DNA from: Thermococcus aggregans
GTDB taxonomy: Archaea > Methanobacteriota_B > Thermococci > Thermococcales > Thermococcaceae
Assembly (NCBI RefSeq): GCF_024022995.1
Contig: NZ_CP099582.1
Span: 806,001 to 870,000, forward strand
Direction of reading: 5' to 3'
DNA length: 64,000 bases
The notes beneath the pieces were generated by a model. It saw only the letters and a program-made list of their open reading frames with translations. It was not told the origin of the DNA and ran no database searches. Position numbers and translations under genes: made by a program. Below, one piece after another: positions 1 through 64,000 of the stretch (within the stretch, counting starts at the first letter, position 1; every line of letters starts with the position of its first letter).

Positions 1-1548
1 CCTCACCTTGAGTAGCTTTGATTCTTCATCGATTCCCAGCAGAATCCAGCTCCTTCCGTGCATTATAAACTCCATCCCCTCTTCGAGATCCATCACAAAG
101 CTCTCATCCAAGCGCCCAATTATCTTCCCGCTCTTTACGTCAAAAACCCGATAGCTGATTTCGTCTGGAATTGTGGAGAGGTTCTCGTAGTAGTACTGAT
201 ACGCTCCCCTCCTAAGGTAAATGATACCACTTTCCTCATCGTAGCCGATTAAGCGAGCTTTACTAAGCATGTTTAAAACTTCGCAATATTCTTCCCACTT
301 CAGCTTTCTGTAGGGATAAGCCCTTTTGGCAATCTCAAAGGGGACTTCTTTTGGCAGCTTTCCTTGTTCTATTAAGAGGCCCACAACAAAATGGCCAAGA
401 ACATCTAAAGCGTTTTCATATGGCTTTACAGCCTCAAGCTTGCCTTCAAGAGCCCTCTGGGCTATAACCAAGCTCTCAAGGTAATCTTCTATGTTCGTGG
501 CAATTATGTAGCCTTCACTAACCTCCCCAGCCCGGTGTTTTGCTCGCCCTATCCTCTGAATAAGCCTGTTAACCTGCCTCGGACTCATATACTGCACGAC
601 AACATCTACATCTCCAATATCAATCCCCAGCTCCATAGAAGACGTGCACACAAGGGCTTTTACCTTACCCTCTTTTAAAGCCCTCTCGGCACTTATCCTC
701 GCTTCCCGTGAAAGACTGCCGTGGTGAACCTCAACGGGCTTGCCCCACGCTTTTAAACGGTGAGCGAGAATTTCAGCGAACTGTCTCGTGTTCGTGAATA
801 TTAAGGCCCTTTCGTGCTTCTCTATTATCTCCCAGAGAACCCTAAGCCTAGTGGCAACATCAAGGGAAACGTTAAGCTTTCTCGCAAGGTCATTGTCCTT
901 TTCATCGGGCTGTGGGAATAGAACCCTAACTCTGTATCTTTTTTCAATAGGCGGCTTAACTACTGTATCGGCTTTAAGCCAAGCCTTGATTTCCTCTTCA
1001 TTTCCAACGGTTGCAGAGAGTCCAATTCGCTGAAAATCGGCAAATTCAGCAAGTCTTTCAAGGGCAAGACTAAGCTGCACTCCCCTCTTGTTGTCAACAA
1101 GCTCCACTATCTCATCCACTACTACAAACTTTACGTTTTTGAGGGCTTTTCGAAGAGATTTCATCGTTAAAATTACCCCAAGGGTTTCGGGGGTTATGAT
1201 GAGCATATGGGGAGGCTTCTTTACCTGCTGGGCTTTTCTGTAGGCTGAAGTGTCCCCGTGTCTAACTTCCACGTTAATCCCAAGCTTCTCTCCCCACCAT
1301 AACAGTCTGTCCAACAAATCCCTGTTAAGAGCCTTCAAAGGAGCAATATACAGTGCGGAGATTGGATCTAACTTTTCTTCCAAAATTGCGTTGAAAACCG
1401 GAAGAACTGCTGCCTCGGTCTTCCCGCTTCCAGTGGGAGCTACGATTAAAACACTCTTTCCAGCACTAACCTCTTCAAAAGCCCTAATCTGGAGCTCATT
1501 AAGCTCTCCAAACTTTTCTTCTACAGCCTTCTTTAAAAGGGGATGCAT
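1..1548 (-). CDS. Lhr-family ATP-dependent helicase, N-terminal part (cut by window edge)
   Basis: The minus strand is open from an ATG at 1548 to the window edge, giving 516 codons of a superfamily 2 helicase that continues outside. Visible motifs are Walker A APTGSGKTEA (about residues 38-47), a DEIVEL box in place of DEVH, LSATVGN (motif III), TNTRQFAE (motif IV) and QRIGRAKHRAGE (motif VI). The Walker B box followed by VDNKRGVQLSLALERL is typical of the Lhr (large helicase-related) family, whose members unwind DNA:DNA and RNA:DNA hybrids in genome maintenance. Family membership is clear; whether it is the aLhr1 or aLhr2 type depends on the missing C-terminus. The upstream Shine-Dalgarno sequence is weak. 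The next gene (iron alcohol dehydrogenase) is on the same strand about 30 bp upstream. Confidence 0.9.
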   Translation of the reverse strand, partial: MHPLLKKAVEEKFGELNELQIRAFEEVSAGKSVLIVAPTGSGKTEAAVLPVFNAILEEKLDPISALYIAPLKALNRDLLDRLLWWGEKLGINVEVRHGDTSAYRKAQQVKKPPHMLIITPETLGVILTMKSLRKALKNVKFVVVDEIVELVDNKRGVQLSLALERLAEFADFQRIGLSATVGNEEEIKAWLKADTVVKPPIEKRYRVRVLFPQPDEKDNDLARKLNVSLDVATRLRVLWEIIEKHERALIFTNTRQFAEILAHRLKAWGKPVEVHHGSLSREARISAERALKEGKVKALVCTSSMELGIDIGDVDVVVQYMSPRQVNRLIQRIGRAKHRAGEVSEGYIIATNIEDYLESLVIAQRALEGKLEAVKPYENALDVLGHFVVGLLIEQGKLPKEVPFEIAKRAYPYRKLKWEEYCEVLNMLSKARLIGYDEESGIIYLRRGAYQYYYENLSTIPDEISYRVFDVKSGKIIGRLDESFVMDLEEGMEFIMHGRSWILLGIDEESKLLKVR

Positions 1549-1577
1549 AATAAGAAGAGTGAAGGAAGGTTTAAAAA

Positions 1578-2720
1578 TCACTCGGCATAATAGGCTTTCT
1601 TATAGATCTCCTTTATATCCTCAACACTGGGCTCTACGGGGTTGAAGTTGACCAAAGGGTCTCCATAGGCTTTCTTTGCCATTTCATCGAGCCTTGCCAT
1701 GAAGACTTCTTCATCAACGAGATCACTGAGCTTTGGCACGCCAAGCATTTCGTTAAACTCTTTAATAACTTCAACAAGCTCTTCTGGAGTGTTGAACCCT
1801 ATTTCCTTTGCTATCTCTCCGTATTTCCGCCTTGCGTAGTCGCTTTTCATGTTAAATTCTATCACATAGGGAAGGAATATCGCGTTGAGAAGTCCATGCG
1901 GTCCAATCCAAGCAGCTTTGTGGCTCAAGCTGTGGCAGATTCCAAGGCGAGCGTTCAAGAAGGCTATTCCTGCCATTGTTGCCGCATAGTGAACTTGCTC
2001 TCTCGCAGCCTCGTCTCCATTAACCGATAAAGGAAGCCACTTAAAGACTGTTTTCACGGCTTTTATCGCCATTGCGTCGCTAAACGGGGTAGCAGCTTTT
2101 GTTGTGTAAGCCTCGATTCCGTGAACTAAAACATCAAGGCCGCTGTTCCTTGCAACTTCCTTCGGCATTGTCCTAGGCAGCCTCGGATCCAAAATAGCGT
2201 ATTCTGGGGCTATTTCGTATGACACAAAGTTGTACTTTATTCCATCTTTCTTAAGAACTGAAGCGGCAGAAACCTCGCTTCCGGCACCGCTTGTTGAAGG
2301 TATTGCAACTAAAGGAGTCTTAAGCTTGGGAATCACTTTGGGTGGCTTTGTAAATCTGTCAAGAAATGCAATTTCCTCAAAGCTCAGGTCTGGAGCGTCA
2401 TAGAACACTTTTATTGCCTTTGTTATGTCTATTACACTTCCCCCTCCAAGGGCTATGAGTAAATCTGGGGAAAACTCCCTAACCCTCGGCATAAGTTCTT
2501 CGACGTCCTCATAATTCGGCTCCGCCGGTAGGCCACTTATGGCGTCAACTTCAGCCCCTGCTTCTTCCACATAGTCCATCACCTCGTTTAAAAACCCATG
2601 AATGCGTATTGATTTACTTGATAGCACCAAGACCTTTTCATAGTTCCTAGCAATGCTTTGGACGTATTTAAGGCTCCCTTCTCCAATTGCGATTCTTGTT
2701 TTTAAGCTGAAAAACTTCAT
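1578..2720 (-). CDS. Iron-containing alcohol dehydrogenase
   Basis: This 380-residue protein belongs to the group III (Fe-dependent) alcohol dehydrogenases, NAD(P)-dependent enzymes that interconvert alcohols and aldehydes or ketones in the cytoplasm. The nucleotide-binding segment GGGSVIDITKA and the following GAGSEVSAASVL are present. The metal-binding set is also visible: an Asp and a His in NSGLDVLVHGIEAYTT, and two His in the HSLSHKAAWIGPHG region. The start chosen is the ATG at 2720, because GGTGGTGAAG lies directly in front of it and the extra upstream codons overlap that site. In Thermococcales such enzymes dispose of reductant during peptide or sugar fermentation; the natural substrate of this one cannot be read from sequence. 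Confidence 0.92.
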   Translation of the reverse strand: MKFFSLKTRIAIGEGSLKYVQSIARNYEKVLVLSSKSIRIHGFLNEVMDYVEEAGAEVDAISGLPAEPNYEDVEELMPRVREFSPDLLIALGGGSVIDITKAIKVFYDAPDLSFEEIAFLDRFTKPPKVIPKLKTPLVAIPSTSGAGSEVSAASVLKKDGIKYNFVSYEIAPEYAILDPRLPRTMPKEVARNSGLDVLVHGIEAYTTKAATPFSDAMAIKAVKTVFKWLPLSVNGDEAAREQVHYAATMAGIAFLNARLGICHSLSHKAAWIGPHGLLNAIFLPYVIEFNMKSDYARRKYGEIAKEIGFNTPEELVEVIKEFNEMLGVPKLSDLVDEEVFMARLDEMAKKAYGDPLVNFNPVEPSVEDIKEIYKKAYYAE

Positions 2721-2768
2721 CTTCACCACCAAAAAATAAAAGTGACTAGGGGTATTTAAACCCTAACT

Positions 2769-3833
2769 TCATTCAAAGAGCTTTTTCAAGTTCTTCTCAA
2801 AGGGTGGATAGACGATTCCTCTGTCCGTAATTATTGCCGTCAGGTATTTGTGGGGTGTTACATCAAAGGCCGGATTGTAAGCGTCCACCTCGGGCGCTAT
2901 TTTGCAGCCGCCGCATGTTAAGACCTCTTCTTTGGGTCTTTCCTCAATTGGAATCTCCTTGCCGCTCTTAAGGCTCATGTCGATTGTTGAAAGAGGTGCT
3001 ATTGTGAAGAAAGGTATCTTGTGCTCTTTTGCAAGTACAGCTAAGGAATAAGTACCTATCTTGTTTGCAAAATCTCCGTTGGCAACTATTCTGTCAGCAC
3101 CCACTATTACCGCATCTACTTTTCCTTGCTGCATCACAAAGCCCGCCATGTTGTCGCATATAAGCTTTAGGGGGATCCCATCGTAGTGGTACTCCCAAGC
3201 AGAAAGCCTGGCTCCTTGAAGAACTGGCCTGGTCTCATCAACCCATAAAAGCTTGAGCTTACCTTCTCTGTGCATCACTCTCAATGCCGCTCCCACAGTA
3301 CCTAAGTGAACCGTGGCAAGGCTTCCAGCATTACAGTGGGTTAAAATGTTCCCCTCTGGAAGAATTTCGGCCGCGTAGTGGCCCATTCTGAGGTTTGCCT
3401 CAACGTCTTCATCTGCTATTTTATGAGCCTCTTCAACGATCAATCTTTTTATCTCACTAAGGCTATCTTCCCTGTGCTCCTCCACGAGGTTTTTAATCCT
3501 ATTGAGCGCCCAGAACAAGTTTACCGCCGTCGGACGGGTGTTTTTAAGAATTTCATACGCCCTATAAAACTCATCAAAGAATTCTTCCTTAGTTTTTGCC
3601 TTACTTTTCTCCGCAAGTAAAGCCAGCCCATAGGCGGCAGTTGCTCCTATTGCCGGAGCCCCACGAACTTGCAGGGTTTTTATGGCTCTAGCAACTTCCT
3701 CAACTGTGTTTAGCGCTATCACTTTAAACTCTCTCGGAAGCAGAAGCTGATCAATAATGTAAACTTTTCCATCCCTGAACTCAACACTCCTCGGGAGTTT
3801 TGTAAGTTCTTCCGGTTTGTACTTTATTTCCAT
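2769..3833 (-). CDS. mtnA: S-methyl-5-thioribose-1-phosphate isomerase
   Basis: A 354-residue protein of the MtnA/eIF2B-alpha-like family, which isomerises 5-methylthioribose 1-phosphate to the ribulose form in methylthioadenosine salvage. Diagnostic stretches are VRGAPAIGATAAYGLA, NLFWALNRI, HCNAGSLATV with the catalytic Cys, and GADRIVANGDFANKIGT with the catalytic Asp. It resembles MtnA rather than the shorter ribose-1,5-bisphosphate isomerase of the archaeal AMP pathway, but that paralogue belongs to the same superfamily and is the main alternative. The ATG at 3833 is chosen because GGGGTGATG precedes it. It is divergent from the THEP1-like NTPase; the roughly 100 bp between them holds both promoters. 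Confidence 0.9.
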   Translation of the reverse strand: MEIKYKPEELTKLPRSVEFRDGKVYIIDQLLLPREFKVIALNTVEEVARAIKTLQVRGAPAIGATAAYGLALLAEKSKAKTKEEFFDEFYRAYEILKNTRPTAVNLFWALNRIKNLVEEHREDSLSEIKRLIVEEAHKIADEDVEANLRMGHYAAEILPEGNILTHCNAGSLATVHLGTVGAALRVMHREGKLKLLWVDETRPVLQGARLSAWEYHYDGIPLKLICDNMAGFVMQQGKVDAVIVGADRIVANGDFANKIGTYSLAVLAKEHKIPFFTIAPLSTIDMSLKSGKEIPIEERPKEEVLTCGGCKIAPEVDAYNPAFDVTPHKYLTAIITDRGIVYPPFEKNLKKLFE

Positions 3834-3936
3834 TCTCATCACCCCTATTTCTTCTCGGCCAAACGATTTAAAGTTTGCTTTTTGCAGCTCCGACAGGTTA
3901 TTAAATTTTTGTTTCTTCTTAATTCAGGTGAGCCTC

Positions 3937-4452
3937 ATGAAGATTTTTGTCACAGGCCTACCGGGAGTTGGCAAAACAACGCTCGTTCTAAGGGTAGTCA
4001 AAGAGCTAAAAACCCACAACTTGAAAATCTGTGGCTTTATAACACAAGAAGTGAGAGAAAAAGGCAGAAGAGTCGGGTTTAAGATTAAAGCCCTTGATAC
4101 CGGAGAAGAAGGCATTTTAGCATGGGTTGGAAGTGGATATCCCAGAGTAGGAAAATATGTCGTTAACCTGGATGATTTAAACAATGTAGGAGTCTCTGCA
4201 ATACGAAGGGCGCTTAAAAATGCCGACGTCATAGTAATTGACGAAATTGGGGCGATGGAATACAAGAGCAAAGAATTTGCGGAAGCTGTTGAAGAGGCCA
4301 TCAAAAGCGAAAAACCGCTTTTAGCAACGGTTCACCGAAAATATGCAGAGAGGTTCAAGAACTTTGGAACGCTTTACACCTTAACCCCCGATAACAGGGA
4401 AACCATAAGACAAGAGATCCTCAAAAGCCTAAAAACAGCTCTAAAGCTCTAA
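3937..4452 (+). CDS. THEP1-family nucleoside-triphosphatase
   Basis: A 171-residue P-loop NTPase. Walker A is GLPGVGKTT at residues 7-15, Walker B is VIVIDEIGAMEY, and a conserved TVHRKY follows near residue 130. This matches the archaeal NTPase_1/THEP1 family, small soluble enzymes with slow hydrolysis of many NTPs and no settled cellular role. The start at 3937 is fixed by GGTGAG eight bases upstream; a longer reading frame in the same register reaches back into the divergent promoter region and lacks such a site. The gene converges on the ABC ATPase, with only four bases between the stop codons. Confidence 0.88.
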   Translation: MKIFVTGLPGVGKTTLVLRVVKELKTHNLKICGFITQEVREKGRRVGFKIKALDTGEEGILAWVGSGYPRVGKYVVNLDDLNNVGVSAIRRALKNADVIVIDEIGAMEYKSKEFAEAVEEAIKSEKPLLATVHRKYAERFKNFGTLYTLTPDNRETIRQEILKSLKTALKL

Positions 4453-4456
4453 AGCA

Positions 4457-5188
4457 TCATTTCGCAGCCACTATCACTCTTAAACCTTCTACATCTGCTA
4501 TCTTCACTTTTACTCCATAAACTTCTTCTATGACATCAGAAGTCAGTTGTGACGGTTTGCCGCTCCACCGTATTCTCCCGTTATCGAGAACTACAATCCT
4601 GTCAGCATAGTTTAGAGCCAGGTTTAAGTCGTGCATAACGCTCACAAGGATTTTTTCACCCCTAAGCTCATCTAAAAGATTCATTATCTGGAGAGCGTGG
4701 TTAATATCCAAGTGAGACGTTGGCTCGTCGAGCAGCATTACAGTACTTCCCTGTGCTAAAGCTCTCGCTATCAGCAATAACTGATACTCCCCCCCACTTA
4801 GCTTCGTTACGAGCTCATTCCTCCTTTCCCACATCCCTACCTTTCTTAACGCATCCTCGACGTCTCCTCCAGTCGCGTAGGTTCCGAGCTCAACAAACTC
4901 CTCAACTGTGAATGCAAACTCCGGAACCGAACTTTGAGGAACATAGGAAATGTATTTCGCCCGTTCTTTGGGCTTTAAACTCAAAAGCTCCAGACCGTTT
5001 AGCCTAACGTACCCACGGGGTTGTAAAATTCCAACGAGACATTTCAAGAGGGTTGATTTTCCAGCCCCGTTAGGCCCTACAATCGCTAAAAGTTCTCCTT
5101 TCTTGACTGAAAAAGCAACATCCCTTAAAATCTGCTTTTCCCCATAGGAAAAGGATACGGTGACCTCTAGCTTATCCAAATAACTCAC
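4457..5188 (-). CDS. ABC importer ATP-binding protein (BtuD/FecE type)
   Basis: A roughly 240-residue ABC ATPase with Walker A GPNGAGKST, signature LSGGEYQLLLIARAL, Walker B VMLLDEPTSHLD and the switch His in SVMHDLNLALNYADR. These features and the partner permease place it in the iron-siderophore/haem/cobalamin (BtuCD-FecCD) class, where it powers uptake through the membrane. It overlaps the permease stop codon by 17 bases, so translation is coupled. The start is uncertain: GTG at 5188 has little room for a ribosome-binding site, whereas TTG at 5179 has GGGGTGAG just upstream. No binding protein lies beside it; the likely partner is at 48070-49080. Confidence 0.93.
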   Translation of the reverse strand: MSYLDKLEVTVSFSYGEKQILRDVAFSVKKGELLAIVGPNGAGKSTLLKCLVGILQPRGYVRLNGLELLSLKPKERAKYISYVPQSSVPEFAFTVEEFVELGTYATGGDVEDALRKVGMWERRNELVTKLSGGEYQLLLIARALAQGSTVMLLDEPTSHLDINHALQIMNLLDELRGEKILVSVMHDLNLALNYADRIVVLDNGRIRWSGKPSQLTSDVIEEVYGVKVKIADVEGLRVIVAAK

Positions 5189-6170
5189 CCCTCTTCTTTT
5201 TCATGAGGAGGTATATGAAAAACGGAGCGCCAAAGAGAGCAGTAATAATCCCTACGGGAACTTCCGCTGGTTTAAGGAGTATTCTGGCAAGGATATCAGC
5301 AAAAACCATCAATGCTCCACCAAAAAGTGCCGAAGCTGGTAAGAGCCTCTTATGATTAGGTCCAAATAGCATTCGCATGGCATGAGGACTTATCAAGCCC
5401 ACAAATCCTATTATTCCGCTGGTGGCTACGGCAAAAGACGTTAAAAGAGAGATAATGCCAATTACAATTTTTCTGTAAAGATTTATATCAAGCCCCATTG
5501 CGATGCTTTCCTCTCCCAAAAGTAGCAAGTTTAGCTCCCTCCAGCTGAAGAGCAGAACGCCAACACCCAGAATAGAAGGTAATAGAACCAGCTTAACGTC
5601 TCCCCAATCTGCCCCATTGAACGTTCCCATTAGCCAGAATATTGCATTGTGAATTCTTTCTCTTCCCACGTAGATGAGGTAGGATGTGAGAGCATTTGTA
5701 AAAAACCCTAAGGCAATCCCAGCTAAAAGCAAGGTATCTACCGGAATATGCCCGTTAACTTTTGCGATTCTGTACACTACAACGACTGCTAAAAGAGCCC
5801 CCAGCAAAGCAAAGAAACCCATGTATTGGGGGAAATATAAGGCTGCTATTGAAGCTCCAACTGCTGCTCCTCCGCTTATCCCGATTATATAGGGGTCTGC
5901 AAGCGGGTTCTTGAAAAGCGCCTGCGAAGCTGTCCCCGCTGAAGCTAGGCTTACACCTACAAGATATGCTAGTATAACCCTAGGCAGCCTTATTTGAAGA
6001 ACAATATAGCTGTTTCCTCTAAGCGAGTCTGGATTTGAAAACGCTCTTTTGAGAGTACCCCAACTAAAAGCCCCTAAGATATCCCGGAAAGGTATCTCCA
6101 CCGGGCCGATTGCTATTCCCAATAGGATAAGGACTGCTGACAATATTACTAACCCAGCTATTTTTTTCAT
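5172..6170 (-). CDS. ABC importer permease (BtuC/FecCD type)
   Basis: A 332-residue very hydrophobic protein with about ten predicted membrane segments. Family signatures are the VILQIRLPRVILAYLVG-like stretch near residue 60, the loop GTASQALFKNPLADPYIIG, and GIIGFVGLISPHAMR at about 255-270, which forms the contact with the ATPase. It makes the channel of a type II ABC importer for corrinoids, haem or iron chelates; the ligand cannot be decided. The ATG at 6170 lies just downstream of a palindrome (6178-6194) that also occurs twice at the promoter of the unlinked binding protein. A TATA-like CTTTTTATAG (6201-6210) lies upstream of the palindrome. Confidence 0.93.
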   Translation of the reverse strand: MKKIAGLVILSAVLILLGIAIGPVEIPFRDILGAFSWGTLKRAFSNPDSLRGNSYIVLQIRLPRVILAYLVGVSLASAGTASQALFKNPLADPYIIGISGGAAVGASIAALYFPQYMGFFALLGALLAVVVVYRIAKVNGHIPVDTLLLAGIALGFFTNALTSYLIYVGRERIHNAIFWLMGTFNGADWGDVKLVLLPSILGVGVLLFSWRELNLLLLGEESIAMGLDINLYRKIVIGIISLLTSFAVATSGIIGFVGLISPHAMRMLFGPNHKRLLPASALFGGALMVFADILARILLKPAEVPVGIITALFGAPFFIYLLMKKKRGELFG

Positions 6171-6177
6171 GCTCTCA

Positions 6178-6194
6178 CTGGATTATTTATCCAG
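6178..6194. promoter_or_regulatory. Palindromic operator at the ABC permease promoter
   Basis: The 17-base sequence CTGGATTATTTATCCAG is an almost perfect inverted repeat with TGGAT/ATCCA arms. It lies between the presumed TATA box (6201-6210, minus strand) and the permease start at 6170, so a bound protein would block initiation. Near-identical palindromes lie at 49091-49107 and 49138-49154. That it is a repressor site is inference from symmetry, position and recurrence. Confidence 0.7.
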
Positions 6195-6238
6195 ACTGAC
6201 CTATAAAAAGTTATCCTTCATAGCCCTAGCTCAAGAAA

Positions 6239-6249
6239 CCTATAAATAC
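6239..6249 (+). promoter_or_regulatory. TATA-type promoter of the secreted-protein gene
   Basis: CCTATAAATAC lies 36-46 bases in front of the ATG at 6285, with AAGGTGA (6271-6277) as ribosome-binding site. The spacing suits an archaeal TATA box with a short leader. It is divergent from the importer promoter in the same 114-bp gap. Confidence 0.5.
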
Positions 6250-6284
6250 AAAAGGTATATAGCATAATACAAGGTGACCCAATA

Positions 6285-8312
6285 ATGAAGAAAGTTTTAG
6301 CTCTCGCTCTTTTTTTGCTCTTAACTATCTCCAACTTTGCAGTAGGGCAAATACTAATAGAAAATCCCCAACCATCTCTTGTGATCCTTGGAAATCCCTA
6401 TCTGAAGTACTTTTCACTACCTGAAGGAGAAGAATACACAGCGTATTTTTATGTGATCGAAGATTTGGACATTGAGAATGTTACACTCTATTACAGAGTA
6501 AATTACGGTGAATGGCAAACAAGACCTACAAAAGTCGCCAATATAAATGAAAACGAAGAAATATACAACTCAATAGTAAGCAGAATATACAACAGATCTG
6601 CAATAATGAGAACGTTTTATGGAAAAGCAACTATCCCCGCCCAAGAAGCGGGAAGTGTCGTGGAATTTAAAGTAGTGGTAAAAGACAAAGAAGGCCACAT
6701 AAGTGAAAGCATTATAGGGAAGTACTTTGTTGTAAATCCCTCAGGAAAGCGCGTGCTAATTGTTGATCCCTCAGTAAAAGAGGAACTCTATCTAGAGGGA
6801 GCTGAGAATGTAGAAGTGCTTATCAATGCAACGGAAGAGTATCCGGTGGATCTAAGCGACTATCAAGCAAAGCTCGACAAGGTAAAGCCTTTCCTCAAGC
6901 ATCAAAGGTTTCTAAAGCGACACCACTGGGAATACCTTGCTCGGTATTACAACATTACAATTGTAACCCCAGAAGAGCTCCCAACTGCCCTTAAAGAGGT
7001 TCAACCTAGCGTTGTGATACTCTCGAATCTATGGATGAAAAGGTGGGAAATCCCAAACATCCAAATTCTAATCGAATATCTCCGAAAAAACAATGCAGGG
7101 CTAATCGCAACTCACGGAACACTGTTTGATGGATTAGTCTACACTGGAGACAGGCTAATCCAGACGGGACCAGCTCCCCATATAGGGACATTCGAGGCTT
7201 ATGAACAAGGAAGTCTAGCAACGTTGCTTGGCCTTGAGCTCTTGCCGGTAATAGAGGAAACTAAAATAAAAGCCGCAGAAAAGGAGAATTATGCAATCTC
7301 CGAAATACCAGCAATGCTGCCATTTATCCCCTCTCCAGAACCTCTTCTTGTTAAAAACATGAACGTTATAAAGAGCGTATCGTCCTTGAACTTTTCTAAT
7401 GAGACTTATTCTGCCTTTGGTTGGCAGTACCTCTTACTTCAAGAAAGCATGAAATTTGCGAGAGAAAGAATAAGAGAAAGGAAAAGAATAGAGAAGGGCA
7501 AGATACTGGAGTTCTTTGAACTCCAAAAGGAGATATTTGGCTACTCAAATCCCTCACGGGGAATATACGCAATGGACTTTCCATTGGTCGATGCCCTAAG
7601 AGCTTTAAAGTTCACAGACGACGAGATATGGGTTCAAATCGGAGCTACTATTATAACTCTGACACCCAACCGTCCAGTACTAGAAAGAGTCCGTCTGCTG
7701 AGCGCAATAAACCAAGATATTGTTAGTATAGATGCCATCTCAAAAGATTATCTTTCTACCATTATAACAAGAGGTGAGAAACATCGTGAAGATGGAATAA
7801 GGAGTGTCTACATTTCATTTGAGATCGAGGCTGGAGAAGAGCAGGAATTTTTAGTACTGAAAGACATGGCGGAATGGGCATCGAACTTTGAGCCAATAGA
7901 AACTTTTGCGCCAATTGTTCAAGTAGCAGTGTTATCAAACGATATCGATTGGAATATAAAGGGACAATACATCAAGGAGCACTTTGAAAAGCTGGGAGCT
8001 ATGGTTACAAGGGTTAAGCCAAGTGAATTTGAAGCGTACAAGAAGAACAACATCATAATAATCCTCGGAGGTCCTAAGGCATACGAAGGAGTTGGCGAGT
8101 ACGTAAAGCAGGTTCTAGACGAAGAGGAGCAGAAAAAGATAATCAACGGAAAACAGGGCATTTTCATAAAGAGAGACGTGTGGAGCAAAGGGCAGATAGT
8201 TATAGTACTGGCTGGAAAGGACAGATATCAAACTGGAGAGAAGGTATTAACATATTCGAAAGGAGTAAACGAGGACTACGTAAACCTCCTTGCAGAATTT
8301 CTAACAAGCTGA
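6285..8312 (+). CDS. Large secreted protein with GATase-like and S-layer-associated-like regions, function unknown
   Basis: I do not recognise a named family for this 675-residue protein. A signal peptide is clear (residues 1-21, positively charged start then a hydrophobic core). Residues about 40-150 resemble a beta-sandwich (NVTLYYRVNYGEWQ). Residues about 160-330 look like an alpha/beta fold of the ThuA/class I glutamine-amidotransferase type (VLIVDPS, VVILSNLWM, GLIATHGTLFDGL). The last 110 residues (IIIILGGPKAYEGVGEYV, then IVIVLAGKDRYQTGEKVL) resemble domains found in Thermococcales S-layer and other surface proteins. A central Lys/Arg/Glu-rich helix (about 385-410) is probably exposed. 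It is divergent from the importer operon. An extracytoplasmic role is inferred; the activity is unknown. Confidence 0.8.
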   Translation: MKKVLALALFLLLTISNFAVGQILIENPQPSLVILGNPYLKYFSLPEGEEYTAYFYVIEDLDIENVTLYYRVNYGEWQTRPTKVANINENEEIYNSIVSRIYNRSAIMRTFYGKATIPAQEAGSVVEFKVVVKDKEGHISESIIGKYFVVNPSGKRVLIVDPSVKEELYLEGAENVEVLINATEEYPVDLSDYQAKLDKVKPFLKHQRFLKRHHWEYLARYYNITIVTPEELPTALKEVQPSVVILSNLWMKRWEIPNIQILIEYLRKNNAGLIATHGTLFDGLVYTGDRLIQTGPAPHIGTFEAYEQGSLATLLGLELLPVIEETKIKAAEKENYAISEIPAMLPFIPSPEPLLVKNMNVIKSVSSLNFSNETYSAFGWQYLLLQESMKFARERIRERKRIEKGKILEFFELQKEIFGYSNPSRGIYAMDFPLVDALRALKFTDDEIWVQIGATIITLTPNRPVLERVRLLSAINQDIVSIDAISKDYLSTIITRGEKHREDGIRSVYISFEIEAGEEQEFLVLKDMAEWASNFEPIETFAPIVQVAVLSNDIDWNIKGQYIKEHFEKLGAMVTRVKPSEFEAYKKNNIIIILGGPKAYEGVGEYVKQVLDEEEQKKIINGKQGIFIKRDVWSKGQIVIVLAGKDRYQTGEKVLTYSKGVNEDYVNLLAEFLTS

Positions 8313-8409
8313 GATAAATTCTGGTAGCTTTAATTTTTCTTTATTTTTAACAATAACGCAACCTCCGAGACGAATAAGAATTTTTTCAACGCCCTTAAAG
8401 TTGTTATTT

Positions 8410-8916
8410 TCAAGGAATCTCTGCAGGCAAATGTCTCGAAATGAGGTAATACCAAATCACAAGTATAGCTGCCATAGCAAATGTATACCTAATGCTTAAC
8501 TCGTTAGTGAGCTTGTTTACAGATATCGCGTAAAAATCCAAAATATATCCCATAATCACTACATAAAGTGCTATGCGCTCAATCCTCTGTAAGTTTCTGA
8601 GTGGAGCTATGTTAAGATAGGCATATATCTGGGGAATCAATATAGGAAAAATAAGTGCTATTTCTATCCATTGATGAGTTGACTCAACGTCTCTAAAGAT
8701 TCCAGCTTCCCAAATATATTGAAAAATTTGTGCAAATGCCAAATTCAAGCCAATGTATATCATAAATAAAAGCATAAACGAGTACCTCACGAACTCTTTG
8801 GACGGATTTTCTGGCTTATTGGGATGTTTCTCCACTATATATAACACTTGGTTATTAACAACGAGAAGGATTCCATATACACTAATAGCCGCCAAACCTG
8901 TTGAGACGTCAGGCAC
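8410..8916 (-). CDS. Small multi-pass membrane protein, second gene of nuclease cassette
   Basis: A 168-residue hydrophobic protein with four or possibly five predicted membrane spans (about residues 8-25, 44-66, 84-105, 116-132 and 143-158) and no recognised family. It starts with GTG at 8916, preceded by AGGGGGTC nine bases upstream. Only 14 bases separate it from the end of the nuclease gene, so the two form an operon. Its function is unknown. The pairing of a membrane protein with a nuclease-fold protein next to a tRNA gene is the type of arrangement seen in conflict systems, but nothing in this protein itself proves that. Confidence 0.72.
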   Translation of the reverse strand: MPDVSTGLAAISVYGILLVVNNQVLYIVEKHPNKPENPSKEFVRYSFMLLFMIYIGLNLAFAQIFQYIWEAGIFRDVESTHQWIEIALIFPILIPQIYAYLNIAPLRNLQRIERIALYVVIMGYILDFYAISVNKLTNELSIRYTFAMAAILVIWYYLISRHLPAEIP

Positions 8917-8930
8917 TAATTAGACCCCCT

Positions 8931-9950
8931 TTAACGGATGATAATCTTCTTCCGAGCATCTTTGATGATAATTTCCCTTGAACGGCCTTTTCGTTTAATG
9001 TCTCCCTCTAACACCACAACCTCTGCTCCAAGCCGACGAAGTTTCTGGATGTAGCTATCGATGTCCACATTGGCTCCAACATCAAGAATCACCGCAATAA
9101 CCTCGTCAAAGTATTCGACATAATCTAAAACCTGGCCAACCAACCGCTGAAGCTTGCTCCTGCTCTCTGCAATCTTTATCTCAATACCAATCCTGTCACC
9201 AATAGCAATGTCAATTTTTTGGTCTCCAACTGGATACTGACGGACAACGTGCCTCCCAAGGCGCGCCTTGAGATACTGGTAAAGTTGCTTTTCAAGGTCC
9301 TCCTCGTCTCTCACTATCTCTGGCTCAAAATCAAAGAGAATATCAACAACATCTGGCTGGGAACCAATCTCTTCATCGTACTCTTCTATATCTTCCTTGC
9401 CCTCAAGGGATTCCAAAGTTTCAGATTCAAGCTCAATAGAAGCAACTTTGCCAGATTCCTCACCGAAAAGTTGGGCCCTGTATTCGTCAAGCTCTCTTTG
9501 CTTCTGCTCTTTGAAGGCTTTTAAAGCCTCATTGGCTTCCTCAAGCCACTTGTGAAAATGCTGAAGTACGTGCCGAGACTTAATTTTATACCTTTTAGCA
9601 ACCTCTGCAACTTCCTCCAGAGTCAAATGAGCTGCCACGACATCAATCAGCTCATCTTTATTTCTAATTTTGTAACGGCGCTCTTCACCGTTCACAATTT
9701 GTGTCCGATAGGTAGGGACACCCTTGGCGGCACACACAGCCTCAAGCTGCCTCATCTTGAGCTGTGATAAAATCTCTCGCTTAGCCTCAAACTCCTTTCG
9801 TGCAACTTCCTCTTGGAACTTTTTCTCTGCATCAGCGATTTCTCTTTTGATTTCAAGAGCCTTAGCCCGATACTTGGCCTCCCTCGCCGCGCGGTCCATT
9901 GCTTTTTTAGTCGCGTCTCCAACTTTCTTTAAGAAGTCACCAAACCCCAT
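8931..9950 (-). CDS. Coiled-coil protein with C-terminal PD-(D/E)XK nuclease-like domain
   Basis: A 339-residue soluble protein, counted from the ATG at 9950, which has GGTGAT five bases upstream. Residues 15-65 are charged coiled-coil. Residues about 62-135 form a compact helical region with a possible SAP-like and helix-turn-helix character (LTLEEVAEVAKRYKIKSRHV). Residues 140-200 are an acidic linker. The C-terminus has the layout of a PD-(D/E)XK nuclease: Glu220 in a helix, D247 in QKIDIAI, E257-x-K259 in GIEIKIAE, and QxxxY at Q273-Y277. All active-site positions are intact, so DNA or RNA cleavage is plausible. It resembles restriction-type stand-alone nucleases rather than a known housekeeping enzyme; the exact family is not recognised. 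Confidence 0.78.
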   Translation of the reverse strand: MGFGDFLKKVGDATKKAMDRAAREAKYRAKALEIKREIADAEKKFQEEVARKEFEAKREILSQLKMRQLEAVCAAKGVPTYRTQIVNGEERRYKIRNKDELIDVVAAHLTLEEVAEVAKRYKIKSRHVLQHFHKWLEEANEALKAFKEQKQRELDEYRAQLFGEESGKVASIELESETLESLEGKEDIEEYDEEIGSQPDVVDILFDFEPEIVRDEEDLEKQLYQYLKARLGRHVVRQYPVGDQKIDIAIGDRIGIEIKIAESRSKLQRLVGQVLDYVEYFDEVIAVILDVGANVDIDSYIQKLRRLGAEVVVLEGDIKRKGRSREIIIKDARKKIIIR

Positions 9951-10158
9951 AAGCATCACCATTTATTCTTATGTTAAGAATTACTCAAAGAAATTAAAAG
10001 AGTTATGGATGTCTCCTTATGAAGGTAAATGGAGGAATATAAAACGAACATTATTTTCTCCATAATGATAAATACATTGCCTGTTGAAGCAGACTCTGTG
10101 AAGAATAAGCCCTTCACAATGGTAAAACTAATCTTAGAATAGCATGACAAGAGAATTA

Positions 10159-10236
10159 TGGTGCCCCGGCCGGGATTTGAACCCGGGGCGCGGGCTCGAA
10201 AGGCCCGCATGTTTGACCGGGCTACACCACCGGGGC
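10159..10236 (-). tRNA. tRNA-Glu (UUC anticodon)
   Basis: On the minus strand the acceptor arms GCCCCGG and CCGGGGC pair and are followed by discriminator A and an encoded CCA. The anticodon arm is CGGGC-CTTTCGA-GCCCG, with anticodon TTC reading Glu codons. The T-arm GGGTTCAAATCCC is intact and no intron is seen. It borders the nuclease/membrane-protein cassette. Confidence 0.96.
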
Positions 10237-10316
10237 GTCCAATATCCTAACGTTGAGATGAATTTAAAAACTTTTCGCTCGAAATTCTCTTAAAGAACTT
10301 CATGGGGAGTTCGGCT

Positions 10317-11315
10317 ATGAAGATGCTAGGGGTCAAAGTTCCAAGAAGGGATGCTGAAAAAGTCAGAAAAAAGCTCATTGAACTTGGCATACTGGCTACT
10401 GATTTAAGGGTCAAGCACAATGGAGAATTCGTAATATTCCCGGTGAAAGAAAAAGTTGAAGGTTTTGAAATTGTTGAAGAGACCTTTGAAAGAGCCAAAA
10501 GACGGCCCCATAGTTATAGAGAAGTCGTTGATATTCCATCCGAACTCAGACCTCTTCTTCCATCGTCCTTTGATATAATAGGGGATATAGCCATAATAGA
10601 GCTCCCGGAGGAACTCATACCATATGGGAAGAACATCGGAGAAGCAATATTGAAAGCACACAAGCATATAAAAACCGTATTCGCCAAGAGAAGCAAAGTT
10701 TCAGGGGAATACAGAGTAAGGGAGCTCATTCACCTCGCTGGTGAAAAAAGAACAGAGACAATCCACAGAGAAAATGGAATAAGGCTAAAACTCGATGTTG
10801 CGAAGGTTTACTTTTCACCAAGGCTGGCAACTGAAAGAATGAGAGTTTTCAAGAAAGCTAAAGAAGGAGAGGTTGTTTTTGACATGTTTGCTGGGGTTGG
10901 GCCATATTCAATCCTCTTGGCAAAGAAAGTGAAGACAGTCTTTGCATGCGACATAAATCCGTGGGCTATAAAATACTTAGAAGAAAATAAGAAGCTGAAC
11001 AAAGTTGAAAACATTGTCCCGATTCTCGGAGATGTGAGGAAAGTAGCTGGCCAAATAAAGGCAGACAGAGTGATAATGAACCTCCCAAAGTTTGCCCACG
11101 AATTCCTAAAGGAAGCAATGATAAGCGTTAAAACGGGGGGAGTTGTCCACTACTACGGATTTTCGCACGAAAACAACCTCTTTGATGAGCACCTGAAAAA
11201 GATAAAGGAAGTAGCCAAAGAACTGGGGAGGGACATCAAGGTTCTCGAAAAAAGAAAAGTAAGACCATACGCTCCGTATCAGTTCAACATTGCAATTGAC
11301 TTTGTTGTGTTTTGA
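10317..11315 (+). CDS. tRNA (guanine37-N1)-methyltransferase, Trm5 family
   Basis: A 332-residue S-adenosylmethionine-dependent methyltransferase. An N-terminal domain (MLGVKVPRRDAEKVRKKLIE) and a linking domain precede the Rossmann fold. That fold has motif I VFDMFAGVGPYS, the acidic residue in FACDINPWAIKYL, and the NLPK motif in VIMNLPKFAHEFL, typical of Trm5. The enzyme methylates G37 of tRNAs to prevent frameshifting and in archaea also starts wyosine synthesis. Thermococcales carry two Trm5 paralogues; I cannot decide which this is. The ATG at 10317 follows GGGGAG; the upstream ATG at 10302 lacks a ribosome-binding site. Its 3' end overlaps the convergent nucleotidyltransferase gene by 32 bases. 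Confidence 0.9.
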   Translation: MKMLGVKVPRRDAEKVRKKLIELGILATDLRVKHNGEFVIFPVKEKVEGFEIVEETFERAKRRPHSYREVVDIPSELRPLLPSSFDIIGDIAIIELPEELIPYGKNIGEAILKAHKHIKTVFAKRSKVSGEYRVRELIHLAGEKRTETIHRENGIRLKLDVAKVYFSPRLATERMRVFKKAKEGEVVFDMFAGVGPYSILLAKKVKTVFACDINPWAIKYLEENKKLNKVENIVPILGDVRKVAGQIKADRVIMNLPKFAHEFLKEAMISVKTGGVVHYYGFSHENNLFDEHLKKIKEVAKELGRDIKVLEKRKVRPYAPYQFNIAIDFVVF

Positions 11316-11991
11316 GTTCAAGTCTTTTCAAAATTTTGTTGCACCGTGTAGCAATGAAGCTTCTCAGAAACTCTTCATCAAACGACATGTTCCTCTTGTT
11401 AAGGTAAGAGGTATAGATAGAAAGCGCATCTTCATCTTTAATTTTTTGAAGCACCTCAAGGATATCTTCCTTTTTTAGAGTTTTCGCACCATTAAGGAGA
11501 GCGAGCAGTCTAGCAACTTCTCCTGCAGTTATATGAAGCATTTTTAGGTTCCCCCTATTTACATCGCTTAGCTTGAGGAGTCTCGTAACTCTCCATTTGA
11601 TAAGCTCCTCGAATTTATATTTGGGGAGAATTTCCGTTATGTCTTCTCCATAGATGACCACATGATTTTTCAAGAAATCCTCCTGATAAACTGTTAAAAA
11701 TTTGAAGGGGACTCCCTTGTTGAGTGGGTCATCCAGATTCTCAAGAAACTCCCATGCTAAGTCAACTTCGACAGCACCCGTATTTTTGGTACAATCTTCC
11801 AAAATTCTTCTCAAAGAGGATAGAATCTCATCATTGCCTTTCAAGACGGCGAAAAAGTCAATGTCGCTCACTCCTTCGATAAAATCTCCTCTCACGGCTG
11901 ATCCATAGAGAATCAGAGAATATAACTCACTCATAAGCTCGGGATCCCCTTTGATTTTGTTTTTTATGCAGTTAATAATTGTTTTTTCCAT
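11284..11991 (-). CDS. Nucleotidyltransferase-fold protein with helical C-terminal region
   Basis: A 235-residue protein. Near residues 26-45 it carries the polymerase-beta/MNT-type nucleotidyltransferase signature LILYGSAVRGDF followed by SDIDFF, which gives the GS motif and the two metal-binding aspartates; a third acidic residue is in VEVDLAWEF. Residues 130-235 are predicted all-helical and resemble the helical partner domain of kanamycin-nucleotidyltransferase-like proteins. The substrate is unknown. The ATG at 11991 follows AAGGGGGAA. It begins one base after the stop of the DUF192 gene, so the two are cotranscribed. Confidence 0.8.
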   Translation of the reverse strand: MEKTIINCIKNKIKGDPELMSELYSLILYGSAVRGDFIEGVSDIDFFAVLKGNDEILSSLRRILEDCTKNTGAVEVDLAWEFLENLDDPLNKGVPFKFLTVYQEDFLKNHVVIYGEDITEILPKYKFEELIKWRVTRLLKLSDVNRGNLKMLHITAGEVARLLALLNGAKTLKKEDILEVLQKIKDEDALSIYTSYLNKRNMSFDEEFLRSFIATRCNKILKRLELKTQQSQLQC

Positions 11992-11992
11992 A

Positions 11993-12457
11993 TTATTCCC
12001 CCTTGAGCTTTGGTTTGGGTTCTGCAAGGCTTATCGTGCTGTTTGAGCTCTTTATATTTAGCTTGTTTAGGGCCTCAACGGGAGAGGGAATCGCTTTTTT
12101 ATCCTCTTCAACTTCCCAGTCAATTTCATCCCCGATTTCGACCCTCAGATGATCGATCACACCTAAAGGAGCTTCAATTATGTATCTAGCACTTTCCTTC
12201 GGCACGTAAATTCTCCACGGGTGAGCCCTTTTTAGATCAACGACCTCTCTGGAAGAATTCAGAAAGATGACGTCTATGCTCTGAAGCATGAAAAACATGT
12301 GAATTGAGGCGTTAATTCTCGTTTCCCTGGGTAAGATAAACACAAGAGCATAATCTATGGTGGGTTTTAGCATTAACCCCCTAAATCTCTTAAAGAAAGT
12401 ATCCGCAACCTTGACCCTTCCATTCCAGGTTCTGCTTTTCGTTTTGTTTATCAACAT
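11993..12457 (-). CDS. DUF192 family protein
   Basis: A 154-residue protein matching DUF192 in residues about 10-115: FFKRFRGLMLKPTIDYALVF, then MFFMLQSIDVIFLNSSREVV, and the late YIIEAPLGVID. In bacteria DUF192 proteins are small and mostly secreted; this copy has no signal peptide and carries a C-terminal extension of about 40 residues. No biochemical role is established. It is the first gene of a pair with the nucleotidyltransferase. Confidence 0.83.
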   Translation of the reverse strand: MLINKTKSRTWNGRVKVADTFFKRFRGLMLKPTIDYALVFILPRETRINASIHMFFMLQSIDVIFLNSSREVVDLKRAHPWRIYVPKESARYIIEAPLGVIDHLRVEIGDEIDWEVEEDKKAIPSPVEALNKLNIKSSNSTISLAEPKPKLKGE

Positions 12458-12586
12458 ACCAAGAAAAGTTACGGGCTTCTATAAATAAGTATTGCCATTT
12501 TTGGATTTGGTATAACAGATACAGTAAAATTGCATTCCAGCTTGAATTTTAGTGTTTAAAAACAATAAAGAAAGGAATGAATGGAG

Positions 12587-13147
12587 TCAAATCTCTCCCT
12601 TGAGGAGCTTTTCGCCGAGTTCAAATCCCTTTTTAAGGGCTTTTAGGTTTATGTTCTCCGTTCCTTTAGGAACCGAATCAAGGACAGCCTTTTCTATTGA
12701 ATCCTCACTCACAATGCCTGTAAGCTTAACCAATAGCCCGAGAGTTAGGATGTTCATCGTTAAGCTAAGCCCCGTGGTTTCTTCCGCTATCTCCGTTAGA
12801 GGAACTGCAAAAACCTTGAAGTTTTTCTCAAGCTCCTCGTTCCTCTTAGGAACTAAATCTTTTTCGACTATAACAAGACCGCCATTTTTCACGAGGGGGA
12901 GGTACTTCTCATAAGCCTGCTGGGAGAGCAAAACTGCATAATCTGGAGCTAATGCCTTGGGATAGTCTATGGGCTCATCACTTATGACAACTTCAGCCCT
13001 GCTGGCTCCTCCTCTCGATTCCGGCCCATAGGCTTGAGTCTGAACCGCGTGAAGGCCCTCGTAAACAGCTGCTGCCCTTCCAAGAATGACGCTCGCTAAG
13101 ATAACACCCTGACCACCAAAGCCACCTATTAGGACTTCTTTCCTCAT
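12587..13147 (-). CDS. 2-oxoacid:ferredoxin oxidoreductase gamma subunit, second set
   Basis: A 186-residue subunit with the gamma-family opening VLIGGFGGQGVILASVILG, then VQTQAYGPESRGGASRAEVV. It is the last of seven genes on the minus strand. Its ATG at 13147 overlaps the beta stop in an ATGA, with GGGGTGG in front. With the alpha and beta subunits just upstream it forms a TPP-dependent enzyme that oxidises a 2-oxoacid to the acyl-CoA and reduces ferredoxin. Pyrococcus has the same order, and there the substrate of this second set is not firmly known. Confidence 0.9.
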   Translation of the reverse strand: MRKEVLIGGFGGQGVILASVILGRAAAVYEGLHAVQTQAYGPESRGGASRAEVVISDEPIDYPKALAPDYAVLLSQQAYEKYLPLVKNGGLVIVEKDLVPKRNEELEKNFKVFAVPLTEIAEETTGLSLTMNILTLGLLVKLTGIVSEDSIEKAVLDSVPKGTENINLKALKKGFELGEKLLKGEI

Positions 13148-13989
13148 TCTTCCCACCCCATCATTTTCTTTGCCCTCTTCTTGTATGCTTCGTATTCTTC
13201 TACTAAGCTCGGCCTATCCCGGTCGACAAATTCTCCAATGACGATTTTGCCCTCAAGCTCTTCTGGAGACATGTTCTTGGCCTTGCTTATGGGTACGGTA
13301 ATCTTCTGGTACCATCTTATAATCTCGGGACTAGTTTTAAGCCGGTTCCTTCTTCCAAAGCTTATCGGACAAGGAGACAAGAACTCCACCAGGCTGAAGC
13401 CCCTCTTCTGCAGAGCTTTCTTTATGCTGTTTATGCCTTGGAGGTAATTAAAGACGCTCCACCTTGCAACGTAGTTTGCTCCAGCGGCAACTGCCAACTC
13501 AGCAATGTCAAATGGATTTTCGAAGCTTCCGTATGGGGCAGTTGTCCCCTTAAGCCCCTTGGGTGTTGTCGGGGCAACTTGGCCACCAGTCATCCCGTAC
13601 GTGAAGTTGTTGATGAGAATTACTGTGACGTCAAGGTTTCTCCTTATGGCATGGATTAAATGGTTCCCTCCTATAGCAGCAGCGTCACCGTCGCCCATGA
13701 AAGCTATTATCTTGAGATTCGGGTTTGCCATTTTGATTCCAGTTGCAAAAGCCAATGCCCTCCCGTGTGTCGTGTGAAGACCATCAAAGTTTACGTAACC
13801 GGGAACCCTCGAAGAGCACCCTATACCGCTTACCCACACTATTTCGTCTTGGGTTAAGCCGAGATCATCAATGGCTCTAAGGGTATACTGTAAGACCGCC
13901 CCGATTCCACATCCGGGGCAGAATATCGTAGGGAGCATATCTTTCCTAAGGTATTTGTCCCTAATTTCATAGCTGGGTTTTAGATACAT
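13144..13989 (-). CDS. 2-oxoacid:ferredoxin oxidoreductase beta subunit, second set
   Basis: A 281-residue catalytic subunit. CPGCGIGAVL near residue 23 gives iron-sulfur/TPP-region cysteines, and GDGDAAAIGGNHLIHAIRRN followed by VILINN is the TPP-binding motif. GMTGGQVAPTTP, which shapes the active site, is present. The ATG at 13989 is preferred because GAGGTGAGC lies directly before it; a GTG nine bases earlier sits inside that ribosome-binding site. It is closely related to the first-set beta subunit at 15651-16514, consistent with duplication of the block. Confidence 0.92.
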   Translation of the reverse strand: MYLKPSYEIRDKYLRKDMLPTIFCPGCGIGAVLQYTLRAIDDLGLTQDEIVWVSGIGCSSRVPGYVNFDGLHTTHGRALAFATGIKMANPNLKIIAFMGDGDAAAIGGNHLIHAIRRNLDVTVILINNFTYGMTGGQVAPTTPKGLKGTTAPYGSFENPFDIAELAVAAGANYVARWSVFNYLQGINSIKKALQKRGFSLVEFLSPCPISFGRRNRLKTSPEIIRWYQKITVPISKAKNMSPEELEGKIVIGEFVDRDRPSLVEEYEAYKKRAKKMMGWEE

Positions 13990-13994
13990 GCCGC

Positions 13995-15152
13995 TCACCT
14001 CAAATCATTCTTAATCCTCTCCACTATCTCTCCGGGGGTGTGAACTTCGCCGCCTATCTTGCTTATGAGATCAACTTCGGCCTTTCCATTGGCGCCCTCC
14101 TTGATGAGGTGATATACTTGTCCAAGGTTCATCTCTGCTACATACATTCTTTCTGCATTTTCTGCGATTTTTTCTATAAGTTCGAAGTCGAAAGGCCAGA
14201 CGACATTAAGCTTGAGCAGTCCAGCTTTTATCCCCTCCTTGCGGAGTTCTTTTACAGCTCTCATAGCAGATCTCGCCACAATTCCAAAGCTTACCAGGAC
14301 TATTTCTGCATCATCCAGTTCGTAAGTTTCGTAATCAAAGATATCCTTCTTGTTGTTCTCTATCTTGGCAACTATGCGCTTTATGAGCCTTTCATGAACC
14401 TCGGCATCAACTGTTCTAGGCCTTCCTCTTTCGTCATGCGTTAAGCCGGTAACATATGTTCTGTATCCTTTCCCAAAGATTGGCATTGGAGGAACTAGGT
14501 CACCGTGAACGTCTCCAAATGGGTATTTCGCTTCTTCATCATTAACCGGAAGCTTCCTATAAACAAGCTCAAGCTCATCTGGATGTGGAGCGTAGACTCT
14601 CTCCCTCATATGTCCCACTTCAGCATCAGTAAGAAGTATAACTGGAGTTCTGTACTTTTCCGCAAGGTTAAACGCCCTTATTGTCATGTCAAAGGCCTCT
14701 TGAACCGTTGCTGGGGTTAGAACTATCAAGCTGTGATCGCCATGAGTGCCCCATATAGCCTGCATTGCATCTCCCTGAGCTGCCAGAGTAGGTTGGCCTG
14801 TTGAAGGACCGCTTCTTTGGACATTTACTAAAACCAAAGGAGTTTCCGTCATTATGGCGTATCCAAGGTTCTCCATCATCAAACTAAAGCCTGGGCCAGA
14901 AGTTGCGGTCATTGCCTTGGCACCGGTCCAAGAAGCACCTATTACTGCAGCCAAACTTGCTATTTCGTCTTCCATTTGGATTGAAACTCCATCAACAAGG
15001 GGCATGTAAAGGGACATTGCCTCAAAAATTTCGCTTGCAGGTGTTATTGGATAGCCAGCATAAAATCTGCAGCCAGCCAAGATAGCAGCCCTTGCTATAG
15101 CTTCATCTCCTTGAATGAAATCGACTTGACCTACAGGAAACGGATATTTCAT
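13995..15152 (-). CDS. 2-oxoacid:ferredoxin oxidoreductase alpha subunit, second set
   Basis: A 385-residue alpha subunit with the family markers FIQGDEAIARAAILAGCRF, YAGYPITPASEIFE and GASWTGAKAMTATSGPGFSL. It is the pyrimidine-domain partner of the beta subunit. The start at 15152 overlaps the stop of the first-set gamma subunit as ATGA, which ties the two sets into one transcript. It lacks the N-terminal extension of the first-set alpha. No delta (ferredoxin) gene accompanies this set. Confidence 0.92.
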   Translation of the reverse strand: MKYPFPVGQVDFIQGDEAIARAAILAGCRFYAGYPITPASEIFEAMSLYMPLVDGVSIQMEDEIASLAAVIGASWTGAKAMTATSGPGFSLMMENLGYAIMTETPLVLVNVQRSGPSTGQPTLAAQGDAMQAIWGTHGDHSLIVLTPATVQEAFDMTIRAFNLAEKYRTPVILLTDAEVGHMRERVYAPHPDELELVYRKLPVNDEEAKYPFGDVHGDLVPPMPIFGKGYRTYVTGLTHDERGRPRTVDAEVHERLIKRIVAKIENNKKDIFDYETYELDDAEIVLVSFGIVARSAMRAVKELRKEGIKAGLLKLNVVWPFDFELIEKIAENAERMYVAEMNLGQVYHLIKEGANGKAEVDLISKIGGEVHTPGEIVERIKNDLR

Positions 15153-15661
15153 TTCAATCCCTCCTCATAACCTATCCTAAAAGCCTTCAGGTTTATCTCC
15201 TCAGTCCCTTTGGGAACCCTTCTCCTTATGGCCTTCTCAACGCTCTCTTTCTTCACGATGTTTGTTTTTGCAACCAAATATCCAAGAGCAACCATGTTAA
15301 CTGTCAAAGCCAGGCCCGTTTTTTCTTCGGCAAGTCTCGTAAACGGTGCCCCTATATACTCCCTATCGGGTTTCACGAGGTCAGTGTCAATTATCAAAAG
15401 CCCACCCTCGCGAAGAGAGTCTTTTGTAGAGTCGTAGCCAAGTTGAGCAAGGGCAACAAGGACATCAGCTTTTGTGACAATTAAATCGTAGATTGGCTCC
15501 TTTGAAATTATAAGATCAGCTATTGAATGTCCTCCCCTGCTCTGAGAACCGTAATCTTGGGTTTGGACAACGTTAAGCCCCTCTATAGCAGCTGCTTCTC
15601 CAAGAATTATTCCCGCAAGAACAACCCCCTGTCCTCCAATGCCAGCTAACCTAATCTGCAT
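15149..15661 (-). CDS. korC: 2-oxoglutarate:ferredoxin oxidoreductase gamma subunit, first set
   Basis: A 170-residue gamma subunit (IRLAGIGGQGVVLAGIILG, then VQTQDYGSQSRGGHSIADLI). It completes the delta-alpha-beta-gamma set assigned to 2-oxoglutarate because this gene order matches the characterised KGOR of Pyrococcus furiosus. The ATG at 15661 has GGTGGGGAAG in front and overlaps the beta stop by 11 bases; longer readings run deep into the beta gene. The complex is cytoplasmic and gives succinyl-CoA, CO2 and reduced ferredoxin. Confidence 0.9.
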   Translation of the reverse strand: MQIRLAGIGGQGVVLAGIILGEAAAIEGLNVVQTQDYGSQSRGGHSIADLIISKEPIYDLIVTKADVLVALAQLGYDSTKDSLREGGLLIIDTDLVKPDREYIGAPFTRLAEEKTGLALTVNMVALGYLVAKTNIVKKESVEKAIRRRVPKGTEEINLKAFRIGYEEGLK

Positions 15662-16514
15662 CTTCCCCACCCAAGGCGTAGTGTTGGGCAACTTCATCAA
15701 TAAGCTTGTTAAGCTCCTCGGCAAACTCTGGCTTCTCCCTATTCACGAATTCTCCAATGATAATCTTGCCTTCAAGCTCTTCTGGGGACATGTTCTTAGC
15801 TTTGCTGAGAGGTACTGAATTCTTTGAAAACCAGCGGAGCATTTCAGCTGGAGTCTTCATCTTGTTTCTCCTTCCGAATTGCACGGGACATTGAGAAACA
15901 ACTTCCACAAGTGAGAACCCTTTAACGCTCAATGCTTTCTTTATGCTCTCTATGAGCTGATAAACGTGAAATGTAGTCCATCTGGCAACGTAGGAAGCTC
16001 CAGCAGAGGCAACGGTTTCAGAGATGTTCAATGGATGTTCAATGTTTCTATAAGGCGTTGTGGTTGTAATTGCACCAAAAGGAGTCGTAGGAGCTACTTG
16101 CCCGCCGGTCATTCCGTATATAAAGTTGTTAACCAGAATCACTGTGATGTCGATGTTTCTTCTTGCGGCATGGATAAGATGATTCCCCCCAATTCCAGCC
16201 AGATCTCCATCTCCACTTATGACAACTACTTTCTTATCCGGTAAGCCGACCTTAACACCCGTTGCAAACGCTATTGCCCTCCCATGGGTGGTGTGAAGTG
16301 TATCTGCTAGAAAGTAAGGTGAAGCTATCCACGCTGAACATCCTATCCCACTCACAACAACTAAGTCACGCGGGTCTATTTTCAGCTGATCTATGGCGTT
16401 TGCAAAGGCATTTAACACAGTCCCGCCGCCACACCCGGGACAAAGTGCAGTTGGAAGCGCCTCCTTTCGGAGGTACTTAGCCATCTTATACTTCGTGTAA
16501 ATCTGTTTTGCCAT
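15651..16514 (-). CDS. korB: 2-oxoglutarate:ferredoxin oxidoreductase beta subunit, first set
   Basis: A 287-residue TPP-binding subunit with CPGCGGGTVLNAF near residue 26, GDGDLAGIGGNHLIHAARRN plus VILVNN (TPP motif), and GMTGGQVAPTTPFG. The ATG at 16514 is chosen for the AGGTGATG lying just in front of it. It carries the radical-forming decarboxylation site of the complex. The 2-oxoglutarate assignment rests on gene order and on knowledge of the Pyrococcus enzyme, not on residues that fix specificity. Confidence 0.92.
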   Translation of the reverse strand: MAKQIYTKYKMAKYLRKEALPTALCPGCGGGTVLNAFANAIDQLKIDPRDLVVVSGIGCSAWIASPYFLADTLHTTHGRAIAFATGVKVGLPDKKVVVISGDGDLAGIGGNHLIHAARRNIDITVILVNNFIYGMTGGQVAPTTPFGAITTTTPYRNIEHPLNISETVASAGASYVARWTTFHVYQLIESIKKALSVKGFSLVEVVSQCPVQFGRRNKMKTPAEMLRWFSKNSVPLSKAKNMSPEELEGKIIIGEFVNREKPEFAEELNKLIDEVAQHYALGGEDAD

Positions 16515-16569
16515 ACACATCACCTTTAAATATCCAACCACGTCAACTTTAATCAGCGATGATGAATAT

Positions 16570-17787
16570 CTAATCCGCCGAACGATGACGAGAACGCTCG
16601 GCTGAGCTTTCTATTTCTTTTAAAATCTCCTCCACTGTCAATGGAACTCCGCCTATCTTGTTCACACCGATGAGTGGTACTTCATCCCTTACAAAGCGTT
16701 GGACTTCGAGTATCATCTGACCAAGGTTCATTTCAGGCACGAGAATTACGTGGGCATTCTTAGAGAGTTCTTTAATTCTCTTTCCTGGAAACGGATGGAC
16801 TGTCTTTGGAACAATAAGCCCGGCTTTTATTCCTCTCTTCCTAGCCTCTATTACCGCTCCAAGCGATGGCCTTGCACTGACTCCCCAGCTCACAAGCAAA
16901 ATCTCAGCATCATCGGTGTAGTATTCCTCCCACTTTTGAATTTCTTTTTCATGAACTTCTATCTTTTTATGGAGCCTCCTAACCAAGCGGTCGTGAACTT
17001 CTGGTGTGTAAACATCTCTCAAACCGTTTTCTTTGTGTGTAGAGCCGGTAACGTGAGTAAAGTAGCCGTTGCCAAAGAGGGGCATCGGAGGTATTAAGTC
17101 GCCATGAACGTCTCCAAATGGGTATTTCGCTTCCTCTTCATTGGCCGGAAGCTTCCTATAAACAAGCTCAACTTCTTCCGGATCTGGAATTCTTATCTGT
17201 TCTCTCGTATGCCCTATTATTCCATCGGCAAGAAGAATCACTGGTATTCTAAATTTTTCACTCAAGTTGAAGGCTCTTATAGTTTCCCAGAAGCTGTCTT
17301 CTACACTCGTTGGGGAGATTGCAATTATCGGATGATCGCCATGGGTTCCCCATCTTGCTTGGAAGAAATCCCCTTGGGCACCTTTTGTAGCTTGACCAGT
17401 TGATGGACCGCTTCTTTGAACATCAACCAAAACCAGAGGAGTTTCTGTCATTATCGCATACCCGAGGTTTTCCTGCATCAAGCTAAAACCTGGACCAGAT
17501 GTGGCAGTCATGCTCTTAAGTCCAGTCCAAGATGCTCCAACAACGGCAGCAAGGCTCCCTATCTCGTCCTCCATCTGAATGTAATATCCTTTAAGCTTTG
17601 GAAGCTCCCTCGCCATTGTTTCGGCAATTTCGCTTGCAGGTGTTATTGGATAGCCAGCATAAAATCTGCAGCCAGCGAAAAGAGCGCCATAAGCTATGGC
17701 TTCATCGCCCTGCATGAAGTAGTTTCCCTCTGGATAAAGCTTTCTTAAGAGCCCTATTTGTTCGGGCTCGTCCCCGCGGATTATCAT
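16570..17787 (-). CDS. korA: 2-oxoglutarate:ferredoxin oxidoreductase alpha subunit, first set
   Basis: A 405-residue alpha subunit with FMQGDEAIAYGALFAGCRF, YAGYPITPASEIAE and GASWTGLKSMTATSGPGFSL, very similar to the second-set alpha but with about 20 extra residues at the N-terminus. The ATG at 17787 follows GTGGTGAT with good spacing. It starts four bases after the delta gene ends and lies 55 bases upstream of beta. Confidence 0.93.
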   Translation of the reverse strand: MIIRGDEPEQIGLLRKLYPEGNYFMQGDEAIAYGALFAGCRFYAGYPITPASEIAETMARELPKLKGYYIQMEDEIGSLAAVVGASWTGLKSMTATSGPGFSLMQENLGYAIMTETPLVLVDVQRSGPSTGQATKGAQGDFFQARWGTHGDHPIIAISPTSVEDSFWETIRAFNLSEKFRIPVILLADGIIGHTREQIRIPDPEEVELVYRKLPANEEEAKYPFGDVHGDLIPPMPLFGNGYFTHVTGSTHKENGLRDVYTPEVHDRLVRRLHKKIEVHEKEIQKWEEYYTDDAEILLVSWGVSARPSLGAVIEARKRGIKAGLIVPKTVHPFPGKRIKELSKNAHVILVPEMNLGQMILEVQRFVRDEVPLIGVNKIGGVPLTVEEILKEIESSAERSRHRSAD

Positions 17788-17791
17788 CTTA

Positions 17792-18049
17792 TCACCACTT
17801 GACCGCTATTGCAAAATCCGGGCAGAGGAGCTCACAAAGCTTACACTTTACGCACTTGTCAGCATGCACTGGAATCGGGTAATGGACGCCTTTTTCACTA
17901 AGTTCCCTACTCCACTCGAAAACCTTCCTTGGGCACAGTTCAACACAAATGCCGCATCCTTTGCACAGGAAAGTGTCCACGCTTATCTCAACTGTTTCAG
18001 TTTTTCCGATGACCAGATAGTTATCTTTTTTGACTTCTACGTCTGCCAT
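17792..18049 (-). CDS. korD: 2-oxoglutarate:ferredoxin oxidoreductase delta subunit (2x[4Fe-4S])
   Basis: An 85-residue ferredoxin-like subunit with two four-cysteine motifs, CKGCGICVELCP and CVKCKLCELLCP, each binding one [4Fe-4S] cluster. It passes electrons from the catalytic core to external ferredoxin. The ATG at 18049 follows GGTGATG; two earlier in-frame starts overlap that site. It is the first gene of the operon and the only delta in it, so either the second set works without one or it shares this subunit. Confidence 0.93.
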   Translation of the reverse strand: MADVEVKKDNYLVIGKTETVEISVDTFLCKGCGICVELCPRKVFEWSRELSEKGVHYPIPVHADKCVKCKLCELLCPDFAIAVKW

Positions 18050-18091
18050 AATCATCACCTACGATCTGCTAACTGTTTTTACGTATGTAAA

Positions 18092-18106
18092 GCATTTAAA
18101 GTTTTC
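18092..18106 (-). promoter_or_regulatory. Promoter of the seven-gene oxidoreductase operon
   Basis: Read on the minus strand, CTTTAAATGC is preceded by CGAAAA, a BRE-plus-TATA arrangement about 45 bases upstream of the delta start codon. The predicted transcription start would leave a leader of about 20 bases containing AGGTGATG. No operator-like symmetry is seen. Confidence 0.45.
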
Positions 18107-18245
18107 GAAAATTTTCTCATCTATGAAGAAGCTTGATCCGTAGGTTGCTTTTTTTGAGCAAATATCTAACAAACGTGCCTCTATTGTACAGAAATAAACA
18201 TTAAATGCTTCCCCTTATTTTAGAGTTTTTGAATGTATGATTTAC

Positions 18246-18266
18246 ATTTGTAAAAATTTGTAAAAA
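18246..18266 (-). terminator. Possible T-rich terminator after RaSEA
   Basis: The tandem repeat ATTTGTAAAA (18246-18255 and 18256-18265) reads on the minus strand as two T-runs four bases after the RaSEA stop codon. Archaeal termination usually needs only such T-tracts. The exact duplication may be chance in AT-rich DNA. Confidence 0.35.
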
Positions 18267-18269
18267 TGC

Positions 18270-19241
18270 TCACCAAAGTTGAAGCTGCCAGTCAAGTATC
18301 CCCTCAGAAACTATGTAATCCCATTCCCCCAAGCAGTCATGCTTAACTTTCTTGAGAAATTCTAGATTTTGTGTGTTTGAGAATTCTCTAATTGCTCTGG
18401 CAACAGCCTTGTCACATTCACCACAGTTGTGAGGCCCTCTTTTTGATCCAGCACCAACGGGATCGCTCAATATCCTCTTCTCTGGAAAGTTTTCCTTTGC
18501 CCACTTTAGGATTTCAACAACACTCCAAAGCCAAGGTGTTCTGTACTCCCCCTTTTCCCACAACCGCTCATAGGTCGTTCCCTTCTGAATGTTGGTCACG
18601 TTTATGGAAAACGTATCCGTGTAAGGGGCAGCTTTTTTTATGCTCTCCTTTACATCTTCAATGGCATCCCTCTCGCTCAAAAAAATCGGCTTAAAGAGCA
18701 AATATGTCTTAACGTTAGCTCCAGCCTCCTTAATTATCTCACTGGCTCGAATAAAATCTTCAAACGTGTTCCCCTTATTTATGCTTATGTCTGCAACGTC
18801 GTCATTTGCCGTCTCCAGACCTATGGCTACTTCGAAATATTTTCCCTCAATAATTTCAACGAGCTCTTTGACTGCATCTCTTCTCACGAGCTCCGACCTG
18901 CTCTCAACGACTATCTCCTCAACGTTATCCATCTCCGCAAGTATCGAAAAGATTCTCTTTCTGGTCTCGCTTTTTAGCTCGCCGTCATCAAAGAAACTCC
19001 CAGATGTGAAAATCCTAACCGCTATTGGGTCTTTTTTATTCTCAATTTTTTTGAGAGCTTTCTTAAAGTACTCTATAAGCTCTTCTTGACTCCAAGAGGC
19101 TTTGGGGGCTTCCATAGGATAGGAACACATGTAACATGCTTCCCCGATTCTATACCTATAACATCCGATTGTAGGCAGGATAACGTAAAGAGCAGTCCCT
19201 CTTTTCCCGGCAACGTTGTCTTCGTTTGTCCAAAACGTCAT
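18270..19241 (-). CDS. Archaeosine synthase radical SAM subunit RaSEA
   Basis: A 323-residue radical SAM protein. The cluster cysteines are C27, C36 and C39 in GCYRYRIGEACYMC, a spacing unlike the usual CX3CX2C. FTSGSFFDDGEL, VESRSELV and IGLETANDDVADISINKG follow, as in Elp3-like radical SAM folds and the archaeosine biosynthesis family. RaSEA works with ArcS: ArcS adds lysine to preQ0 in tRNA position 15, and RaSEA cleaves the lysine adduct to give archaeosine. GGTGAG precedes the ATG at 19241. ArcS is not in this window. Confidence 0.9.
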   Translation of the reverse strand: MTFWTNEDNVAGKRGTALYVILPTIGCYRYRIGEACYMCSYPMEAPKASWSQEELIEYFKKALKKIENKKDPIAVRIFTSGSFFDDGELKSETRKRIFSILAEMDNVEEIVVESRSELVRRDAVKELVEIIEGKYFEVAIGLETANDDVADISINKGNTFEDFIRASEIIKEAGANVKTYLLFKPIFLSERDAIEDVKESIKKAAPYTDTFSINVTNIQKGTTYERLWEKGEYRTPWLWSVVEILKWAKENFPEKRILSDPVGAGSKRGPHNCGECDKAVARAIREFSNTQNLEFLKKVKHDCLGEWDYIVSEGILDWQLQLW

Positions 19242-19333
19242 TAATTCTCACCTATCAGAGCTTAGAGAAGGGCTTTTTAAGTTTGATGGAAATATTCATA
19301 TACGACGAAACCAAAAAAGGTTAGGTGAAAACC

Positions 19334-19900
19334 ATGAGCTTAAAGGAAGCCAAGAGTTATGGGAGTATAGGAGCGATACTCTCTCTTCTGGGAGGTTTTG
19401 TACCAAGGATTGGAAGTTTACTCATGATAACAGGCCTTGTAATGATACTATTTGCCGTAAAGGAGATTTCAACTGCATTTGAAAGAGAAGATATTTTCAA
19501 AAGCTACCTTGTGGCATTTATACTGCGTTTTGGAGCATTTCTTGTACTTATGATCGCTGTTTTATTTGGAATCGGGGTTGCAGTGCTTAAAGGAATGCCG
19601 CTAAGGGCTATGGATGAGGCATTCTGGGCAGTAAGACATGTAATTGGCAGTATTTTGGTGGGAGCATTCTTGGCATGGGTTCTCCTTGTTCTCGGCTCCT
19701 ACTACCTCAAAAAGAGCTATGAAGCAATTGCAGCTGAAAGTGGTATTGATGTTTTTAGAACAGTGGGCTCTCTGTACTTTATAGGGGCAATCTTGATAAT
19801 TGCCTTTGGACTGGGGATGCTCATAATTCTTGTTGGGAAAATATTGGAGGTAGTTGCATACCTTTCCCTTCCTGAAAAATCCGAAACTGGTGAGAAGTGA
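19334..19900 (+). CDS. DUF996 membrane protein
   Basis: A 188-residue protein with about five membrane segments, opening with SLKEAKSYGSIGAILSLLGG and an early AVKEISTAFEREDIF loop, as in DUF996. Its function is unknown. The ATG at 19334 is preceded by GGTGA; an in-frame GTG nine bases upstream is part of that site. SurE begins one base after its stop codon, so the two are cotranscribed. Confidence 0.85.
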   Translation: MSLKEAKSYGSIGAILSLLGGFVPRIGSLLMITGLVMILFAVKEISTAFEREDIFKSYLVAFILRFGAFLVLMIAVLFGIGVAVLKGMPLRAMDEAFWAVRHVIGSILVGAFLAWVLLVLGSYYLKKSYEAIAAESGIDVFRTVGSLYFIGAILIIAFGLGMLIILVGKILEVVAYLSLPEKSETGEK

Positions 19901-19901
19901 T

Positions 19902-20687
19902 ATGGTGAAGATACTCGTAACAAATGACGATGGAATCCACTCGAAGGGAATAAAAGCTGCTGTAGAGGCTCTTCAAGGATTAGGCGATGTTTACGTAGTC
20001 GCTCCAATGTTCCAGCGAAGTGCGAGTGGAAGGGCAATGACCATTCACAGACCTTTGAGAGCTAAAAGAGTAAAAATGGAAGGGACAAAAGCGGCCTATG
20101 CATTGGATGGAATGCCTGTTGACTGTGTTATCTTTGCCATGGCTAGATTTGGGAAATTCGACCTTGCGATAAGCGGCATAAACTTGGGGGAAAACATGAG
20201 TACCGAGATAACAGTTTCCGGAACTGCAAGCGCTGCAATAGAAGCTGCCACCCAAGAAATTCCAAGCATTGCCATAAGCCTGGAAGTAAGCAGAGAAAAA
20301 CACAAATTGGGAGAGGGAGATGAAATAGAATTCTCTGCTGCAAAATACTTCTTAAAGAAGGTTGCAACAGCAGTTTTGGAGAACGGTCTTCCAAAAGGAG
20401 TAGATATGCTGAATGTTAACGTCCCCTGCGATGCAAATGAAAAAACGGAAATAGCCTTTACTCGCTTGGCAAAGAGAATGTACAAACCGTCAATCGAAGA
20501 GCGGATAGACCCAAAAGGTAATCCCTATTACTGGATAGTCGGAACTCAATGCCCTAAAGAGGAATTGGAACCGGGAACGGATATGTATGCAGTTAAAGTT
20601 GAAAGAAAAGTTAGCGTAACCCCAATAAACATTGACATGACGGCAAAGGTAGATTTAGATGAACTTCGGAGAGCTCTAAAGTTATAG
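19902..20687 (+). CDS. surE: 5'-nucleotidase SurE
   Basis: A 261-residue phosphatase with the SurE opening MVKILVTNDDGIHSKG, whose paired Asp residues bind the metal, then PMFQRSASGRAMTIHRPLR, and AISGINLGENM with the metal-binding Asn. SurE dephosphorylates nucleoside monophosphates and may act in nucleotide or damage-related turnover. The ATG at 19902 follows GGTGAGAAG. It converges on the tRNA-Asp/5S unit, with 18 bases between. Confidence 0.95.
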   Translation: MVKILVTNDDGIHSKGIKAAVEALQGLGDVYVVAPMFQRSASGRAMTIHRPLRAKRVKMEGTKAAYALDGMPVDCVIFAMARFGKFDLAISGINLGENMSTEITVSGTASAAIEAATQEIPSIAISLEVSREKHKLGEGDEIEFSAAKYFLKKVATAVLENGLPKGVDMLNVNVPCDANEKTEIAFTRLAKRMYKPSIEERIDPKGNPYYWIVGTQCPKEELEPGTDMYAVKVERKVSVTPINIDMTAKVDLDELRRALKL

Positions 20688-20705
20688 AAACGTTAAAAGA
20701 CGTTT

Positions 20706-20783
20706 TGGCGCCCGGGTCGGGATTTGAACCCGAGTCGCGGGAGTGACAGTCCCGCATGATGGGCCTGGCTACACCACCCGGGC
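20706..20783 (-). tRNA. tRNA-Asp (GUC anticodon)
   Basis: Minus-strand acceptor arms GCCCGGG and CCCGGGC pair, followed by discriminator G and encoded CCA. The anticodon arm is CGGGA-CTGTCAC-TCCCG, giving anticodon GTC for Asp. It begins seven bases after the 5S rRNA 3' end, so the two are cotranscribed and processed. Confidence 0.96.
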
Positions 20784-20790
20784 ATTTGAG

Positions 20791-20915
20791 TGGCCGGCGG
20801 CGTCCCCGGTTTCCCGCCCCCTCTCGGAGGGCAGTACACCCGGGATCGCTGGCGGGCTTAACTTCCGGGGTCGAAACGAGTCCGGGTGTGGCCCCGCCGC
20901 TATGACCGCCGTACC
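20791..20915 (-). rRNA. 5S ribosomal RNA
   Basis: The minus strand reads GTACGGCGGTCATAGCGGCG at the 5' end and CGCCGCCGGCCA at the 3' end; the ends pair as helix I. The conserved loop sequence CCCGGAAGTTAAGCCCGCCAG lies in the middle. The length is about 125 bases; the ends are exact to within two or three bases. As usual in Thermococcales, 5S is separate from 16S/23S, which are not in this window. Confidence 0.95.
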
Positions 20916-20937
20916 ACTAACAACTCCCAATATTCGG

Positions 20938-20950
20938 TTTATAAAGTTTA
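20938..20950 (-). promoter_or_regulatory. Promoter of 5S rRNA-tRNA-Asp
   Basis: On the minus strand GTAAACTTTATAAACC contains a strong TATA box (TTTATAAA, 20938-20945) preceded by an A-rich BRE. It is centred about 26 bases before the 5S 5' end, the expected archaeal distance. Confidence 0.75.
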
Positions 20951-21097
20951 CGGTAGCTGAGCGATATTACCAAATTAAAGCATTCTTACCATATAACAAT
21001 ATAACAATTCGGAGACAATTATGATAACATATCAAACAATGCAACAACTCATAACTTATCACAAATTTTTTAATTCTCCAAGACACATTTTTAAACG

Positions 21098-22300
21098 GTG
21101 GGTTGTACGAGGCGCATAATTGGACTCTTTGCGGTGTTAATAATCGTTATCCCCCTTGGAGCTTGGGCTATCACACAAGTTAAACATGAATTGAATCCTA
21201 CTCTAACAAATACAACTCCAGAAAGAGAATCCAGCAATTACACAAAACTGGATGACTACATGCTTCTTGCTACAAAATATCCCTTTTTGAAAGTTCTGCT
21301 ATCAAAGAACAAGAACATCTCCCAAAGCTTTCCGGACGCAGGTTATACCGTTCATGTCTTCGCGAAAATAGCCCGGGAACGAGACCTAACAGATTCAGAG
21401 CTTAAGATACTTGAGATAACTTTGAAGGCAAATGAGTGCTATTTCTCCAAGAGGGAACCCCCAGAAAAGAGCTACTACGTAATCTCGTTCTCGGAAAAAA
21501 GACCTCACGAAGGAATACCCTATGTCGAATGTCCTAATTTCACGAGCAGGTTGCCCTTTGTGTACTATAAAGGAAGAGGCTTCCAGTATTATCCTGTCAC
21601 GGCAACCAATTGGGCATACTTTTACTTAAAGAGAGGCATGAATGAGGACGCAGAGGCTATTCTAAAAGAGATGCTTCCCCTAATGGAGGTCGAGGAGACA
21701 AACAACTTAACAGTCGGCTTGTTCAAAGTCTACTTCTCTCCCCCTGGGGGGTCTTCATACATTCCATGGATATCCTCATTTTCTCAAGGAATGCTTGCTG
21801 GCCTTTATGCGTGGCTTTATAACGAGACAGGAAACCGTTCATACCTCCAAGTAGCTCAACTTATCTTCAACTCTTTCTATATGCCCGCAGAGGAAAAAGG
21901 TTTCGTCGAGAACACGAGCTATGGGCTCTGGTTTCTTGAGTACCCCTGCAAGCGAGACTTCCTTATACTCAACGGACATATAATAACCCTAAAGGGATTG
22001 TGGCTATATTACAACTTTACAGAAGATGAGAGAGCAGAGGAACTCTTTTGGAAAGGCGTGGAAAGCGTTGAGAAAGCTCTTCCAGACTGCGACACTGGGA
22101 GCTGGAGTCTTTATGCGGTAAACAGTTCCCCAGCACGTGAGGATTACCACCGGCTCCACATAAACCTTCTTGTCTGGCTATACGCTAAGACTGAAAGAGA
22201 AATATTTCTTGAATACGCCAAGAAATGGAATGATTACTTAAGGGAAAAGGGACTAGAAGAGGAAGATATAGAAGCACTACTTAGGCAAACGCAAAATTAA
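21098..22300 (+). CDS. Glucuronyl C5-epimerase-like secreted or membrane-anchored protein
   Basis: A protein of about 400 residues with one hydrophobic segment (residues about 8-25) that acts as signal peptide or anchor. The C-terminal half matches the catalytic C-terminal domain of D-glucuronyl C5-epimerases: SSYIPWISSFSQGMLAGLYA, then FLILNGHIITLKGLWLYYNF, then GSWSLYAVNSSPAREDYHRL followed by HINLL. In animals the enzyme converts glucuronate to iduronate within heparan sulfate; the substrate here is unknown and may be a surface glycan. Several N-glycosylation sequons (NYT, NTT, NKT-like) support an outside location. The start is uncertain: GTG at 21098 is a candidate, but a TATA-like TTTTTAAAC lies right before it, so a later start is possible. 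Confidence 0.8.
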   Translation: MGCTRRIIGLFAVLIIVIPLGAWAITQVKHELNPTLTNTTPERESSNYTKLDDYMLLATKYPFLKVLLSKNKNISQSFPDAGYTVHVFAKIARERDLTDSELKILEITLKANECYFSKREPPEKSYYVISFSEKRPHEGIPYVECPNFTSRLPFVYYKGRGFQYYPVTATNWAYFYLKRGMNEDAEAILKEMLPLMEVEETNNLTVGLFKVYFSPPGGSSYIPWISSFSQGMLAGLYAWLYNETGNRSYLQVAQLIFNSFYMPAEEKGFVENTSYGLWFLEYPCKRDFLILNGHIITLKGLWLYYNFTEDERAEELFWKGVESVEKALPDCDTGSWSLYAVNSSPAREDYHRLHINLLVWLYAKTEREIFLEYAKKWNDYLREKGLEEEDIEALLRQTQN

Positions 22301-22465
22301 CCTCTCTACAATCCCTATCTTCGTATCTATGATCACAGCATAGAGTGACCAAAAGATGCAAAAACTATGAGCAATGCGTCCTTCAGGAGTGCAATATTCA
22401 GACACTTCCTCAAGTGAAAAACTTAAATAGTGAAAAAGCTTCCTACATAAAAGCGGTGATGAAAA

Positions 22466-23314
22466 ATGAAAGTTAAAAGCATCATGACCCCAGACCCAGT
22501 GGTAATCGAGCTTCCAGCAACCAGAAGTTATGCACTCGATCTTTTTAAAAAATATAAAGTTAGGTCTTTTCCGGTAGTAAAAAAAGGCACGAAAGAGCTT
22601 GTTGGTATAGTTAGTATAAAAAGCGTTCTTTTGCACCCTGATGAAGACCAGCTTGCAATGCTCGTTAAGAGAGATGTTCCAGTCGTGCATCCCAATGATA
22701 CTTTGAAAAAAGCAGTTAAGCTAATGCTTGAACACGACTACAGGCGTGTAGTTGTAGTAGATGAACAGAATCGCGTTGTGGGTATTTTAACGGTAGGCGA
22801 TATAATAAGAAGGTATCTCTCCAAGAACGAGAAAATGAAAGAGGTAGAAATTGAGCCATATTATCAAAGATATGTAAGTGTCGTGTGGAGGGGAACACCT
22901 CTAAAGGCTGCATTAAAGGCACTGCTCCTCTCAAATTCCATGGCTCTGCCTGTAATAGATGATGATGGGAACCTCATAGGCATCGTCGACGAGACAGACA
23001 TTCTCAAAGATAGCGAGGTTGTAAGGGTCATGAAAAGTGCAGAGTTAGCCGCTTCCAGCGAAGAAGAGTGGATATTAGAAAGCCACCCGGTGCTTCTATT
23101 TGAAAAGGCAGAGCTTCAACTACCCAAGAAGCCAGTTGAAGAAATCATGACAACTGACCTAAAGCTCGCAACCCCCCATATGAGCGTTTATGAGGTCGCA
23201 AACATAATGACAAGGGAACACATAGAGCAGCTACCTGTAGTAAAAGGAGAAGGGGAAATAATAGGGCTGATTAGGGACATTGACATCATAAAGGTAATCG
23301 TGAAAAAGCCATGA
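22466..23314 (+). CDS. Protein with four CBS domains
   Basis: A 282-residue protein made of two CBS-domain pairs. Motifs IMTPDPVVIELPAT, VVVVDEQNRVVGILTVGDII, LPVIDDDGNLIGIVDETDIL and IMTTDLKLATPHMSVYEVAN start or end successive repeats. CBS pairs bind adenosyl ligands and regulate partner enzymes. GGTGATG precedes the ATG. It overlaps homoserine dehydrogenase by four bases (ATGA), so it may sense a nucleotide or S-adenosylmethionine linked to Asp/Thr/Met metabolism; that link is inference. Confidence 0.92.
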   Translation: MKVKSIMTPDPVVIELPATRSYALDLFKKYKVRSFPVVKKGTKELVGIVSIKSVLLHPDEDQLAMLVKRDVPVVHPNDTLKKAVKLMLEHDYRRVVVVDEQNRVVGILTVGDIIRRYLSKNEKMKEVEIEPYYQRYVSVVWRGTPLKAALKALLLSNSMALPVIDDDGNLIGIVDETDILKDSEVVRVMKSAELAASSEEEWILESHPVLLFEKAELQLPKKPVEEIMTTDLKLATPHMSVYEVANIMTREHIEQLPVVKGEGEIIGLIRDIDIIKVIVKKP

Positions 23315-24321
23315 AGGAAGTCTCCCTTTCTCTTATTGGTTTTGGTAACGTCGGAAAAGGCGTTGCAGAGGTAATCCTCAATAAGAACCAGTACTTCAAA
23401 GAGAAATATGGCCTTGATATCAAAGTAGTGAGCATTACCGATTCCACAGCCACTATATGGGATCCCGAAGGCATAGACCTAAAAGAAGCCCTAGAAATTA
23501 AGAGAAGTTTTGGTTCGCTTAAATTCTGGGGAAGCGAATATGATATCTACGATTTAAAGCCCCCCGATGTAGTTGAGGAAGTAGAGAGCGACGTAATAGT
23601 TGATGTTACCAACGATAAAAATGCAGCAGACTGGCATTTAAAAGCATTGAACAATGGAAAAGCCGTTGTAACTTCAAACAAGCCACCTGTGGTTTTTAGA
23701 TATAGAGAACTTCTCGAAACGGCATATAAAAAGAACGTGCCCTATCTCTTTGAAGCTACCGTGATGGCAGGGACGCCGATAATAAGCCTCCTAAGAAATG
23801 CTCTCTTTGCTGATTCCGTAGAAAGGATTTGGGGCGTGCTTAACGGTACAACAACATTTATCTTAAACTGCATGGAAGAAGGCATGAGCTTTGAAGAAGC
23901 CCTTAAAAAAGCCCAAGAGCTCGGAATAGCCGAGAGAGATCCATCAAACGATATCGGTGGAATTGACGCTGGCTATAAAGGTGTTATTTTACACAACATA
24001 GCTTTCCATCCCTTTGATTTCAAAAAAGCTTCCATAGAGGGCATAGAGAGGATCTCAGAAAAAGAAATCCAAGAAAACATCAAAAAAGGAACTGTTACGA
24101 GGCTTGTTACCCTCGTAGAGAATGGAAAAGTAGAGGTAAGACCCATAAAATTGCCCACAAACCACCCACTTGCCGTTAAAGGCACTTCAAACGTTGCCCT
24201 AATAGAGAGCGATTTACTTGGAGAGCTTGTTATCAAGGGTGCTGGGGCAGGAGTAAAAGAGACCGCCTCTGGGGTCGTGAGTGATATAATAAGGGCATCA
24301 CTGGAAACCAAACATTTATAA
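23311..24321 (+). CDS. hom: Homoserine dehydrogenase
   Basis: A 336-residue enzyme that reduces aspartate semialdehyde to homoserine with NAD(P)H, at the branch to Thr and Met. The N-terminal Rossmann motif is LIGFGNVGKGVAEVI, the substrate-domain signature is GVLNGTTTFILNCME, and EATVMAGTPII and DPSNDIGGIDAGYK follow. It has no C-terminal ACT domain, so feedback control would have to come from elsewhere, possibly the CBS protein with which it is translationally coupled. Confidence 0.95.
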   Translation: MKEVSLSLIGFGNVGKGVAEVILNKNQYFKEKYGLDIKVVSITDSTATIWDPEGIDLKEALEIKRSFGSLKFWGSEYDIYDLKPPDVVEEVESDVIVDVTNDKNAADWHLKALNNGKAVVTSNKPPVVFRYRELLETAYKKNVPYLFEATVMAGTPIISLLRNALFADSVERIWGVLNGTTTFILNCMEEGMSFEEALKKAQELGIAERDPSNDIGGIDAGYKGVILHNIAFHPFDFKKASIEGIERISEKEIQENIKKGTVTRLVTLVENGKVEVRPIKLPTNHPLAVKGTSNVALIESDLLGELVIKGAGAGVKETASGVVSDIIRASLETKHL

Positions 24322-24353
24322 TTCATATATGGACTTCTTGAATCGGTGAGAGC

Positions 24354-24881
24354 GTGAAGCATGTAATAGCTCTCCATCAAGTTTACGGAGAGTTGATATT
24401 TAGAGGGCTTAAGTATCACGAAATAAGGAAAGCTCCGGTATTTAGGGAGGGGGATACTGTTTTTCTGTACATTGCGAGAGGAGACCTAAGTGTTTTAAGG
24501 AGAACTTTAGGAAAGCTCGGCTTAACCGAGGAGCAGGTTTTGACTAAAAGGGGAAGCATAGTTGGGGGATTTGAAGTCGGAGAAGTCATCAAAGCAGATT
24601 TTGAAACACTTTGGGAGCTAACGAAGGACACAAGCGGACTTAGCTTTGTCTACGGTGAAGAGGCAGGTAAACAATGGCTCAAGCAGTACATAAAAGAATA
24701 CGGCTACGCCTTTACCATAGAAAAGCCGTTTCTCTTTAGAGAGCCACTGACAAGAGAAAAAATGAAAGAGCTCTATGGAGTCCACGTTGAAGGTATAATC
24801 CACCTTTCAAGTAAGACAAGGAAGCCTTGGGTTAAGAGCCTCCTTGAAGACCTTACCACTAGAGAGGCCCGCTTTATCTAA
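24354..24881 (+). CDS. DUF365/ASCH-like protein
   Basis: A 175-residue protein starting with GTG at 24354 (GGTGAG three bases upstream). The opening HVIALHQVYGELIFRGLKYHEIRKAPV is typical of ASCH/PUA-like folds, where Lys and Glu in a KxxExR-type motif line a nucleic acid-binding cleft. It fits the archaeal family DUF365. A role in RNA binding or modification is only inferred from the fold. It converges closely on the ZPR1 gene. Confidence 0.75.
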   Translation: MKHVIALHQVYGELIFRGLKYHEIRKAPVFREGDTVFLYIARGDLSVLRRTLGKLGLTEEQVLTKRGSIVGGFEVGEVIKADFETLWELTKDTSGLSFVYGEEAGKQWLKQYIKEYGYAFTIEKPFLFREPLTREKMKELYGVHVEGIIHLSSKTRKPWVKSLLEDLTTREARFI

Positions 24882-24888
24882 ATGTTTT

Positions 24889-25494
24889 TCATTCGGTTTC
24901 TTCCTCGGGGTAGTATACCACGTAAGGCCCTGTGCTGAGTTTTTTGATTTCTTCTTTTGTAAGGAGCCTGCTCTTAACTTTCTCTCCTATTAACGCACTG
25001 TTTCCAAATGGATCCATAATTTTCACTGTTAAGGGTTTTTTGCCCTCCTTGACTTCCTTGATATAAGCCAATATTTCATCAATTTTCTTTACACTTTCTT
25101 CCTCATTTTCCTGAACTTTAAAGTTCCTGGCCATCAAAAGTGTTTCTCTTGTTCTTTCGAGCACGCCCTCTATATTCGTTACAAAGCCTTGGCTAGCTGG
25201 CCCGGGTTCTATCTTAACTCCAATTTCCTCAAGCTCAATGGTGCCACTTTTACTCCTCACAACTCTCGTGAAAAGGTCTTTCTCCTCCTCTACCCTAACG
25301 GTGTAGAGTTTGGGCTCTCTCTCCTCGAGTATCATAACATCAGCATTTCTGTACCCACACTTCTCACATATTATTGTGGATTCCATTACCTTACCAAAAT
25401 ATGGAATTTCATGAATATGATTAAGGGCTTTTAACGTGTTCTTCCCCCCACATATTGGACAGTTGCCAAGCCTAACCTCCTGTATCTCACTCAT
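24889..25494 (-). CDS. ZPR1-type zinc finger protein
   Basis: A 201-residue single-repeat archaeal ZPR1. The zinc finger is CPICGG near residue 12 paired with CEKCGYRNADVMI near residue 43. The C-terminal half (VTNIEGVLERTRETLLMA, then VKIMDPFGNSALIG) matches the ZPR1 A/B beta-barrel module. Eukaryotic ZPR1 interacts with and helps fold eEF1A; whether the archaeal form does so is not established. Confidence 0.9.
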   Translation of the reverse strand: MSEIQEVRLGNCPICGGKNTLKALNHIHEIPYFGKVMESTIICEKCGYRNADVMILEEREPKLYTVRVEEEKDLFTRVVRSKSGTIELEEIGVKIEPGPASQGFVTNIEGVLERTRETLLMARNFKVQENEEESVKKIDEILAYIKEVKEGKKPLTVKIMDPFGNSALIGEKVKSRLLTKEEIKKLSTGPYVVYYPEEETE

Positions 25495-25555
25495 TTCAAC
25501 TCACCAAGACTAAAAAGAAGGAGGGATTTATAAAGGTAAGGTCAAAAGAAACTTT

Positions 25556-25954
25556 TCAACCCTTGTATATTTTAATGTCCGAAGGAGTAATGAGAATCTT
25601 AATCTCGTGTTTTGCTATTTTTGCAGTCTCCCCTCCCAATGCCTGTGTAATGCCCTTTATCTGTTCAACAACTTTAGCAAGGACATCGGGTTTTGATTCT
25701 AAAGGCGTTAAATCAGCAATAATAATGTTACCTGCTTGTATTTCTTCGGAAATCTTCTCCAAATCGCTGTAACTGGTGACAACAATCTTCTTAACATATC
25801 TAACCTCTGGCTCAACAATTGTCTTCGCTAGAACATCTTCTTCTAAAGGGACAACATCAATTTCACGTCTGATATCTTTCTTCCTTCCTCCCCCAAGTTC
25901 CTTTTTTGGTTCCTTTGTTTCCTCTTTCTTGATAATCTTGTCAAACAATCCCAT
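25556..25954 (-). CDS. sepF: Archaeal SepF cell-division protein
   Basis: A 132-residue protein with a short amphipathic N-terminal helix (MGLFDKIIKKEE), a charged linker rich in Lys and Glu, and a C-terminal SepF core (VRYVKKIVVTSYSDLEKISE, NIIIADLTPLE, then ITQALGGETAKI). SepF anchors FtsZ to the membrane in archaea that use FtsZ. The ATG at 25954 follows GGGGTGAAAAG. FtsZ is not in this window. Confidence 0.88.
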   Translation of the reverse strand: MGLFDKIIKKEETKEPKKELGGGRKKDIRREIDVVPLEEDVLAKTIVEPEVRYVKKIVVTSYSDLEKISEEIQAGNIIIADLTPLESKPDVLAKVVEQIKGITQALGGETAKIAKHEIKILITPSDIKIYKG

Positions 25955-26124
25955 ACTTTTCACCCCAAAAAACATTCTTGACTAAGTTACCTTTTGGTGG
26001 TAGGTCTTTATATTTCTTATGGATAGGACTGCTAATAAGTGCCAAAGAAGTGAGGTATCAAAAAGTGAAGGTATATCTTTTATCGGCCAAAAAATTAAAA
26101 CAAAGTATGTTTCCAGACGAATAA

Positions 26125-26232
26125 TCAAAAAATTTTTGTAAGCGGTTTGGGCACATACCCCCCACCACCTGGGTAAGCCCCCAAATTTCGCTGATCATCT
26201 ATAGAGAAAAACAATTTCCAAAGATGGGTCAT
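26125..26232 (-). CDS. Candidate 35-residue small protein
   Basis: In the otherwise empty 25955-26374 gap, the minus strand has an ATG at 26232 opening a 35-codon frame that ends at a TGA at 26125. It begins MTHLWKLFFSIDDQ and contains AYPGGGGYVPKP. TAGGGGGGAAG lies seven bases before the ATG, and a palindromic TATA (CTTATAAG, 26263-26270) lies at promoter distance. I recognise no family. Against it: the frame is short, and the G-rich segment (TACCC...GGGTA can pair) could instead be part of a structured RNA. Confidence 0.4.
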   Translation of the reverse strand: MTHLWKLFFSIDDQRNLGAYPGGGGYVPKPLTKIF

Positions 26233-26310
26233 GTAACTTCCCCCCTAAATAGTTCCCAGTTACTTATAAGAAAATTGGGGATGAAAAGGGTCAAAATGGC
26301 CGCTTTTATC

Positions 26311-26324
26311 GAAAGGTTTATATA
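26311..26324 (+). promoter_or_regulatory. Histone promoter (BRE/TATA), symmetrical
   Basis: GAAAGG (BRE) followed by TTTATATA (26317-26324) gives a strong archaeal promoter about 55 bases before the histone ATG. The whole element AAAGGT-TTATAT-ACCTTT (26313-26330) is an inverted repeat with a BRE-like arm on each side of the TATA core, so it could also fire toward the minus strand. Confidence 0.7.
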
Positions 26325-26374
26325 CCTTTAATTCAAAAAATAAGAATGAAGAATTTCCCAAGGAGGTGTTGTGA

Positions 26375-26578
26375 ATGGCTGAGTTGCCAATTGCCCCAAT
26401 TGACAGGTTGATTAGAAAGGCCGGTGCTGAGAGAGTAAGTGAAGAAGCAGCAAAGATACTCGCCGAGTACCTTGAAGAATACGCAGTTGAAATCGGAAAG
26501 AAGGCCGTTGAGTTCGCCAGACACGCAGGCAGAAAGACCGTCAAAGCCGAAGACATTAAGCTCGCTATCAAGGCTTGA
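26375..26578 (+). CDS. Archaeal histone
   Basis: A 67-residue minimal histone fold without tails. It opens [20 protein letters not shown] and ends [17 protein letters not shown], matching the Thermococcus/Pyrococcus histones. Dimers wrap DNA and stack into extended hypernucleosomes. Translation signals are strong (AAGGAGGTG eight bases before the ATG), as expected for an abundant protein. Thermococcales usually have two histone genes; the other is not in this window. Confidence 0.97.
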
Positions 26579-26580
26579 AA

Positions 26581-26606
26581 GCCTTTTCCTTCTTTTGTCT
26601 TTTCTA
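26581..26606 (+). terminator. T-rich histone terminator
   Basis: Directly after the histone stop comes a pyrimidine-rich stretch (CCTTTTCCTTCTTTTGTCTTTT) with three runs of four T, typical of archaeal intrinsic termination. It also serves as the 3' flank of the convergent phosphoesterase gene. Confidence 0.45.
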
Positions 26607-27122
26607 TTACGGATATTTCCACTGTGTTTCCCAAGGCTTGTAGATGTCAAATTTGAAGCGTTCTCCAGTCACTTTGCCAACAAGGAAAGTTGGATCGCTC
26701 ATTCTTGGAACCGTTGGGGAGCCAGGGTTAAGGAGGTGTATTCTTTTTCCCATGTACTCGTAGCTTTTGTAAAAGAACCTGTGCGTATGGCCAAAAATTA
26801 GCAGATCAACTCCCATATCAAGGGCTTTGTATTTGAGGGTCTGCTCATCCATGCTAAGAAATTGATGACCGTGTATAACTCCCACTTTCAAGTCTTCAAT
26901 TCCCAGAATTTTCTCTTCTGGAAAGATTGGCTTGTCGAGATTCCCTCTGGCCACAACCACAGGCGCTATTTCTCTAAGGACATCAAAAACCTCTGGAGCA
27001 GTTAAATCCCCCGCGTGGATAATCAGCTCCACTCCCTCTTTTCTAAAAACATCAAAAATTAAATCGGGAAGATAGGAAGTCTTGTCAGGATAGTGCGTAT
27101 CGCTGAGTATTCCTATTTTCAT
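26607..27122 (-). CDS. YfcE/MJ0936-type metallophosphoesterase
   Basis: A 171-residue calcineurin-like phosphoesterase with the full metal set: ILSDTHYP, HAGDLTAPEV, ARGNLDKP (the N-D variant of GNCD), VIHGHQ and FGHTHRFF. The family hydrolyses phosphodiesters in vitro; physiological targets are unsettled. The ATG at 27122 follows GGGGGAAG. TFB ends 17 bases upstream on the same strand, so it may belong to the Gar1-TFB transcript. Confidence 0.9.
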   Translation of the reverse strand: MKIGILSDTHYPDKTSYLPDLIFDVFRKEGVELIIHAGDLTAPEVFDVLREIAPVVVARGNLDKPIFPEEKILGIEDLKVGVIHGHQFLSMDEQTLKYKALDMGVDLLIFGHTHRFFYKSYEYMGKRIHLLNPGSPTVPRMSDPTFLVGKVTGERFKFDIYKPWETQWKYP

Positions 27123-27138
27123 ATCTTCCCCCACTAGC

Positions 27139-28059
27139 TTAAGTGGGGATGCGTATATTAAGTTTTTCTACAAGTTCTTTATATCTGTTCCTCACTGTAA
27201 CTTCAGTCACTCTCGCAACTTCTGCTACTTCCCTTTGGGTCATCTTTTCTCCTTCAAGAAGGCTCGCTATATAAATAGCAGCCGCAGCTATTCCAGTCGG
27301 TCCTTTTCCGCTTGTAAGCCCTTTTTCAATTGCCTGCTTTAATATCTTTACGGCCCTTCTTTTTGTCTTTTCATTTATTCCAAGCTGATCGCCAAAGCGC
27401 ATAACGTAGTCAATGGGGCTGGTTGGCCGTAGCCGAAGATTGAGTTCCCTAGCCAGATATCTGTAACTCCGTCCAATCTCCTTTTTATCAACTTTTGAAA
27501 CATCTTCTATCTCATCTAATGTTCTGGGCGCATTTGCAATCCTACACGCTGCATAAAGACATGCAGAGACCATTCCCTCTATGGATCGTCCTCTAACTAG
27601 CTTATTGATGACAGCCTTTCTGTACAAAACTGCCCCGATTTCCCTTATATTCCTAGGAAGCCCCAGCTGAGAACCCATCCTATCAAGTTCGCTCAAGGCG
27701 AATGCAAGATTTCTATCTATGGCATCGCTTATCCTCATTCTCCTCTGCCACATTCTAAGACGGTATATCTTTGCTCTAACACCCCCAGAGATATCGCTTC
27801 CATGAATGTCTTTATTTCTCCAATCTATATCTGTAGAAAGCCCCTTATCATGGAGCATTACAGTTTCCGGTGCCCCCACTCTGGAGCGCTTCTCCCTTTG
27901 TCCGGGCTCAAATGCCCTCCATTCTGGTCCCAAATCCATAATGTCTTCGTCCAAAACATATCCGCACTCGGAACAAACAATCTCGGCCCTGCTTGGATCA
28001 TAGATCAAGCTCTCCGAGCCACAAACAGGGCATCTTTTAATACCCCCAAATTGAGTCAA
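27139..28059 (-). CDS. tfb: Transcription initiation factor TFB
   Basis: A 306-residue TFIIB homologue. The zinc ribbon is C10/C13 and C29/C32; the B-reader is [20 protein letters not shown]; two cyclin repeats follow. The C-terminal helix-turn-helix [20 protein letters not shown] contacts the BRE. It recruits RNA polymerase to TBP-bound promoters. Thermococcales often have two TFBs; this Gar1-linked copy has an insertion ([17 protein letters not shown]) not expected in the classic Pyrococcus TFB, so the paralogue number is left open. The start is TTG at 28059 with GGGGGTGA upstream, six bases after the Gar1 gene. Confidence 0.94.
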
Positions 28060-28065
28060 AAATTT

Positions 28066-28389
28066 TCACCCCCTCTTCTGGGGGGCAGGGCGCTTCTTCT
28101 TGGCTTTTTTGCCATGTTTTTTGCCCGTTTTAGAACCTGTTTTAGAAGAGGCTTTCTTTTTCTTTCGTTCATCGATGTATAAAACCTCTCCAACATATTT
28201 CTGAGGATCTTTAACACGAGGTTTTACGGCAACATAGGGATAATTAACTGGACCAAAAACATCCTTAACAGTTCCAACGAGCTGAAGATTCTTATCTACT
28301 ACAGGATCGTTTAGCATAGGTACGAAGTCTGAACGAAGTATCAAGAAACCCTGTTTGGCATAGTGAGAAACCTTGCCTAGACGCTTCAT
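28066..28389 (-). CDS. gar1: H/ACA ribonucleoprotein subunit Gar1
   Basis: A 107-residue protein with the Gar1 six-stranded barrel (MKRLGKVSHYAKQGFLILRS, then LVGTVKDVFGPVNYPYVAVK) and a very basic C-terminal tail rich in Lys, Gly and Ser. Gar1 joins Cbf5, Nop10 and L7Ae in guide-RNA-directed pseudouridylation and controls substrate turnover. Its pairing with TFB in one operon is widespread in Euryarchaeota. Confidence 0.93.
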   Translation of the reverse strand: MKRLGKVSHYAKQGFLILRSDFVPMLNDPVVDKNLQLVGTVKDVFGPVNYPYVAVKPRVKDPQKYVGEVLYIDERKKKKASSKTGSKTGKKHGKKAKKKRPAPQKRG

Positions 28390-28505
28390 AGCCCCACCCC
28401 AATCGAAAATCCTTTAAATGTGTATGCCCCGACCTATTTAAACTTTTCTCAAAACCACAGCGAGTAGTAAAACTTAGAAGAAAAATTTTTAAGCATCGGG
28501 TGCTT

Positions 28506-28515
28506 TTCCACTGGA
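28506..28515. promoter_or_regulatory. ORB-like element upstream of TIP49
   Basis: TTTTCCACTGGAAA here gives, on the minus strand, TTTCCAGTGGAAAA, which agrees with the core of archaeal origin recognition boxes (TTCCAGTGGAAAC). It shares the TTCCNNTGGA pattern with three sites at 30040-30206. It lies 80 bases in front of the TIP49 ATG. Binding by Orc1/Cdc6 is inference. Confidence 0.5.
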
Positions 28516-28595
28516 AATTTCTGTAACGTTAACCTTTTAAATACTTAGCATTTTAACTACAAACGGTTTCTAAAGGATTTGGAGGTGGCGGAGAG

Positions 28596-29921
28596 ATGCC
28601 ACTTATTGAAGAAGTTGCAACCCACAGATTTGAGAGAATCGGCAGTCATTCTCACATAAAGGGGCTCGGATTAGACGAGAACGGCAAGGCTAAATTTATT
28701 GCAGATGGAATGGTAGGACAAATAAGAGCAAGAGAGGCGGCAGGGATTGCTGTCAAGCTCATAAAGAAAGGAAAGTTGGCAGGCAAAGGGATTCTCCTTG
28801 CAGGTCCTACAGGAAGTGGAAAAACTGCCATTGCAATGGGTATAGCAAGAGAACTTGGAGAAGACGTGCCTTTTGTTCAGATTTCTGGAAGCGAAATATA
28901 TTCTGCGGAGATTAAAAAGACCGAATTCTTAAAGCAGGCTTTGAGAAGGGCAATTGGAGTAAGGATAAGTGAAGAGAGAAAAGTCTATGAAGGAAAAGTA
29001 GAAAGAATACAGGTTAACAAAACTAAACATCCCTTTAACCCGTACATAGAAATTCCCGAATCCGTTGTAATTACTCTAAAGACCAAAGATGATGAAAAAA
29101 CCATTAGGGCTGGAAGAGAAATAGCATATCGGCTCTTAGAGATGGGTGTAGAAGAGGGAGACGTAATCCAAATTGACGCAGAAACGGGTAGAATATCAAA
29201 ACTTGGAACAACAAAAGAAGAGGAAGGGCTATTCTTTAAGAAAAAGACCGAAATGCCAAGTGGGCCAGTGCTCAAGATTAAGGAATTCACATATACTGTA
29301 ACCCTTCATGATCTAGACCTTGTAAACAGCCGTGCTGGTGGAATATTCAGCATCTTCTTTGGAGGAGGCCTTGAAATTACGGACGAGATAAGAGAGAAAG
29401 TTGACGAGACCATAAAACAGTGGATAGAGGAAGGAAAAGCAATTCTTGTACCTGGAGTGCTCTTCATAGACGAATGCCACATGCTCGATATAGAGGCGTT
29501 TTCATTCCTTGCGAGGGCTATGGAAAACGAGCTAGCTCCAATCCTTATCCTGGCAACCAACAGAGGCATTACAAAGGTAAGGGGAACTGACTTAGAATCA
29601 CCTCACGGAATCCCAATAGACATGCTCGACAGATTGCTGATAATCAACACTGAGCCCTATAAGAAAGAGGAAATTAAGGAAATCGTGAAGATAAGGGCCA
29701 GAGAAGAGGGTATAGAGATTTCAGAAGATGCCGTAGAGTATCTAGCGGAACTTGGAGAAAAGACAAGTCTAAGGTATGCAGTTCAACTTTTAGCCCCCGC
29801 AAGCATCTTGGCTGGCGATAAGAAGGTAGAAAAAGAGCACGTCGAGAAAGCGAAGCAATATTTCGCCGACATAAAGAGAAGTACGGAATATGTTCAAAAT
29901 CTTGAAGGAATGCTCCGCTGA
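28596..29921 (+). CDS. RuvB-like AAA+ ATPase (TIP49/Pontin-Reptin family)
   Basis: A 441-residue AAA+ protein. It opens with the TIP49 signature THRFERIGSHSHIKGLGLDE, has Walker A GPTGSGKTAIA, the RuvBL-specific insertion domain (about residues 120-240), Walker B VLFIDECHMLD, sensor 1 ILATNRGI and an arginine-rich sensor 2 helix (TSLRYAVQLLAPASILA). Eukaryotic relatives act as hexameric chaperones in snoRNP assembly and chromatin remodelling. It sits between Gar1/TFB and Orc1/Cdc6, a suggestive place for either role. GGAGGTGG precedes the ATG. Confidence 0.94.
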   Translation: MPLIEEVATHRFERIGSHSHIKGLGLDENGKAKFIADGMVGQIRAREAAGIAVKLIKKGKLAGKGILLAGPTGSGKTAIAMGIARELGEDVPFVQISGSEIYSAEIKKTEFLKQALRRAIGVRISEERKVYEGKVERIQVNKTKHPFNPYIEIPESVVITLKTKDDEKTIRAGREIAYRLLEMGVEEGDVIQIDAETGRISKLGTTKEEEGLFFKKKTEMPSGPVLKIKEFTYTVTLHDLDLVNSRAGGIFSIFFGGGLEITDEIREKVDETIKQWIEEGKAILVPGVLFIDECHMLDIEAFSFLARAMENELAPILILATNRGITKVRGTDLESPHGIPIDMLDRLLIINTEPYKKEEIKEIVKIRAREEGIEISEDAVEYLAELGEKTSLRYAVQLLAPASILAGDKKVEKEHVEKAKQYFADIKRSTEYVQNLEGMLR

Positions 29922-30214
29922 GCTTTTTTCATTTATAAACTTACTTCCAAGTCTAAATATTTTTAAAGACCCCTCGAATTTTAGTCATAAAGTTGCTCAA
30001 CAAAGCATATATACTCCTGACTATAATTTATGGAATGCCTTCCTCTGGATCGTCTGCTTCCGGTGGAGACCTTTTAAAAGGTGTCAAAATTAGATGAATT
30101 AAAATAGAAATAATGCAAACATTTGACACAAATTATGCTATAATAACCAGGAAAAAATAAATAATTGATCAAATTGACAAGAATTTAATGTATTTCCAAT
30201 GGAGGGAACGGGAA
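29922..30214. other. oriC: Presumed chromosomal replication origin (oriC)
   Basis: This non-coding gap upstream of orc1/cdc6 matches the mapped origin position in Pyrococcus, where cdc6-DP1-DP2 follow directly. It contains an AT-rich stretch (30083-30190) suited to unwinding, and three TTCCNNTGGA elements at 30040-30049, 30058-30067 and 30194-30203. The second (TTCCGGTGGAGAC) differs from the ORB core at two bases. A 14-bp perfect palindrome ACCTTTTAAAAGGT lies at 30069-30082, and GTGTCAAA (30081-30088) is repeated inverted at 30122-30129. Origin activity is inferred; some Thermococcus grow without a defined origin. Confidence 0.75.
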
Positions 30215-31477
30215 ATGCTACAAGAAGGACAGACTAACCTGAGATCACTTTTTGAAAAATATCTCCATACACAAAGGATCTTCAAAAACAAGGATGTTTT
30301 AAGGCACAGCTACACTCCCCGAGAACTTCCCCATAGAAGGGAGCAGATAGAAACTCTCGTTCACATACTTGTTCCCGTTTTGAGGGGGGAGACGCCTTCA
30401 AACATCTTTGTGTATGGAAAGACTGGAACTGGAAAGACAGTAACCGTTAGGTATGTAACAGAAGATTTAATGAGGATATCCCAAAAATATGACGTTCCGG
30501 TGGATGTTATTTATCTTAACTGTGAAATCGTCGATACCCAATATCGAGTTTTAGCAAATATCGTAAACCACTTTAAAGAAGAAAGCGGCATAGAGGTTCC
30601 TCTTGTAGGATGGCCCACTGATGAAGTTTACGCAAAGTTAAAGAAAGTGCTGGATATGAAAGAGCGCTTTGTAATAATAGTTCTGGACGAGATAGACAAG
30701 CTGGTTAAAAAGAGCGGCGATGACATTCTTTATTCCCTGACAAGAATAAATACAGAACTCAAAAAAGCAAAGGTAAGCATAATAGGAATATCAAACGACC
30801 TGAGGTTTAAAGAGTATCTCGACCCAAGAGTTCTATCAAGTTTAAGCGAAGAGGAAGTTGTTTTCCCGCCATACGATGCCAATCAGCTGAGGGATATTCT
30901 CATGCAGAGGGCTCAAGAAGCTTTTTACGAAGGGGTATTGGATGAGGCTGTTGTTCCCCTCTGTGCCGCTTTGGCTGCGAGAGAGCACGGAGACGCAAGA
31001 AGGGCTTTAGACCTGCTAAGGGTAAGCGGGGAAATTGCAGAGAGGGAAATGGCACCAAAAGTTACTGAAAAGCACGTATGGAAAGCTCAAGAAAAAATAG
31101 AGCAGGACACCATGGAAGAAGTTATTAAAACCCTTCCTCTGCATTCAAAGATTCTGCTTTATGCAATAGTTCTTCTCGATGAAAACGGAGAATTACCAGC
31201 AAATACGGGGGACGTTTACTCCGTTTACAAAGACCTCTGTGATTACCTCGATCTTGAGCCCTTAACTCAGAGGAGAATAAGTGATTTGATAAATGAGCTC
31301 GATATGCTCGGTATAATCAACGCCAAGGTCGTCAGCAAGGGTCGATACGGAAGAACAAAAGAGATAAGGCTCAACATAACACCCTATAAAGTTAAAAACA
31401 TTTACCGCTTTGAAGAGACATTGAGACCGTTAATATCAGTTAGCATGCTTAAGCAGAGGAGGTTGTTCTATGGATGA
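30215..31477 (+). CDS. cdc6: Orc1/Cdc6 origin-binding initiator
   Basis: A 420-residue AAA+ initiator. After the family opening LRHSYTPRELPHRREQIETL come Walker A YGKTGTGKTVTVRY, Walker B IIVLDEIDKLV, sensor 1 IGISNDLRF and sensor 2 EHGDARRALDLLR; a winged-helix DNA-binding domain fills the last roughly 110 residues. It binds ORB elements and helps load MCM. The ATG at 30215 is preferred: an in-frame ATG at 30188 would add nine residues encoded by the ORB-like sequence itself, and GAGGGAACGGG sits just before 30215. It overlaps DP1 by eight bases. Confidence 0.95.
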   Translation: MLQEGQTNLRSLFEKYLHTQRIFKNKDVLRHSYTPRELPHRREQIETLVHILVPVLRGETPSNIFVYGKTGTGKTVTVRYVTEDLMRISQKYDVPVDVIYLNCEIVDTQYRVLANIVNHFKEESGIEVPLVGWPTDEVYAKLKKVLDMKERFVIIVLDEIDKLVKKSGDDILYSLTRINTELKKAKVSIIGISNDLRFKEYLDPRVLSSLSEEEVVFPPYDANQLRDILMQRAQEAFYEGVLDEAVVPLCAALAAREHGDARRALDLLRVSGEIAEREMAPKVTEKHVWKAQEKIEQDTMEEVIKTLPLHSKILLYAIVLLDENGELPANTGDVYSVYKDLCDYLDLEPLTQRRISDLINELDMLGIINAKVVSKGRYGRTKEIRLNITPYKVKNIYRFEETLRPLISVSMLKQRRLFYG

Positions 31478-33416
31478 ATTCGTGAGGGGTTTGATGTCAA
31501 ACAACTATCTAATAACTCCCCCTGCATATTTTCTCTTGTCCGAGCACTATAACAAGGATTTTGCCCTACCGGAGCTTATAAAATTCGCAAAGGCAAAGGG
31601 GACTTTTATAATAGATGAAACCCTTGCGGAGGAATTTTTAGAGTCCAAAGGGATCCTAATAAAACCAAAACACCTAGAGAAGTTCATAATGGACAAAAAA
31701 ACTGAAGAAAAAACTGCAGAGGAGCAAACTTTAGAAATTCCCGAAACTACGGAAGTTGAAGAAACTCCAACCTCCGTAAGTACCCCCGTAAGTGAAGCGA
31801 TAGAAGAAGTAGAAGAAATAGAGGAACCCCAAAATACGCCCGAAACCCAAGAAGTCGTCATGGCTGAAGTTTCTGAAGAGTCTCTAGTAGAGGAAATAGA
31901 AGAAAGCGAAGAGCTGGAGGAAGAAGAGGAACTGGAGGAGTCCTTTGAAGTCAATGGCGAGGAAAACGGAGAAAACGGGGAAGTCAAAAGAAAGGTCGTC
32001 TTTGAAGAGTACGGAGTTCCCATCGTAGGTGAAGAAGAGCTACCCGAAGAGGAAGAGAAAACTTACTCTGTTTATGTCGATTTTAAGGTTTCTCCGAAAG
32101 AAGGGTTTGAATTCATTGCAGAGAAAATAGAGCCAGACTTTAAGGTCAAGTTCGATGTGAAAAACATCAAGCTTAAGCCTCCAAAGGCTAAAAATGGAAC
32201 CACCAAAGAAGGAGAGATTATTGTTAAGGTCTATGAAAACTACTTCAAGAGCAGACTTAAGAAGATTAGAAGAATACTGCGCGAAAATCCTGAAGTTTCT
32301 GGAGTTATCGATATAGGAAAGCTTAGCTACATAAATCCCGAAGGAGATGTAACGATTATAGGGCTTGTAAACTCAAAAAGAGAAACGAGAAACGGCTATA
32401 TGTTTGAAGTTGAAGACTTAACAGGAATAATAAAAGTCTTCATAGGAAGAGACAAAGAAGACTACAAAAAGGCTTTTGAAATAATGCCAGACAGCGTAGT
32501 GGCGTTTAAGGGAAGATACTCAAAGAGAGGAATATTCTTTGCAGAAAACATATACCTTCCAGACGTTCCGATGTATAAACGGGAGAAACCACCGCTGGAA
32601 GAGAAAGTGTACGCTGTTTTGATAAGCGATATTCACGTTGGGAGCACCAAATTCTGTGAGAAAGCATTCATGAAGTTTTTAGAGTGGTTAAATGGAAATG
32701 TAAACACAAAGGCCGAGGAGGAGATAGTAAGCAGGATAAAGTACCTCATAATAGCTGGAGATGTCGTAGATGGAATAGGCATATATCCAGGTCAATACAA
32801 CGAACTCAGCATACCAGATATTTTTGACCAATATGAAGCCCTCGCTAACCTGCTTTCCAACGTCCCCGAGCATATAACAATGTTTATTGGGCCCGGAAAC
32901 CACGATGCCGCAAGGACAGCTCTTCCACAGCCCGAATTCTACAAAGAATACGCAAAGCCCCTTTACGAACTGAAGAATGCCATCATAATAAGCAATCCAG
33001 CCGTTATAGATTTGCACGGAAGAGAGTTCCTCGTTGCTCATGGTAGGGGAATAGAGGACGTTGTTAGCTACGTTCCAAATATGAGCCACCACAATCCCAT
33101 AAAGCCTATGGTAGAGCTTTTGAAACTAAGGCATTTAGCCCCAACTTTTGGAGGAAAAGTCCCAATAGCTCCCGATCTAGAAGACTTACTTGTCATTGAA
33201 AGCGTGCCCGACGTAGTGCATATGGGTCACGTCCACGTTTTGGACTACCAGATATACCGGGGCGTTTTCCTACTAAACTCCGCAACGTGGCAGGCTCAAA
33301 CGGAGTTCCAGAAGATGGTTAATATCGTCCCAACTCCAGCTAAAGTCCCAATTATAGATGTAGATACTGCCAGGCTAAGAATGATAGTTGACTTTAGTAA
33401 GTGGTGTGATGTTTGA
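31470..33416 (+). CDS. DNA polymerase D small subunit (DP1), 3'-5' exonuclease
   Basis: A 648-residue subunit. Residues about 75-190 are a long Glu-rich disordered linker; an OB-fold domain follows (VTIIGLVNSKRETRNGYMFE). The C-terminal calcineurin-like phosphoesterase domain has the complete Mre11-like metal set: LISDIHVGS, AGDVVDG, GPGNHDAAR, VAHGRGIEDV and MGHVHVLDY. It gives proofreading and binds the C-terminus of DP2. Its start lies inside the end of cdc6, and DP2 begins 11 bases after its stop, so all three are made from one transcript. Confidence 0.95.
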   Translation: MDEFVRGLMSNNYLITPPAYFLLSEHYNKDFALPELIKFAKAKGTFIIDETLAEEFLESKGILIKPKHLEKFIMDKKTEEKTAEEQTLEIPETTEVEETPTSVSTPVSEAIEEVEEIEEPQNTPETQEVVMAEVSEESLVEEIEESEELEEEEELEESFEVNGEENGENGEVKRKVVFEEYGVPIVGEEELPEEEEKTYSVYVDFKVSPKEGFEFIAEKIEPDFKVKFDVKNIKLKPPKAKNGTTKEGEIIVKVYENYFKSRLKKIRRILRENPEVSGVIDIGKLSYINPEGDVTIIGLVNSKRETRNGYMFEVEDLTGIIKVFIGRDKEDYKKAFEIMPDSVVAFKGRYSKRGIFFAENIYLPDVPMYKREKPPLEEKVYAVLISDIHVGSTKFCEKAFMKFLEWLNGNVNTKAEEEIVSRIKYLIIAGDVVDGIGIYPGQYNELSIPDIFDQYEALANLLSNVPEHITMFIGPGNHDAARTALPQPEFYKEYAKPLYELKNAIIISNPAVIDLHGREFLVAHGRGIEDVVSYVPNMSHHNPIKPMVELLKLRHLAPTFGGKVPIAPDLEDLLVIESVPDVVHMGHVHVLDYQIYRGVFLLNSATWQAQTEFQKMVNIVPTPAKVPIIDVDTARLRMIVDFSKWCDV

Positions 33417-33427
33417 GGTGAAATAAC

Positions 33428-36400
33428 ATGGAGCTTTACAGCGAGGAAATGAAAAAATATTTCGAATCCCTGCAGAGAGAGATTGATAGAGCTTATGAGA
33501 TAGCCAAACAGGCAAGAGCTCAAGGAAAAGACCCCGTGAGGGATATCGAAGTTCCCCAAGCGACTGATATGGCGGGGAGAGTTGAGAGTCTTGTTGGTCC
33601 AAAGGGAGTTGCCGAGAGGATAAGGGAGCTTGTAAAGGAATATGGAAAAGAACTGGCAGCTCTTAAAGTTGTTGATGAAATAATAGAAGGAAAATTTGGA
33701 AAGTTTGAGAGTAAAGAAAAGCTTGCAGATCAATCCGTGAGGACTGCATTAGCTATTCTCACTGAAGGTATCGTTTCCGCTCCACTTGAGGGAATAGCAG
33801 ATGTTAGAATAAAGAAAAATCCAGATGGAACTGATTACCTCGCAATTTACTACGCCGGGCCAATTAGAAGCAGTGGAGGAACGGCGCAGGCGTTGAGTGT
33901 TCTCGTTGGAGACTACGTAAGAAGAAAGCTCGGCCTTGATAGGTTTAAGCCAACAGAAGAGCACATAGAGAGGTACGTCGAAGAAGTTGATCTCTACCAC
34001 AGAGCAGTTACAAGACTCCAATACCATCCCTCCCCAGATGAAGTTCGCTTAGCGGTGAGGAATATTCCAATAGAGATAACGGGAGAAGCTACCGATGATG
34101 TAGAGGTTAGCCACAGAAACGTTCCCGGAGTCGAAACAAACAACCTAAGAGGAGGCGCAATACTCGTTTTGGCGGAGGGTGTTCTTCAAAAGGCAAAAAA
34201 ACTCGTAAAATACATCGACAAAATGGGCATTGAAGGGTGGGAATGGCTAAAGGAGTTTGTTGAAGCAAAAGAAAAGGGAAGCGGCGAGAGGAAAGCTGAG
34301 GAAGAAAAAGCAGAAAAATCAGAAGAGAAAACCGCCGTAAAAGTTGAAAAAGGCTTTTACTACGAGCTCTATGAAAAGTTCAGGGCAAATATAGCCCCAA
34401 ATGCAAAGTATACAAAAGAAATCATTGGTGGAAGGCCGCTTTTTGCCGAGCCTTCAACAAATGGAGGCTTTAGGCTCCGCTATGGAAGGAGCAGAGTTAG
34501 CGGATTTGCCACATGGAGCATAAATCCAGCAGTTATGATAATGGTCGATGAATTTTTGGCAGTAGGAACCCAGATGAAAACGGAAAGACCCGGAAAAGGT
34601 GCAATTGTTACTCCCGCAAGCACAATCGAGGGGCCCATTGTAAAGTTAAAAGACGGAAGCGTTGTGAGGGTTGATGATTATCATAAAGCACTTGAGCTGA
34701 AAGACCAGGTAGAAGAGATTCTATACCTCGGAGACGCCCTTATAGCCTTTGGAGACTTTGTGGAGAACAACCAGACGCTCTTACCTGCAAATTATGTTGA
34801 AGAGTGGTGGATTCAAGAGTTTGTGGAGGCAGTGAACAAGGTCTATGAGCTTGAGCTTAAGCCGTTTCAAGAAAACGAGAAGGAGCTACTCGAAGAGGCC
34901 GCGGATTACCTTGAATTGGACGCAGACTTCCTGGCAGAGCTCCTTAAAGACCCAATCAAAGTTAAGCCTTCAATTGAAGACGCGATACACCTCTCGCGCA
35001 TTCTCAAAATACCCCTCCACCCGTATTACACTCTCTACTGGAATACCTTGGAAGTTGAGGAGCTCATTTCCCTTCAAAACGCCCTCGTGAATGCCAAAAT
35101 AGAGTGGGAAGAATATAGGGGGTTCAAATACGCAAAAAGGGTCGAAATACCTCTATCTTCCTTAGGAAAAGCAAAGAGATATTTGGAGCTCCTTGGAGTA
35201 GAGCATAAGGTTTCCGGAGATCTTGTTGTGATAGAATATCCGTGGTCTGCAGCACTACTGACTCCTTTAGCAAATCTGGAGAAGAAAATTGAGTTTAAGG
35301 AGTTTTACACTCCTATTGACCTAATAAACGAGATAAGCGACGTTAAGCTTAGGGATAGGGGAATCAGCTGGATAGGCGCGAGAATGGGGAGGCCCGAAAA
35401 GGCAAAAGAAAGAAAAATGAAGCCTCCAGTCCACGTTCTCTTCCCAATAGGACTAGCTGGAGGAAACTCGAGAGATATTTACAAAGCCGCACAAGAAGGA
35501 AAAACTGCAGAAGTTGAGATAGCACACTTCAAATGTACCAACTGTGGCCATGTAGATATCTATCCCACATGTCCTAAATGCGGAAGCGAGGCTAAGTTGC
35601 TCTACCACTGTCCCAAATGCGGCTTTGAGTCCACAATGGACACAGAATGTCCCAAATGCGGCATAGAAATGAAAGCATACAGAAAAAGGAAAATCAACCC
35701 ATCAGAACTTTTGAATAAAGCTATGCAGAACGTCGGAGTTTACACCCTCGATAAGCTTAAGGGCGTAATGGGTATGAGCTCCGCCCATAAAATAGCAGAA
35801 CCGCTCGAAAAGGGCATCCTCAGAGCAAAGAACGATGTTTACGTCTTTAAGGACGGTACTATAAGATTTGACGCGACCGATGCTCCTATAACCCACTTCA
35901 AGCCCAAAGAGATAGGGGTAAGCGTTGAAAAATTAAGAGAACTCGGCTATACCCATGATTTTGAAGGAAAACCCCTTGTAAGTGAAGATCAGATAGTTGA
36001 GCTTAAAGTCCAAGATATTATACTCTCAAAAGCAGCAGGAGAATACCTTGTCAGAGTCGCAAAGTTTGTAGACGATTTGCTCGAAAAGTTCTATGGACTG
36101 CCAAGGTTCTACAACGTTGAGAAAATGGAAGACCTAATCGGGCACCTCGTCATTGGTTTGGCTCCACACACCTCAGCCGGAATTGTTGGAAGGATTATCG
36201 GGTTTGTTGATGCCCTAGTGGGCTATGCCCACCCATACTATCACGCAGCAAAGAGAAGGAACTGCGATGGCGACGAAGACGCTGTAATGCTCCTTCTCGA
36301 TGCTCTGCTAAACTTCTCGCGCTACTACCTCCCAGAAAAACGCGGTGGAAAGATGGACGCTCCTTTGGTCGTTACAACGCGCTTAGATCCAAGAGAGGTT

Positions 36401-37252
36401 GACAGCGAAGTCCACAACATGGACATAGCGAGGTGTTATCCATTAGAATTCTACAGGGCGACTTATGAGCTTAAATCACCAAAGGAGCTTGTTGGAGTTA
36501 TCGAGAGAGTTGAAGACCGCTTGGGCAAACCGGAAATGTATGAGGGATTAAAGTTCACCCACGACACCGACGATATAGCTTTGGGACCAAAAATGAGCCT
36601 CTACAAACAGTTGGGAGACATGGAAGACAAGGTCAGAAGACAGTTAGCCCTAGCAGAGCGCATTAGGGCTGTAAATGAACATCACGTCGCTGAGACCATA
36701 ATAAACTCCCACATAGTTCCAGATTTGAGAGGAAATCTTAGGAGCTTCACAAGACAAGAGTTCAGGTGTGTAAAGTGCAACACCAAGTATCGGAGGCCAC
36801 CTCTAAGTGGGAAGTGTCCTAACTGCGGCGGAAAGATAGTGCTCACAGTCTCAAAAGGGGCAATTGAAAAGTACCTCCCCACAGCGAAGATGCTCGTTAC
36901 CCATTACGATGTTATGGAGTACACAAGGCAGAGAATCTGCATAACTGAGAAGGACATAAAGACCCTTTTCCAAAATGTATTTCCAGACACTCAGAAGACC
37001 CTCCTTACACTCGGAGCAGACATCTGTGAAAGAATGATAGCGGAAAGAACCGGAAAGCTCATGAAGAAAAATGGTTATCTGGACGAACTAAAAGAAAACG
37101 GAAAACTAAAGAAAGCCCAAAAGAAGGAGGAGAAGGAGAATAAAAACGAGAAACCCATAAAACAAGAGGACAAGGAAAAGAAAGAGAATATCAAGCCCAA
37201 AAAGAAAAAGGGCAAAAAGGTCATCAGCTTGGAGGAGTTCTTTGGAAACTAA
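33428..37252 (+). CDS. DNA polymerase D large subunit (DP2), intein-free
   Basis: The 1274-residue catalytic subunit of the archaeal replicative polymerase PolD. It contains a double-psi-barrel core like RNA polymerase; the catalytic aspartates are D947 and D949 in NCDGDED. Zinc-binding clusters CTNCGH...CPKCG...CPKCG...CPKCG (about residues 702-745) and CVKCN...CPNCGG (about 1115-1137) are intact. The C-terminal KKVISLEEFFGN is a PCNA-interacting motif after a Lys/Glu-rich tail. Several Thermococcales have an intein in the NCDGDED region; here the motif is continuous and the length is that of the spliced protein. Confidence 0.96.
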   Translation: MELYSEEMKKYFESLQREIDRAYEIAKQARAQGKDPVRDIEVPQATDMAGRVESLVGPKGVAERIRELVKEYGKELAALKVVDEIIEGKFGKFESKEKLADQSVRTALAILTEGIVSAPLEGIADVRIKKNPDGTDYLAIYYAGPIRSSGGTAQALSVLVGDYVRRKLGLDRFKPTEEHIERYVEEVDLYHRAVTRLQYHPSPDEVRLAVRNIPIEITGEATDDVEVSHRNVPGVETNNLRGGAILVLAEGVLQKAKKLVKYIDKMGIEGWEWLKEFVEAKEKGSGERKAEEEKAEKSEEKTAVKVEKGFYYELYEKFRANIAPNAKYTKEIIGGRPLFAEPSTNGGFRLRYGRSRVSGFATWSINPAVMIMVDEFLAVGTQMKTERPGKGAIVTPASTIEGPIVKLKDGSVVRVDDYHKALELKDQVEEILYLGDALIAFGDFVENNQTLLPANYVEEWWIQEFVEAVNKVYELELKPFQENEKELLEEAADYLELDADFLAELLKDPIKVKPSIEDAIHLSRILKIPLHPYYTLYWNTLEVEELISLQNALVNAKIEWEEYRGFKYAKRVEIPLSSLGKAKRYLELLGVEHKVSGDLVVIEYPWSAALLTPLANLEKKIEFKEFYTPIDLINEISDVKLRDRGISWIGARMGRPEKAKERKMKPPVHVLFPIGLAGGNSRDIYKAAQEGKTAEVEIAHFKCTNCGHVDIYPTCPKCGSEAKLLYHCPKCGFESTMDTECPKCGIEMKAYRKRKINPSELLNKAMQNVGVYTLDKLKGVMGMSSAHKIAEPLEKGILRAKNDVYVFKDGTIRFDATDAPITHFKPKEIGVSVEKLRELGYTHDFEGKPLVSEDQIVELKVQDIILSKAAGEYLVRVAKFVDDLLEKFYGLPRFYNVEKMEDLIGHLVIGLAPHTSAGIVGRIIGFVDALVGYAHPYYHAAKRRNCDGDEDAVMLLLDALLNFSRYYLPEKRGGKMDAPLVVTTRLDPREVDSEVHNMDIARCYPLEFYRATYELKSPKELVGVIERVEDRLGKPEMYEGLKFTHDTDDIALGPKMSLYKQLGDMEDKVRRQLALAERIRAVNEHHVAETIINSHIVPDLRGNLRSFTRQEFRCVKCNTKYRRPPLSGKCPNCGGKIVLTVSKGAIEKYLPTAKMLVTHYDVMEYTRQRICITEKDIKTLFQNVFPDTQKTLLTLGADICERMIAERTGKLMKKNGYLDELKENGKLKKAQKKEEKENKNEKPIKQEDKEKKENIKPKKKKGKKVISLEEFFGN

Positions 37253-37314
37253 CAGCCAAGGATCGCTGAACAAAAAAGATAAATACTTCGAGTGACCAAT
37301 ACTAATTGAGAAAG

Positions 37315-38001
37315 ATGAAATTAGTGCCTAGTGTGGCTTATCTTAGAATCCAGAGGCAGTTTTATGTAGGGTACTCGATGGCATTAGCCGGATGGATAGG
37401 GGAGCATCTCATTATTCGTAAGTCCCTTCCAAAACCTTCTTTTATTGACAAGGCTTTGAAGAAGCTTGGTTTTTCTCTCGTTGGTGAGGAAATTGGTGAA
37501 GATGAGTACTCATACTTCTTTAAGAGAAAAGATGTAGGGGTTTCTGCATTCTTTGAGCCATCAAATGACCTGCTGTTCCTTCAGATATATCCTCTCAAAA
37601 AGAGGATCTCAGCCGCTATAAGCATAAGATCTCAGTACATAGAGTTCTACGACCAGTTTGTAGTCTCAATTGAACCCGCACAAAAGCTACCTCCCGGAAT
37701 TAGGAGCCTTGGCATCAACCCCCTAATACTTGAGGACTACTACCCAATATCAACCCCATACTGGGGAATGGTTCATGAGGATTGGGAAAACGATTTAAAA
37801 ATGTTAGTAATGAGAAATGAGATATTTGAAGACCTCGAGAGAAATGAGTATCGCTGTCCAGTCTGCTTCTCAGAGCTAAGTGTGGAAGACAACTACTTGA
37901 AGTGCCACACCTGCGGATTTATATATACAGCTGAAAGCGAGTTCGAAAGAGTAATCTCAAAGTTCTCACTTGGTATTGGGGAAGAAGAGATTATCTTCTA
38001 G
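37315..38001 (+). CDS. Conserved protein with C-terminal zinc ribbon, function unknown
   Basis: A 228-residue protein I do not recognise. The N-terminal 190 residues form a mixed alpha/beta domain (VGYSMALAGWIGEHLIIRKS, VSAFFEPSNDLLFLQIYPL). The C-terminus has a zinc ribbon: CPVCFSEL near residue 182 and CHTCGFIY near 202. The ATG at 37315 is chosen; a TTG nine bases upstream is possible. It lies between the PolD genes and tRNA-Gln, 62 bases after DP2 with its own TATA-like GATAAATA. Nucleic-acid or protein binding through the ribbon is only a guess. Confidence 0.75.
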   Translation: MKLVPSVAYLRIQRQFYVGYSMALAGWIGEHLIIRKSLPKPSFIDKALKKLGFSLVGEEIGEDEYSYFFKRKDVGVSAFFEPSNDLLFLQIYPLKKRISAAISIRSQYIEFYDQFVVSIEPAQKLPPGIRSLGINPLILEDYYPISTPYWGMVHEDWENDLKMLVMRNEIFEDLERNEYRCPVCFSELSVEDNYLKCHTCGFIYTAESEFERVISKFSLGIGEEEIIF

Positions 38002-38020
38002 CTTTTCTTTTGGGGTAAAA

Positions 38021-38028
38021 TTTATAAA
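38021..38028 (+). promoter_or_regulatory. tRNA-Gln promoter
   Basis: GGTAAAATTTATAAATGG contains TATA box TTTATAAA, with an A-rich BRE, about 30 bases before the tRNA 5' end. This is the usual stable-RNA promoter spacing once a short leader is allowed. Confidence 0.65.
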
Positions 38029-38054
38029 TGGTGCTATAAAGTAGTGATTGGGCA

Positions 38055-38131
38055 CAGCCCCGTGGTGTAGCGGCCAAGCATGCGGGACTTTGGATCCCGC
38101 GACCGGGGTTCGAATCCCCGCGGGGCTACCA
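38055..38131 (+). tRNA. tRNA-Gln (UUG anticodon)
   Basis: Acceptor arms AGCCCCG and CGGGGCT pair, followed by discriminator A and encoded CCA. The anticodon arm is CGGGA-CTTTGGA-TCCCG with anticodon TTG for Gln. The T-arm GGGGTTCGAATCCCC is intact and no intron is seen. Confidence 0.96.
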
Positions 38132-38204
38132 TATCCCCGGGCTCCAGACTAATCTCCATTACTTTTATTAACAGCTTCTTTCTAACTTCCTTGGGGTGGT
38201 GTAG

Positions 38205-38894
38205 ATGGTAAGGCTGATTTCTTTTGACGTTTGGAACACTCTCCTCGACATAAACGTCATGATTGAAAACCTAGTAAAGGCACTCTCAGAACTTCTGAAC
38301 GTTCCCGAAGAAAAGGTCATGGAAAAAATTCTTGAAACAAGGGAGGAAATAAAAAAGATAAGGAAATCTAAAAGTGGAAACCCGGAAAAAGCCCTAGAGG
38401 AAAGTCAAGAGCTTCTCGCGAGGGCTTTAGGCGTTGATGTCGAGATAGTGAAAAGGGCAGCTGCAAAAGCTACTTTGAACGTTGACGAGAGAATAGTGCT
38501 CCCCGAAGTTAAAGAAACTCTAGAAAAACTACACGGCAAGTACATAATCACAACAACTGGGAACGTGATGTTCTGGCCCTCCTCTTATACAAGACTCATT
38601 TTGGAAAAATTTGGACTTGCAAATTACATAACCAAGCAGTTTTATTCAGATGAGATTAAAGCCTACAAGCCAATGAAAGAAGCTTTTTTGGCTCCGTTGA
38701 ATTACTTCAACGTTTCTCCTCACGAGGCACTGCACATCGGCGATACAAAGGCTGAGGACTTTGAAGGGGCACTTGCAGTAGGAATGTATGCATGCTGGAT
38801 AAACCCAGAGGCAGAGAAAGTTGAAAAGATTCACGAGAGGGGCTTCGTTGTTAGAAGCACAAAAGACCTTTTAGAAGTGCTTTCCCAGCTTTGA
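38205..38894 (+). CDS. HAD-superfamily hydrolase
   Basis: A 229-residue HAD phosphatase: motif I ISFDVWNTLLD (nucleophile Asp with acid/base Asp replaced by Asn, as in some family members), motif II TTTGN, motif III Lys in KAYKPMKEAF, motif IV HIGDTKAEDFEGA. A helical cap lies between residues 15 and 90. DVWNT instead of DxDxT is notable: the usual second Asp of motif I is missing, which may slow phosphatase turnover. The substrate is unknown. GGGGTGGTG precedes the ATG. Confidence 0.88.
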   Translation: MVRLISFDVWNTLLDINVMIENLVKALSELLNVPEEKVMEKILETREEIKKIRKSKSGNPEKALEESQELLARALGVDVEIVKRAAAKATLNVDERIVLPEVKETLEKLHGKYIITTTGNVMFWPSSYTRLILEKFGLANYITKQFYSDEIKAYKPMKEAFLAPLNYFNVSPHEALHIGDTKAEDFEGALAVGMYACWINPEAEKVEKIHERGFVVRSTKDLLEVLSQL

Positions 38895-38921
38895 TTTTTA
38901 AAATTTTAAAGAAAAAGGAAA

Positions 38922-39869
38922 TCAGAGCTTTATTCCACCCATTATAAGGGCCATTGCTGCCTTTTGGGCATGAAGTCTGTTTTCCGCTTGATCCCAGACA
39001 ACGCTGTTCGGAGAGTCTATGACATCATCAGTCACCTCTTCCCCTCTGTGGGCTGGGAGGCAGTGCATGAATATGTAGTCCTTCTTTGCGTGCTTAACGA
39101 GTTCTTTATTAACCTGGAATGGCATGAAGATCTTTCTTCTTTGTTCTGCCTCAGCTTCTTGACCCATTGAAGCCCAAACATCGGTATAGATAACGTCAGC
39201 ATCCTTAACTGCTTCTACTGGGTCATGGAGAAGCTCAAAGCTTCCACCGCTTTCCGCGGCATTTTCTTCAGCCCACTTGATGACTTTTTTATCCGGCTCG
39301 TATCCCTCTGGAGTTGCAACGACAACGTTTGCTCCGAGCTTGGTCCCAGCGATCATTAAGGAGTGGCATACGTTGTTTCCATCACCAACGTAAACGACTT
39401 TGAGGCCTTCAATTCTTCCCTTCTTTTCCTTTATAGTCATGTAATCAGCTAAGGCCTGGCATGGGTGTGAGAAGTCGCTAAGGCCGTTTATGACGGGAAC
39501 ACTTGCATATTTTGCAAGGTCAACAACATCCTGATGGTCAAAAACTCTTGCCATAATCCCATCCACATATCTGCTGAGAACCCTTGCAGTGTCTGCTATC
39601 GTTTCCCCTCTCCTTAACTGGAGGTCTTGGGCGTTTAAGTACAAACCATATCCACCCAGCTGGTAAATCCCAACCTCAAAGCTTATTCTTGTCCTTGTGG
39701 AGGGCTTTTGGAAGATCATGGCAAGGGTTTTACCTTCAAGAACGCGGTGCGGCTTCCCGATCTTGTTCCAGATTTTCATCATTTCAGCTGTTTTGAGAAT
39801 GGTCTCAATTTCTTCCTTTGTAAAGTCTTGAAGGCAGAGTATATCTCTTCCAGCCAGACTAACTACCAT
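38922..39869 (-). CDS. argF: Ornithine carbamoyltransferase
   Basis: A 315-residue enzyme forming citrulline from ornithine and carbamoyl phosphate. Carbamoyl-phosphate site STRTR is at residues 57-61; GLSDFSHPCQALAD and HCLPAHRGEEV (ornithine loop) are present. It resembles the characterised Pyrococcus furiosus enzyme closely. The ATG at 39869 follows GGTGATGCAC; upstream in-frame starts overlap that site. No other arginine genes are nearby, so it may serve catabolic ATP formation or stand-alone synthesis. Confidence 0.96.
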   Translation of the reverse strand: MVVSLAGRDILCLQDFTKEEIETILKTAEMMKIWNKIGKPHRVLEGKTLAMIFQKPSTRTRISFEVGIYQLGGYGLYLNAQDLQLRRGETIADTARVLSRYVDGIMARVFDHQDVVDLAKYASVPVINGLSDFSHPCQALADYMTIKEKKGRIEGLKVVYVGDGNNVCHSLMIAGTKLGANVVVATPEGYEPDKKVIKWAEENAAESGGSFELLHDPVEAVKDADVIYTDVWASMGQEAEAEQRRKIFMPFQVNKELVKHAKKDYIFMHCLPAHRGEEVTDDVIDSPNSVVWDQAENRLHAQKAAMALIMGGIKL

Positions 39870-40059
39870 GTGCATCACCGTCTAAAGCTTGGCATTTTCT
39901 TTAATAACTATTTCGTCGTTAAAAAATACTTCATGGCGAAAATTTTCAAAAATTTTCTGAAGACTGATGGATAAACGTAAAGCAATTCAAGCCAATATTT
40001 TGCTAAAGTTTTCAACAAGGCTAATAAAGAACATCCTCTCTCTAACATCGGTGTAGAGG

Positions 40060-40794
40060 ATGGATGGAATAAAGGTCAAGCTCGTAAACTATACACCAAG
40101 ACCTCTCGAAACAATTACATGGGCAGCACTGATAAGCTACTGGAATGAATGGGAAAGCGAAACCTTCGAAAAGGTTACAATGAATGACGTAGAAAGCCAC
40201 CTGCCCAGAGTTCTTAGCTATGGGCATGAGAGCATCCTTGAGCACGCTAATTTTACATTCGCTATTGAAGGCATAAGCAGAATCACTTCACACCAGCTTG
40301 TTCGCCATAGATTAGCAAGCTACACACAGCAATCAATGCGCTATATCAAAATAAACCCCGAAGACGTAGAAGAGACCTTTGTAATTCCAGAGAGCGTGAA
40401 GAAGGATCCAGAACTCTATGAGAAGTGGAAAAAACTCATGGAAGATGCTATTAAACTCTACGAAGAGAGCTACAGCAAAGGAATACATCAAGAAGACGCG
40501 CGCTTCATTTTGCCCCAAGCTGTAAGAACAAAAATAGTTGTAACAATGAACCTAAGGGAACTGAAACATTTTCTCGGTCTTAGAGCATGCGAAAGGGCAC
40601 AGTGGGAAATAAGGGAAGTCGCATGGAAAATGCTCGGAGAAATAGCCAAGATAAAAGAGCTGAGACCAATAATAGAATGGGCAAAGCTTGGCCCCAGGTG
40701 CATAGCCCTAGGTTACTGCCCAGAAAGGGAGCTAATGCCACCCGGATGTTTAAAAACGACAAAGGAGAAATGGAAAAATTTAATGAAAGCATGA
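40060..40794 (+). CDS. thyX: Flavin-dependent thymidylate synthase
   Basis: A 244-residue ThyX that methylates dUMP to dTMP with methylenetetrahydrofolate (or an archaeal folate analogue), FAD and NADPH. The signature RHRLASYTQQSMR is at residues 82-94 with the RHRxxS core. VLSYGHESILEHANFTFAIEG-type substrate loop residues lie before it (about 52-71), and LRACERAQWEIR after. No ThyA is seen in the window. Confidence 0.95.
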   Translation: MDGIKVKLVNYTPRPLETITWAALISYWNEWESETFEKVTMNDVESHLPRVLSYGHESILEHANFTFAIEGISRITSHQLVRHRLASYTQQSMRYIKINPEDVEETFVIPESVKKDPELYEKWKKLMEDAIKLYEESYSKGIHQEDARFILPQAVRTKIVVTMNLRELKHFLGLRACERAQWEIREVAWKMLGEIAKIKELRPIIEWAKLGPRCIALGYCPERELMPPGCLKTTKEKWKNLMKA

Positions 40795-41031
40795 ACCCCA
40801 TTTCATAAATTTTTAGAATCAATCCTTAAACTGGTAAGAAAAATATTTGTGTAGCAAATCTCTCAGAACTGCATTAATGTTCTATTAAAGTCTCTATTGG
40901 CCTATTTTTAACTGTAAGACATTTTTATGCCCGCAAATAGCCAAAAATGCTCTAGAAAGACTTTTATATGTGACAGTAGTGAAATCTTTTTGATTAATCT
41001 CCTAAATGGTACAATAAGGGAGGTTCGAAAT

Positions 41032-42714
41032 ATGAGTGATTTTGGGATATTGTCCCTTTTGCCACCCCTTGTAGCCATTGGACTAGCAATATTGACAAAA
41101 AGAGTTCTATTTGCTTTGTTTTTTGGAGTTTGGGTTGGCGGACTGCTAGTTGCAGGAGGGGACCCCATAGGTGCAACTACACAAACCTTGAAGTGGATTG
41201 TCTTCAACATAGCGTCCGCCTGGGAGGAGAACGGGCAAATTGTTACCGACCTCTGGAACACAAGGATACTGGTCTTTGACGCGCTGATAGGTGCCGGGGT
41301 TGCACTGATTTATAAGGCAGGTGGAATGAACGCCATAGCAAAGGCCGTCACAAGAAAAATTAGAACCAGTAAAGCCGCTTCCCTTATGGCAGCAATTTTT
41401 GGCACCATAATATTCTTTGATGATTACACAAACACCATTATAGTTGGAAACACCATGAGGCCAATAACCGACAGAGCAAGGGTTTCAAGAGAGTTTTTAG
41501 CTTATGCTGACGATTCCACTGCCGCACCGGTAGCGGTTCTCGCAGTTGTTTCAACGTGGATAGGATACGAGCTTGGACTTTTAAAAGATGCAATAGCAAG
41601 CGTAGGAGAAAACATAAGTGCTTATTCAGCATGGTTTGCAAGCTGGCCGTACAGATTTTATCCGATCTTGGCGATAATTTTAGTTTACCTCGTAGCCATT
41701 ACCCACAAGCACTATGGCCCAATGCTTAAAGCAGAGTACAGAGCAAGGAAGGAAGGTAAAGTATTGAGAGATGGCGCGCAGCCAATGATGACAACCGAAG
41801 TTGACGTTGGAATGCCAATTGAAGGAAAAGAAAGCGTCTGGGTATTTGTACTTCCAGTACTGACCTTAGTAGCGTTGACATTCCTTGGATTGTGGGTCAC
41901 CGGTGGAGGAAGTGCCACCTACGCAGAGGGAGGCTTCCAAGCGGTTCTCTCAAATGCAGACTCAACGTGGGCTCTTGTATGGGGTTCGTTTGGCATGGTC
42001 GTCGTTGCAATGGCACTCGTTATTGGGATGAAGATAATGAGCCTTAAAGAAGTCGAGGAAACAGTAGTAGCAGGTATGAAGCAGATGCACTTCGCAATGA
42101 TGATCCTTATTCTCGCATGGAGCATCAAGAGCGCATGTGACGCCGTTGGAACCGCAGATTACGTTGTAAGCGTTGCATCAAACGTTCTCTCACCCGGGTT
42201 AGTCCCATTGGTTGTGTTCATTGTGGCAGCGTTCATATCATTCACCACAGGAACTTCCTGGGGAACATTCGCCATAATGATGCCAATTGCAGTGCCCTTA
42301 GCCTATCAGCTAAGCGGAGGTTTTGGACCAGTAGTTTATGCGAGCATAGCATCAGTCTTTGCAGGTGGTGTTTTCGGAGACCACTGCTCTCCAATAAGCG
42401 ATACCACAATCATGAGCTCAATGTTCTCTGGCTGTGACCACATTGACCACGTAGCCACCCAAATTCCATACTCACTCACAGCAGCTACAGTCGGTGCTCT
42501 AATGCTTGTGCTGTTTGCCCTCGGCTTGAGAAACGGCTGGCTACTTCTGGCAATAGCAATACCGATCTTGATAGCTCTCCACTACTTCCTCAGCGAATGG
42601 TACGGAAGGAAAGTGGGCATTCCCCACGGTAAAGTCCCGCTGTACATTGTAGAAGAAGAGTTCAAAGGAAAAGGCGGAACGATACCAGCAGGAGCCGTTC
42701 TTGGTGAAGAATGA
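41032..42714 (+). CDS. Na+/H+ antiporter, NhaC family
   Basis: A 560-residue transporter with about eleven to thirteen membrane segments. NhaC-family marks include IFFDDYTNTIIVGNTMRPI (residues about 125-143), ILAWSIKSACDAVGTADYV and FTTGTSWGTFAIMMPIAVPL, then GDHCSPISDTTIMSS. It exchanges sodium for protons or a related cation/metabolite pair; close relatives include Na+/lactate-malate exchangers, so ion specificity is not certain. The ATG at 41032 follows GGGAGG. Longer readings start in a non-coding leader with a TATA (CTTTTATATG). Confidence 0.92.
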   Translation: MSDFGILSLLPPLVAIGLAILTKRVLFALFFGVWVGGLLVAGGDPIGATTQTLKWIVFNIASAWEENGQIVTDLWNTRILVFDALIGAGVALIYKAGGMNAIAKAVTRKIRTSKAASLMAAIFGTIIFFDDYTNTIIVGNTMRPITDRARVSREFLAYADDSTAAPVAVLAVVSTWIGYELGLLKDAIASVGENISAYSAWFASWPYRFYPILAIILVYLVAITHKHYGPMLKAEYRARKEGKVLRDGAQPMMTTEVDVGMPIEGKESVWVFVLPVLTLVALTFLGLWVTGGGSATYAEGGFQAVLSNADSTWALVWGSFGMVVVAMALVIGMKIMSLKEVEETVVAGMKQMHFAMMILILAWSIKSACDAVGTADYVVSVASNVLSPGLVPLVVFIVAAFISFTTGTSWGTFAIMMPIAVPLAYQLSGGFGPVVYASIASVFAGGVFGDHCSPISDTTIMSSMFSGCDHIDHVATQIPYSLTAATVGALMLVLFALGLRNGWLLLAIAIPILIALHYFLSEWYGRKVGIPHGKVPLYIVEEEFKGKGGTIPAGAVLGEE

Positions 42715-42824
42715 GTTTTCCTTTGTTCTTTACCATACTTTCTTTTTGTAAAACTTTTTAAGTTGGAACTCTTTTGGAAGACTAAGATTTTAAAGGAAAA
42801 CGCAAAAAAACTAATGTGAGTAAC

Positions 42825-43931
42825 ATGATTGATTATGGCAGATACTTCTATGGGGACCTCATCAAAGTTACAGCAATGGTAGTATTTATCCCCTCTATTT
42901 TGTATGTTTTGCATATCGGATGGAAAAAGAAGAGCAAACCTACGATTGCCCATGCCTTTGGATGGCTCTTCCTTGCTATAGCCCTAGCTCCTCGTGATTT
43001 TCCATTTTTCTGGAAAATATTCCCCACTACGGAAGCACTTTTTACTTTTCAAACGATTGCTCTCGCTCTTTCAGGAGTTTCCCTTGCTTTAGGTGTTTCT
43101 CATCTTGTCTACGCCAGGAATCCTAAGAAGCTCGTCAATCTCGGATGGCTTTCCATACTACTTATTCTGCAACCTTTTTATGAGTTCCTGGGAAAAGCAT
43201 TCCTTCCAGAGTCTTCTTTCAAGATTTTTACAGAGGTCATTCACGTTGCTCAATATGGCTACCTCCTCGCACTTTTAGGGTTAATAATATGTTTTAGCTC
43301 AGAGGAAAGAGAGTTCAGAAAATTCGGAGTAGTTTACTTTGTAATGGGCGTTATTTTCCTAGTGTATCCATTTGCAAAAGCTGTCAGCACAACATTGCGC
43401 ACAGTTGATATATTTCTCGGATTCTTAAGCGGTATATACTTAGCCAACTACACTCTCAGAGTCGTTAAGAGCCGTGCTGAGATTATAACTTCAGAAAAAA
43501 CAACACCCTACATTGTGGAAGGAAAAAATGTTATAATAGCGGATGGAGAGAAGGTAAGACTAATTCTTAGCGAACTTGAGGACTTCCCAGTTCTGGCGTT
43601 TGTCAGAGGATTCGAATATCCAAAGTCATGGAACGTGCGCGTCGTGACAACTGCCCCAATTGAAAATGGAATTTCCCCCACCAATCTGGAAATCATTACA
43701 GAATTGTGCGTTCACTACATGGAGAAAGCGAAAGAAAAAGGAATTTCTGGTGTTATTTACATAGCCTCTCTTGAGTATTTAAAGCTTTATAACAACTTTA
43801 TAACCATCCTCAAATTCTTACACCGGCTTAGAGACTATGCTATTATATACGATGGAAGAGTGATCATAGAAATTGATGAGAAAGCATGGAGCGAGAAAGA
43901 GCTTGCACAGCTAAATCTTCTCGAAACCTAA
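42825..43931 (+). CDS. Seven-span membrane protein with cytoplasmic DUF835 domain
   Basis: A 368-residue protein. The first roughly 225 residues hold seven predicted membrane helices, and the last roughly 140 form a soluble DUF835 domain (FPVLAFVRGFEYPKSWNVRV, then GVIYIASLEYLKLYNNFITI). The layout resembles a membrane sensor coupled to a cytoplasmic output domain. DUF835 is common in Thermococcales but has no established function. ATG at 42825 is preferred with GTGAG upstream; a GTG at 42816 is possible. Confidence 0.8.
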   Translation: MIDYGRYFYGDLIKVTAMVVFIPSILYVLHIGWKKKSKPTIAHAFGWLFLAIALAPRDFPFFWKIFPTTEALFTFQTIALALSGVSLALGVSHLVYARNPKKLVNLGWLSILLILQPFYEFLGKAFLPESSFKIFTEVIHVAQYGYLLALLGLIICFSSEEREFRKFGVVYFVMGVIFLVYPFAKAVSTTLRTVDIFLGFLSGIYLANYTLRVVKSRAEIITSEKTTPYIVEGKNVIIADGEKVRLILSELEDFPVLAFVRGFEYPKSWNVRVVTTAPIENGISPTNLEIITELCVHYMEKAKEKGISGVIYIASLEYLKLYNNFITILKFLHRLRDYAIIYDGRVIIEIDEKAWSEKELAQLNLLET

Positions 43932-43937
43932 AGGGCA

Positions 43938-44432
43938 TCAAGACTTCCCTATAATTTCTTCCAGAGCTTTTTTCAGCTCCTTATATGCATCCTGAAGGGA
44001 CTCTGGAATGACTTTCGTGTCCGCTATTACCGGCATGAAGTTGGTATCGCCGTTCCACCTCGGCACTATGTGGAGGTGGACGTGGTCATCTATTCCCGCT
44101 CCAGCCACTCTTCCAAGGTTTACCCCCATATTAAATCCATCAGGATTCATGGCTTTCTTCAAGACCTTTATCATTAGCTGAGAAAGCTTCATAATCTCCA
44201 AAAGTTCTTCGTCAGTGAGATCCTCCCAGTTTCCAACGTGCCTGTAAGGAGCGATCATCACATGACCTGGATTGTATGGATAATTGTTCATTATAACAAA
44301 GGCATACTTACCCCTATAGAGAATTAGTCTTTCTTCATCGCGATTCTCTTTTGGGAAATCGCAAAAGATACAACCATCATGCTTAGGTGAACGAATATAC
44401 TCGATTCTCCAAGGTGCCCAGAGCAACTTCAC
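43938..44432 (-). CDS. HIT-family nucleotide hydrolase/transferase
   Basis: A 164-residue HIT protein with CIFCDF (zinc-binding Cys pair, residues 21-24), [18 protein letters not shown], and the catalytic histidine triad [10 protein letters not shown]. Such enzymes hydrolyse AppppA-type dinucleotides or AMP conjugates. It converges on the DUF835 gene with six bases between and is divergent from phosphoglycerate mutase. Confidence 0.92.
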
Positions 44433-44525
44433 GCTCTCACCCCAATTGGGAGAAAGCCTTGAGATTAAAAAGGTTTCTCATAAAGTTTTTAATTCTCCCT
44501 CTATATTCACCCTAGGTGATAGAGT

Positions 44526-45758
44526 ATGAAAAGGAAAGGAATCTTAATAATTCTTGATGGGCTCGGGGACAGGCCGATAAAAGAACTTGGTGAAAAGACT
44601 CCCCTTGAATATGCAAACACTCCAAACATGGACAAACTTGCAAAGATTGGAATTCTTGGCCAACAAGATCCAATAGCTCCTGGAAAACCTGCTGGAAGTG
44701 ATACCGCTCATCTGGCGATCTTCGGCTATGATCCATGCCAAACCTATAGAGGAAGAGGATTTTTTGAAGCCTTGGGCGTAGGATTGGACTTGGACGAAGA
44801 CGACCTGGCTTTTAGAGTTAACTTTGCAACAATTGAGAACGGAATAATAACCGACAGAAGAGCTGGAAGGATAAGCACGGAAGAAGCTCACGAGCTTGCA
44901 AAAGCAATTCAAGAGAACGTTAAAATCCCCGTGGACTTCATCTTTGCTGGTGCCACAGGTCACAGAGCGGTTCTTGTACTTAAAGGCATGGCAAAGGGCT
45001 ACAGAGTAGGAGAGAACGACCCCCACGAGGCTGGAAAGCCGCCACACAAATTCGAGTATTCCGATGAAGAGAGCAAAAAAGTCGCAGAAATTCTTGAGGA
45101 GTTCGTCAAAAAAGCGCATGAGGTTCTTGAGAAGCACCCAATTAACGAAAAGCGCAGAAAAGAAGGCAAGCCTGTAGCGAACTATCTCCTCATCAGAGGA
45201 GCCGGAACTTATCCAAACATCCCAATGAAGTTCACCGAAGAGTGGAAAGTTAAAGCCGCTGCGGTTGTTGCGACAGCTTTAGTTAAGGGAGTTGTGAGGG
45301 CGATAGGCTTTGATGTCTACACTCCCGAAGGCGCAACTGGAGAATACAATACAGACCCAATGGCTAAAGCCAAAAAAGCTGTTGAACTGCTTAAGGAGTA
45401 TGACTTTGTGTTCCTCCACTTCAAGCCAACCGACGCTGCCGGCCACGACAACAACCCAATGAAAAAGGTGGAAATGATAGAGAAAGCCGATGAAATGATA
45501 GGTTACATAATGGAAAACATCGACCTCGAGAAAACGGTAATAGCCATTACTGGAGACCACTCAACGCCATGTGAGGTTAAGAACCACAGCGGCGATCCAG
45601 TTCCTCTATTGATTGCCGGTGGAGGAGTTAGGACAGACGACAGAGAAGCCTTCGGCGAAAGAGAGTGCATGCGCGGAGGAATCGGAAGAGTCAGAGGAAA
45701 ACACATCGTGCCAATGATGATGGACTTAATGGGAAGAACAGAGAAGTTTGGAGCTTAG
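44526..45758 (+). CDS. apgM: 2,3-bisphosphoglycerate-independent phosphoglycerate mutase
   Basis: A 410-residue archaeal-type iPGM of the alkaline phosphatase superfamily. Markers are ILIILDGLGDRPIKELGEKT, GSDTAHLAIFGYDP (metal and phospho-Ser region), HFKPTDAAGHD and AITGDHSTPCEVKNHSGDP. It interconverts 3- and 2-phosphoglycerate in glycolysis and gluconeogenesis. A TATA-free but AT-rich leader with GGTGATAGAG precedes the ATG. Confidence 0.95.
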   Translation: MKRKGILIILDGLGDRPIKELGEKTPLEYANTPNMDKLAKIGILGQQDPIAPGKPAGSDTAHLAIFGYDPCQTYRGRGFFEALGVGLDLDEDDLAFRVNFATIENGIITDRRAGRISTEEAHELAKAIQENVKIPVDFIFAGATGHRAVLVLKGMAKGYRVGENDPHEAGKPPHKFEYSDEESKKVAEILEEFVKKAHEVLEKHPINEKRRKEGKPVANYLLIRGAGTYPNIPMKFTEEWKVKAAAVVATALVKGVVRAIGFDVYTPEGATGEYNTDPMAKAKKAVELLKEYDFVFLHFKPTDAAGHDNNPMKKVEMIEKADEMIGYIMENIDLEKTVIAITGDHSTPCEVKNHSGDPVPLLIAGGGVRTDDREAFGERECMRGGIGRVRGKHIVPMMMDLMGRTEKFGA

Positions 45759-45813
45759 CTGTTTTCTTTCGGTTCTCTCTTTTCATCCTCCTACAGACAA
45801 TCTCCAATAAGAA

Positions 45814-46569
45814 TCAGAAAACTCCACCGTTAACCGATATGAATGCCTCTCTAACCCTCTTGTACTCCTCAATAATCTCCTCGTTTGGTTCTTTTACGCC
45901 TCTTCTCACGTACCAAGCTGGATGTTTAAGGTAAAGGGCTTCAAAACCGAGCTTTTTTAAAGCCTTGTGTGCGGTTCTGCCAACAGCAAAAAGTGCCTTG
46001 GGCTTGATAATGTCGAGCTCCCTTTCTAAAAGCTCCAACTCCTTTTTCCCAAATCCCCTCAGCTTATTTTCTGGCGGATTGCATTTAACGACGTTGGTGA
46101 TGTACACAAAGTCAGGATTTATTCCAAGGGAGAAGAACGTTTTTCTAAGCAGCATCCCAGAGGCATCTCGGTAAAAACATATCCCCGTTAAGCCGCATCC
46201 TTTCCTCCCGGGGGCTTCTCCAACTAGAGCAACTTTTGACCCGGCCCAGCCGTTTGCAAATGGCAAACCTTCAAAGGCTTTTATTTTTAGCTGGTATTCG
46301 TAGCACTCCTCACTGCAGAACCTCAAAGGTTCTTTAAGGAATTCGTGATACAACCCCTCAAGCTCGCGGGCTATTTTCCCATCTTCTTCATTTTTAACCA
46401 AAAACCTTTCTTTTGGATTATAAATGGTTTTAGCATAAACTCCATAGGTTTTCTCGTCTAGGGAAAGAAAGTCTTTCCAGGTCTTCAGGATTAGAGGCAT
46501 GGTCTTGAAGTTTCTTGGGTTTATGTAAACCTCCCCGATCTTTCTCAACTTTTCAAATTTCAGCAACAT
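45814..46569 (-). CDS. Uracil-DNA glycosylase superfamily protein, divergent
   Basis: A 251-residue protein whose residues about 110-225 follow the family IV/V uracil-DNA glycosylase plan: motif GEAPG (117-121), TNVVKCNPPENK (about 159-169) and HPAWYV (216-221). An unusual N-terminal region of roughly 110 residues precedes it. The [4Fe-4S] cysteines of family IV are not all recognisable: C85 and C89 are spaced CX3C, C163 is present, and no Cys occurs where the fourth is expected. The residues after GEAPG (RKGCGLTG) differ from the usual. It is probably a base-excision enzyme with altered specificity. Confidence 0.75.
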   Translation of the reverse strand: MLLKFEKLRKIGEVYINPRNFKTMPLILKTWKDFLSLDEKTYGVYAKTIYNPKERFLVKNEEDGKIARELEGLYHEFLKEPLRFCSEECYEYQLKIKAFEGLPFANGWAGSKVALVGEAPGRKGCGLTGICFYRDASGMLLRKTFFSLGINPDFVYITNVVKCNPPENKLRGFGKKELELLERELDIIKPKALFAVGRTAHKALKKLGFEALYLKHPAWYVRRGVKEPNEEIIEEYKRVREAFISVNGGVF

Positions 46570-46602
46570 GCATATAAATTAAGCTCCGCATTTATATCAA
46601 TG

Positions 46603-47775
46603 ATGGTCAAGCTGGAATACTTTACAATAGGCACAAGCAGTCACGTGAGTGGTCTATGTCACAGTATAATCAGGGGAGAAGTCTTCACAACTTGCTTACT
46701 TGGATGTGCTTACTGCTATGCAAGGTGGTATAGAGGCCCTCACGGAAGTCCTAGACCTATTTTTGATATTCTTAGACTAATCAAAGCTTTGGGAAAACTC
46801 GTGGAAAAGAACATTCCGGCAACTCCGGTTAGGTTTTCGGCTCTAAGTGATCCATTTCAACCTCCAGCCAAAATAACGCTCAAAGCCCTTAAGCTGGCAT
46901 ACAAGCTCAAAGTCCCAGTGATTGTGAATACAAAGCTTTATCCCTCAGAAAAACACTTCAAAGTCCTTGAAGATTTGGCATCTGAAGGATTGTTGGTTCT
47001 TCAAGTCAGCATAACGGCAGAGAAAGGCGCTAAGGAAGTTAGAATTCTTGAACCTCTAGCAAGTCCAATTGAAGAAAGAATAAAGCTGGTAGAAAAGGCA
47101 AGTAATGCTGGAATCCCAACTGTAGTGAGGATCCAGCCCTTAATCCCTGGGTTGAGCGATAGGAATGTAGAAAACTTCCTAGATGAAATTGCCTGGGCTG
47201 GTGCTAGGATGGTTGTAATAGAGTTTCTCAGGATTGAAAAAGAGGCGTTTGAGTTTTATAAAAAGCTTTTTTCAAGCTATAGCGAGGTTTACAGCAAAGA
47301 GTGGGAATCATACCTGCCAAGAACATCGAATGAAGAAGCACCCCTTATCCAAGTTCCTCTTGAGTACAAACTCAAAACTGCGGAATTATTTGCGAGGGAA
47401 TCCAAAAGGAGAAGCCTAGCATTTGCAACGTGCAAAGAAGGCCTCTTCAATTTCCACGAGCCTAAAACCATTGACTGCTGTGGAATGAGCTTTTTAGAGG
47501 TTGAGTGGACGAGGAGACCGACGCTGTGGGACTTATATCTAGAGGCTCACGAAAATGGAAAAGCGGGAGCCGAGGACTTATGGGAAAGATGCGAAAGAGA
47601 AGGGCTTTTGTGTGGTGAACGTTTGAAGCTGTACCCTTCTTGGTTTTCGAGGGATTTTAACGCCCATGAAAAGAGACTGAAAAGCATTTTAAAGAAGCCT
47701 GAGTTAGTTGAAAAACTCGCCCCAGCCCTAAAATACACCGGCGGGCACTACGTAATTAACGAAAAAATCAAATAA
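46603..47775 (+). CDS. Radical SAM protein of the spore photoproduct lyase-like family
   Basis: A 390-residue protein with radical SAM cysteines CLLGCAYC at residues 31-38 (CX3CX2C), SALSDPFQPPAKITLKALKL, ITAEKGAKEVRILEPLASP and VVRIQPLIPGLSDRN, as in SplB-like COG1533 proteins. Thirteen or so further Cys/His residues in the C-terminus (CKEGLFNF, DCCGMSFLEV, CEREGLLCG) may bind another cluster. Archaeal members are not proven photoproduct lyases. It is divergent from the UDG-like gene, which hints at DNA repair. The start may be 46600 or 46603; the leader is very short. Confidence 0.85.
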   Translation: MVKLEYFTIGTSSHVSGLCHSIIRGEVFTTCLLGCAYCYARWYRGPHGSPRPIFDILRLIKALGKLVEKNIPATPVRFSALSDPFQPPAKITLKALKLAYKLKVPVIVNTKLYPSEKHFKVLEDLASEGLLVLQVSITAEKGAKEVRILEPLASPIEERIKLVEKASNAGIPTVVRIQPLIPGLSDRNVENFLDEIAWAGARMVVIEFLRIEKEAFEFYKKLFSSYSEVYSKEWESYLPRTSNEEAPLIQVPLEYKLKTAELFARESKRRSLAFATCKEGLFNFHEPKTIDCCGMSFLEVEWTRRPTLWDLYLEAHENGKAGAEDLWERCEREGLLCGERLKLYPSWFSRDFNAHEKRLKSILKKPELVEKLAPALKYTGGHYVINEKIK

Positions 47776-47820
47776 TTCGGGCCCACCTGCGGCTTTGCAT
47801 TGATTGGAGCGATTAAGATT

Positions 47821-47994
47821 TTAGTTTCTTCTAAATCTTGCTTCCCACCAGAGGAACAGAAAGAGGAATATAAAGATGATCGTGGTGTAGTAGCTAACTG
47901 TGAATGGAACTACTCCCGCTAGGCCCAAAGTATATAGAAAAGCCAGCACTATAACAACTGGAAGCAGCAATCTATACAATCTCTTTCTTTCCAT
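47821..47994 (-). CDS. 57-residue small membrane protein
   Basis: This gene fills the otherwise empty gap before the binding-protein gene. The ATG at 47994 has GGTGAGAAG directly upstream, and a TATA-like ATATTTAAAAA lies about 40 bases before it. The protein opens MERKRLYRLLLPVVIVLAFL, has a second hydrophobic span (TTIIFIFLFLFLWW) and ends with a basic tail (EARFRRN). Two helices with basic ends and an intact frame with good translation signals make it a likely real gene. No family is recognised. Confidence 0.68.
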   Translation of the reverse strand: MERKRLYRLLLPVVIVLAFLYTLGLAGVVPFTVSYYTTIIFIFLFLFLWWEARFRRN

Positions 47995-48069
47995 CTTCTC
48001 ACCGAGTGTAATAACTGCACCAATTTTTAAATATTCCGAGATTCAGGAAATAAAAAATAAATGACAAGA

Positions 48070-49080
48070 CTAGCCAGAAGTTGCTTCACAGACCAATGGT
48101 TGGGCTTCGATGTTAAACGTGTCTGGGTGTAAAAATCCTGCAATTTCTTCCAGCCCCTCCACTATTCTCGGGCTTGGTCTTGAAACGATGTCATCACTGC
48201 TTAGGGTGTAAACTCTTCCATTTTTCACTGCATCTGTGCTGGCGAGGGGGCTATCGCATAAGCCGTCTGCCGTTATGCCTGCATTTGGAGGAAGTATTAT
48301 TACCTCAGGATTTCTTGCAATAACTTCCTCAACACTAACTTGCGGCCATCCTTGGGCATCTTTAAATATGTTCTCCCCTCCTGCAAGAGCTATAAGCTCA
48401 TCAATAAATGTTCCATTACCCGCGGTAATTAGCGGATCCCACCAGACGATGTACAGCACTCTGGGCTTCTCTTTGTTCTCTACCTTTTCTTGGATGCTAC
48501 TTATCTTTTCTTTCATCTCCATTATTGTTTTTTGAGCCTGATCCTCTCTGTTGGTAACATTTCCCAAGAGCTCGACTGCTTCATAAATCTCCTCTATACT
48601 CTGGGGCTCTACTATAAGAACCGGAGCTATCTTTTCCAGCTGATCTATGTATTTAAGGTGATATTTGAGCCCAATTATAAGATCAGGATTTAAAGAGGCA
48701 ATTATTTCAATATTCGGCTCCATGTCACCTACAATTGTTCTCCCTTCTTGTACATTATCTGGATAGTTGTCCCATTTTGTAATCCCGACGACCTTATCAA
48801 GGGCGCCTATGAAGTAGAGGGTTTCCGTTATGCTTGGGGCCAAGGAGATAATCCTCTGTGGTTCTTTCTCTATTGTAACTTCTCTTCCAGCGAAATCAAC
48901 GACCTTTAGAGGATAACGAGAGTGGGGTTGGGTTTCACTAAGTGTAGTCGGTGTGGTTGTGGGGGTAGCTTTCTCTTCGACGCTTTCCGTTGTAGTTGGC
49001 GTGAGTTGAGTTTGCCCGATGCATCCAGCGACAATAACACCAAACACTAGCAATGCTAACAGGATGCCCATCTTTCTCAT
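48070..49080 (-). CDS. ABC importer substrate-binding lipoprotein (BtuF/FhuD type)
   Basis: A 336-residue extracytoplasmic binding protein. The N-terminus is a lipoprotein-type signal (hydrophobic residues 5-18, then VAGC) followed by a Thr/Pro-rich linker of about 30 residues. The mature part has the class III layout: VDFAGREVTIEKEPQRIISLAPSITE-type start, VVGITKWDNYP, IASLNPDLIIGLKYH, a long connecting helix, GENIFKDAQGWPQVSVEEVI and VIILPPNAGI. Ligands of this class are corrinoids, haem or ferric chelates. No permease lies beside it; a matching permease/ATPase pair with the same operator is at 4457-6170. Confidence 0.92.
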   Translation of the reverse strand: MRKMGILLALLVFGVIVAGCIGQTQLTPTTTESVEEKATPTTTPTTLSETQPHSRYPLKVVDFAGREVTIEKEPQRIISLAPSITETLYFIGALDKVVGITKWDNYPDNVQEGRTIVGDMEPNIEIIASLNPDLIIGLKYHLKYIDQLEKIAPVLIVEPQSIEEIYEAVELLGNVTNREDQAQKTIMEMKEKISSIQEKVENKEKPRVLYIVWWDPLITAGNGTFIDELIALAGGENIFKDAQGWPQVSVEEVIARNPEVIILPPNAGITADGLCDSPLASTDAVKNGRVYTLSSDDIVSRPSPRIVEGLEEIAGFLHPDTFNIEAQPLVCEATSG

Positions 49081-49090
49081 ACCCTCTCAC

Positions 49091-49107
49091 CTGGATAATT
49101 TGTCCAG
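49091..49107. promoter_or_regulatory. Palindromic operator 1 at the binding-protein promoter
   Basis: CTGGATAATTTGTCCAG is an inverted repeat with TGGA/TCCA arms. It lies about 11 bases upstream of the start codon at 49080 and covers the predicted transcription start. It matches 49138-49154 in the central 15 bases and 6178-6194 in all but three positions of the arms and core. Confidence 0.72.
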
Positions 49108-49126
49108 CAATAATAAACGGGGAGGG

Positions 49127-49141
49127 TATATAAACCTTTGG
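49127..49141 (-). promoter_or_regulatory. Promoter of the binding-protein gene
   Basis: Read on the minus strand, CCAAAGG-TTTATATA is a strong BRE/TATA pair about 50 bases before the ATG. The BRE overlaps one operator arm, and the predicted start overlaps the other operator, so both sites are placed to block assembly of the initiation complex. Confidence 0.7.
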
Positions 49142-49154
49142 ATAATTTGTCCAA
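49138..49154. promoter_or_regulatory. Palindromic operator 2 overlapping the BRE
   Basis: TTGGATAATTTGTCCAA, extendable to 19 bases with T/A ends, is the same palindrome as at 49091-49107, centred 47 bases away. The two could be bound by adjacent dimers. Confidence 0.72.
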
Positions 49155-49337
49155 AGTGATACTTGGGATTGTGAGATATGGGGAATGCTAAAGCAGATTT
49201 AATGCTGAGAACAAGTTGCCACAGGCGGAGAGTAAAAACAGACGGGATAACTATTTGATAAGAAATCAAACTTGAGAATGCTTGTTATTGGCAAATACTC
49301 CATAAAAGAGGTAGAAGGAAAATTCAAAATATTTACT

Positions 49338-49880
49338 TCAGAGTGTTGAGAGAACCTTGGTTGTAACGTCGTTTCCTTCCTTATCGTAGATTCTGTAGTA
49401 GCACTTGCATGGGAACTTCATGCTTGCCCTTTTCATTGCAGCGAGGGCAAACTTAAGGTGCTGTCTGTTAACTCTAACAGTGAGGATTTTTTGATCCTTC
49501 TTAAGCCTTGCAGCCAGTCCAATTGGCTTTCCAAAGGGTCTCCTCATACCGTTTCCGTAACGGTCTGCTTTTCTTCCAGTAGCCATTGGGTTTTCCCTGA
49601 GCACTTGGAATGGGTAAACTCTAATCTTGAAGTGGAAGTTGCTTCTACCAACGTTCTTGGTAAGGAATCTGTTGAGCTGTGTTCTTGCAGCCTCAAGAGC
49701 GTTTTGTCTGATCTGAACTGGTTCAGCAGTGTGGAGGCTAACCTCAAATTCGAAATCTCCAGCAGGGTTTCCCATATCGAAGATGGTAATTCTCGGCCCA
49801 GGTGCACCTCTAATGTATTCCCTTCTTGTGTAAGCAGGTTTGTCAACGTATCTGTCAATCTTGGCTGGTCTCAGAGCCAT
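49338..49880 (-). CDS. rpl10e: Large ribosomal subunit protein L10e (uL16 family)
   Basis: A 180-residue ribosomal protein with [20 protein letters not shown] at the start, [20 protein letters not shown] in the middle loop near the peptidyl transferase centre, and [20 protein letters not shown]. It organises tRNA binding on the 50S subunit. The ATG at 49880 follows GAGGTGAGAGG; the upstream in-frame GTG is part of that site. Confidence 0.96.
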
Positions 49881-50027
49881 ACCTCTCACCTCCCAAATGA
49901 GCGTAATCTAAAGGTAAGCACTTTCCCCAGCTTATAAAAGTTTTGGATTTTTGACTTGAAAGCTTTTTGGTGATGAATATATAAAGGTTTTTATAACCAA
50001 TGAGCTATCATTCAACTGGGTGGTACT

Positions 50028-51173
50028 ATGCAGTTCGAGGATGCATATAAGGAAGTTTATGAAATAGTAAAGCCAAGATACAAACTTTTCACAGCCGGGC
50101 CAGTTGCCTGTTTTCCAGAAGTTCTTGAAATAATGAAGGTTCAGATGTTCAGCCATAGATCAAAGGAATACAAACAAATGCACGTTGATACAGTCGAAAG
50201 GCTCAAAAAATTCCTTGAAGTTGAGAAGGGAGAAGTTCTCCTCTTCCCAAGCTCCGGAACTGGAGTAATGGAAGCAAGCATTAGAAACGGAGTCAGCAAA
50301 GGTGGAAAAGTTCTTGTAACAATAATAGGAGCTTTCGGAAAGAGGTACAAGCAGGTTGTTGAAACCAACGGAAGGAAAGCCGTAACACTTGAATATGAAC
50401 CCGGAAAGGCCGTAAAGCCTGAGGATCTCGACGAAGCATTGAAGAAAAACCCCGATGTTGAGGCTGTAACGATAACCTACAACGAAACCTCCACAGGTGT
50501 TCTTAACCCACTTCCTGAGCTGGCCAAGGTAGCAAAAGAACACGACAAGCTTGTTTTTGTTGATGCCGTAAGTGCAATGGGAGGAGCAGATATAAAGTTC
50601 ACCAAGTGGGGACTTGACGTTGTCTTTGGAAGCTCCCAAAAAGCCTTTGGTGTCCCACCGGGATTGGCCATTGGTGCTTTCAGTGAGGAGTTTATTGAAA
50701 TAGCCAATAAGATGGAAGAGAGAGGCTGGTACTTTGACATTTCAAGGTACATAAAAGTCCAAAAGGAGAAGCAAGGGCCGCCTTCAACTCCAGCAATGCC
50801 TCAAGAGTTCGGCTTAAACGTTGTGCTCAGAATAATTGAGAAGATGGGCGGAAAAGAAAAGTGGCTCGACATGTACAAGAAGAGAAGCGAAATGATAAGA
50901 AACGGCGTAAGGGAAATTGGCTTAGAGATTCTTGCAGAGCCAGGATACGAGAGCCCAACAATAACTGCAGTGCTAACTCCAGAGGGCATTAAGGGTGACC
51001 AAGTCTACAACGCAATGCGCGAAAGAGGCTTCGAGCTTGCCAAGGGATACGGTGAAGGAATAAAGGAGAAGACCTTCAGAATTGGAAACATGGGTTACAT
51101 GACCTTTGAAGACATTGAAGAGATGCTCCAGAACCTGAAAGAAGTAATAGAAGAATTAAAAGCAAAAGTCTAA
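50028..51173 (+). CDS. Class V aminotransferase, alanine:glyoxylate type
   Basis: A 381-residue PLP enzyme. The aldimine Lys lies in FGSSQKAFGVPPG near residue 205, and the Asp that binds the pyridine N is in FVDAVSAMGG. The family opening KLFTAGPVACFPEVLEIMK is that of serine/alanine:glyoxylate aminotransferases. An alanine:glyoxylate aminotransferase of this class has been described from Thermococcus litoralis and is the best functional model; serine:pyruvate activity is the alternative. It overlaps the convergent ATPase gene by four bases. Confidence 0.92.
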   Translation: MQFEDAYKEVYEIVKPRYKLFTAGPVACFPEVLEIMKVQMFSHRSKEYKQMHVDTVERLKKFLEVEKGEVLLFPSSGTGVMEASIRNGVSKGGKVLVTIIGAFGKRYKQVVETNGRKAVTLEYEPGKAVKPEDLDEALKKNPDVEAVTITYNETSTGVLNPLPELAKVAKEHDKLVFVDAVSAMGGADIKFTKWGLDVVFGSSQKAFGVPPGLAIGAFSEEFIEIANKMEERGWYFDISRYIKVQKEKQGPPSTPAMPQEFGLNVVLRIIEKMGGKEKWLDMYKKRSEMIRNGVREIGLEILAEPGYESPTITAVLTPEGIKGDQVYNAMRERGFELAKGYGEGIKEKTFRIGNMGYMTFEDIEEMLQNLKEVIEELKAKV

Positions 51174-51763
51174 GCAATTTTCTCCAGCTCTATTTTTCCT
51201 TCTTTTTGAACAACTCTGTATATCGCGTTCACCCTTCTGAGGCTGCTCGTCATGTCCCTGTAAAGCTCAATAATGAGTTCAAACCTTGCAAGAACGTCAT
51301 CGTTTATTCCAAGCCAGTGCTTTATCTCATCGATTAGGTCTCTCGAAAGGACGAGCGAGGATATTACGAATGGATAGTCGTCAATTATCTTATCAAGCAA
51401 GTACGGGACGTCAATCGTGTGGAGCGTATCTATAACAACGTAATCTGGGTCGAGTTTTCTAATTTCATCTATGACCTCTTTGGTTCTGCTTTTGGTGCTC
51501 TTTTCGTTGAATTCGGTGTTTATTACATGGATGTTCTTTTTAAAGGGCTTGAACTCTCCGTAAGCAGTGACAACGGCTATCTTCCAGTCCTCGGGAATAA
51601 GGTGCATCATAGCTTCGATCAGCTTTGTTTTACCCGCCCTACTCGCTCCAACTACGAGCATGTCTTCCTTCCTTAATAGGGACTCCTTAATAACTTCCAG
51701 CTGGTGTTCACTTATAGTCCCGTATCTCAGAAGATCTTCTGGTGTAAAGATATACACGCCCAT
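51170..51763 (-). CDS. Small stand-alone ATPase resembling the secretion-ATPase core
   Basis: A 197-residue P-loop protein. Walker A is VVGASRAGKTKLIEAMM near residue 36, a Walker B-like YVVIDTLHTID lies near 112, and the opening YGTISEHQLEVIKESLLRKE resembles the segment before the P-loop in VirB11/GspE-like ATPases. It is far shorter than those enzymes and lacks their N-terminal domain, Asp box and His box, so it is either a minimal relative or an independent family. GGTGAG precedes the ATG. It is divergent from EF-1alpha with about 235 bp between. Confidence 0.75.
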   Translation of the reverse strand: MGVYIFTPEDLLRYGTISEHQLEVIKESLLRKEDMLVVGASRAGKTKLIEAMMHLIPEDWKIAVVTAYGEFKPFKKNIHVINTEFNEKSTKSRTKEVIDEIRKLDPDYVVIDTLHTIDVPYLLDKIIDDYPFVISSLVLSRDLIDEIKHWLGINDDVLARFELIIELYRDMTSSLRRVNAIYRVVQKEGKIELEKIA

Positions 51764-51890
51764 TTTTGCTCACCAAAATATATTTGGAGGTTGGAGGTTA
51801 TTAAATTGTTTGTGGATTGCCTCGGTTGAGCATAAATGGGTTTAGTTAATTTTTTAAACCCTAGCTTTTATCCCAACATGAACTCATGAG

Positions 51891-51928
51891 GCTCTCTCAA
51901 AAAATGCGGGTTTCCCGCGTGAGAGAGC
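51891..51928 (+). other. Long hairpin upstream of EF-1alpha
   Basis: GCTCTCTCA (51891-51899) and TGAGAGAGC (51920-51928) are exactly complementary, and GCGGG (51906-51910) and CCCGC (51914-51918) pair inside with a TTT loop. The result is a 14-bp stem with one A-rich asymmetric bulge. A TATA-like TTTTTTAAAC (51850-51859) lies at promoter distance upstream and a second TATA-like CCTTTAAAAACC (51944-51955) lies downstream. It could be a leader element of a longer EF-1alpha transcript, a small RNA, or a barrier to read-through. Confidence 0.55.
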
Positions 51929-51943
51929 TGAGGTTTAGAGAAA

Positions 51944-51955
51944 CCTTTAAAAACC
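51944..51955 (+). promoter_or_regulatory. Proximal EF-1alpha promoter
   Basis: GAAACCTTTAAAAACC contains a BRE/TATA-like element about 50 bases before the EF-1alpha ATG, leaving a leader of 20-25 bases with GGAGGTG. Confidence 0.55.
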
Positions 51956-52000
51956 CACCTTGATGAATAGACTTAGGTATAACTTTGGAGGTGTGTTAAG

Positions 52001-53287
52001 ATGGCAAAGGAGAAGCCACACGTTAATATAGTGTTTATCGGACACGTAGACCACGGAAAGAGTACAACAATCGGTAGATTGCTCTTCGACACCCAAAACA
52101 TCCCAGAGCAGATCATCAAGAAGTTCGAGGAAATGGGTGAAAAGGGTAAGTCATTCAAGTTCGCTTGGGTCATGGACAGACTCAAGGAAGAGAGAGAAAG
52201 AGGTATTACAATTGACGTTGCCCACACCAAGTTCGAGACTCCACACAGGTACATTACCATTATCGACGCTCCAGGTCACAGAGACTTCGTTAAGAACATG
52301 ATTACAGGTGCCAGCCAGGCTGACGCTGCAGTTCTCGTCGTCGCCGCCACAGACGGTGTCATGCCACAGACAAAGGAGCACGCATTCCTTGCAAGAACAC
52401 TCGGTATCAACCACATAATCGTTGCAATTAACAAGATGGACATGGTCAACTACGACGAGAAGAGATTCAAGGAAGTTGCGGCTCAAGTCGAGAAGCTTCT
52501 CAAGATGCTCGGCTACAAGAACTTCCCAATCATCCCAATCAGCGCTTGGGAAGGCGACAACGTAGTTAAGAAGAGCGACAAGATGCCCTGGTACAACGGC
52601 CCAACACTCTTCGAGGCTCTTGACCAGATCCCAGAGCCAGAGAAGCCAGTTGACAAGCCACTCAGAATCCCAATCCAGGATGTTTACTCAATTAAGGGTG
52701 TCGGTACAGTCCCAGTCGGTAGAGTTGAAACCGGAAGACTTAGGGTTGGAGACGTAGTCATCTTCGAGCCAGCATCAACAATCTTCCACAAGCCAATACA
52801 AGGTGAAGTTAAGAGCATTGAGATGCACCACGAGCCACTTGAGGAAGCTCTCCCAGGTGACAACATTGGTTTCAACGTCAGAGGTGTTAGCAAGAACGAC
52901 ATAAAGAGAGGTGACGTTGCTGGACACACAACCAACCCACCAACAGTCGTCAGACCAAAGGACACCTTCAAGGCCCAGATCATCGTTCTCAACCACCCAA
53001 CAGCTATTACAATTGGTTACACACCAGTCCTCCACGCTCACACCACACAGGTTGCAGTTAGATTCGAGCAACTCTTAGCCAAGCTCGACCCAAGAACAGG
53101 TAACATCGTTGAAGAGAACCCACAATTCATCAAGACCGGTGACTCAGCTATCGTTGTCCTCAGACCAACCAAGCCAATGGTCATCGAGCCAGTCAAGGAG
53201 ATACCACAGCTCGGTAGATTCGCTATCAGAGACATGGGTCAAACAGTCGCAGCAGGTATGGTTATATCCATCCAGAAGGGCGAGTGA
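52001..53287 (+). CDS. tuf: Translation elongation factor 1-alpha
   Basis: A 428-residue GTPase that carries aminoacyl-tRNA to the ribosome. GTP motifs are GHVDHGKST (residues 14-22), DAPGHRDF and NKMD; the two beta-barrel domains follow ([11 protein letters not shown], and [20 protein letters not shown]). Codon use is biased toward C-ending and AGA codons, as in highly expressed genes of this DNA. GGAGGTG precedes the ATG. It is followed by uS10 and tRNA-Ser on the same strand. Confidence 0.98.
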
Positions 53288-53357
53288 AGACCCTTCTTTA
53301 GTATTTTCCCTTTAAATTATTACTTTATTTCCGCCAGAGCATAAAGAGGTGGCAAGA

Positions 53358-53666
53358 ATGCAAAAAGCAAGAATTAAGCTCGCGAGCACAAACATAAGTG
53401 CTCTTAATGATGTTACAGACCAGATCAAGCAAATTGCAGAGAGAACAGGAGTCAGAATGAGCGGCCCAATCCCACTTCCAACTAAGAGGATAAGGATAAC
53501 AACAAGGAAGAGCCCAGATGGAGAGGGAAGTGCAACTTTTGATAGATTTGAACTTAGAGTTCACAAGAGGCTCATAGACATCGAAGCCGATGAGAGGGCC
53601 ATGAGACAAATCATGAGAATTCGCGTTCCTGAAGATGTGACAATCGAAATTGAGCTCATCTCATGA
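53358..53666 (+). CDS. rps10: Small ribosomal subunit protein uS10
   Basis: A 102-residue S10 protein: [20 protein letters not shown] at the start and [13 protein letters not shown]-type hairpin region followed by [13 protein letters not shown] at the end. It sits in the 30S head. The ATG at 53358 follows GAGGTGG; an in-frame upstream codon at 53349 overlaps that site. It is encoded 70 bases after EF-1alpha, the common archaeal order. Confidence 0.96.
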
Positions 53667-53683
53667 CTCTCATTATTTTTAGC

Positions 53684-53771
53684 GCCGGGGTAGCCTAGCC
53701 TGGGAAGGCGCGGGCCTGGAGAGCCCGTGGGCGTCAAGCCCGCCAGGGTTCAAATCCCTGCCCCGGCGCCA
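53684..53771 (+). tRNA. tRNA-Ser (GGA anticodon)
   Basis: Acceptor arms GCCGGGG and CCCCGGC pair, with discriminator G and encoded CCA. The anticodon arm is CGGGC-CTGGAGA-GCCCG (anticodon GGA). The long variable arm (GGGCGTCAAGCCC) marks a class II tRNA. It begins 17 bases after uS10 and is probably cotranscribed with it. Confidence 0.96.
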
Positions 53772-53818
53772 ACACCCTTATAAACTTCTTCTTCTCATCT
53801 CCTTTGGTGAATAAAGCA

Positions 53819-54157
53819 ATGGAGGACTACCTCAAGCTTATCCCCAAGAGAAATGATGAAATTGAATTAAAGAAAATTGAAGGCAAATACTATCTCTTAA
53901 TCCCCATGAAATCCAAACTGGACTTTCTAGCAAGAAAGCTTCATGAAGATTACAGAAGGATAGAACTCGACGAGATAAGTGTCTTTGTATGGGAACTTTG
54001 TGACGGCACAAGAACAATAGAACAAATAGGGAAAAAACTAAAGGAGAAATTTGGAGAAAGTGTTGAACCTCTCTACGAAAGGCTCATAACATTTATTCTC
54101 GAGTTGTACAAGAGAAACCTTATACTTCTGGGTGGATGGGATGAACAAAGAGACTGA
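53819..54157 (+). CDS. PqqD-like protein
   Basis: A 112-residue protein resembling the PqqD/RiPP-recognition fold: RRIELDEISVFVWELCDGTR followed by TIEQIGKKLKEKFG. In peptide-modifying operons PqqD domains bind leader peptides for radical SAM enzymes. No precursor peptide or radical SAM partner is adjacent here, so it probably has a different job. The ATG at 53819 follows GGTGA. Its last 17 bases overlap the transporter gene. Confidence 0.78.
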   Translation: MEDYLKLIPKRNDEIELKKIEGKYYLLIPMKSKLDFLARKLHEDYRRIELDEISVFVWELCDGTRTIEQIGKKLKEKFGESVEPLYERLITFILELYKRNLILLGGWDEQRD

Positions 54158-54992
54158 AGGGACCCTTTTAGCCCTTCTTGGTATGCTTCTTTACGGACTG
54201 GAACCGGTGGTAATTAAGGCAAACCCTGCAAATCCAATGAGCTTTGCGGCGTTTTCTGCACTCATAGCATCTTTAATACTCTGGCCAATCGTTTTACTCA
54301 CCTCCAGCTGGAGAGAAGCAAAAGAAAATCCCCAATACATCCCAAAGGCGTTTTTAGTAGGGGTATTTGGCACTGCACTGGCTTATATATCCTACTCCTA
54401 TGGGGCTCAACTAAGCACCGCAATAAACGCCTCTCTCATAACAAGAGCGGAAGTTCTCTTCTCATTTGTCCTCGCGTATATTTTCCTGAAGGAGAAGATA
54501 ACCAAAGAGCAACTCTTCTGGTCATTCTCAATCCTTACTGGGTTATTTCTGGTAATAACGCAGGGAAGAACAATAATTCCGAGGAAAGGAGATTTCCTTC
54601 TCTTACTAGTTCCTCTATTCTGGCAGAGCGGGCATGTGATAGCAAAAAAACTTCCATACAGCCCGTTTCTTATAGCAGCTTTTAGAAATACCTTTGGGGG
54701 CTTCCTGCTCTTTTTGCTTGCACTTCCATTCGGACTTGAGTTCTCAAAGATTGCCATAGCCGAGGGCATAATACTCTCCTTTGGCCAAGTGATATGGTAC
54801 CTCGCAATAAAGCGAATAAACCTCTCAAAGGCAACAGCTATAATAACTCCTGCACCGGCTGTTGCTATAGGGATTGCAATTCTCATGGGGGAGAAGTTTA
54901 CCCTTTATCATCTCGCAGGGTTCATTCTCATAACTCTTGGAACCTTCATGGTCAGCAGAATTAAAAGCGAATTAAAAGAGCCTGCTCAATAG
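54141..54992 (+). CDS. EamA/DMT-family transporter
   Basis: A 283-residue membrane protein with ten predicted helices in two EamA repeats; the first ends around LAYIFLKEKITKEQLFWS and the second around IGIAILMGEKFTLYHLAGFI, the usual duplicated signature. It is likely an exporter of amino acids or other small metabolites. The ATG at 54141 follows GGGTGGATGGG. It is translationally coupled to the PqqD-like gene and overlaps the convergent aminotransferase gene by 21 bases. Confidence 0.88.
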   Translation: MNKETEGTLLALLGMLLYGLEPVVIKANPANPMSFAAFSALIASLILWPIVLLTSSWREAKENPQYIPKAFLVGVFGTALAYISYSYGAQLSTAINASLITRAEVLFSFVLAYIFLKEKITKEQLFWSFSILTGLFLVITQGRTIIPRKGDFLLLLVPLFWQSGHVIAKKLPYSPFLIAAFRNTFGGFLLFLLALPFGLEFSKIAIAEGIILSFGQVIWYLAIKRINLSKATAIITPAPAVAIGIAILMGEKFTLYHLAGFILITLGTFMVSRIKSELKEPAQ

Positions 54993-56036
54993 CTCCTCTG
55001 CCTTTTCTGGAACCCTAAGGCGCACGTAAGAATCGTCCAAAGGTTTGAAGACTGAGCCTCTCACAGTCAATATTTTCTTTTGAAGGAAATAGTGATAAGT
55101 ATCCCCGGAGCCCCACAGAAGCATTATTGGAGTCTGCATGTGAGTTTCGGCTATTTGAAATTCTTTCTTAAGAGCATTGATAATTTTCTTTTTTATGAGA
55201 GCTATCCGTTTTCTGCTTTCATTTAGAAATTTTTCATCGTTAAGTGCTTCAACCGCCAAGATCTCTCCAATCTTGCTTATTGGAAATGGCAAATCAACCT
55301 TTCTATAAAGCTCTCTGAGATCCTGGTCTTTTATAACGGCGTAGCCTACCCTCATGGATGCCAATCCAAAGCCCTTCGAAAAAGAGCGTATAACTATCAG
55401 ATTGTCGTAATCAAGGTTTATCGCTGACTCTTCTTTTTCAATAAAGCCCCCATAGGCTTCATCTACCAGAACCAAGACCTCTTTTCTCTCGGCCTCTTGA
55501 ACAATTTCCTCAACTTCTCTGAGCCTTAACGCCTGTCCAGTGGGATTGTGGGGATTATCAAGGTAAAAAAGAGAATAATCCGAATTAAGAGCATTTACGA
55601 CTTCACCAACATCAATTTTAAATCTGTTTTCTTTTTGTAGGGGGACCGCTTCATAAAACCCTCCCATAGCAAGTACATCGCTTATATACCTTGTATATTG
55701 CGGAGAAACTCCCAGAACTTTGTAGCCTTGAGTTATAACAAACTTGTTCACCTTTTCAAAGCATCCAATGCTTCCAGCGCCGAAGAAAATGCTCTCCTTA
55801 TCTATGTCCCAGTAATCGGCGAGAGCATTTCTGAGATGACTATATCTCACATCCGGATATGCAGAGAGATCTATATCCAAGTTTTTCAGCTTTTCTTTTA
55901 CCTTTTCGGAGGTTCCAAATGGATTTGTACCAAGGGAGCAGTCAAGGAATCCTGACCCAGTTTCAATTTTGTCTGCATAACCTCCGGGCACTTCGAGAGT
56001 GAAAAGTTCTCCACGGACTTTAAAGCTCTTCTTCAC
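54972..56036 (-). CDS. Class I/II aminotransferase, HisC/CobD-like
   Basis: A 354-residue PLP enzyme. The aldimine Lys is in [18 protein letters not shown] (about residue 220), with DNPHNPTGQ and [10 protein letters not shown] upstream. Length and the opening [20 protein letters not shown] resemble histidinol-phosphate aminotransferase and threonine-phosphate decarboxylase; neither his nor cob genes are nearby, so the substrate is open. It overlaps PanB by 17 bases, suggesting coupling with it. Confidence 0.87.
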
Positions 56037-56895
56037 TAACCTCCTCTCCCAATAGACGCTCTATAACTTTTCTTCTCTTCTTTTCAAACTCTTCCTTATC
56101 GAGGAACTCCCAATAATGTTCCCTGCCTGGGAATTTGCCCTCTTTGACTTCACTCCTATAGACCTCAAGCGCCTGCTGAATTATGCTCCTTAAATTCGCA
56201 TATTTCTTTACAAAGGGCGGTACATGCTCATAAATTCCGAGAAGGTCGTGCCACACCAAAACCTGACCGTCTACATGAGGGCCGGAACCAATCCCTATTG
56301 TTGGTATTTTGACTTCCTCAGTTACCAACTTAGCAACATCCGCCAGAACAAACTCCAAAACGATTGCAAAGGCTCCCGCCTTTTCCAATGCCTTTGCGTC
56401 CCTAAGTATCTCTTCTATCTCTTCCTCGGTCTCCCCTACTATGCGGTATCCACCCAAGCGAAGGTATCTTTGAGGAGTCAAGCCAGTATGTCCCATGACA
56501 GGTATTCCTGCTCTAACGAGCTTTTTAACGAGCTTCCTGTGGTCATAGCCTCCTTCAATTTTCACTGCATTAGCACCAGCCTGAATCAACCGAGCAGCGT
56601 TTCTCATACCCTCTTCTACGGTTACTTCATAACTCATAAATGGCATGTCAGCCAGAACGAGCCCCCTTTTAACGGCCTTTGCAACTGCCCTCGTGTGATA
56701 TACCATCTGTTCCATTGTTACGTTGAGAGTGTTTTGTTCACCATAAACTACCATACCAAGAGAATCTCCAACAAAAATAATGTCGATCTTAGCTTTATCT
56801 GCCAGAAGAGCTGATGGATAATCATATGCAGTGACCATTGTGATTTTTTCCTTTCCTTTCATTTCCATAATCTTCTTTGGTGTTATCTCTCTCAT
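56020..56895 (-). CDS. panB: 3-methyl-2-oxobutanoate hydroxymethyltransferase
   Basis: A 291-residue ketopantoate-forming enzyme of coenzyme A synthesis. Metal/substrate motifs are [48 protein letters not shown] and [15 protein letters not shown]. The C-terminus is about 25 residues longer than bacterial PanB and ends in a charged helix. The Thermococcus kodakarensis enzyme is known to be inhibited by CoA, so feedback control here is plausible. Confidence 0.95.
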
Positions 56896-56952
56896 GGCAA
56901 ATCCCCTAAAGCCTAATAAACTTGGAAGAATATTAACCTATCGGGTGAGAGA

Positions 56953-57378
56953 ATGAAGAGGTGGGAGCACTTTGAACACACTGCGGATATTGGGATAAGA
57001 GGGTACGGTGATACTCTTGAAGAGGCTTTTGAAGCTGTTGCAATAGCACTTTTTGATGTGATGGTTGACGTAAGAAAAGTGGAAAAGAAAGAAGTGAGAG
57101 AAATCGAGGTCGAGGGAGAAGACCTATATTCTTTACTTTACAACTTCCTTGAAGAACTCCTAATTCTTCATGACACAGAAGGGCTCGTATTTGTAGACTT
57201 TGACGTCAAGATAGAGAAAACCGATAAGGGATACAAGTTGAAAGCAAAGGCCTACGGAGAGAAACTAAGCGAAAAACACGAACCAAAAGAGGAAGTCAAA
57301 GCTATAACCTACCATGAAATGGAGATAAAACAGCTCCCCAATGGAGAATGGATGGCACAGCTTGTTCCGGATATCTGA
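56953..57378 (+). CDS. Archease
   Basis: A 141-residue archease with the family opening [16 protein letters not shown] (metal-binding Asp) and closing [19 protein letters not shown]. Archease activates RtcB by speeding guanylylation and allows multiple turnovers; in Pyrococcus it also tunes the neighbouring tRNA m5C methyltransferase. Both partners are within 5 kb here: the methyltransferase starts nine bases after this gene and RtcB is two genes further on. Confidence 0.95.
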
Positions 57379-57387
57379 GGTGGTTAA

Positions 57388-58302
57388 ATGGAAGAGGTCT
57401 CCAAGATAAACAAGGCATTCTACGAGAGATACCAAAGACTGGACGACGGAAAAGAGTTCTGGGAGTTCATGATGGCACCTTTAAGGCAGAGCATAAGAAT
57501 CAACACTTTAAAAGCTCCCTTAGAATACGTCAAGGCAAGATTAGAGGAGAGGTATGAGCTCGAACCAATCCCTTGGGTAAAGGAAGGCTTCTTTATCAAT
57601 ACAAGGGACTTTGGGGAGATGATAGAATACGCCCTTGGGTTGGTTTTCCCCCAAGAAGCCTCATCGATGATACCGCCTGTGGTTTTGGAACCCAAACCGG
57701 GAGAACTTGTCCTCGACATGGCAGCTGCTCCAGGAGCTAAAACAACCCAAATAGCACAGTATATGGAGAATGAAGGGTGCATAATAGCGAATGATTTAAA
57801 AAGATGGCGGGCTAATATTTTAATAGCAAACCTAAACCGATTTGGAGTGCTTAACACAGAGGTTACCGTCAAAGATGGCACGTACTTTTCACGATTCGAA
57901 AATACATTCGACAAAATACTTCTCGATGCACCCTGCTCAAGTGTGGGAATGATAAGAAAGAGCTTCAAATTCCTAAGGGACTGGAGCATGAAGAAAGTTA
58001 TACGGTATTCCAACATTCAGAAAAAGTTGATAATCGCCGCCTACAAAGCCCTAAAGCCCGGTGGGACTTTGGTATATTCCACCTGTACCATAGACCCCCT
58101 CGAAAACGAAGAAGTCGTTGACTATCTCCTAACCAAAACCGACGCCAAACTGGGGAAAATCAAGCTGCCTCTAAAGTCAACGCCACCTGTTTTGGAGTTT
58201 GAAGGAAGGAAGTACTCCGAGGAGGTGAGAAAGTGTCTTCGCATTCATCCACAGGACAACAACACGGAAGCATTCTTTGTAGCGAAGATAAGGAAGCCAT
58301 GA
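57388..58302 (+). CDS. RNA (cytosine-C5)-methyltransferase, NOL1/NOP2/Sun family
   Basis: A 304-residue methyltransferase. Motif I LVLDMAAAPGAKTTQIAQYM, motif IV DAPCSSVG and motif VI VYSTCTIDPLENEEVV are complete; the two catalytic Cys are in DAPCSS and YSTCTI. Residues 1-80 form the RRM-like N-terminal domain. It likely makes m5C in tRNA (its Pyrococcus counterpart next to archease does). It overlaps the next gene by four bases. Confidence 0.94.
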   Translation: MEEVSKINKAFYERYQRLDDGKEFWEFMMAPLRQSIRINTLKAPLEYVKARLEERYELEPIPWVKEGFFINTRDFGEMIEYALGLVFPQEASSMIPPVVLEPKPGELVLDMAAAPGAKTTQIAQYMENEGCIIANDLKRWRANILIANLNRFGVLNTEVTVKDGTYFSRFENTFDKILLDAPCSSVGMIRKSFKFLRDWSMKKVIRYSNIQKKLIIAAYKALKPGGTLVYSTCTIDPLENEEVVDYLLTKTDAKLGKIKLPLKSTPPVLEFEGRKYSEEVRKCLRIHPQDNNTEAFFVAKIRKP

Positions 58303-58706
58303 GCAAAAAAGTTAAAGAAATGCTGTTAGGGCAGTACGGCTACGCCCCAGAAGATTTAATTTTTGAGGTAAAAAGAAGCAGAAGAGTTTATGCCTATAAG
58401 CCATGTGAATTTGACCCAAAAACTCGCACAGATAGAGGGGTCTATTTTGGAAAAATTGAAAGTGATGGAATAAGATTAACAATAGAAGGAAGCTTCTTGG
58501 TCGGCCCAAAAGCTACGAAAAATGTTGTTGAAGTTTGTGAAGAAGAAGCAAAACGTTGGCTAAGCGGAGAAGACCTGAACATCCCAACTGAAGCGAGAGG
58601 ATGGGTAATACTAAAATGGGGACTCTACTACCTTGGCTGCGGAAAAGCAAAAGACGGTATTATCAAAAATTATGTGCCAAAAGAAAGGAGAATAAGCCTC
58701 GAATAA
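58299..58706 (+). CDS. PUA-like RNA-binding protein, m5C methyltransferase accessory
   Basis: A 135-residue protein that resembles the C-terminal PUA-type domain fused to NOL1/NOP2/Sun methyltransferases in other organisms (GVYFGKIESDGIRLTIEGSF, then EARGWVILKWGLYYLGCG). Here it is a separate gene coupled by an ATGA overlap to the methyltransferase. It probably positions RNA for the enzyme. The ATG at 58299 is used; a longer reading lies wholly inside the upstream gene. Confidence 0.82.
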   Translation: MSKKVKEMLLGQYGYAPEDLIFEVKRSRRVYAYKPCEFDPKTRTDRGVYFGKIESDGIRLTIEGSFLVGPKATKNVVEVCEEEAKRWLSGEDLNIPTEARGWVILKWGLYYLGCGKAKDGIIKNYVPKERRISLE

Positions 58707-58755
58707 CGCAATCTTTTAAAATTTTGAAAAATATTTAGGTTATGGGGGTGAGGGG

Positions 58756-61641
58756 ATGCAAATCCCATTAAAAAGAATAGACAAAATTAGGTGGGAAATC
58801 CCAAAGTTCGATAAGAGAATGAGAGTCCCAGGAAGAGTTTATGCAGATGATGTGCTAATCCAAAAAATGAGAGAAGATAGAACCTTGGAGCAGGCAGCCA
58901 ATGTTGCCATGCTGCCAGGAATCTATAAGTATTCTATTGTCATGCCTGATGGTCACCAAGGTTATGGTTTCCCAATTGGCGGCGTAGCGGCTTTTGACGT
59001 GAAAGAAGGTGTCATAAGCCCCGGAGGCGTCGGATATGACGTGAACTGCCTTGCCCCTGGCTCAAAACTCCTCACGGAGCACGGATACTGGGTTAGAGTC
59101 GAGGAAATGCCCGAGAAGTTCAAGCTCCAAGGTGTTAGGGTCTACGACATTGATGAGGGACACAACGATTTCTCCGAAGTGGCCTTCGTTGCCGAGAGAG
59201 AAGTAGAGGAGAACGAGCTCGCGGTCAGAATCATCACCGAATCTGGGAGGGTCATCGAGGGTAGCGAGGACCATCCTGTTTTAACTCCGCAGGGCTACGT
59301 CTACCTCGGCAACATTCGAGAGGGCGACGAGGTTCTGGTCTATCCCTTCGAGGGCGTCGAGTTCGAGGAGAGAAGGGGCGTTCTCCTGAGCGAGGAGGAC
59401 TTTGAGGGCGAAGACGAGCAGGTAGTGAAGTTCCTGAAGGAAAGAAAGCTCTTGCCCCTCCGCTGGGAAGACCCGAGGATAGGAACCCTCGCGAGAATCC
59501 TCGGCTTTGCTTTCGGCGACGGCCACCTCGGTGAGATGGACGGCAGGCTCTACCTGAGCTTCTACGGAAAGGAGAAAACGCTGAGGGAGCTCAAGAAAGA
59601 CCTTGAAAGGCTAGGCGTAAACTCCAACCTCTACGTGCGAGAGAGAGACTACCGCATTGAAACGGTGAGCGGTGAGTACGAGGGCAGAAGCGTCTCGGCA
59701 GAGCTGAGGGTCACCTCAAGGAGCTTCGCCCTGCTCATGGAGAAGCTCGGGATGCCGAGGGGCAGAAAGGCTGAGAAGGCATACGGCGTCCCAGAGTGGG
59801 TCAAAAGGGCTCCACTCTGGGTGAAGCGGAACTTCCTTGCAGGACTCTTCGCGGCGGACGGAAGCATCGTAGAGTTCAAAGGTAACACCCCACTGCCGAT
59901 AAACCTCACTCAATCAAAAGCTGAGGAACTTGAGGAGAACCTCAAAGCTTTCATGGACGAGATAGCGGAACTCCTGGCGGAGTTTGGTATTAAGACGACG
60001 GTTTACAGGGTGAAGTCAAAGAAGGGCGTTACCTACAGGCTCGCCCTAGTCGGGGAGGAGAGCATCAAGAACTTCCTCGGAAGAATAAACTACGAGTACG
60101 ACATTGAGAAGAAAAGCAAAGGCTTAATCGCCTACGCTTACCTGAAGTTCAAGGAGTGCGTTAAGGAAGCGAGGAAGAAAGCCGCCAAGACCGCAAGAGA
60201 AGTTTACATGGAGACGGGAAGCGTGACAAAGGGACACAAGGCCGTCAAAGATATTGTAAACAAACGTTTCGTCGAAAGGACCATTTACGAAGGGAACAGA
60301 GAACCGCGCGTTCCGAAGGACTTCCCGACCTTTGAGGAGTTCGCAAGGAAAAATGGCTATGAAGGTGGCTTTGTCGCCGAGCGTGTCATCAGGATCGAGA
60401 GAGTTAAACCGAGCTATGAAAGGTTCTACGACATCGGCGTTTACCACAGTGCCCACAATTTCATAGCCAATGGGGTAGTTGTCCACAACTGTGGTGTCCG
60501 CCTTATCCGCACAAACTTAACGGAGAATGAAGTTAGACCAAAAATCAAACAGCTCGTGGACACTCTCTTCAAGAACGTTCCAAGTGGACTTGGAAGCAAA
60601 GGAAGGATTAGGCTCCACTGGACTCAGCTTGATGACGTCTTGGCAGATGGTGCCAAATGGGCTGTTGACAACGGCTACGGCTGGAAAGAAGATTTAGAGC
60701 ACTTAGAAGAAAACGGGAGAATGGAAGGTGCGAATCCAGATGCAGTAAGCCAAAAAGCAAAGCAAAGAGGGGCTCCACAATTGGGATCTTTAGGAAGTGG
60801 AAACCACTTCTTGGAGGTACAGGTGGTTGATAAAATCTTTAATGAGCAAATTGCCAAGGTATATGGCCTATTCGAAGGACAAGTTGTGGTTATGGTGCAT
60901 ACAGGTTCGAGAGGCCTTGGGCACCAGGTGGCAAGCGACTACTTGAGGATTATGGAAAAAGCTAACAGAAAATACAACGTACCATGGCCTGACAGAGAAC
61001 TCGTAAGCGTTCCATTCCAAACGGAAGAAGGTCAAAGATACTTCAGTGCAATGAAAGCTGCAGCAAACTTCGCATGGGCCAACAGGCAGATGATTACTCA
61101 TTGGGTAAGGGAAAGCTTTGAAGAGGTCTTCAGACAAAAAGCCGAGGACTTGGAGATGAGCGTTATTTACGACGTTGCCCACAACATAGCCAAAGTTGAA
61201 GAGCACGAGGTTGATGGAAAGAAAGTCACGGTTGTAGTACACAGAAAAGGTGCCACAAGGGCATTCCCAGCAGGACATGAAGCAGTGCCCAGAGCCTACC
61301 GCGATGTTGGCCAACCAGTTCTCATTCCCGGTTCGATGGGTACGGCAAGCTACGTGCTTGCTGGCGCTGAGGGGTCGATGAAAGAAACCTTTGGTAGCAC
61401 ATGCCACGGTGCTGGAAGAGTTTTGAGCAGACATGCAGCAACGAGACGGTTTAGAGGAGACAAACTTAGAAACGAGCTCATGCAGAAGGGAATCTACATC
61501 AGGGCAGCAAGCATGAGAGTTGTAGCAGAGGAAGCTCCAGGAGCTTACAAGAACGTCGACAACGTTGTTAACGTTGTGCATGAAGCGGGAATAGCGACCC
61601 TAGTAGCAAGGATGAGGCCTATCGGAGTTGCAAAAGGTTGA
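58756..61641 (+). CDS. rtcB: RNA-splicing ligase RtcB, intein-containing precursor
   Basis: A 961-codon frame. Exteins 1-97 and 579-961 join to a 480-residue RtcB, the normal length; the GTP-dependent ligase joins 2',3'-cyclic phosphate or 3'-phosphate ends to 5'-OH ends in tRNA splicing and repair. Extein motifs: [44 protein letters not shown] and [15 protein letters not shown], where H884 of the precursor (403 after splicing) is the guanylylated His. The first Cys after the intein, C579, becomes residue 98, the manganese ligand. Archease lies upstream in the same direction. GGGGGTGAGGGG precedes the ATG. Confidence 0.96.
59047..60489 (+). mobile_element. Intein with LAGLIDADG homing endonuclease, inserted in RtcB
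   Basis: Residues 98-578 (481 aa) of the RtcB frame. The splice junctions are [14 protein letters not shown] and [10 protein letters not shown]: Cys1, a TXXH-type block ([15 protein letters not shown]), C-terminal HN and Cys+1, so splicing should be active. The endonuclease motifs are [14 protein letters not shown] and [11 protein letters not shown], two LAGLIDADG helices with the acidic residues intact. Base composition and codon use are visibly richer in G+C (CTC, GAG, GGC) than in the flanking exteins, a sign of later arrival. Pyrococcus horikoshii RtcB has an intein at the same Cys. Confidence 0.95.
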
Positions 61642-61672
61642 ATTTGGTCCTCACATTCTCAATCTCTTCTAT

Positions 61673-62656
61673 TTATTTTAAGTCGCTTGTCATGAACTTC
61701 ATGTAGGCTATGCTAAAAGGCAGTAAAAGCTGTACAATCATCATGGCAAGGCTGTTTATAGTCAATGGTAGGGATTCGCTTAAGGGCAAATAATTCCGAG
61801 CAAGTCTCTCGCCCGCAAAAGCCCCCATTATTAGTTGTGTATAATGGTGAGCTGGAGTTATAAAGTAGAGCCTTCTTTTCCATATCTCCAGTTTGTATTT
61901 CCACTCTTCCGCCGCTGGGCATGAAAAGTCATCAACTCCAATTTGCTGAAGCCCTTGGGGTGTTTGAACTGGTTTCACTCTTAGCGAGCAATAGGGCATG
62001 TCACCAGCCATTTTATATGCTGCCTCGTTAACGATAACTGGATATGCTATTGTAAAAAATACGGTTAGGATTACCGCGAGGAACATTGCAGTTTCTGCCT
62101 TCTTTAAAAGCGTGGAGAGGAGAATTCCAAGACTTAAGAAGGTAAGCATGTAAATAAGCGTGTAAATTGACGCCAAAAGGGCTCTTACTATCGAAGCACC
62201 ATCTATGGGAACTCCAATTATGAGGAGGTATCCTATCGAGAAGGTATAGCCAATAAAAACCACTACCACTAATGCAAATCCGTTTCCGATAAATTTGCCG
62301 TTTATCACTTGATCCCTATAAACTGGATGGCTCAGGAGCACTTTTATCGTCCCCTCTTCTATCTCTCGATTTAGGGAATCAGCCCCCAGAATTGCGCCAA
62401 TGAGTGCCCCAAAAACCGTGAGCACCATTAGGTTTGTGGTTATGGACATTGAGACTGGGGTCATCGCAACTTCGCCCCTAACACCATACACCTCCAGACT
62501 CTCAACGCTTATCCTGCCAGCTTGATTTATCATCTGGTCTTTTGAAGCGTGGCTGATAAGGAATATTAAGAGGATGTAAAAGATAAGAAGGCCTACGAAA
62601 CGCTTGCTCCTCACTGCCACGTAGAACTCCTTGAATGCTATGTTCAACTCCTTCAT
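61673..62656 (-). CDS. ABC-2 type exporter permease
   Basis: A 327-residue membrane protein with about six spans; the N-terminal ELNIAFKEFYVAVRSKRFVG and GADSLNREIEEGTIKVLLSHPVYR-type loop (about residues 90-113) are typical of ABC-2/CcmB-like permeases. A soluble loop of about 70 residues (about 205-275, with CSLRVKP...FSCPAAEEW and two Cys) lies before the last two helices. It begins four bases after the upstream surface-protein gene ends, so they form an operon; the ATPase must lie further upstream, outside the window, or elsewhere. Confidence 0.87.
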   Translation of the reverse strand: MKELNIAFKEFYVAVRSKRFVGLLIFYILLIFLISHASKDQMINQAGRISVESLEVYGVRGEVAMTPVSMSITTNLMVLTVFGALIGAILGADSLNREIEEGTIKVLLSHPVYRDQVINGKFIGNGFALVVVVFIGYTFSIGYLLIIGVPIDGASIVRALLASIYTLIYMLTFLSLGILLSTLLKKAETAMFLAVILTVFFTIAYPVIVNEAAYKMAGDMPYCSLRVKPVQTPQGLQQIGVDDFSCPAAEEWKYKLEIWKRRLYFITPAHHYTQLIMGAFAGERLARNYLPLSESLPLTINSLAMMIVQLLLPFSIAYMKFMTSDLK

Positions 62657-62660
62657 AACG

Positions 62661-64000
62661 CTACCTCCTTCCTATGCGCCTCATCATTAAGATAAGTCCC
62701 CCAAATGCCGCGATTAGGATTAGTATTCCAATGTAAGCAGAGCTTGAGCTCTGTGTTACCCTAACAGCAATTTGAGTACTAACTTGCGCTTGGTCTCCTT
62801 TTCCAGTAATGGTTATTTGATACGTTCCAGCAGGGGCTGTTTCTGGGACTTTTATCGTAATGGCCAGACGTTCTCTTATTTCCCTTGGTTGTGTTGCCAT
62901 GTTGCCTTCCCCAGAATAGGGCGATTTGAGTTCTGGAATCACTTGGGGGGCAACTTTAACGTCCCACCCTTTGGGAGCGCTTATTTCAAATTTTATGTTC
63001 GTTATTGAAGCGGTTCCAGCGTTTTCAAGAGAGACATAAGTGACTCCTTCTTTACCTGCCTTAACGCTCAGGGCAGGGGTTTCGGGATACATCTCGAATC
63101 TGTATTCCCCGATAAGCTTTACTACGAGGCCTATCTTTTTCTGCAGCCCGGAAGAGCTTTTGACGGCAATCGTTAGGTTATATTCCCCCGGCTGGGCGTT
63201 GAAAGGTGGGATTAATTTTAGAGCAACCTCCTTTGATTCCCCTGAATTGAGTTTTATACTTCTCACGGGACTTTCCGCATAGTAAAATTCAGCTGACCAT
63301 TCCTTTGGAATGTCTAAAAGAGAAAGCCGGTACGTGTCCTCATTTTTTCCTAAATTCTTTACATTTAGCTTATAGACCCCTACCGATCCAGTGTTGACGG
63401 CTACTGTATCGCCGCTTCCCTCAAGCTCAAAATAATAAGGAAGCTTCGTTAGAGTTATCTCGAGAGTCTTTTCTTCCCCATCTTCAAGCGTGATATCTTT
63501 CTCAGCTTTTTCATAGCCTTCTTTTTCTACAGTAGCTGTATATATGCCGGGCTTAAGCTCTATTGTAGCTTTTCCATAGCTGTCAGTGAAGAAGGTTTTA
63601 TTTCCAATGTGAATCTTCGCTTTTTGTAAAAAGCCACCCTCTTCATCCTTAACGTTTACGTGCAGTTTTGCGGGTTCTCCTTTGTGAGTTTTGTAAACAA
63701 AAACGCTTATGCTCTTTTCTATTCCATTTATTGAGAACCTTACCTGATGTTCGCCAAGCTCAGCACTCCTCGGAACTTCCACAAAAAGGACGACTTGTTC
63801 CTCTCCCTCTAAGAAAAATGACCTAACCCTCTGATTGTTCATAATGAAGTATGCATTCCAATCCATGGGCTTCTCTTTTACACTCACCTCTACAGTACCT
63901 TCTCCCCTAAGGGTTATCGGAAAAGCAACTTTTTGGCCAGCTTCACTTTCTATGGTAAGGAGCGGAATAATCACGTCAATACTATCCTCTTTAACCACGT
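62661..64000 (-). CDS. Cell-surface protein with repeated beta-sandwich domains (N-terminus outside window)
   Basis: The minus strand is open to the window edge; 445 codons are visible, and an N-terminal signal is expected beyond it. Domains in order: an Ig-like sandwich, a carboxypeptidase-regulatory/PEGA-like domain (residues about 115-185, IHIGNKTFFTDSYGKATIEL), then two NEW3/NPCBM-associated domains (about 190-290 and 300-410, ending VPETAPAGTYQITITGKGD). A C-terminal membrane helix (SSAYIGILILIAAFGGLILM) with basic end RRIGRR anchors it. It probably works with the ABC-2 permease that follows in substrate handling or surface attachment. Confidence 0.82.
   Translation of the reverse strand, partial: VVKEDSIDVIIPLLTIESEAGQKVAFPITLRGEGTVEVSVKEKPMDWNAYFIMNNQRVRSFFLEGEEQVVLFVEVPRSAELGEHQVRFSINGIEKSISVFVYKTHKGEPAKLHVNVKDEEGGFLQKAKIHIGNKTFFTDSYGKATIELKPGIYTATVEKEGYEKAEKDITLEDGEEKTLEITLTKLPYYFELEGSGDTVAVNTGSVGVYKLNVKNLGKNEDTYRLSLLDIPKEWSAEFYYAESPVRSIKLNSGESKEVALKLIPPFNAQPGEYNLTIAVKSSSGLQKKIGLVVKLIGEYRFEMYPETPALSVKAGKEGVTYVSLENAGTASITNIKFEISAPKGWDVKVAPQVIPELKSPYSGEGNMATQPREIRERLAITIKVPETAPAGTYQITITGKGDQAQVSTQIAVRVTQSSSSAYIGILILIAAFGGLILMMRRIGRR

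Follow-up and report, generated by a model that had tools for sequence, protein, structure and literature searches.

Integrative plasmids of the pT26-2 family have been described in the Thermococcales, together with their type I integrases, their 3'-tRNA att sites and the use of tRNA-Glu by TKV2 (PMC6972569). A 2019 survey of the family left the majority of variable-region genes without an assignment and raised the question of why integrated copies persist. Among antiphage systems, SNIPE, Kiwa and Zorya have in common that a DNA-acting protein owes its specificity to its location at the membrane (PMC12904381). Here we analyse a gene pair of Thermococcus aggregans in the light of both groups.

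The window is the whole stretch of DNA that was analysed, 64,000 nucleotides of contig NZ_CP099582.1 (positions 806,001 to 870,000). On its minus strand a nuclease gene and a membrane-protein gene lie codirectionally between a host gene for a 675-residue protein (6285-8312) and tRNA-Glu(TTC) (Table 1). The earlier note on this DNA had read both open reading frames, the 14-base spacing and the neighbouring tRNA-Glu from the letters, and all were found present. It had also recognised no named system; indeed, neither protein has a PADLOC match, and neither matches anything at curated cut-off in Pfam or NCBIfam. The 675-residue neighbour, signal-like at its N-terminus, matches S_layer_C weakly (E 0.019) and occurs in only 7 of 13 congeners, with varying identity.

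Table 1. Features of the nuclease locus (window coordinates)
Feature	Position	Strand	Basis
PD-(D/E)XK nuclease gene, 343 aa (339 aa if start 9950)	8931..9962	-	ORF, AlphaFold core, fold search, invariant residues, PHROG_28707
PD-(D/E)XK core, residues 220-319	9006..9305	-	model secondary structure and conservation
SAP-like putative DNA-binding module, residues 70-124	9591..9755	-	modelled helices and conservation
4-5-span membrane protein, 168 aa, operon gene 2	8410..8916	-	ORF, hydrophobic spans, SD motif, homologue in G038/G044/G084 element
Upstream region shared with element-borne copies, TATA-like CTTTTAATTT	9963..10020	-	blastn match, alignment
tRNA-Glu(TTC), integration target	10159..10236	-	ARAGORN
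44-bp att, tRNA positions 35-78, identical at ends of nuclease-bearing plasmids elsewhere	10159..10202	-	
Inserted stretch, missing from 11 congeners	about 8345..10155		empty-site alignment and synteny; boundaries approximate

The nuclease is not a universal housekeeping gene, a reading that we considered and rejected: it occurs in 26 of 94 Thermococcales genomes, where some copies are partial or decayed, whereas Trm5, whose gene adjoins tRNA-Glu, is present in all 94. Nor is it conserved at one locus. In G074, G076, G080, G081 and G083 the 675-residue gene runs directly into tRNA-Glu and Trm5, and in G075, G077, G078, G079, G082 and G084 synteny shows tRNA-Glu directly facing an ABC permease gene; the site in G085, the twelfth congener, allowed no judgement. 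Because the same tRNA-Glu site is empty in 11 of the 12 congeners, we regard the pair as a foreign insert. Such patchy presence fits the reading in the earlier note. No homologue of the nuclease was found outside the Thermococcales among 115 genomes of the same phylum, and neither the nuclease nor the subfamily of its L055 homologue has a match in IMG/VR, INPHARED phages or PLSDB plasmids. Decayed copies were also seen: one in G027 (L050:9445-10468) lies directly 3' of tRNA-Glu with GNAT-like and t26-19-like genes, and others are in G045 (L054:9593-9979), G075 (C1:1415206-1415957) and G085. The window's own genome holds a distant relative (L064:10001-10735, G000:C1:1268001-1268735), at about 30-37% over the core, which lies about 1.4 kb from tRNA-Ala; no pT26-2 genes were found near it.

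In other Thermococcales, close homologues of the nuclease are carried by integrative plasmids of the pT26-2 family, 22-24 kb in size. These carriers contain 14-22 homologues of pT26-2 genes in pT26-2 order (t26-1 integrase, -4, -5, -6, -7, -8, -10, -11, -13, -14 ATPase, -15). Core genes and a type I integrase are present in G038, G042, G039 and G041, and att sites were located in the first three. The 22.2-kb G038:C4 has at both ends a 44-bp sequence identical to positions 35-78 of the window tRNA-Glu, and the elements of G042 (446295-468304) and G039 (442777-467104) are bounded on one side by an intact tRNA-Glu and on the other by this att (44-45 bp). The window tRNA-Glu equals the attB of such pT26-2-family elements, though the window holds a single att copy. 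Moreover, relative to the tRNA or att, the nuclease gene is oriented alike in G038, G042, G039, G027 and the window.

Phylogeny also points to transfer. In the nuclease tree the window sequence groups with four sequences from another genus (support 99/97) and the congener G083 falls outside. The blastn match between the window and the element-borne copies extends about 50 bp upstream of the nuclease gene. The nuclease is 88% identical, against 73-77% for Trm5, a contrast that counts as support only, since synonymous sites are saturated; it is the tree and the empty sites that carry the argument. The window's genome has no match for the pT26-2 ATPase, integrase or regulator, and the inserted stretch contains none of seven pT26-2 core genes. 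Because the host lacks the ATPase and integrase, the pair is most probably cargo that has outlasted its element. That it is a plasmid remnant is a strong conclusion short of proof, because the window contains no second att copy or integrase fragment. In sum, the sequence comparisons leave little doubt that an integrative plasmid of the pT26-2 family, with tRNA-Glu as its attB, left the pair behind as accessory cargo. The tRNA-adjacent position described earlier stands and is explained by this tRNA-Glu being the site where plasmids with the same nuclease integrate; the pair reads as cargo rather than as a module native to the host. A similar solitary nuclease lies at tRNA-Arg in G014, with an Int(N) remnant.

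Over 4.7-5.0 kb, one nuclease-bearing element does not differ by a single letter between G038:C4 (L041), G044:C2 (L039) and G084:C9 (L040), which belong to two genera. Such identity could stem from a very recent transfer or from contamination between samples. In the G084 chromosome the tRNA-Glu site is empty.

From its first ATG the nuclease reading frame encodes 343 residues; the start at 9950 (339 residues), where a GGTGAT ribosome-binding-like motif is found, appears the better one. The AlphaFold model, made with 19 homologues, has a mean pLDDT of 80.7, with the core mostly above 88. A long N-terminal helix (residues 8-65) leads into a SAP-like helix-hairpin-helix-helix module (70-124), and a second long helix (130-172) and a disordered acidic linker (about 173-204) precede the core (220-319). 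Within the core, a helix (220-238), three strands (239-245, 248-254, 258-264), a helix (268-281) and a fourth strand (287-294) follow the alpha-beta-beta-beta-alpha-beta order of the PD-(D/E)XK superfamily. The PD-(D/E)XK core that had been read from the letters was also found by fold search: Foldseek matches in the PDB include SfsA, Card1, FANCM-FAAP24 and EcoT38I, all of this superfamily, at probabilities of 0.8-1.0, with no match at E <1e-3. A sequence search for relatives of solved structure returned nothing but coiled-coil noise.

Four residues, E220, D251, E261 and K263, are invariant in the 19 nuclease homologues (E216, D247, E257 and K259 in the 339-residue numbering). The active site proposed in the earlier note thus survives in its fold and in D247, E257 and K259. 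Its E220 does not: this residue is E224 of the longer form and varies, and the helix glutamate is likely E216. Nor is its QxxxY motif universal, being missing from distant homologues. The SAP-like region holds as a likeness, with a modelled helix, beta hairpin and two helices (pLDDT about 88-95) that are conserved among homologues; the Pfam SAP model gave no match to the nuclease at E <=1, and the likeness is one of motif spacing and modelled helices only. Compared with G038, the nuclease has a dN of 0.07 and a dS that is saturated or about 1.8, giving an omega of about 0.04-0.05 where dS can be estimated. By these estimates the gene is under strong purifying selection and is not a chance reading frame. 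Taken with the model, the first gene very probably encodes an active PD-(D/E)XK fold of DNase type.

The second gene begins at a GTG preceded by AGGGGGT, a strong SD motif. Its product has 4-5 hydrophobic spans by Kyte-Doolittle analysis, confirming the four-to-five-span protein reported before, and its AlphaFold model is poor (pLDDT 51). It was found in 4 of 94 Thermococcales genomes, and the pair is known from two independent loci, the window and the one element common to G038, G044 and G084. In that element a homologue with 42% identity likewise follows the nuclease. At some 15 further nuclease loci the gene that follows bears no relation to the window membrane protein, encoding instead a DUF4145 protein (PD-T7-4-like, E 2e-7), a CoiA-type nuclease, a DUF3800 protein, a 2-TM coiled-coil protein or an unknown product. 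The conserved unit, as gene neighbourhoods indicate, is the nuclease, and the downstream gene is exchangeable; the earlier idea of the pair as a conserved module was not borne out. Moreover, the partner evolves much more rapidly than the nuclease does (dN 0.50, compared with 0.07), and because of this the pairing is possibly loose. Functional coupling of the two proteins is, on balance, somewhat doubtful. A link to the membrane is nonetheless suggested in several places. The window nuclease has no TM helix and its N-terminus is amphipathic (muH 0.62), the homologues of G052 and G014 (L051:10983-11990, L052:9578-10555) have an N-terminal TM helix of their own in place of that N-terminus, and a membrane protein comes next in the two independent loci.

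In the elements, t26-20-like and t26-15-like genes flank a variable slot that holds the nuclease gene, transcribed against the core genes. In 18 other ATPase-bearing stretches the interval from t26-15/16 to t26-20 often holds opposite-strand genes. Slot tenants in other elements include a DUF4145/PD-T7-4-like protein (E 1e-8), an Mrr-type nuclease (Mrr_cat_2, above the Pfam cut-off) and t26-19 membrane proteins. Counting genes after the nuclease as well, a tally of this slot and that position alone gives a candidate defence-like set of PD-T7-4 (E 1e-8, 2e-7), HEPN/DUF4145, CoiA-type nuclease and Mrr_cat_2 matches. In G024 and G006 the slot carries two genes: the first encodes a DUF6731-like protein of about 340 aa, which scores just under the Pfam cut-off, and the second a 4-TM protein (about 145 aa) that matches PADLOC RexB weakly (E 0.001). 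This two-gene set (L173:8259-9757 in G024, L180:12142-13614 in G006, L187:1392-2923 in G067) has the layout of the window pair and is not homologous to it. Its sequences make it a candidate archaeal RexAB-like pair; the G067 copy lies beside tRNA-Glu, on the 5' side. We tentatively propose that pT26-2-family plasmids might possess a dedicated slot for interchangeable undescribed defence modules, with the nuclease family among its main tenants and acting as a membrane-tethered DNase against competitor DNA in hyperthermophilic archaea; tethering would be through its own TM helix or through a partner protein.

Our best reading as a whole, which we hold at even confidence, is that the nuclease is an accessory anti-competitor DNase that would work near the membrane. 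There the nuclease would cleave DNA that belongs to rival plasmids or to viruses, giving superinfection exclusion or defence to the element and hence to its host. Its SAP-like part would bind DNA, its N-terminal helix is predicted to be amphipathic, and the membrane protein might dock the nuclease at the membrane or signal membrane disturbance. In favour of a function of this kind we count the invariant catalytic residues, the predicted fold, the purifying selection and the slot with its defence-like tenants; against it we count the lack of a PADLOC match and the many nuclease loci, most of them, that have no membrane partner. An anti-mobile-element role of the nuclease, taken by itself, is evenly balanced. 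For the pair, a defence role is plausible and would probably apply.

Nucleases of mobile elements can also serve replication or recombination. The main alternative to an anti-competitor DNase, possible at well below even confidence, is that the enzyme works in the DNA metabolism of the element itself (replication, resolution or processing for transfer), the window copy being a passive remnant. PD-(D/E)XK nucleases of HJR type linked to plasmid-like integrated archaeal elements are indeed known (PMC4158269), the gene travels with elements, and some chromosomal copies (G027, G045, G085, G075) have decayed. However, pT26-2 lacks the nuclease, as do the remaining plasmid records that were searched and most elements with the ATPase, and therefore it is not a core gene; it lies in the variable slot and is read against the core genes; and it has stayed whole and conserved both in the window and in G014, where no core genes accompany it.

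Rather unlikely, in our view, is the abortive or sensing module put forward in the earlier note, with the membrane protein as sensor or effector and the pair acting as one functional unit. Both independent loci do have an operon, with a 14-bp gap or a 4-bp overlap, and the gene order would by analogy recall known membrane/DNA-acting defence pairs. However, those are the only two independent pairs, set against the unrelated next genes elsewhere, and a relationship of the membrane protein to RexB was tried and rejected: it has no match to PADLOC RexB and is not similar to the RexB-like 4TM cargo protein (probability 0.3 by hhalign). Selfish addiction, with a toxic restriction- or toxin-like nuclease and the divergent MazE/AbrB-like regulator (t26-20 type) upstream of it in many elements as antidote, is very improbable, as the window's genome has no such regulator and the nuclease is nonetheless intact, and t26-20-like genes recur elsewhere in the elements and look like transcription regulators.

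To return to the anti-competitor DNase, a conserved nuclease beside defence-like slot tenants suggests that these plasmids may earn their keep by shutting out other invaders. For a genetic test, T. kodakarensis, from which TKV2 comes, is a possible host.

How does the locus compare with known families and systems? Its carriers resemble the pT26-2 family (pT26-2, pGE2, TKV2/TKV3; PMC6972569) in integrase, ATPase (t26-14), t26-5/6/7/11/13/15 and 3'-tRNA att. By contrast, pT26-2 itself lacks this nuclease, and the window has only the two cargo genes and no core gene. The nuclease is homologous to the virus/prophage family PHROG_28707 ('nuclease'), which its residues 155-343 match at E 2.8e-31 and which the L055 homologue, itself more distant, fits more closely (4e-96); the window subfamily differs in an extra N-terminal helix, a coiled-coil insert and exchangeable partners. 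This subfamily with its exchangeable partners is undescribed in the sources searched. The sce7726 family and MTES_1575, also PD-(D/E)XK, match weakly and within the nuclease core alone (E 5e-4 and 9e-3), far below curated cut-offs, and the window nuclease is not a member. Of RexAB, the membrane protein does not show the RexB-like 4TM component. Kiwa (KwaA membrane protein and DNA-binding KwaB; PMC12904381) has a two-gene layout like that of the window pair, but KwaB binds DNA without cutting it and the pair has no PADLOC match to KwaA or KwaB. SNIPE, a membrane-bound anti-phage nuclease (PMC12904381), would be alike if the window nuclease is held at the membrane near DNA entry; SNIPE, however, joins DUF4041, nuclease and anchor in one protein, whereas the window has no DUF4041 (Pfam), keeps its membrane part separate and shows no homology. 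By analogy, the pair may work like SNIPE and Kiwa while being homologous to neither.
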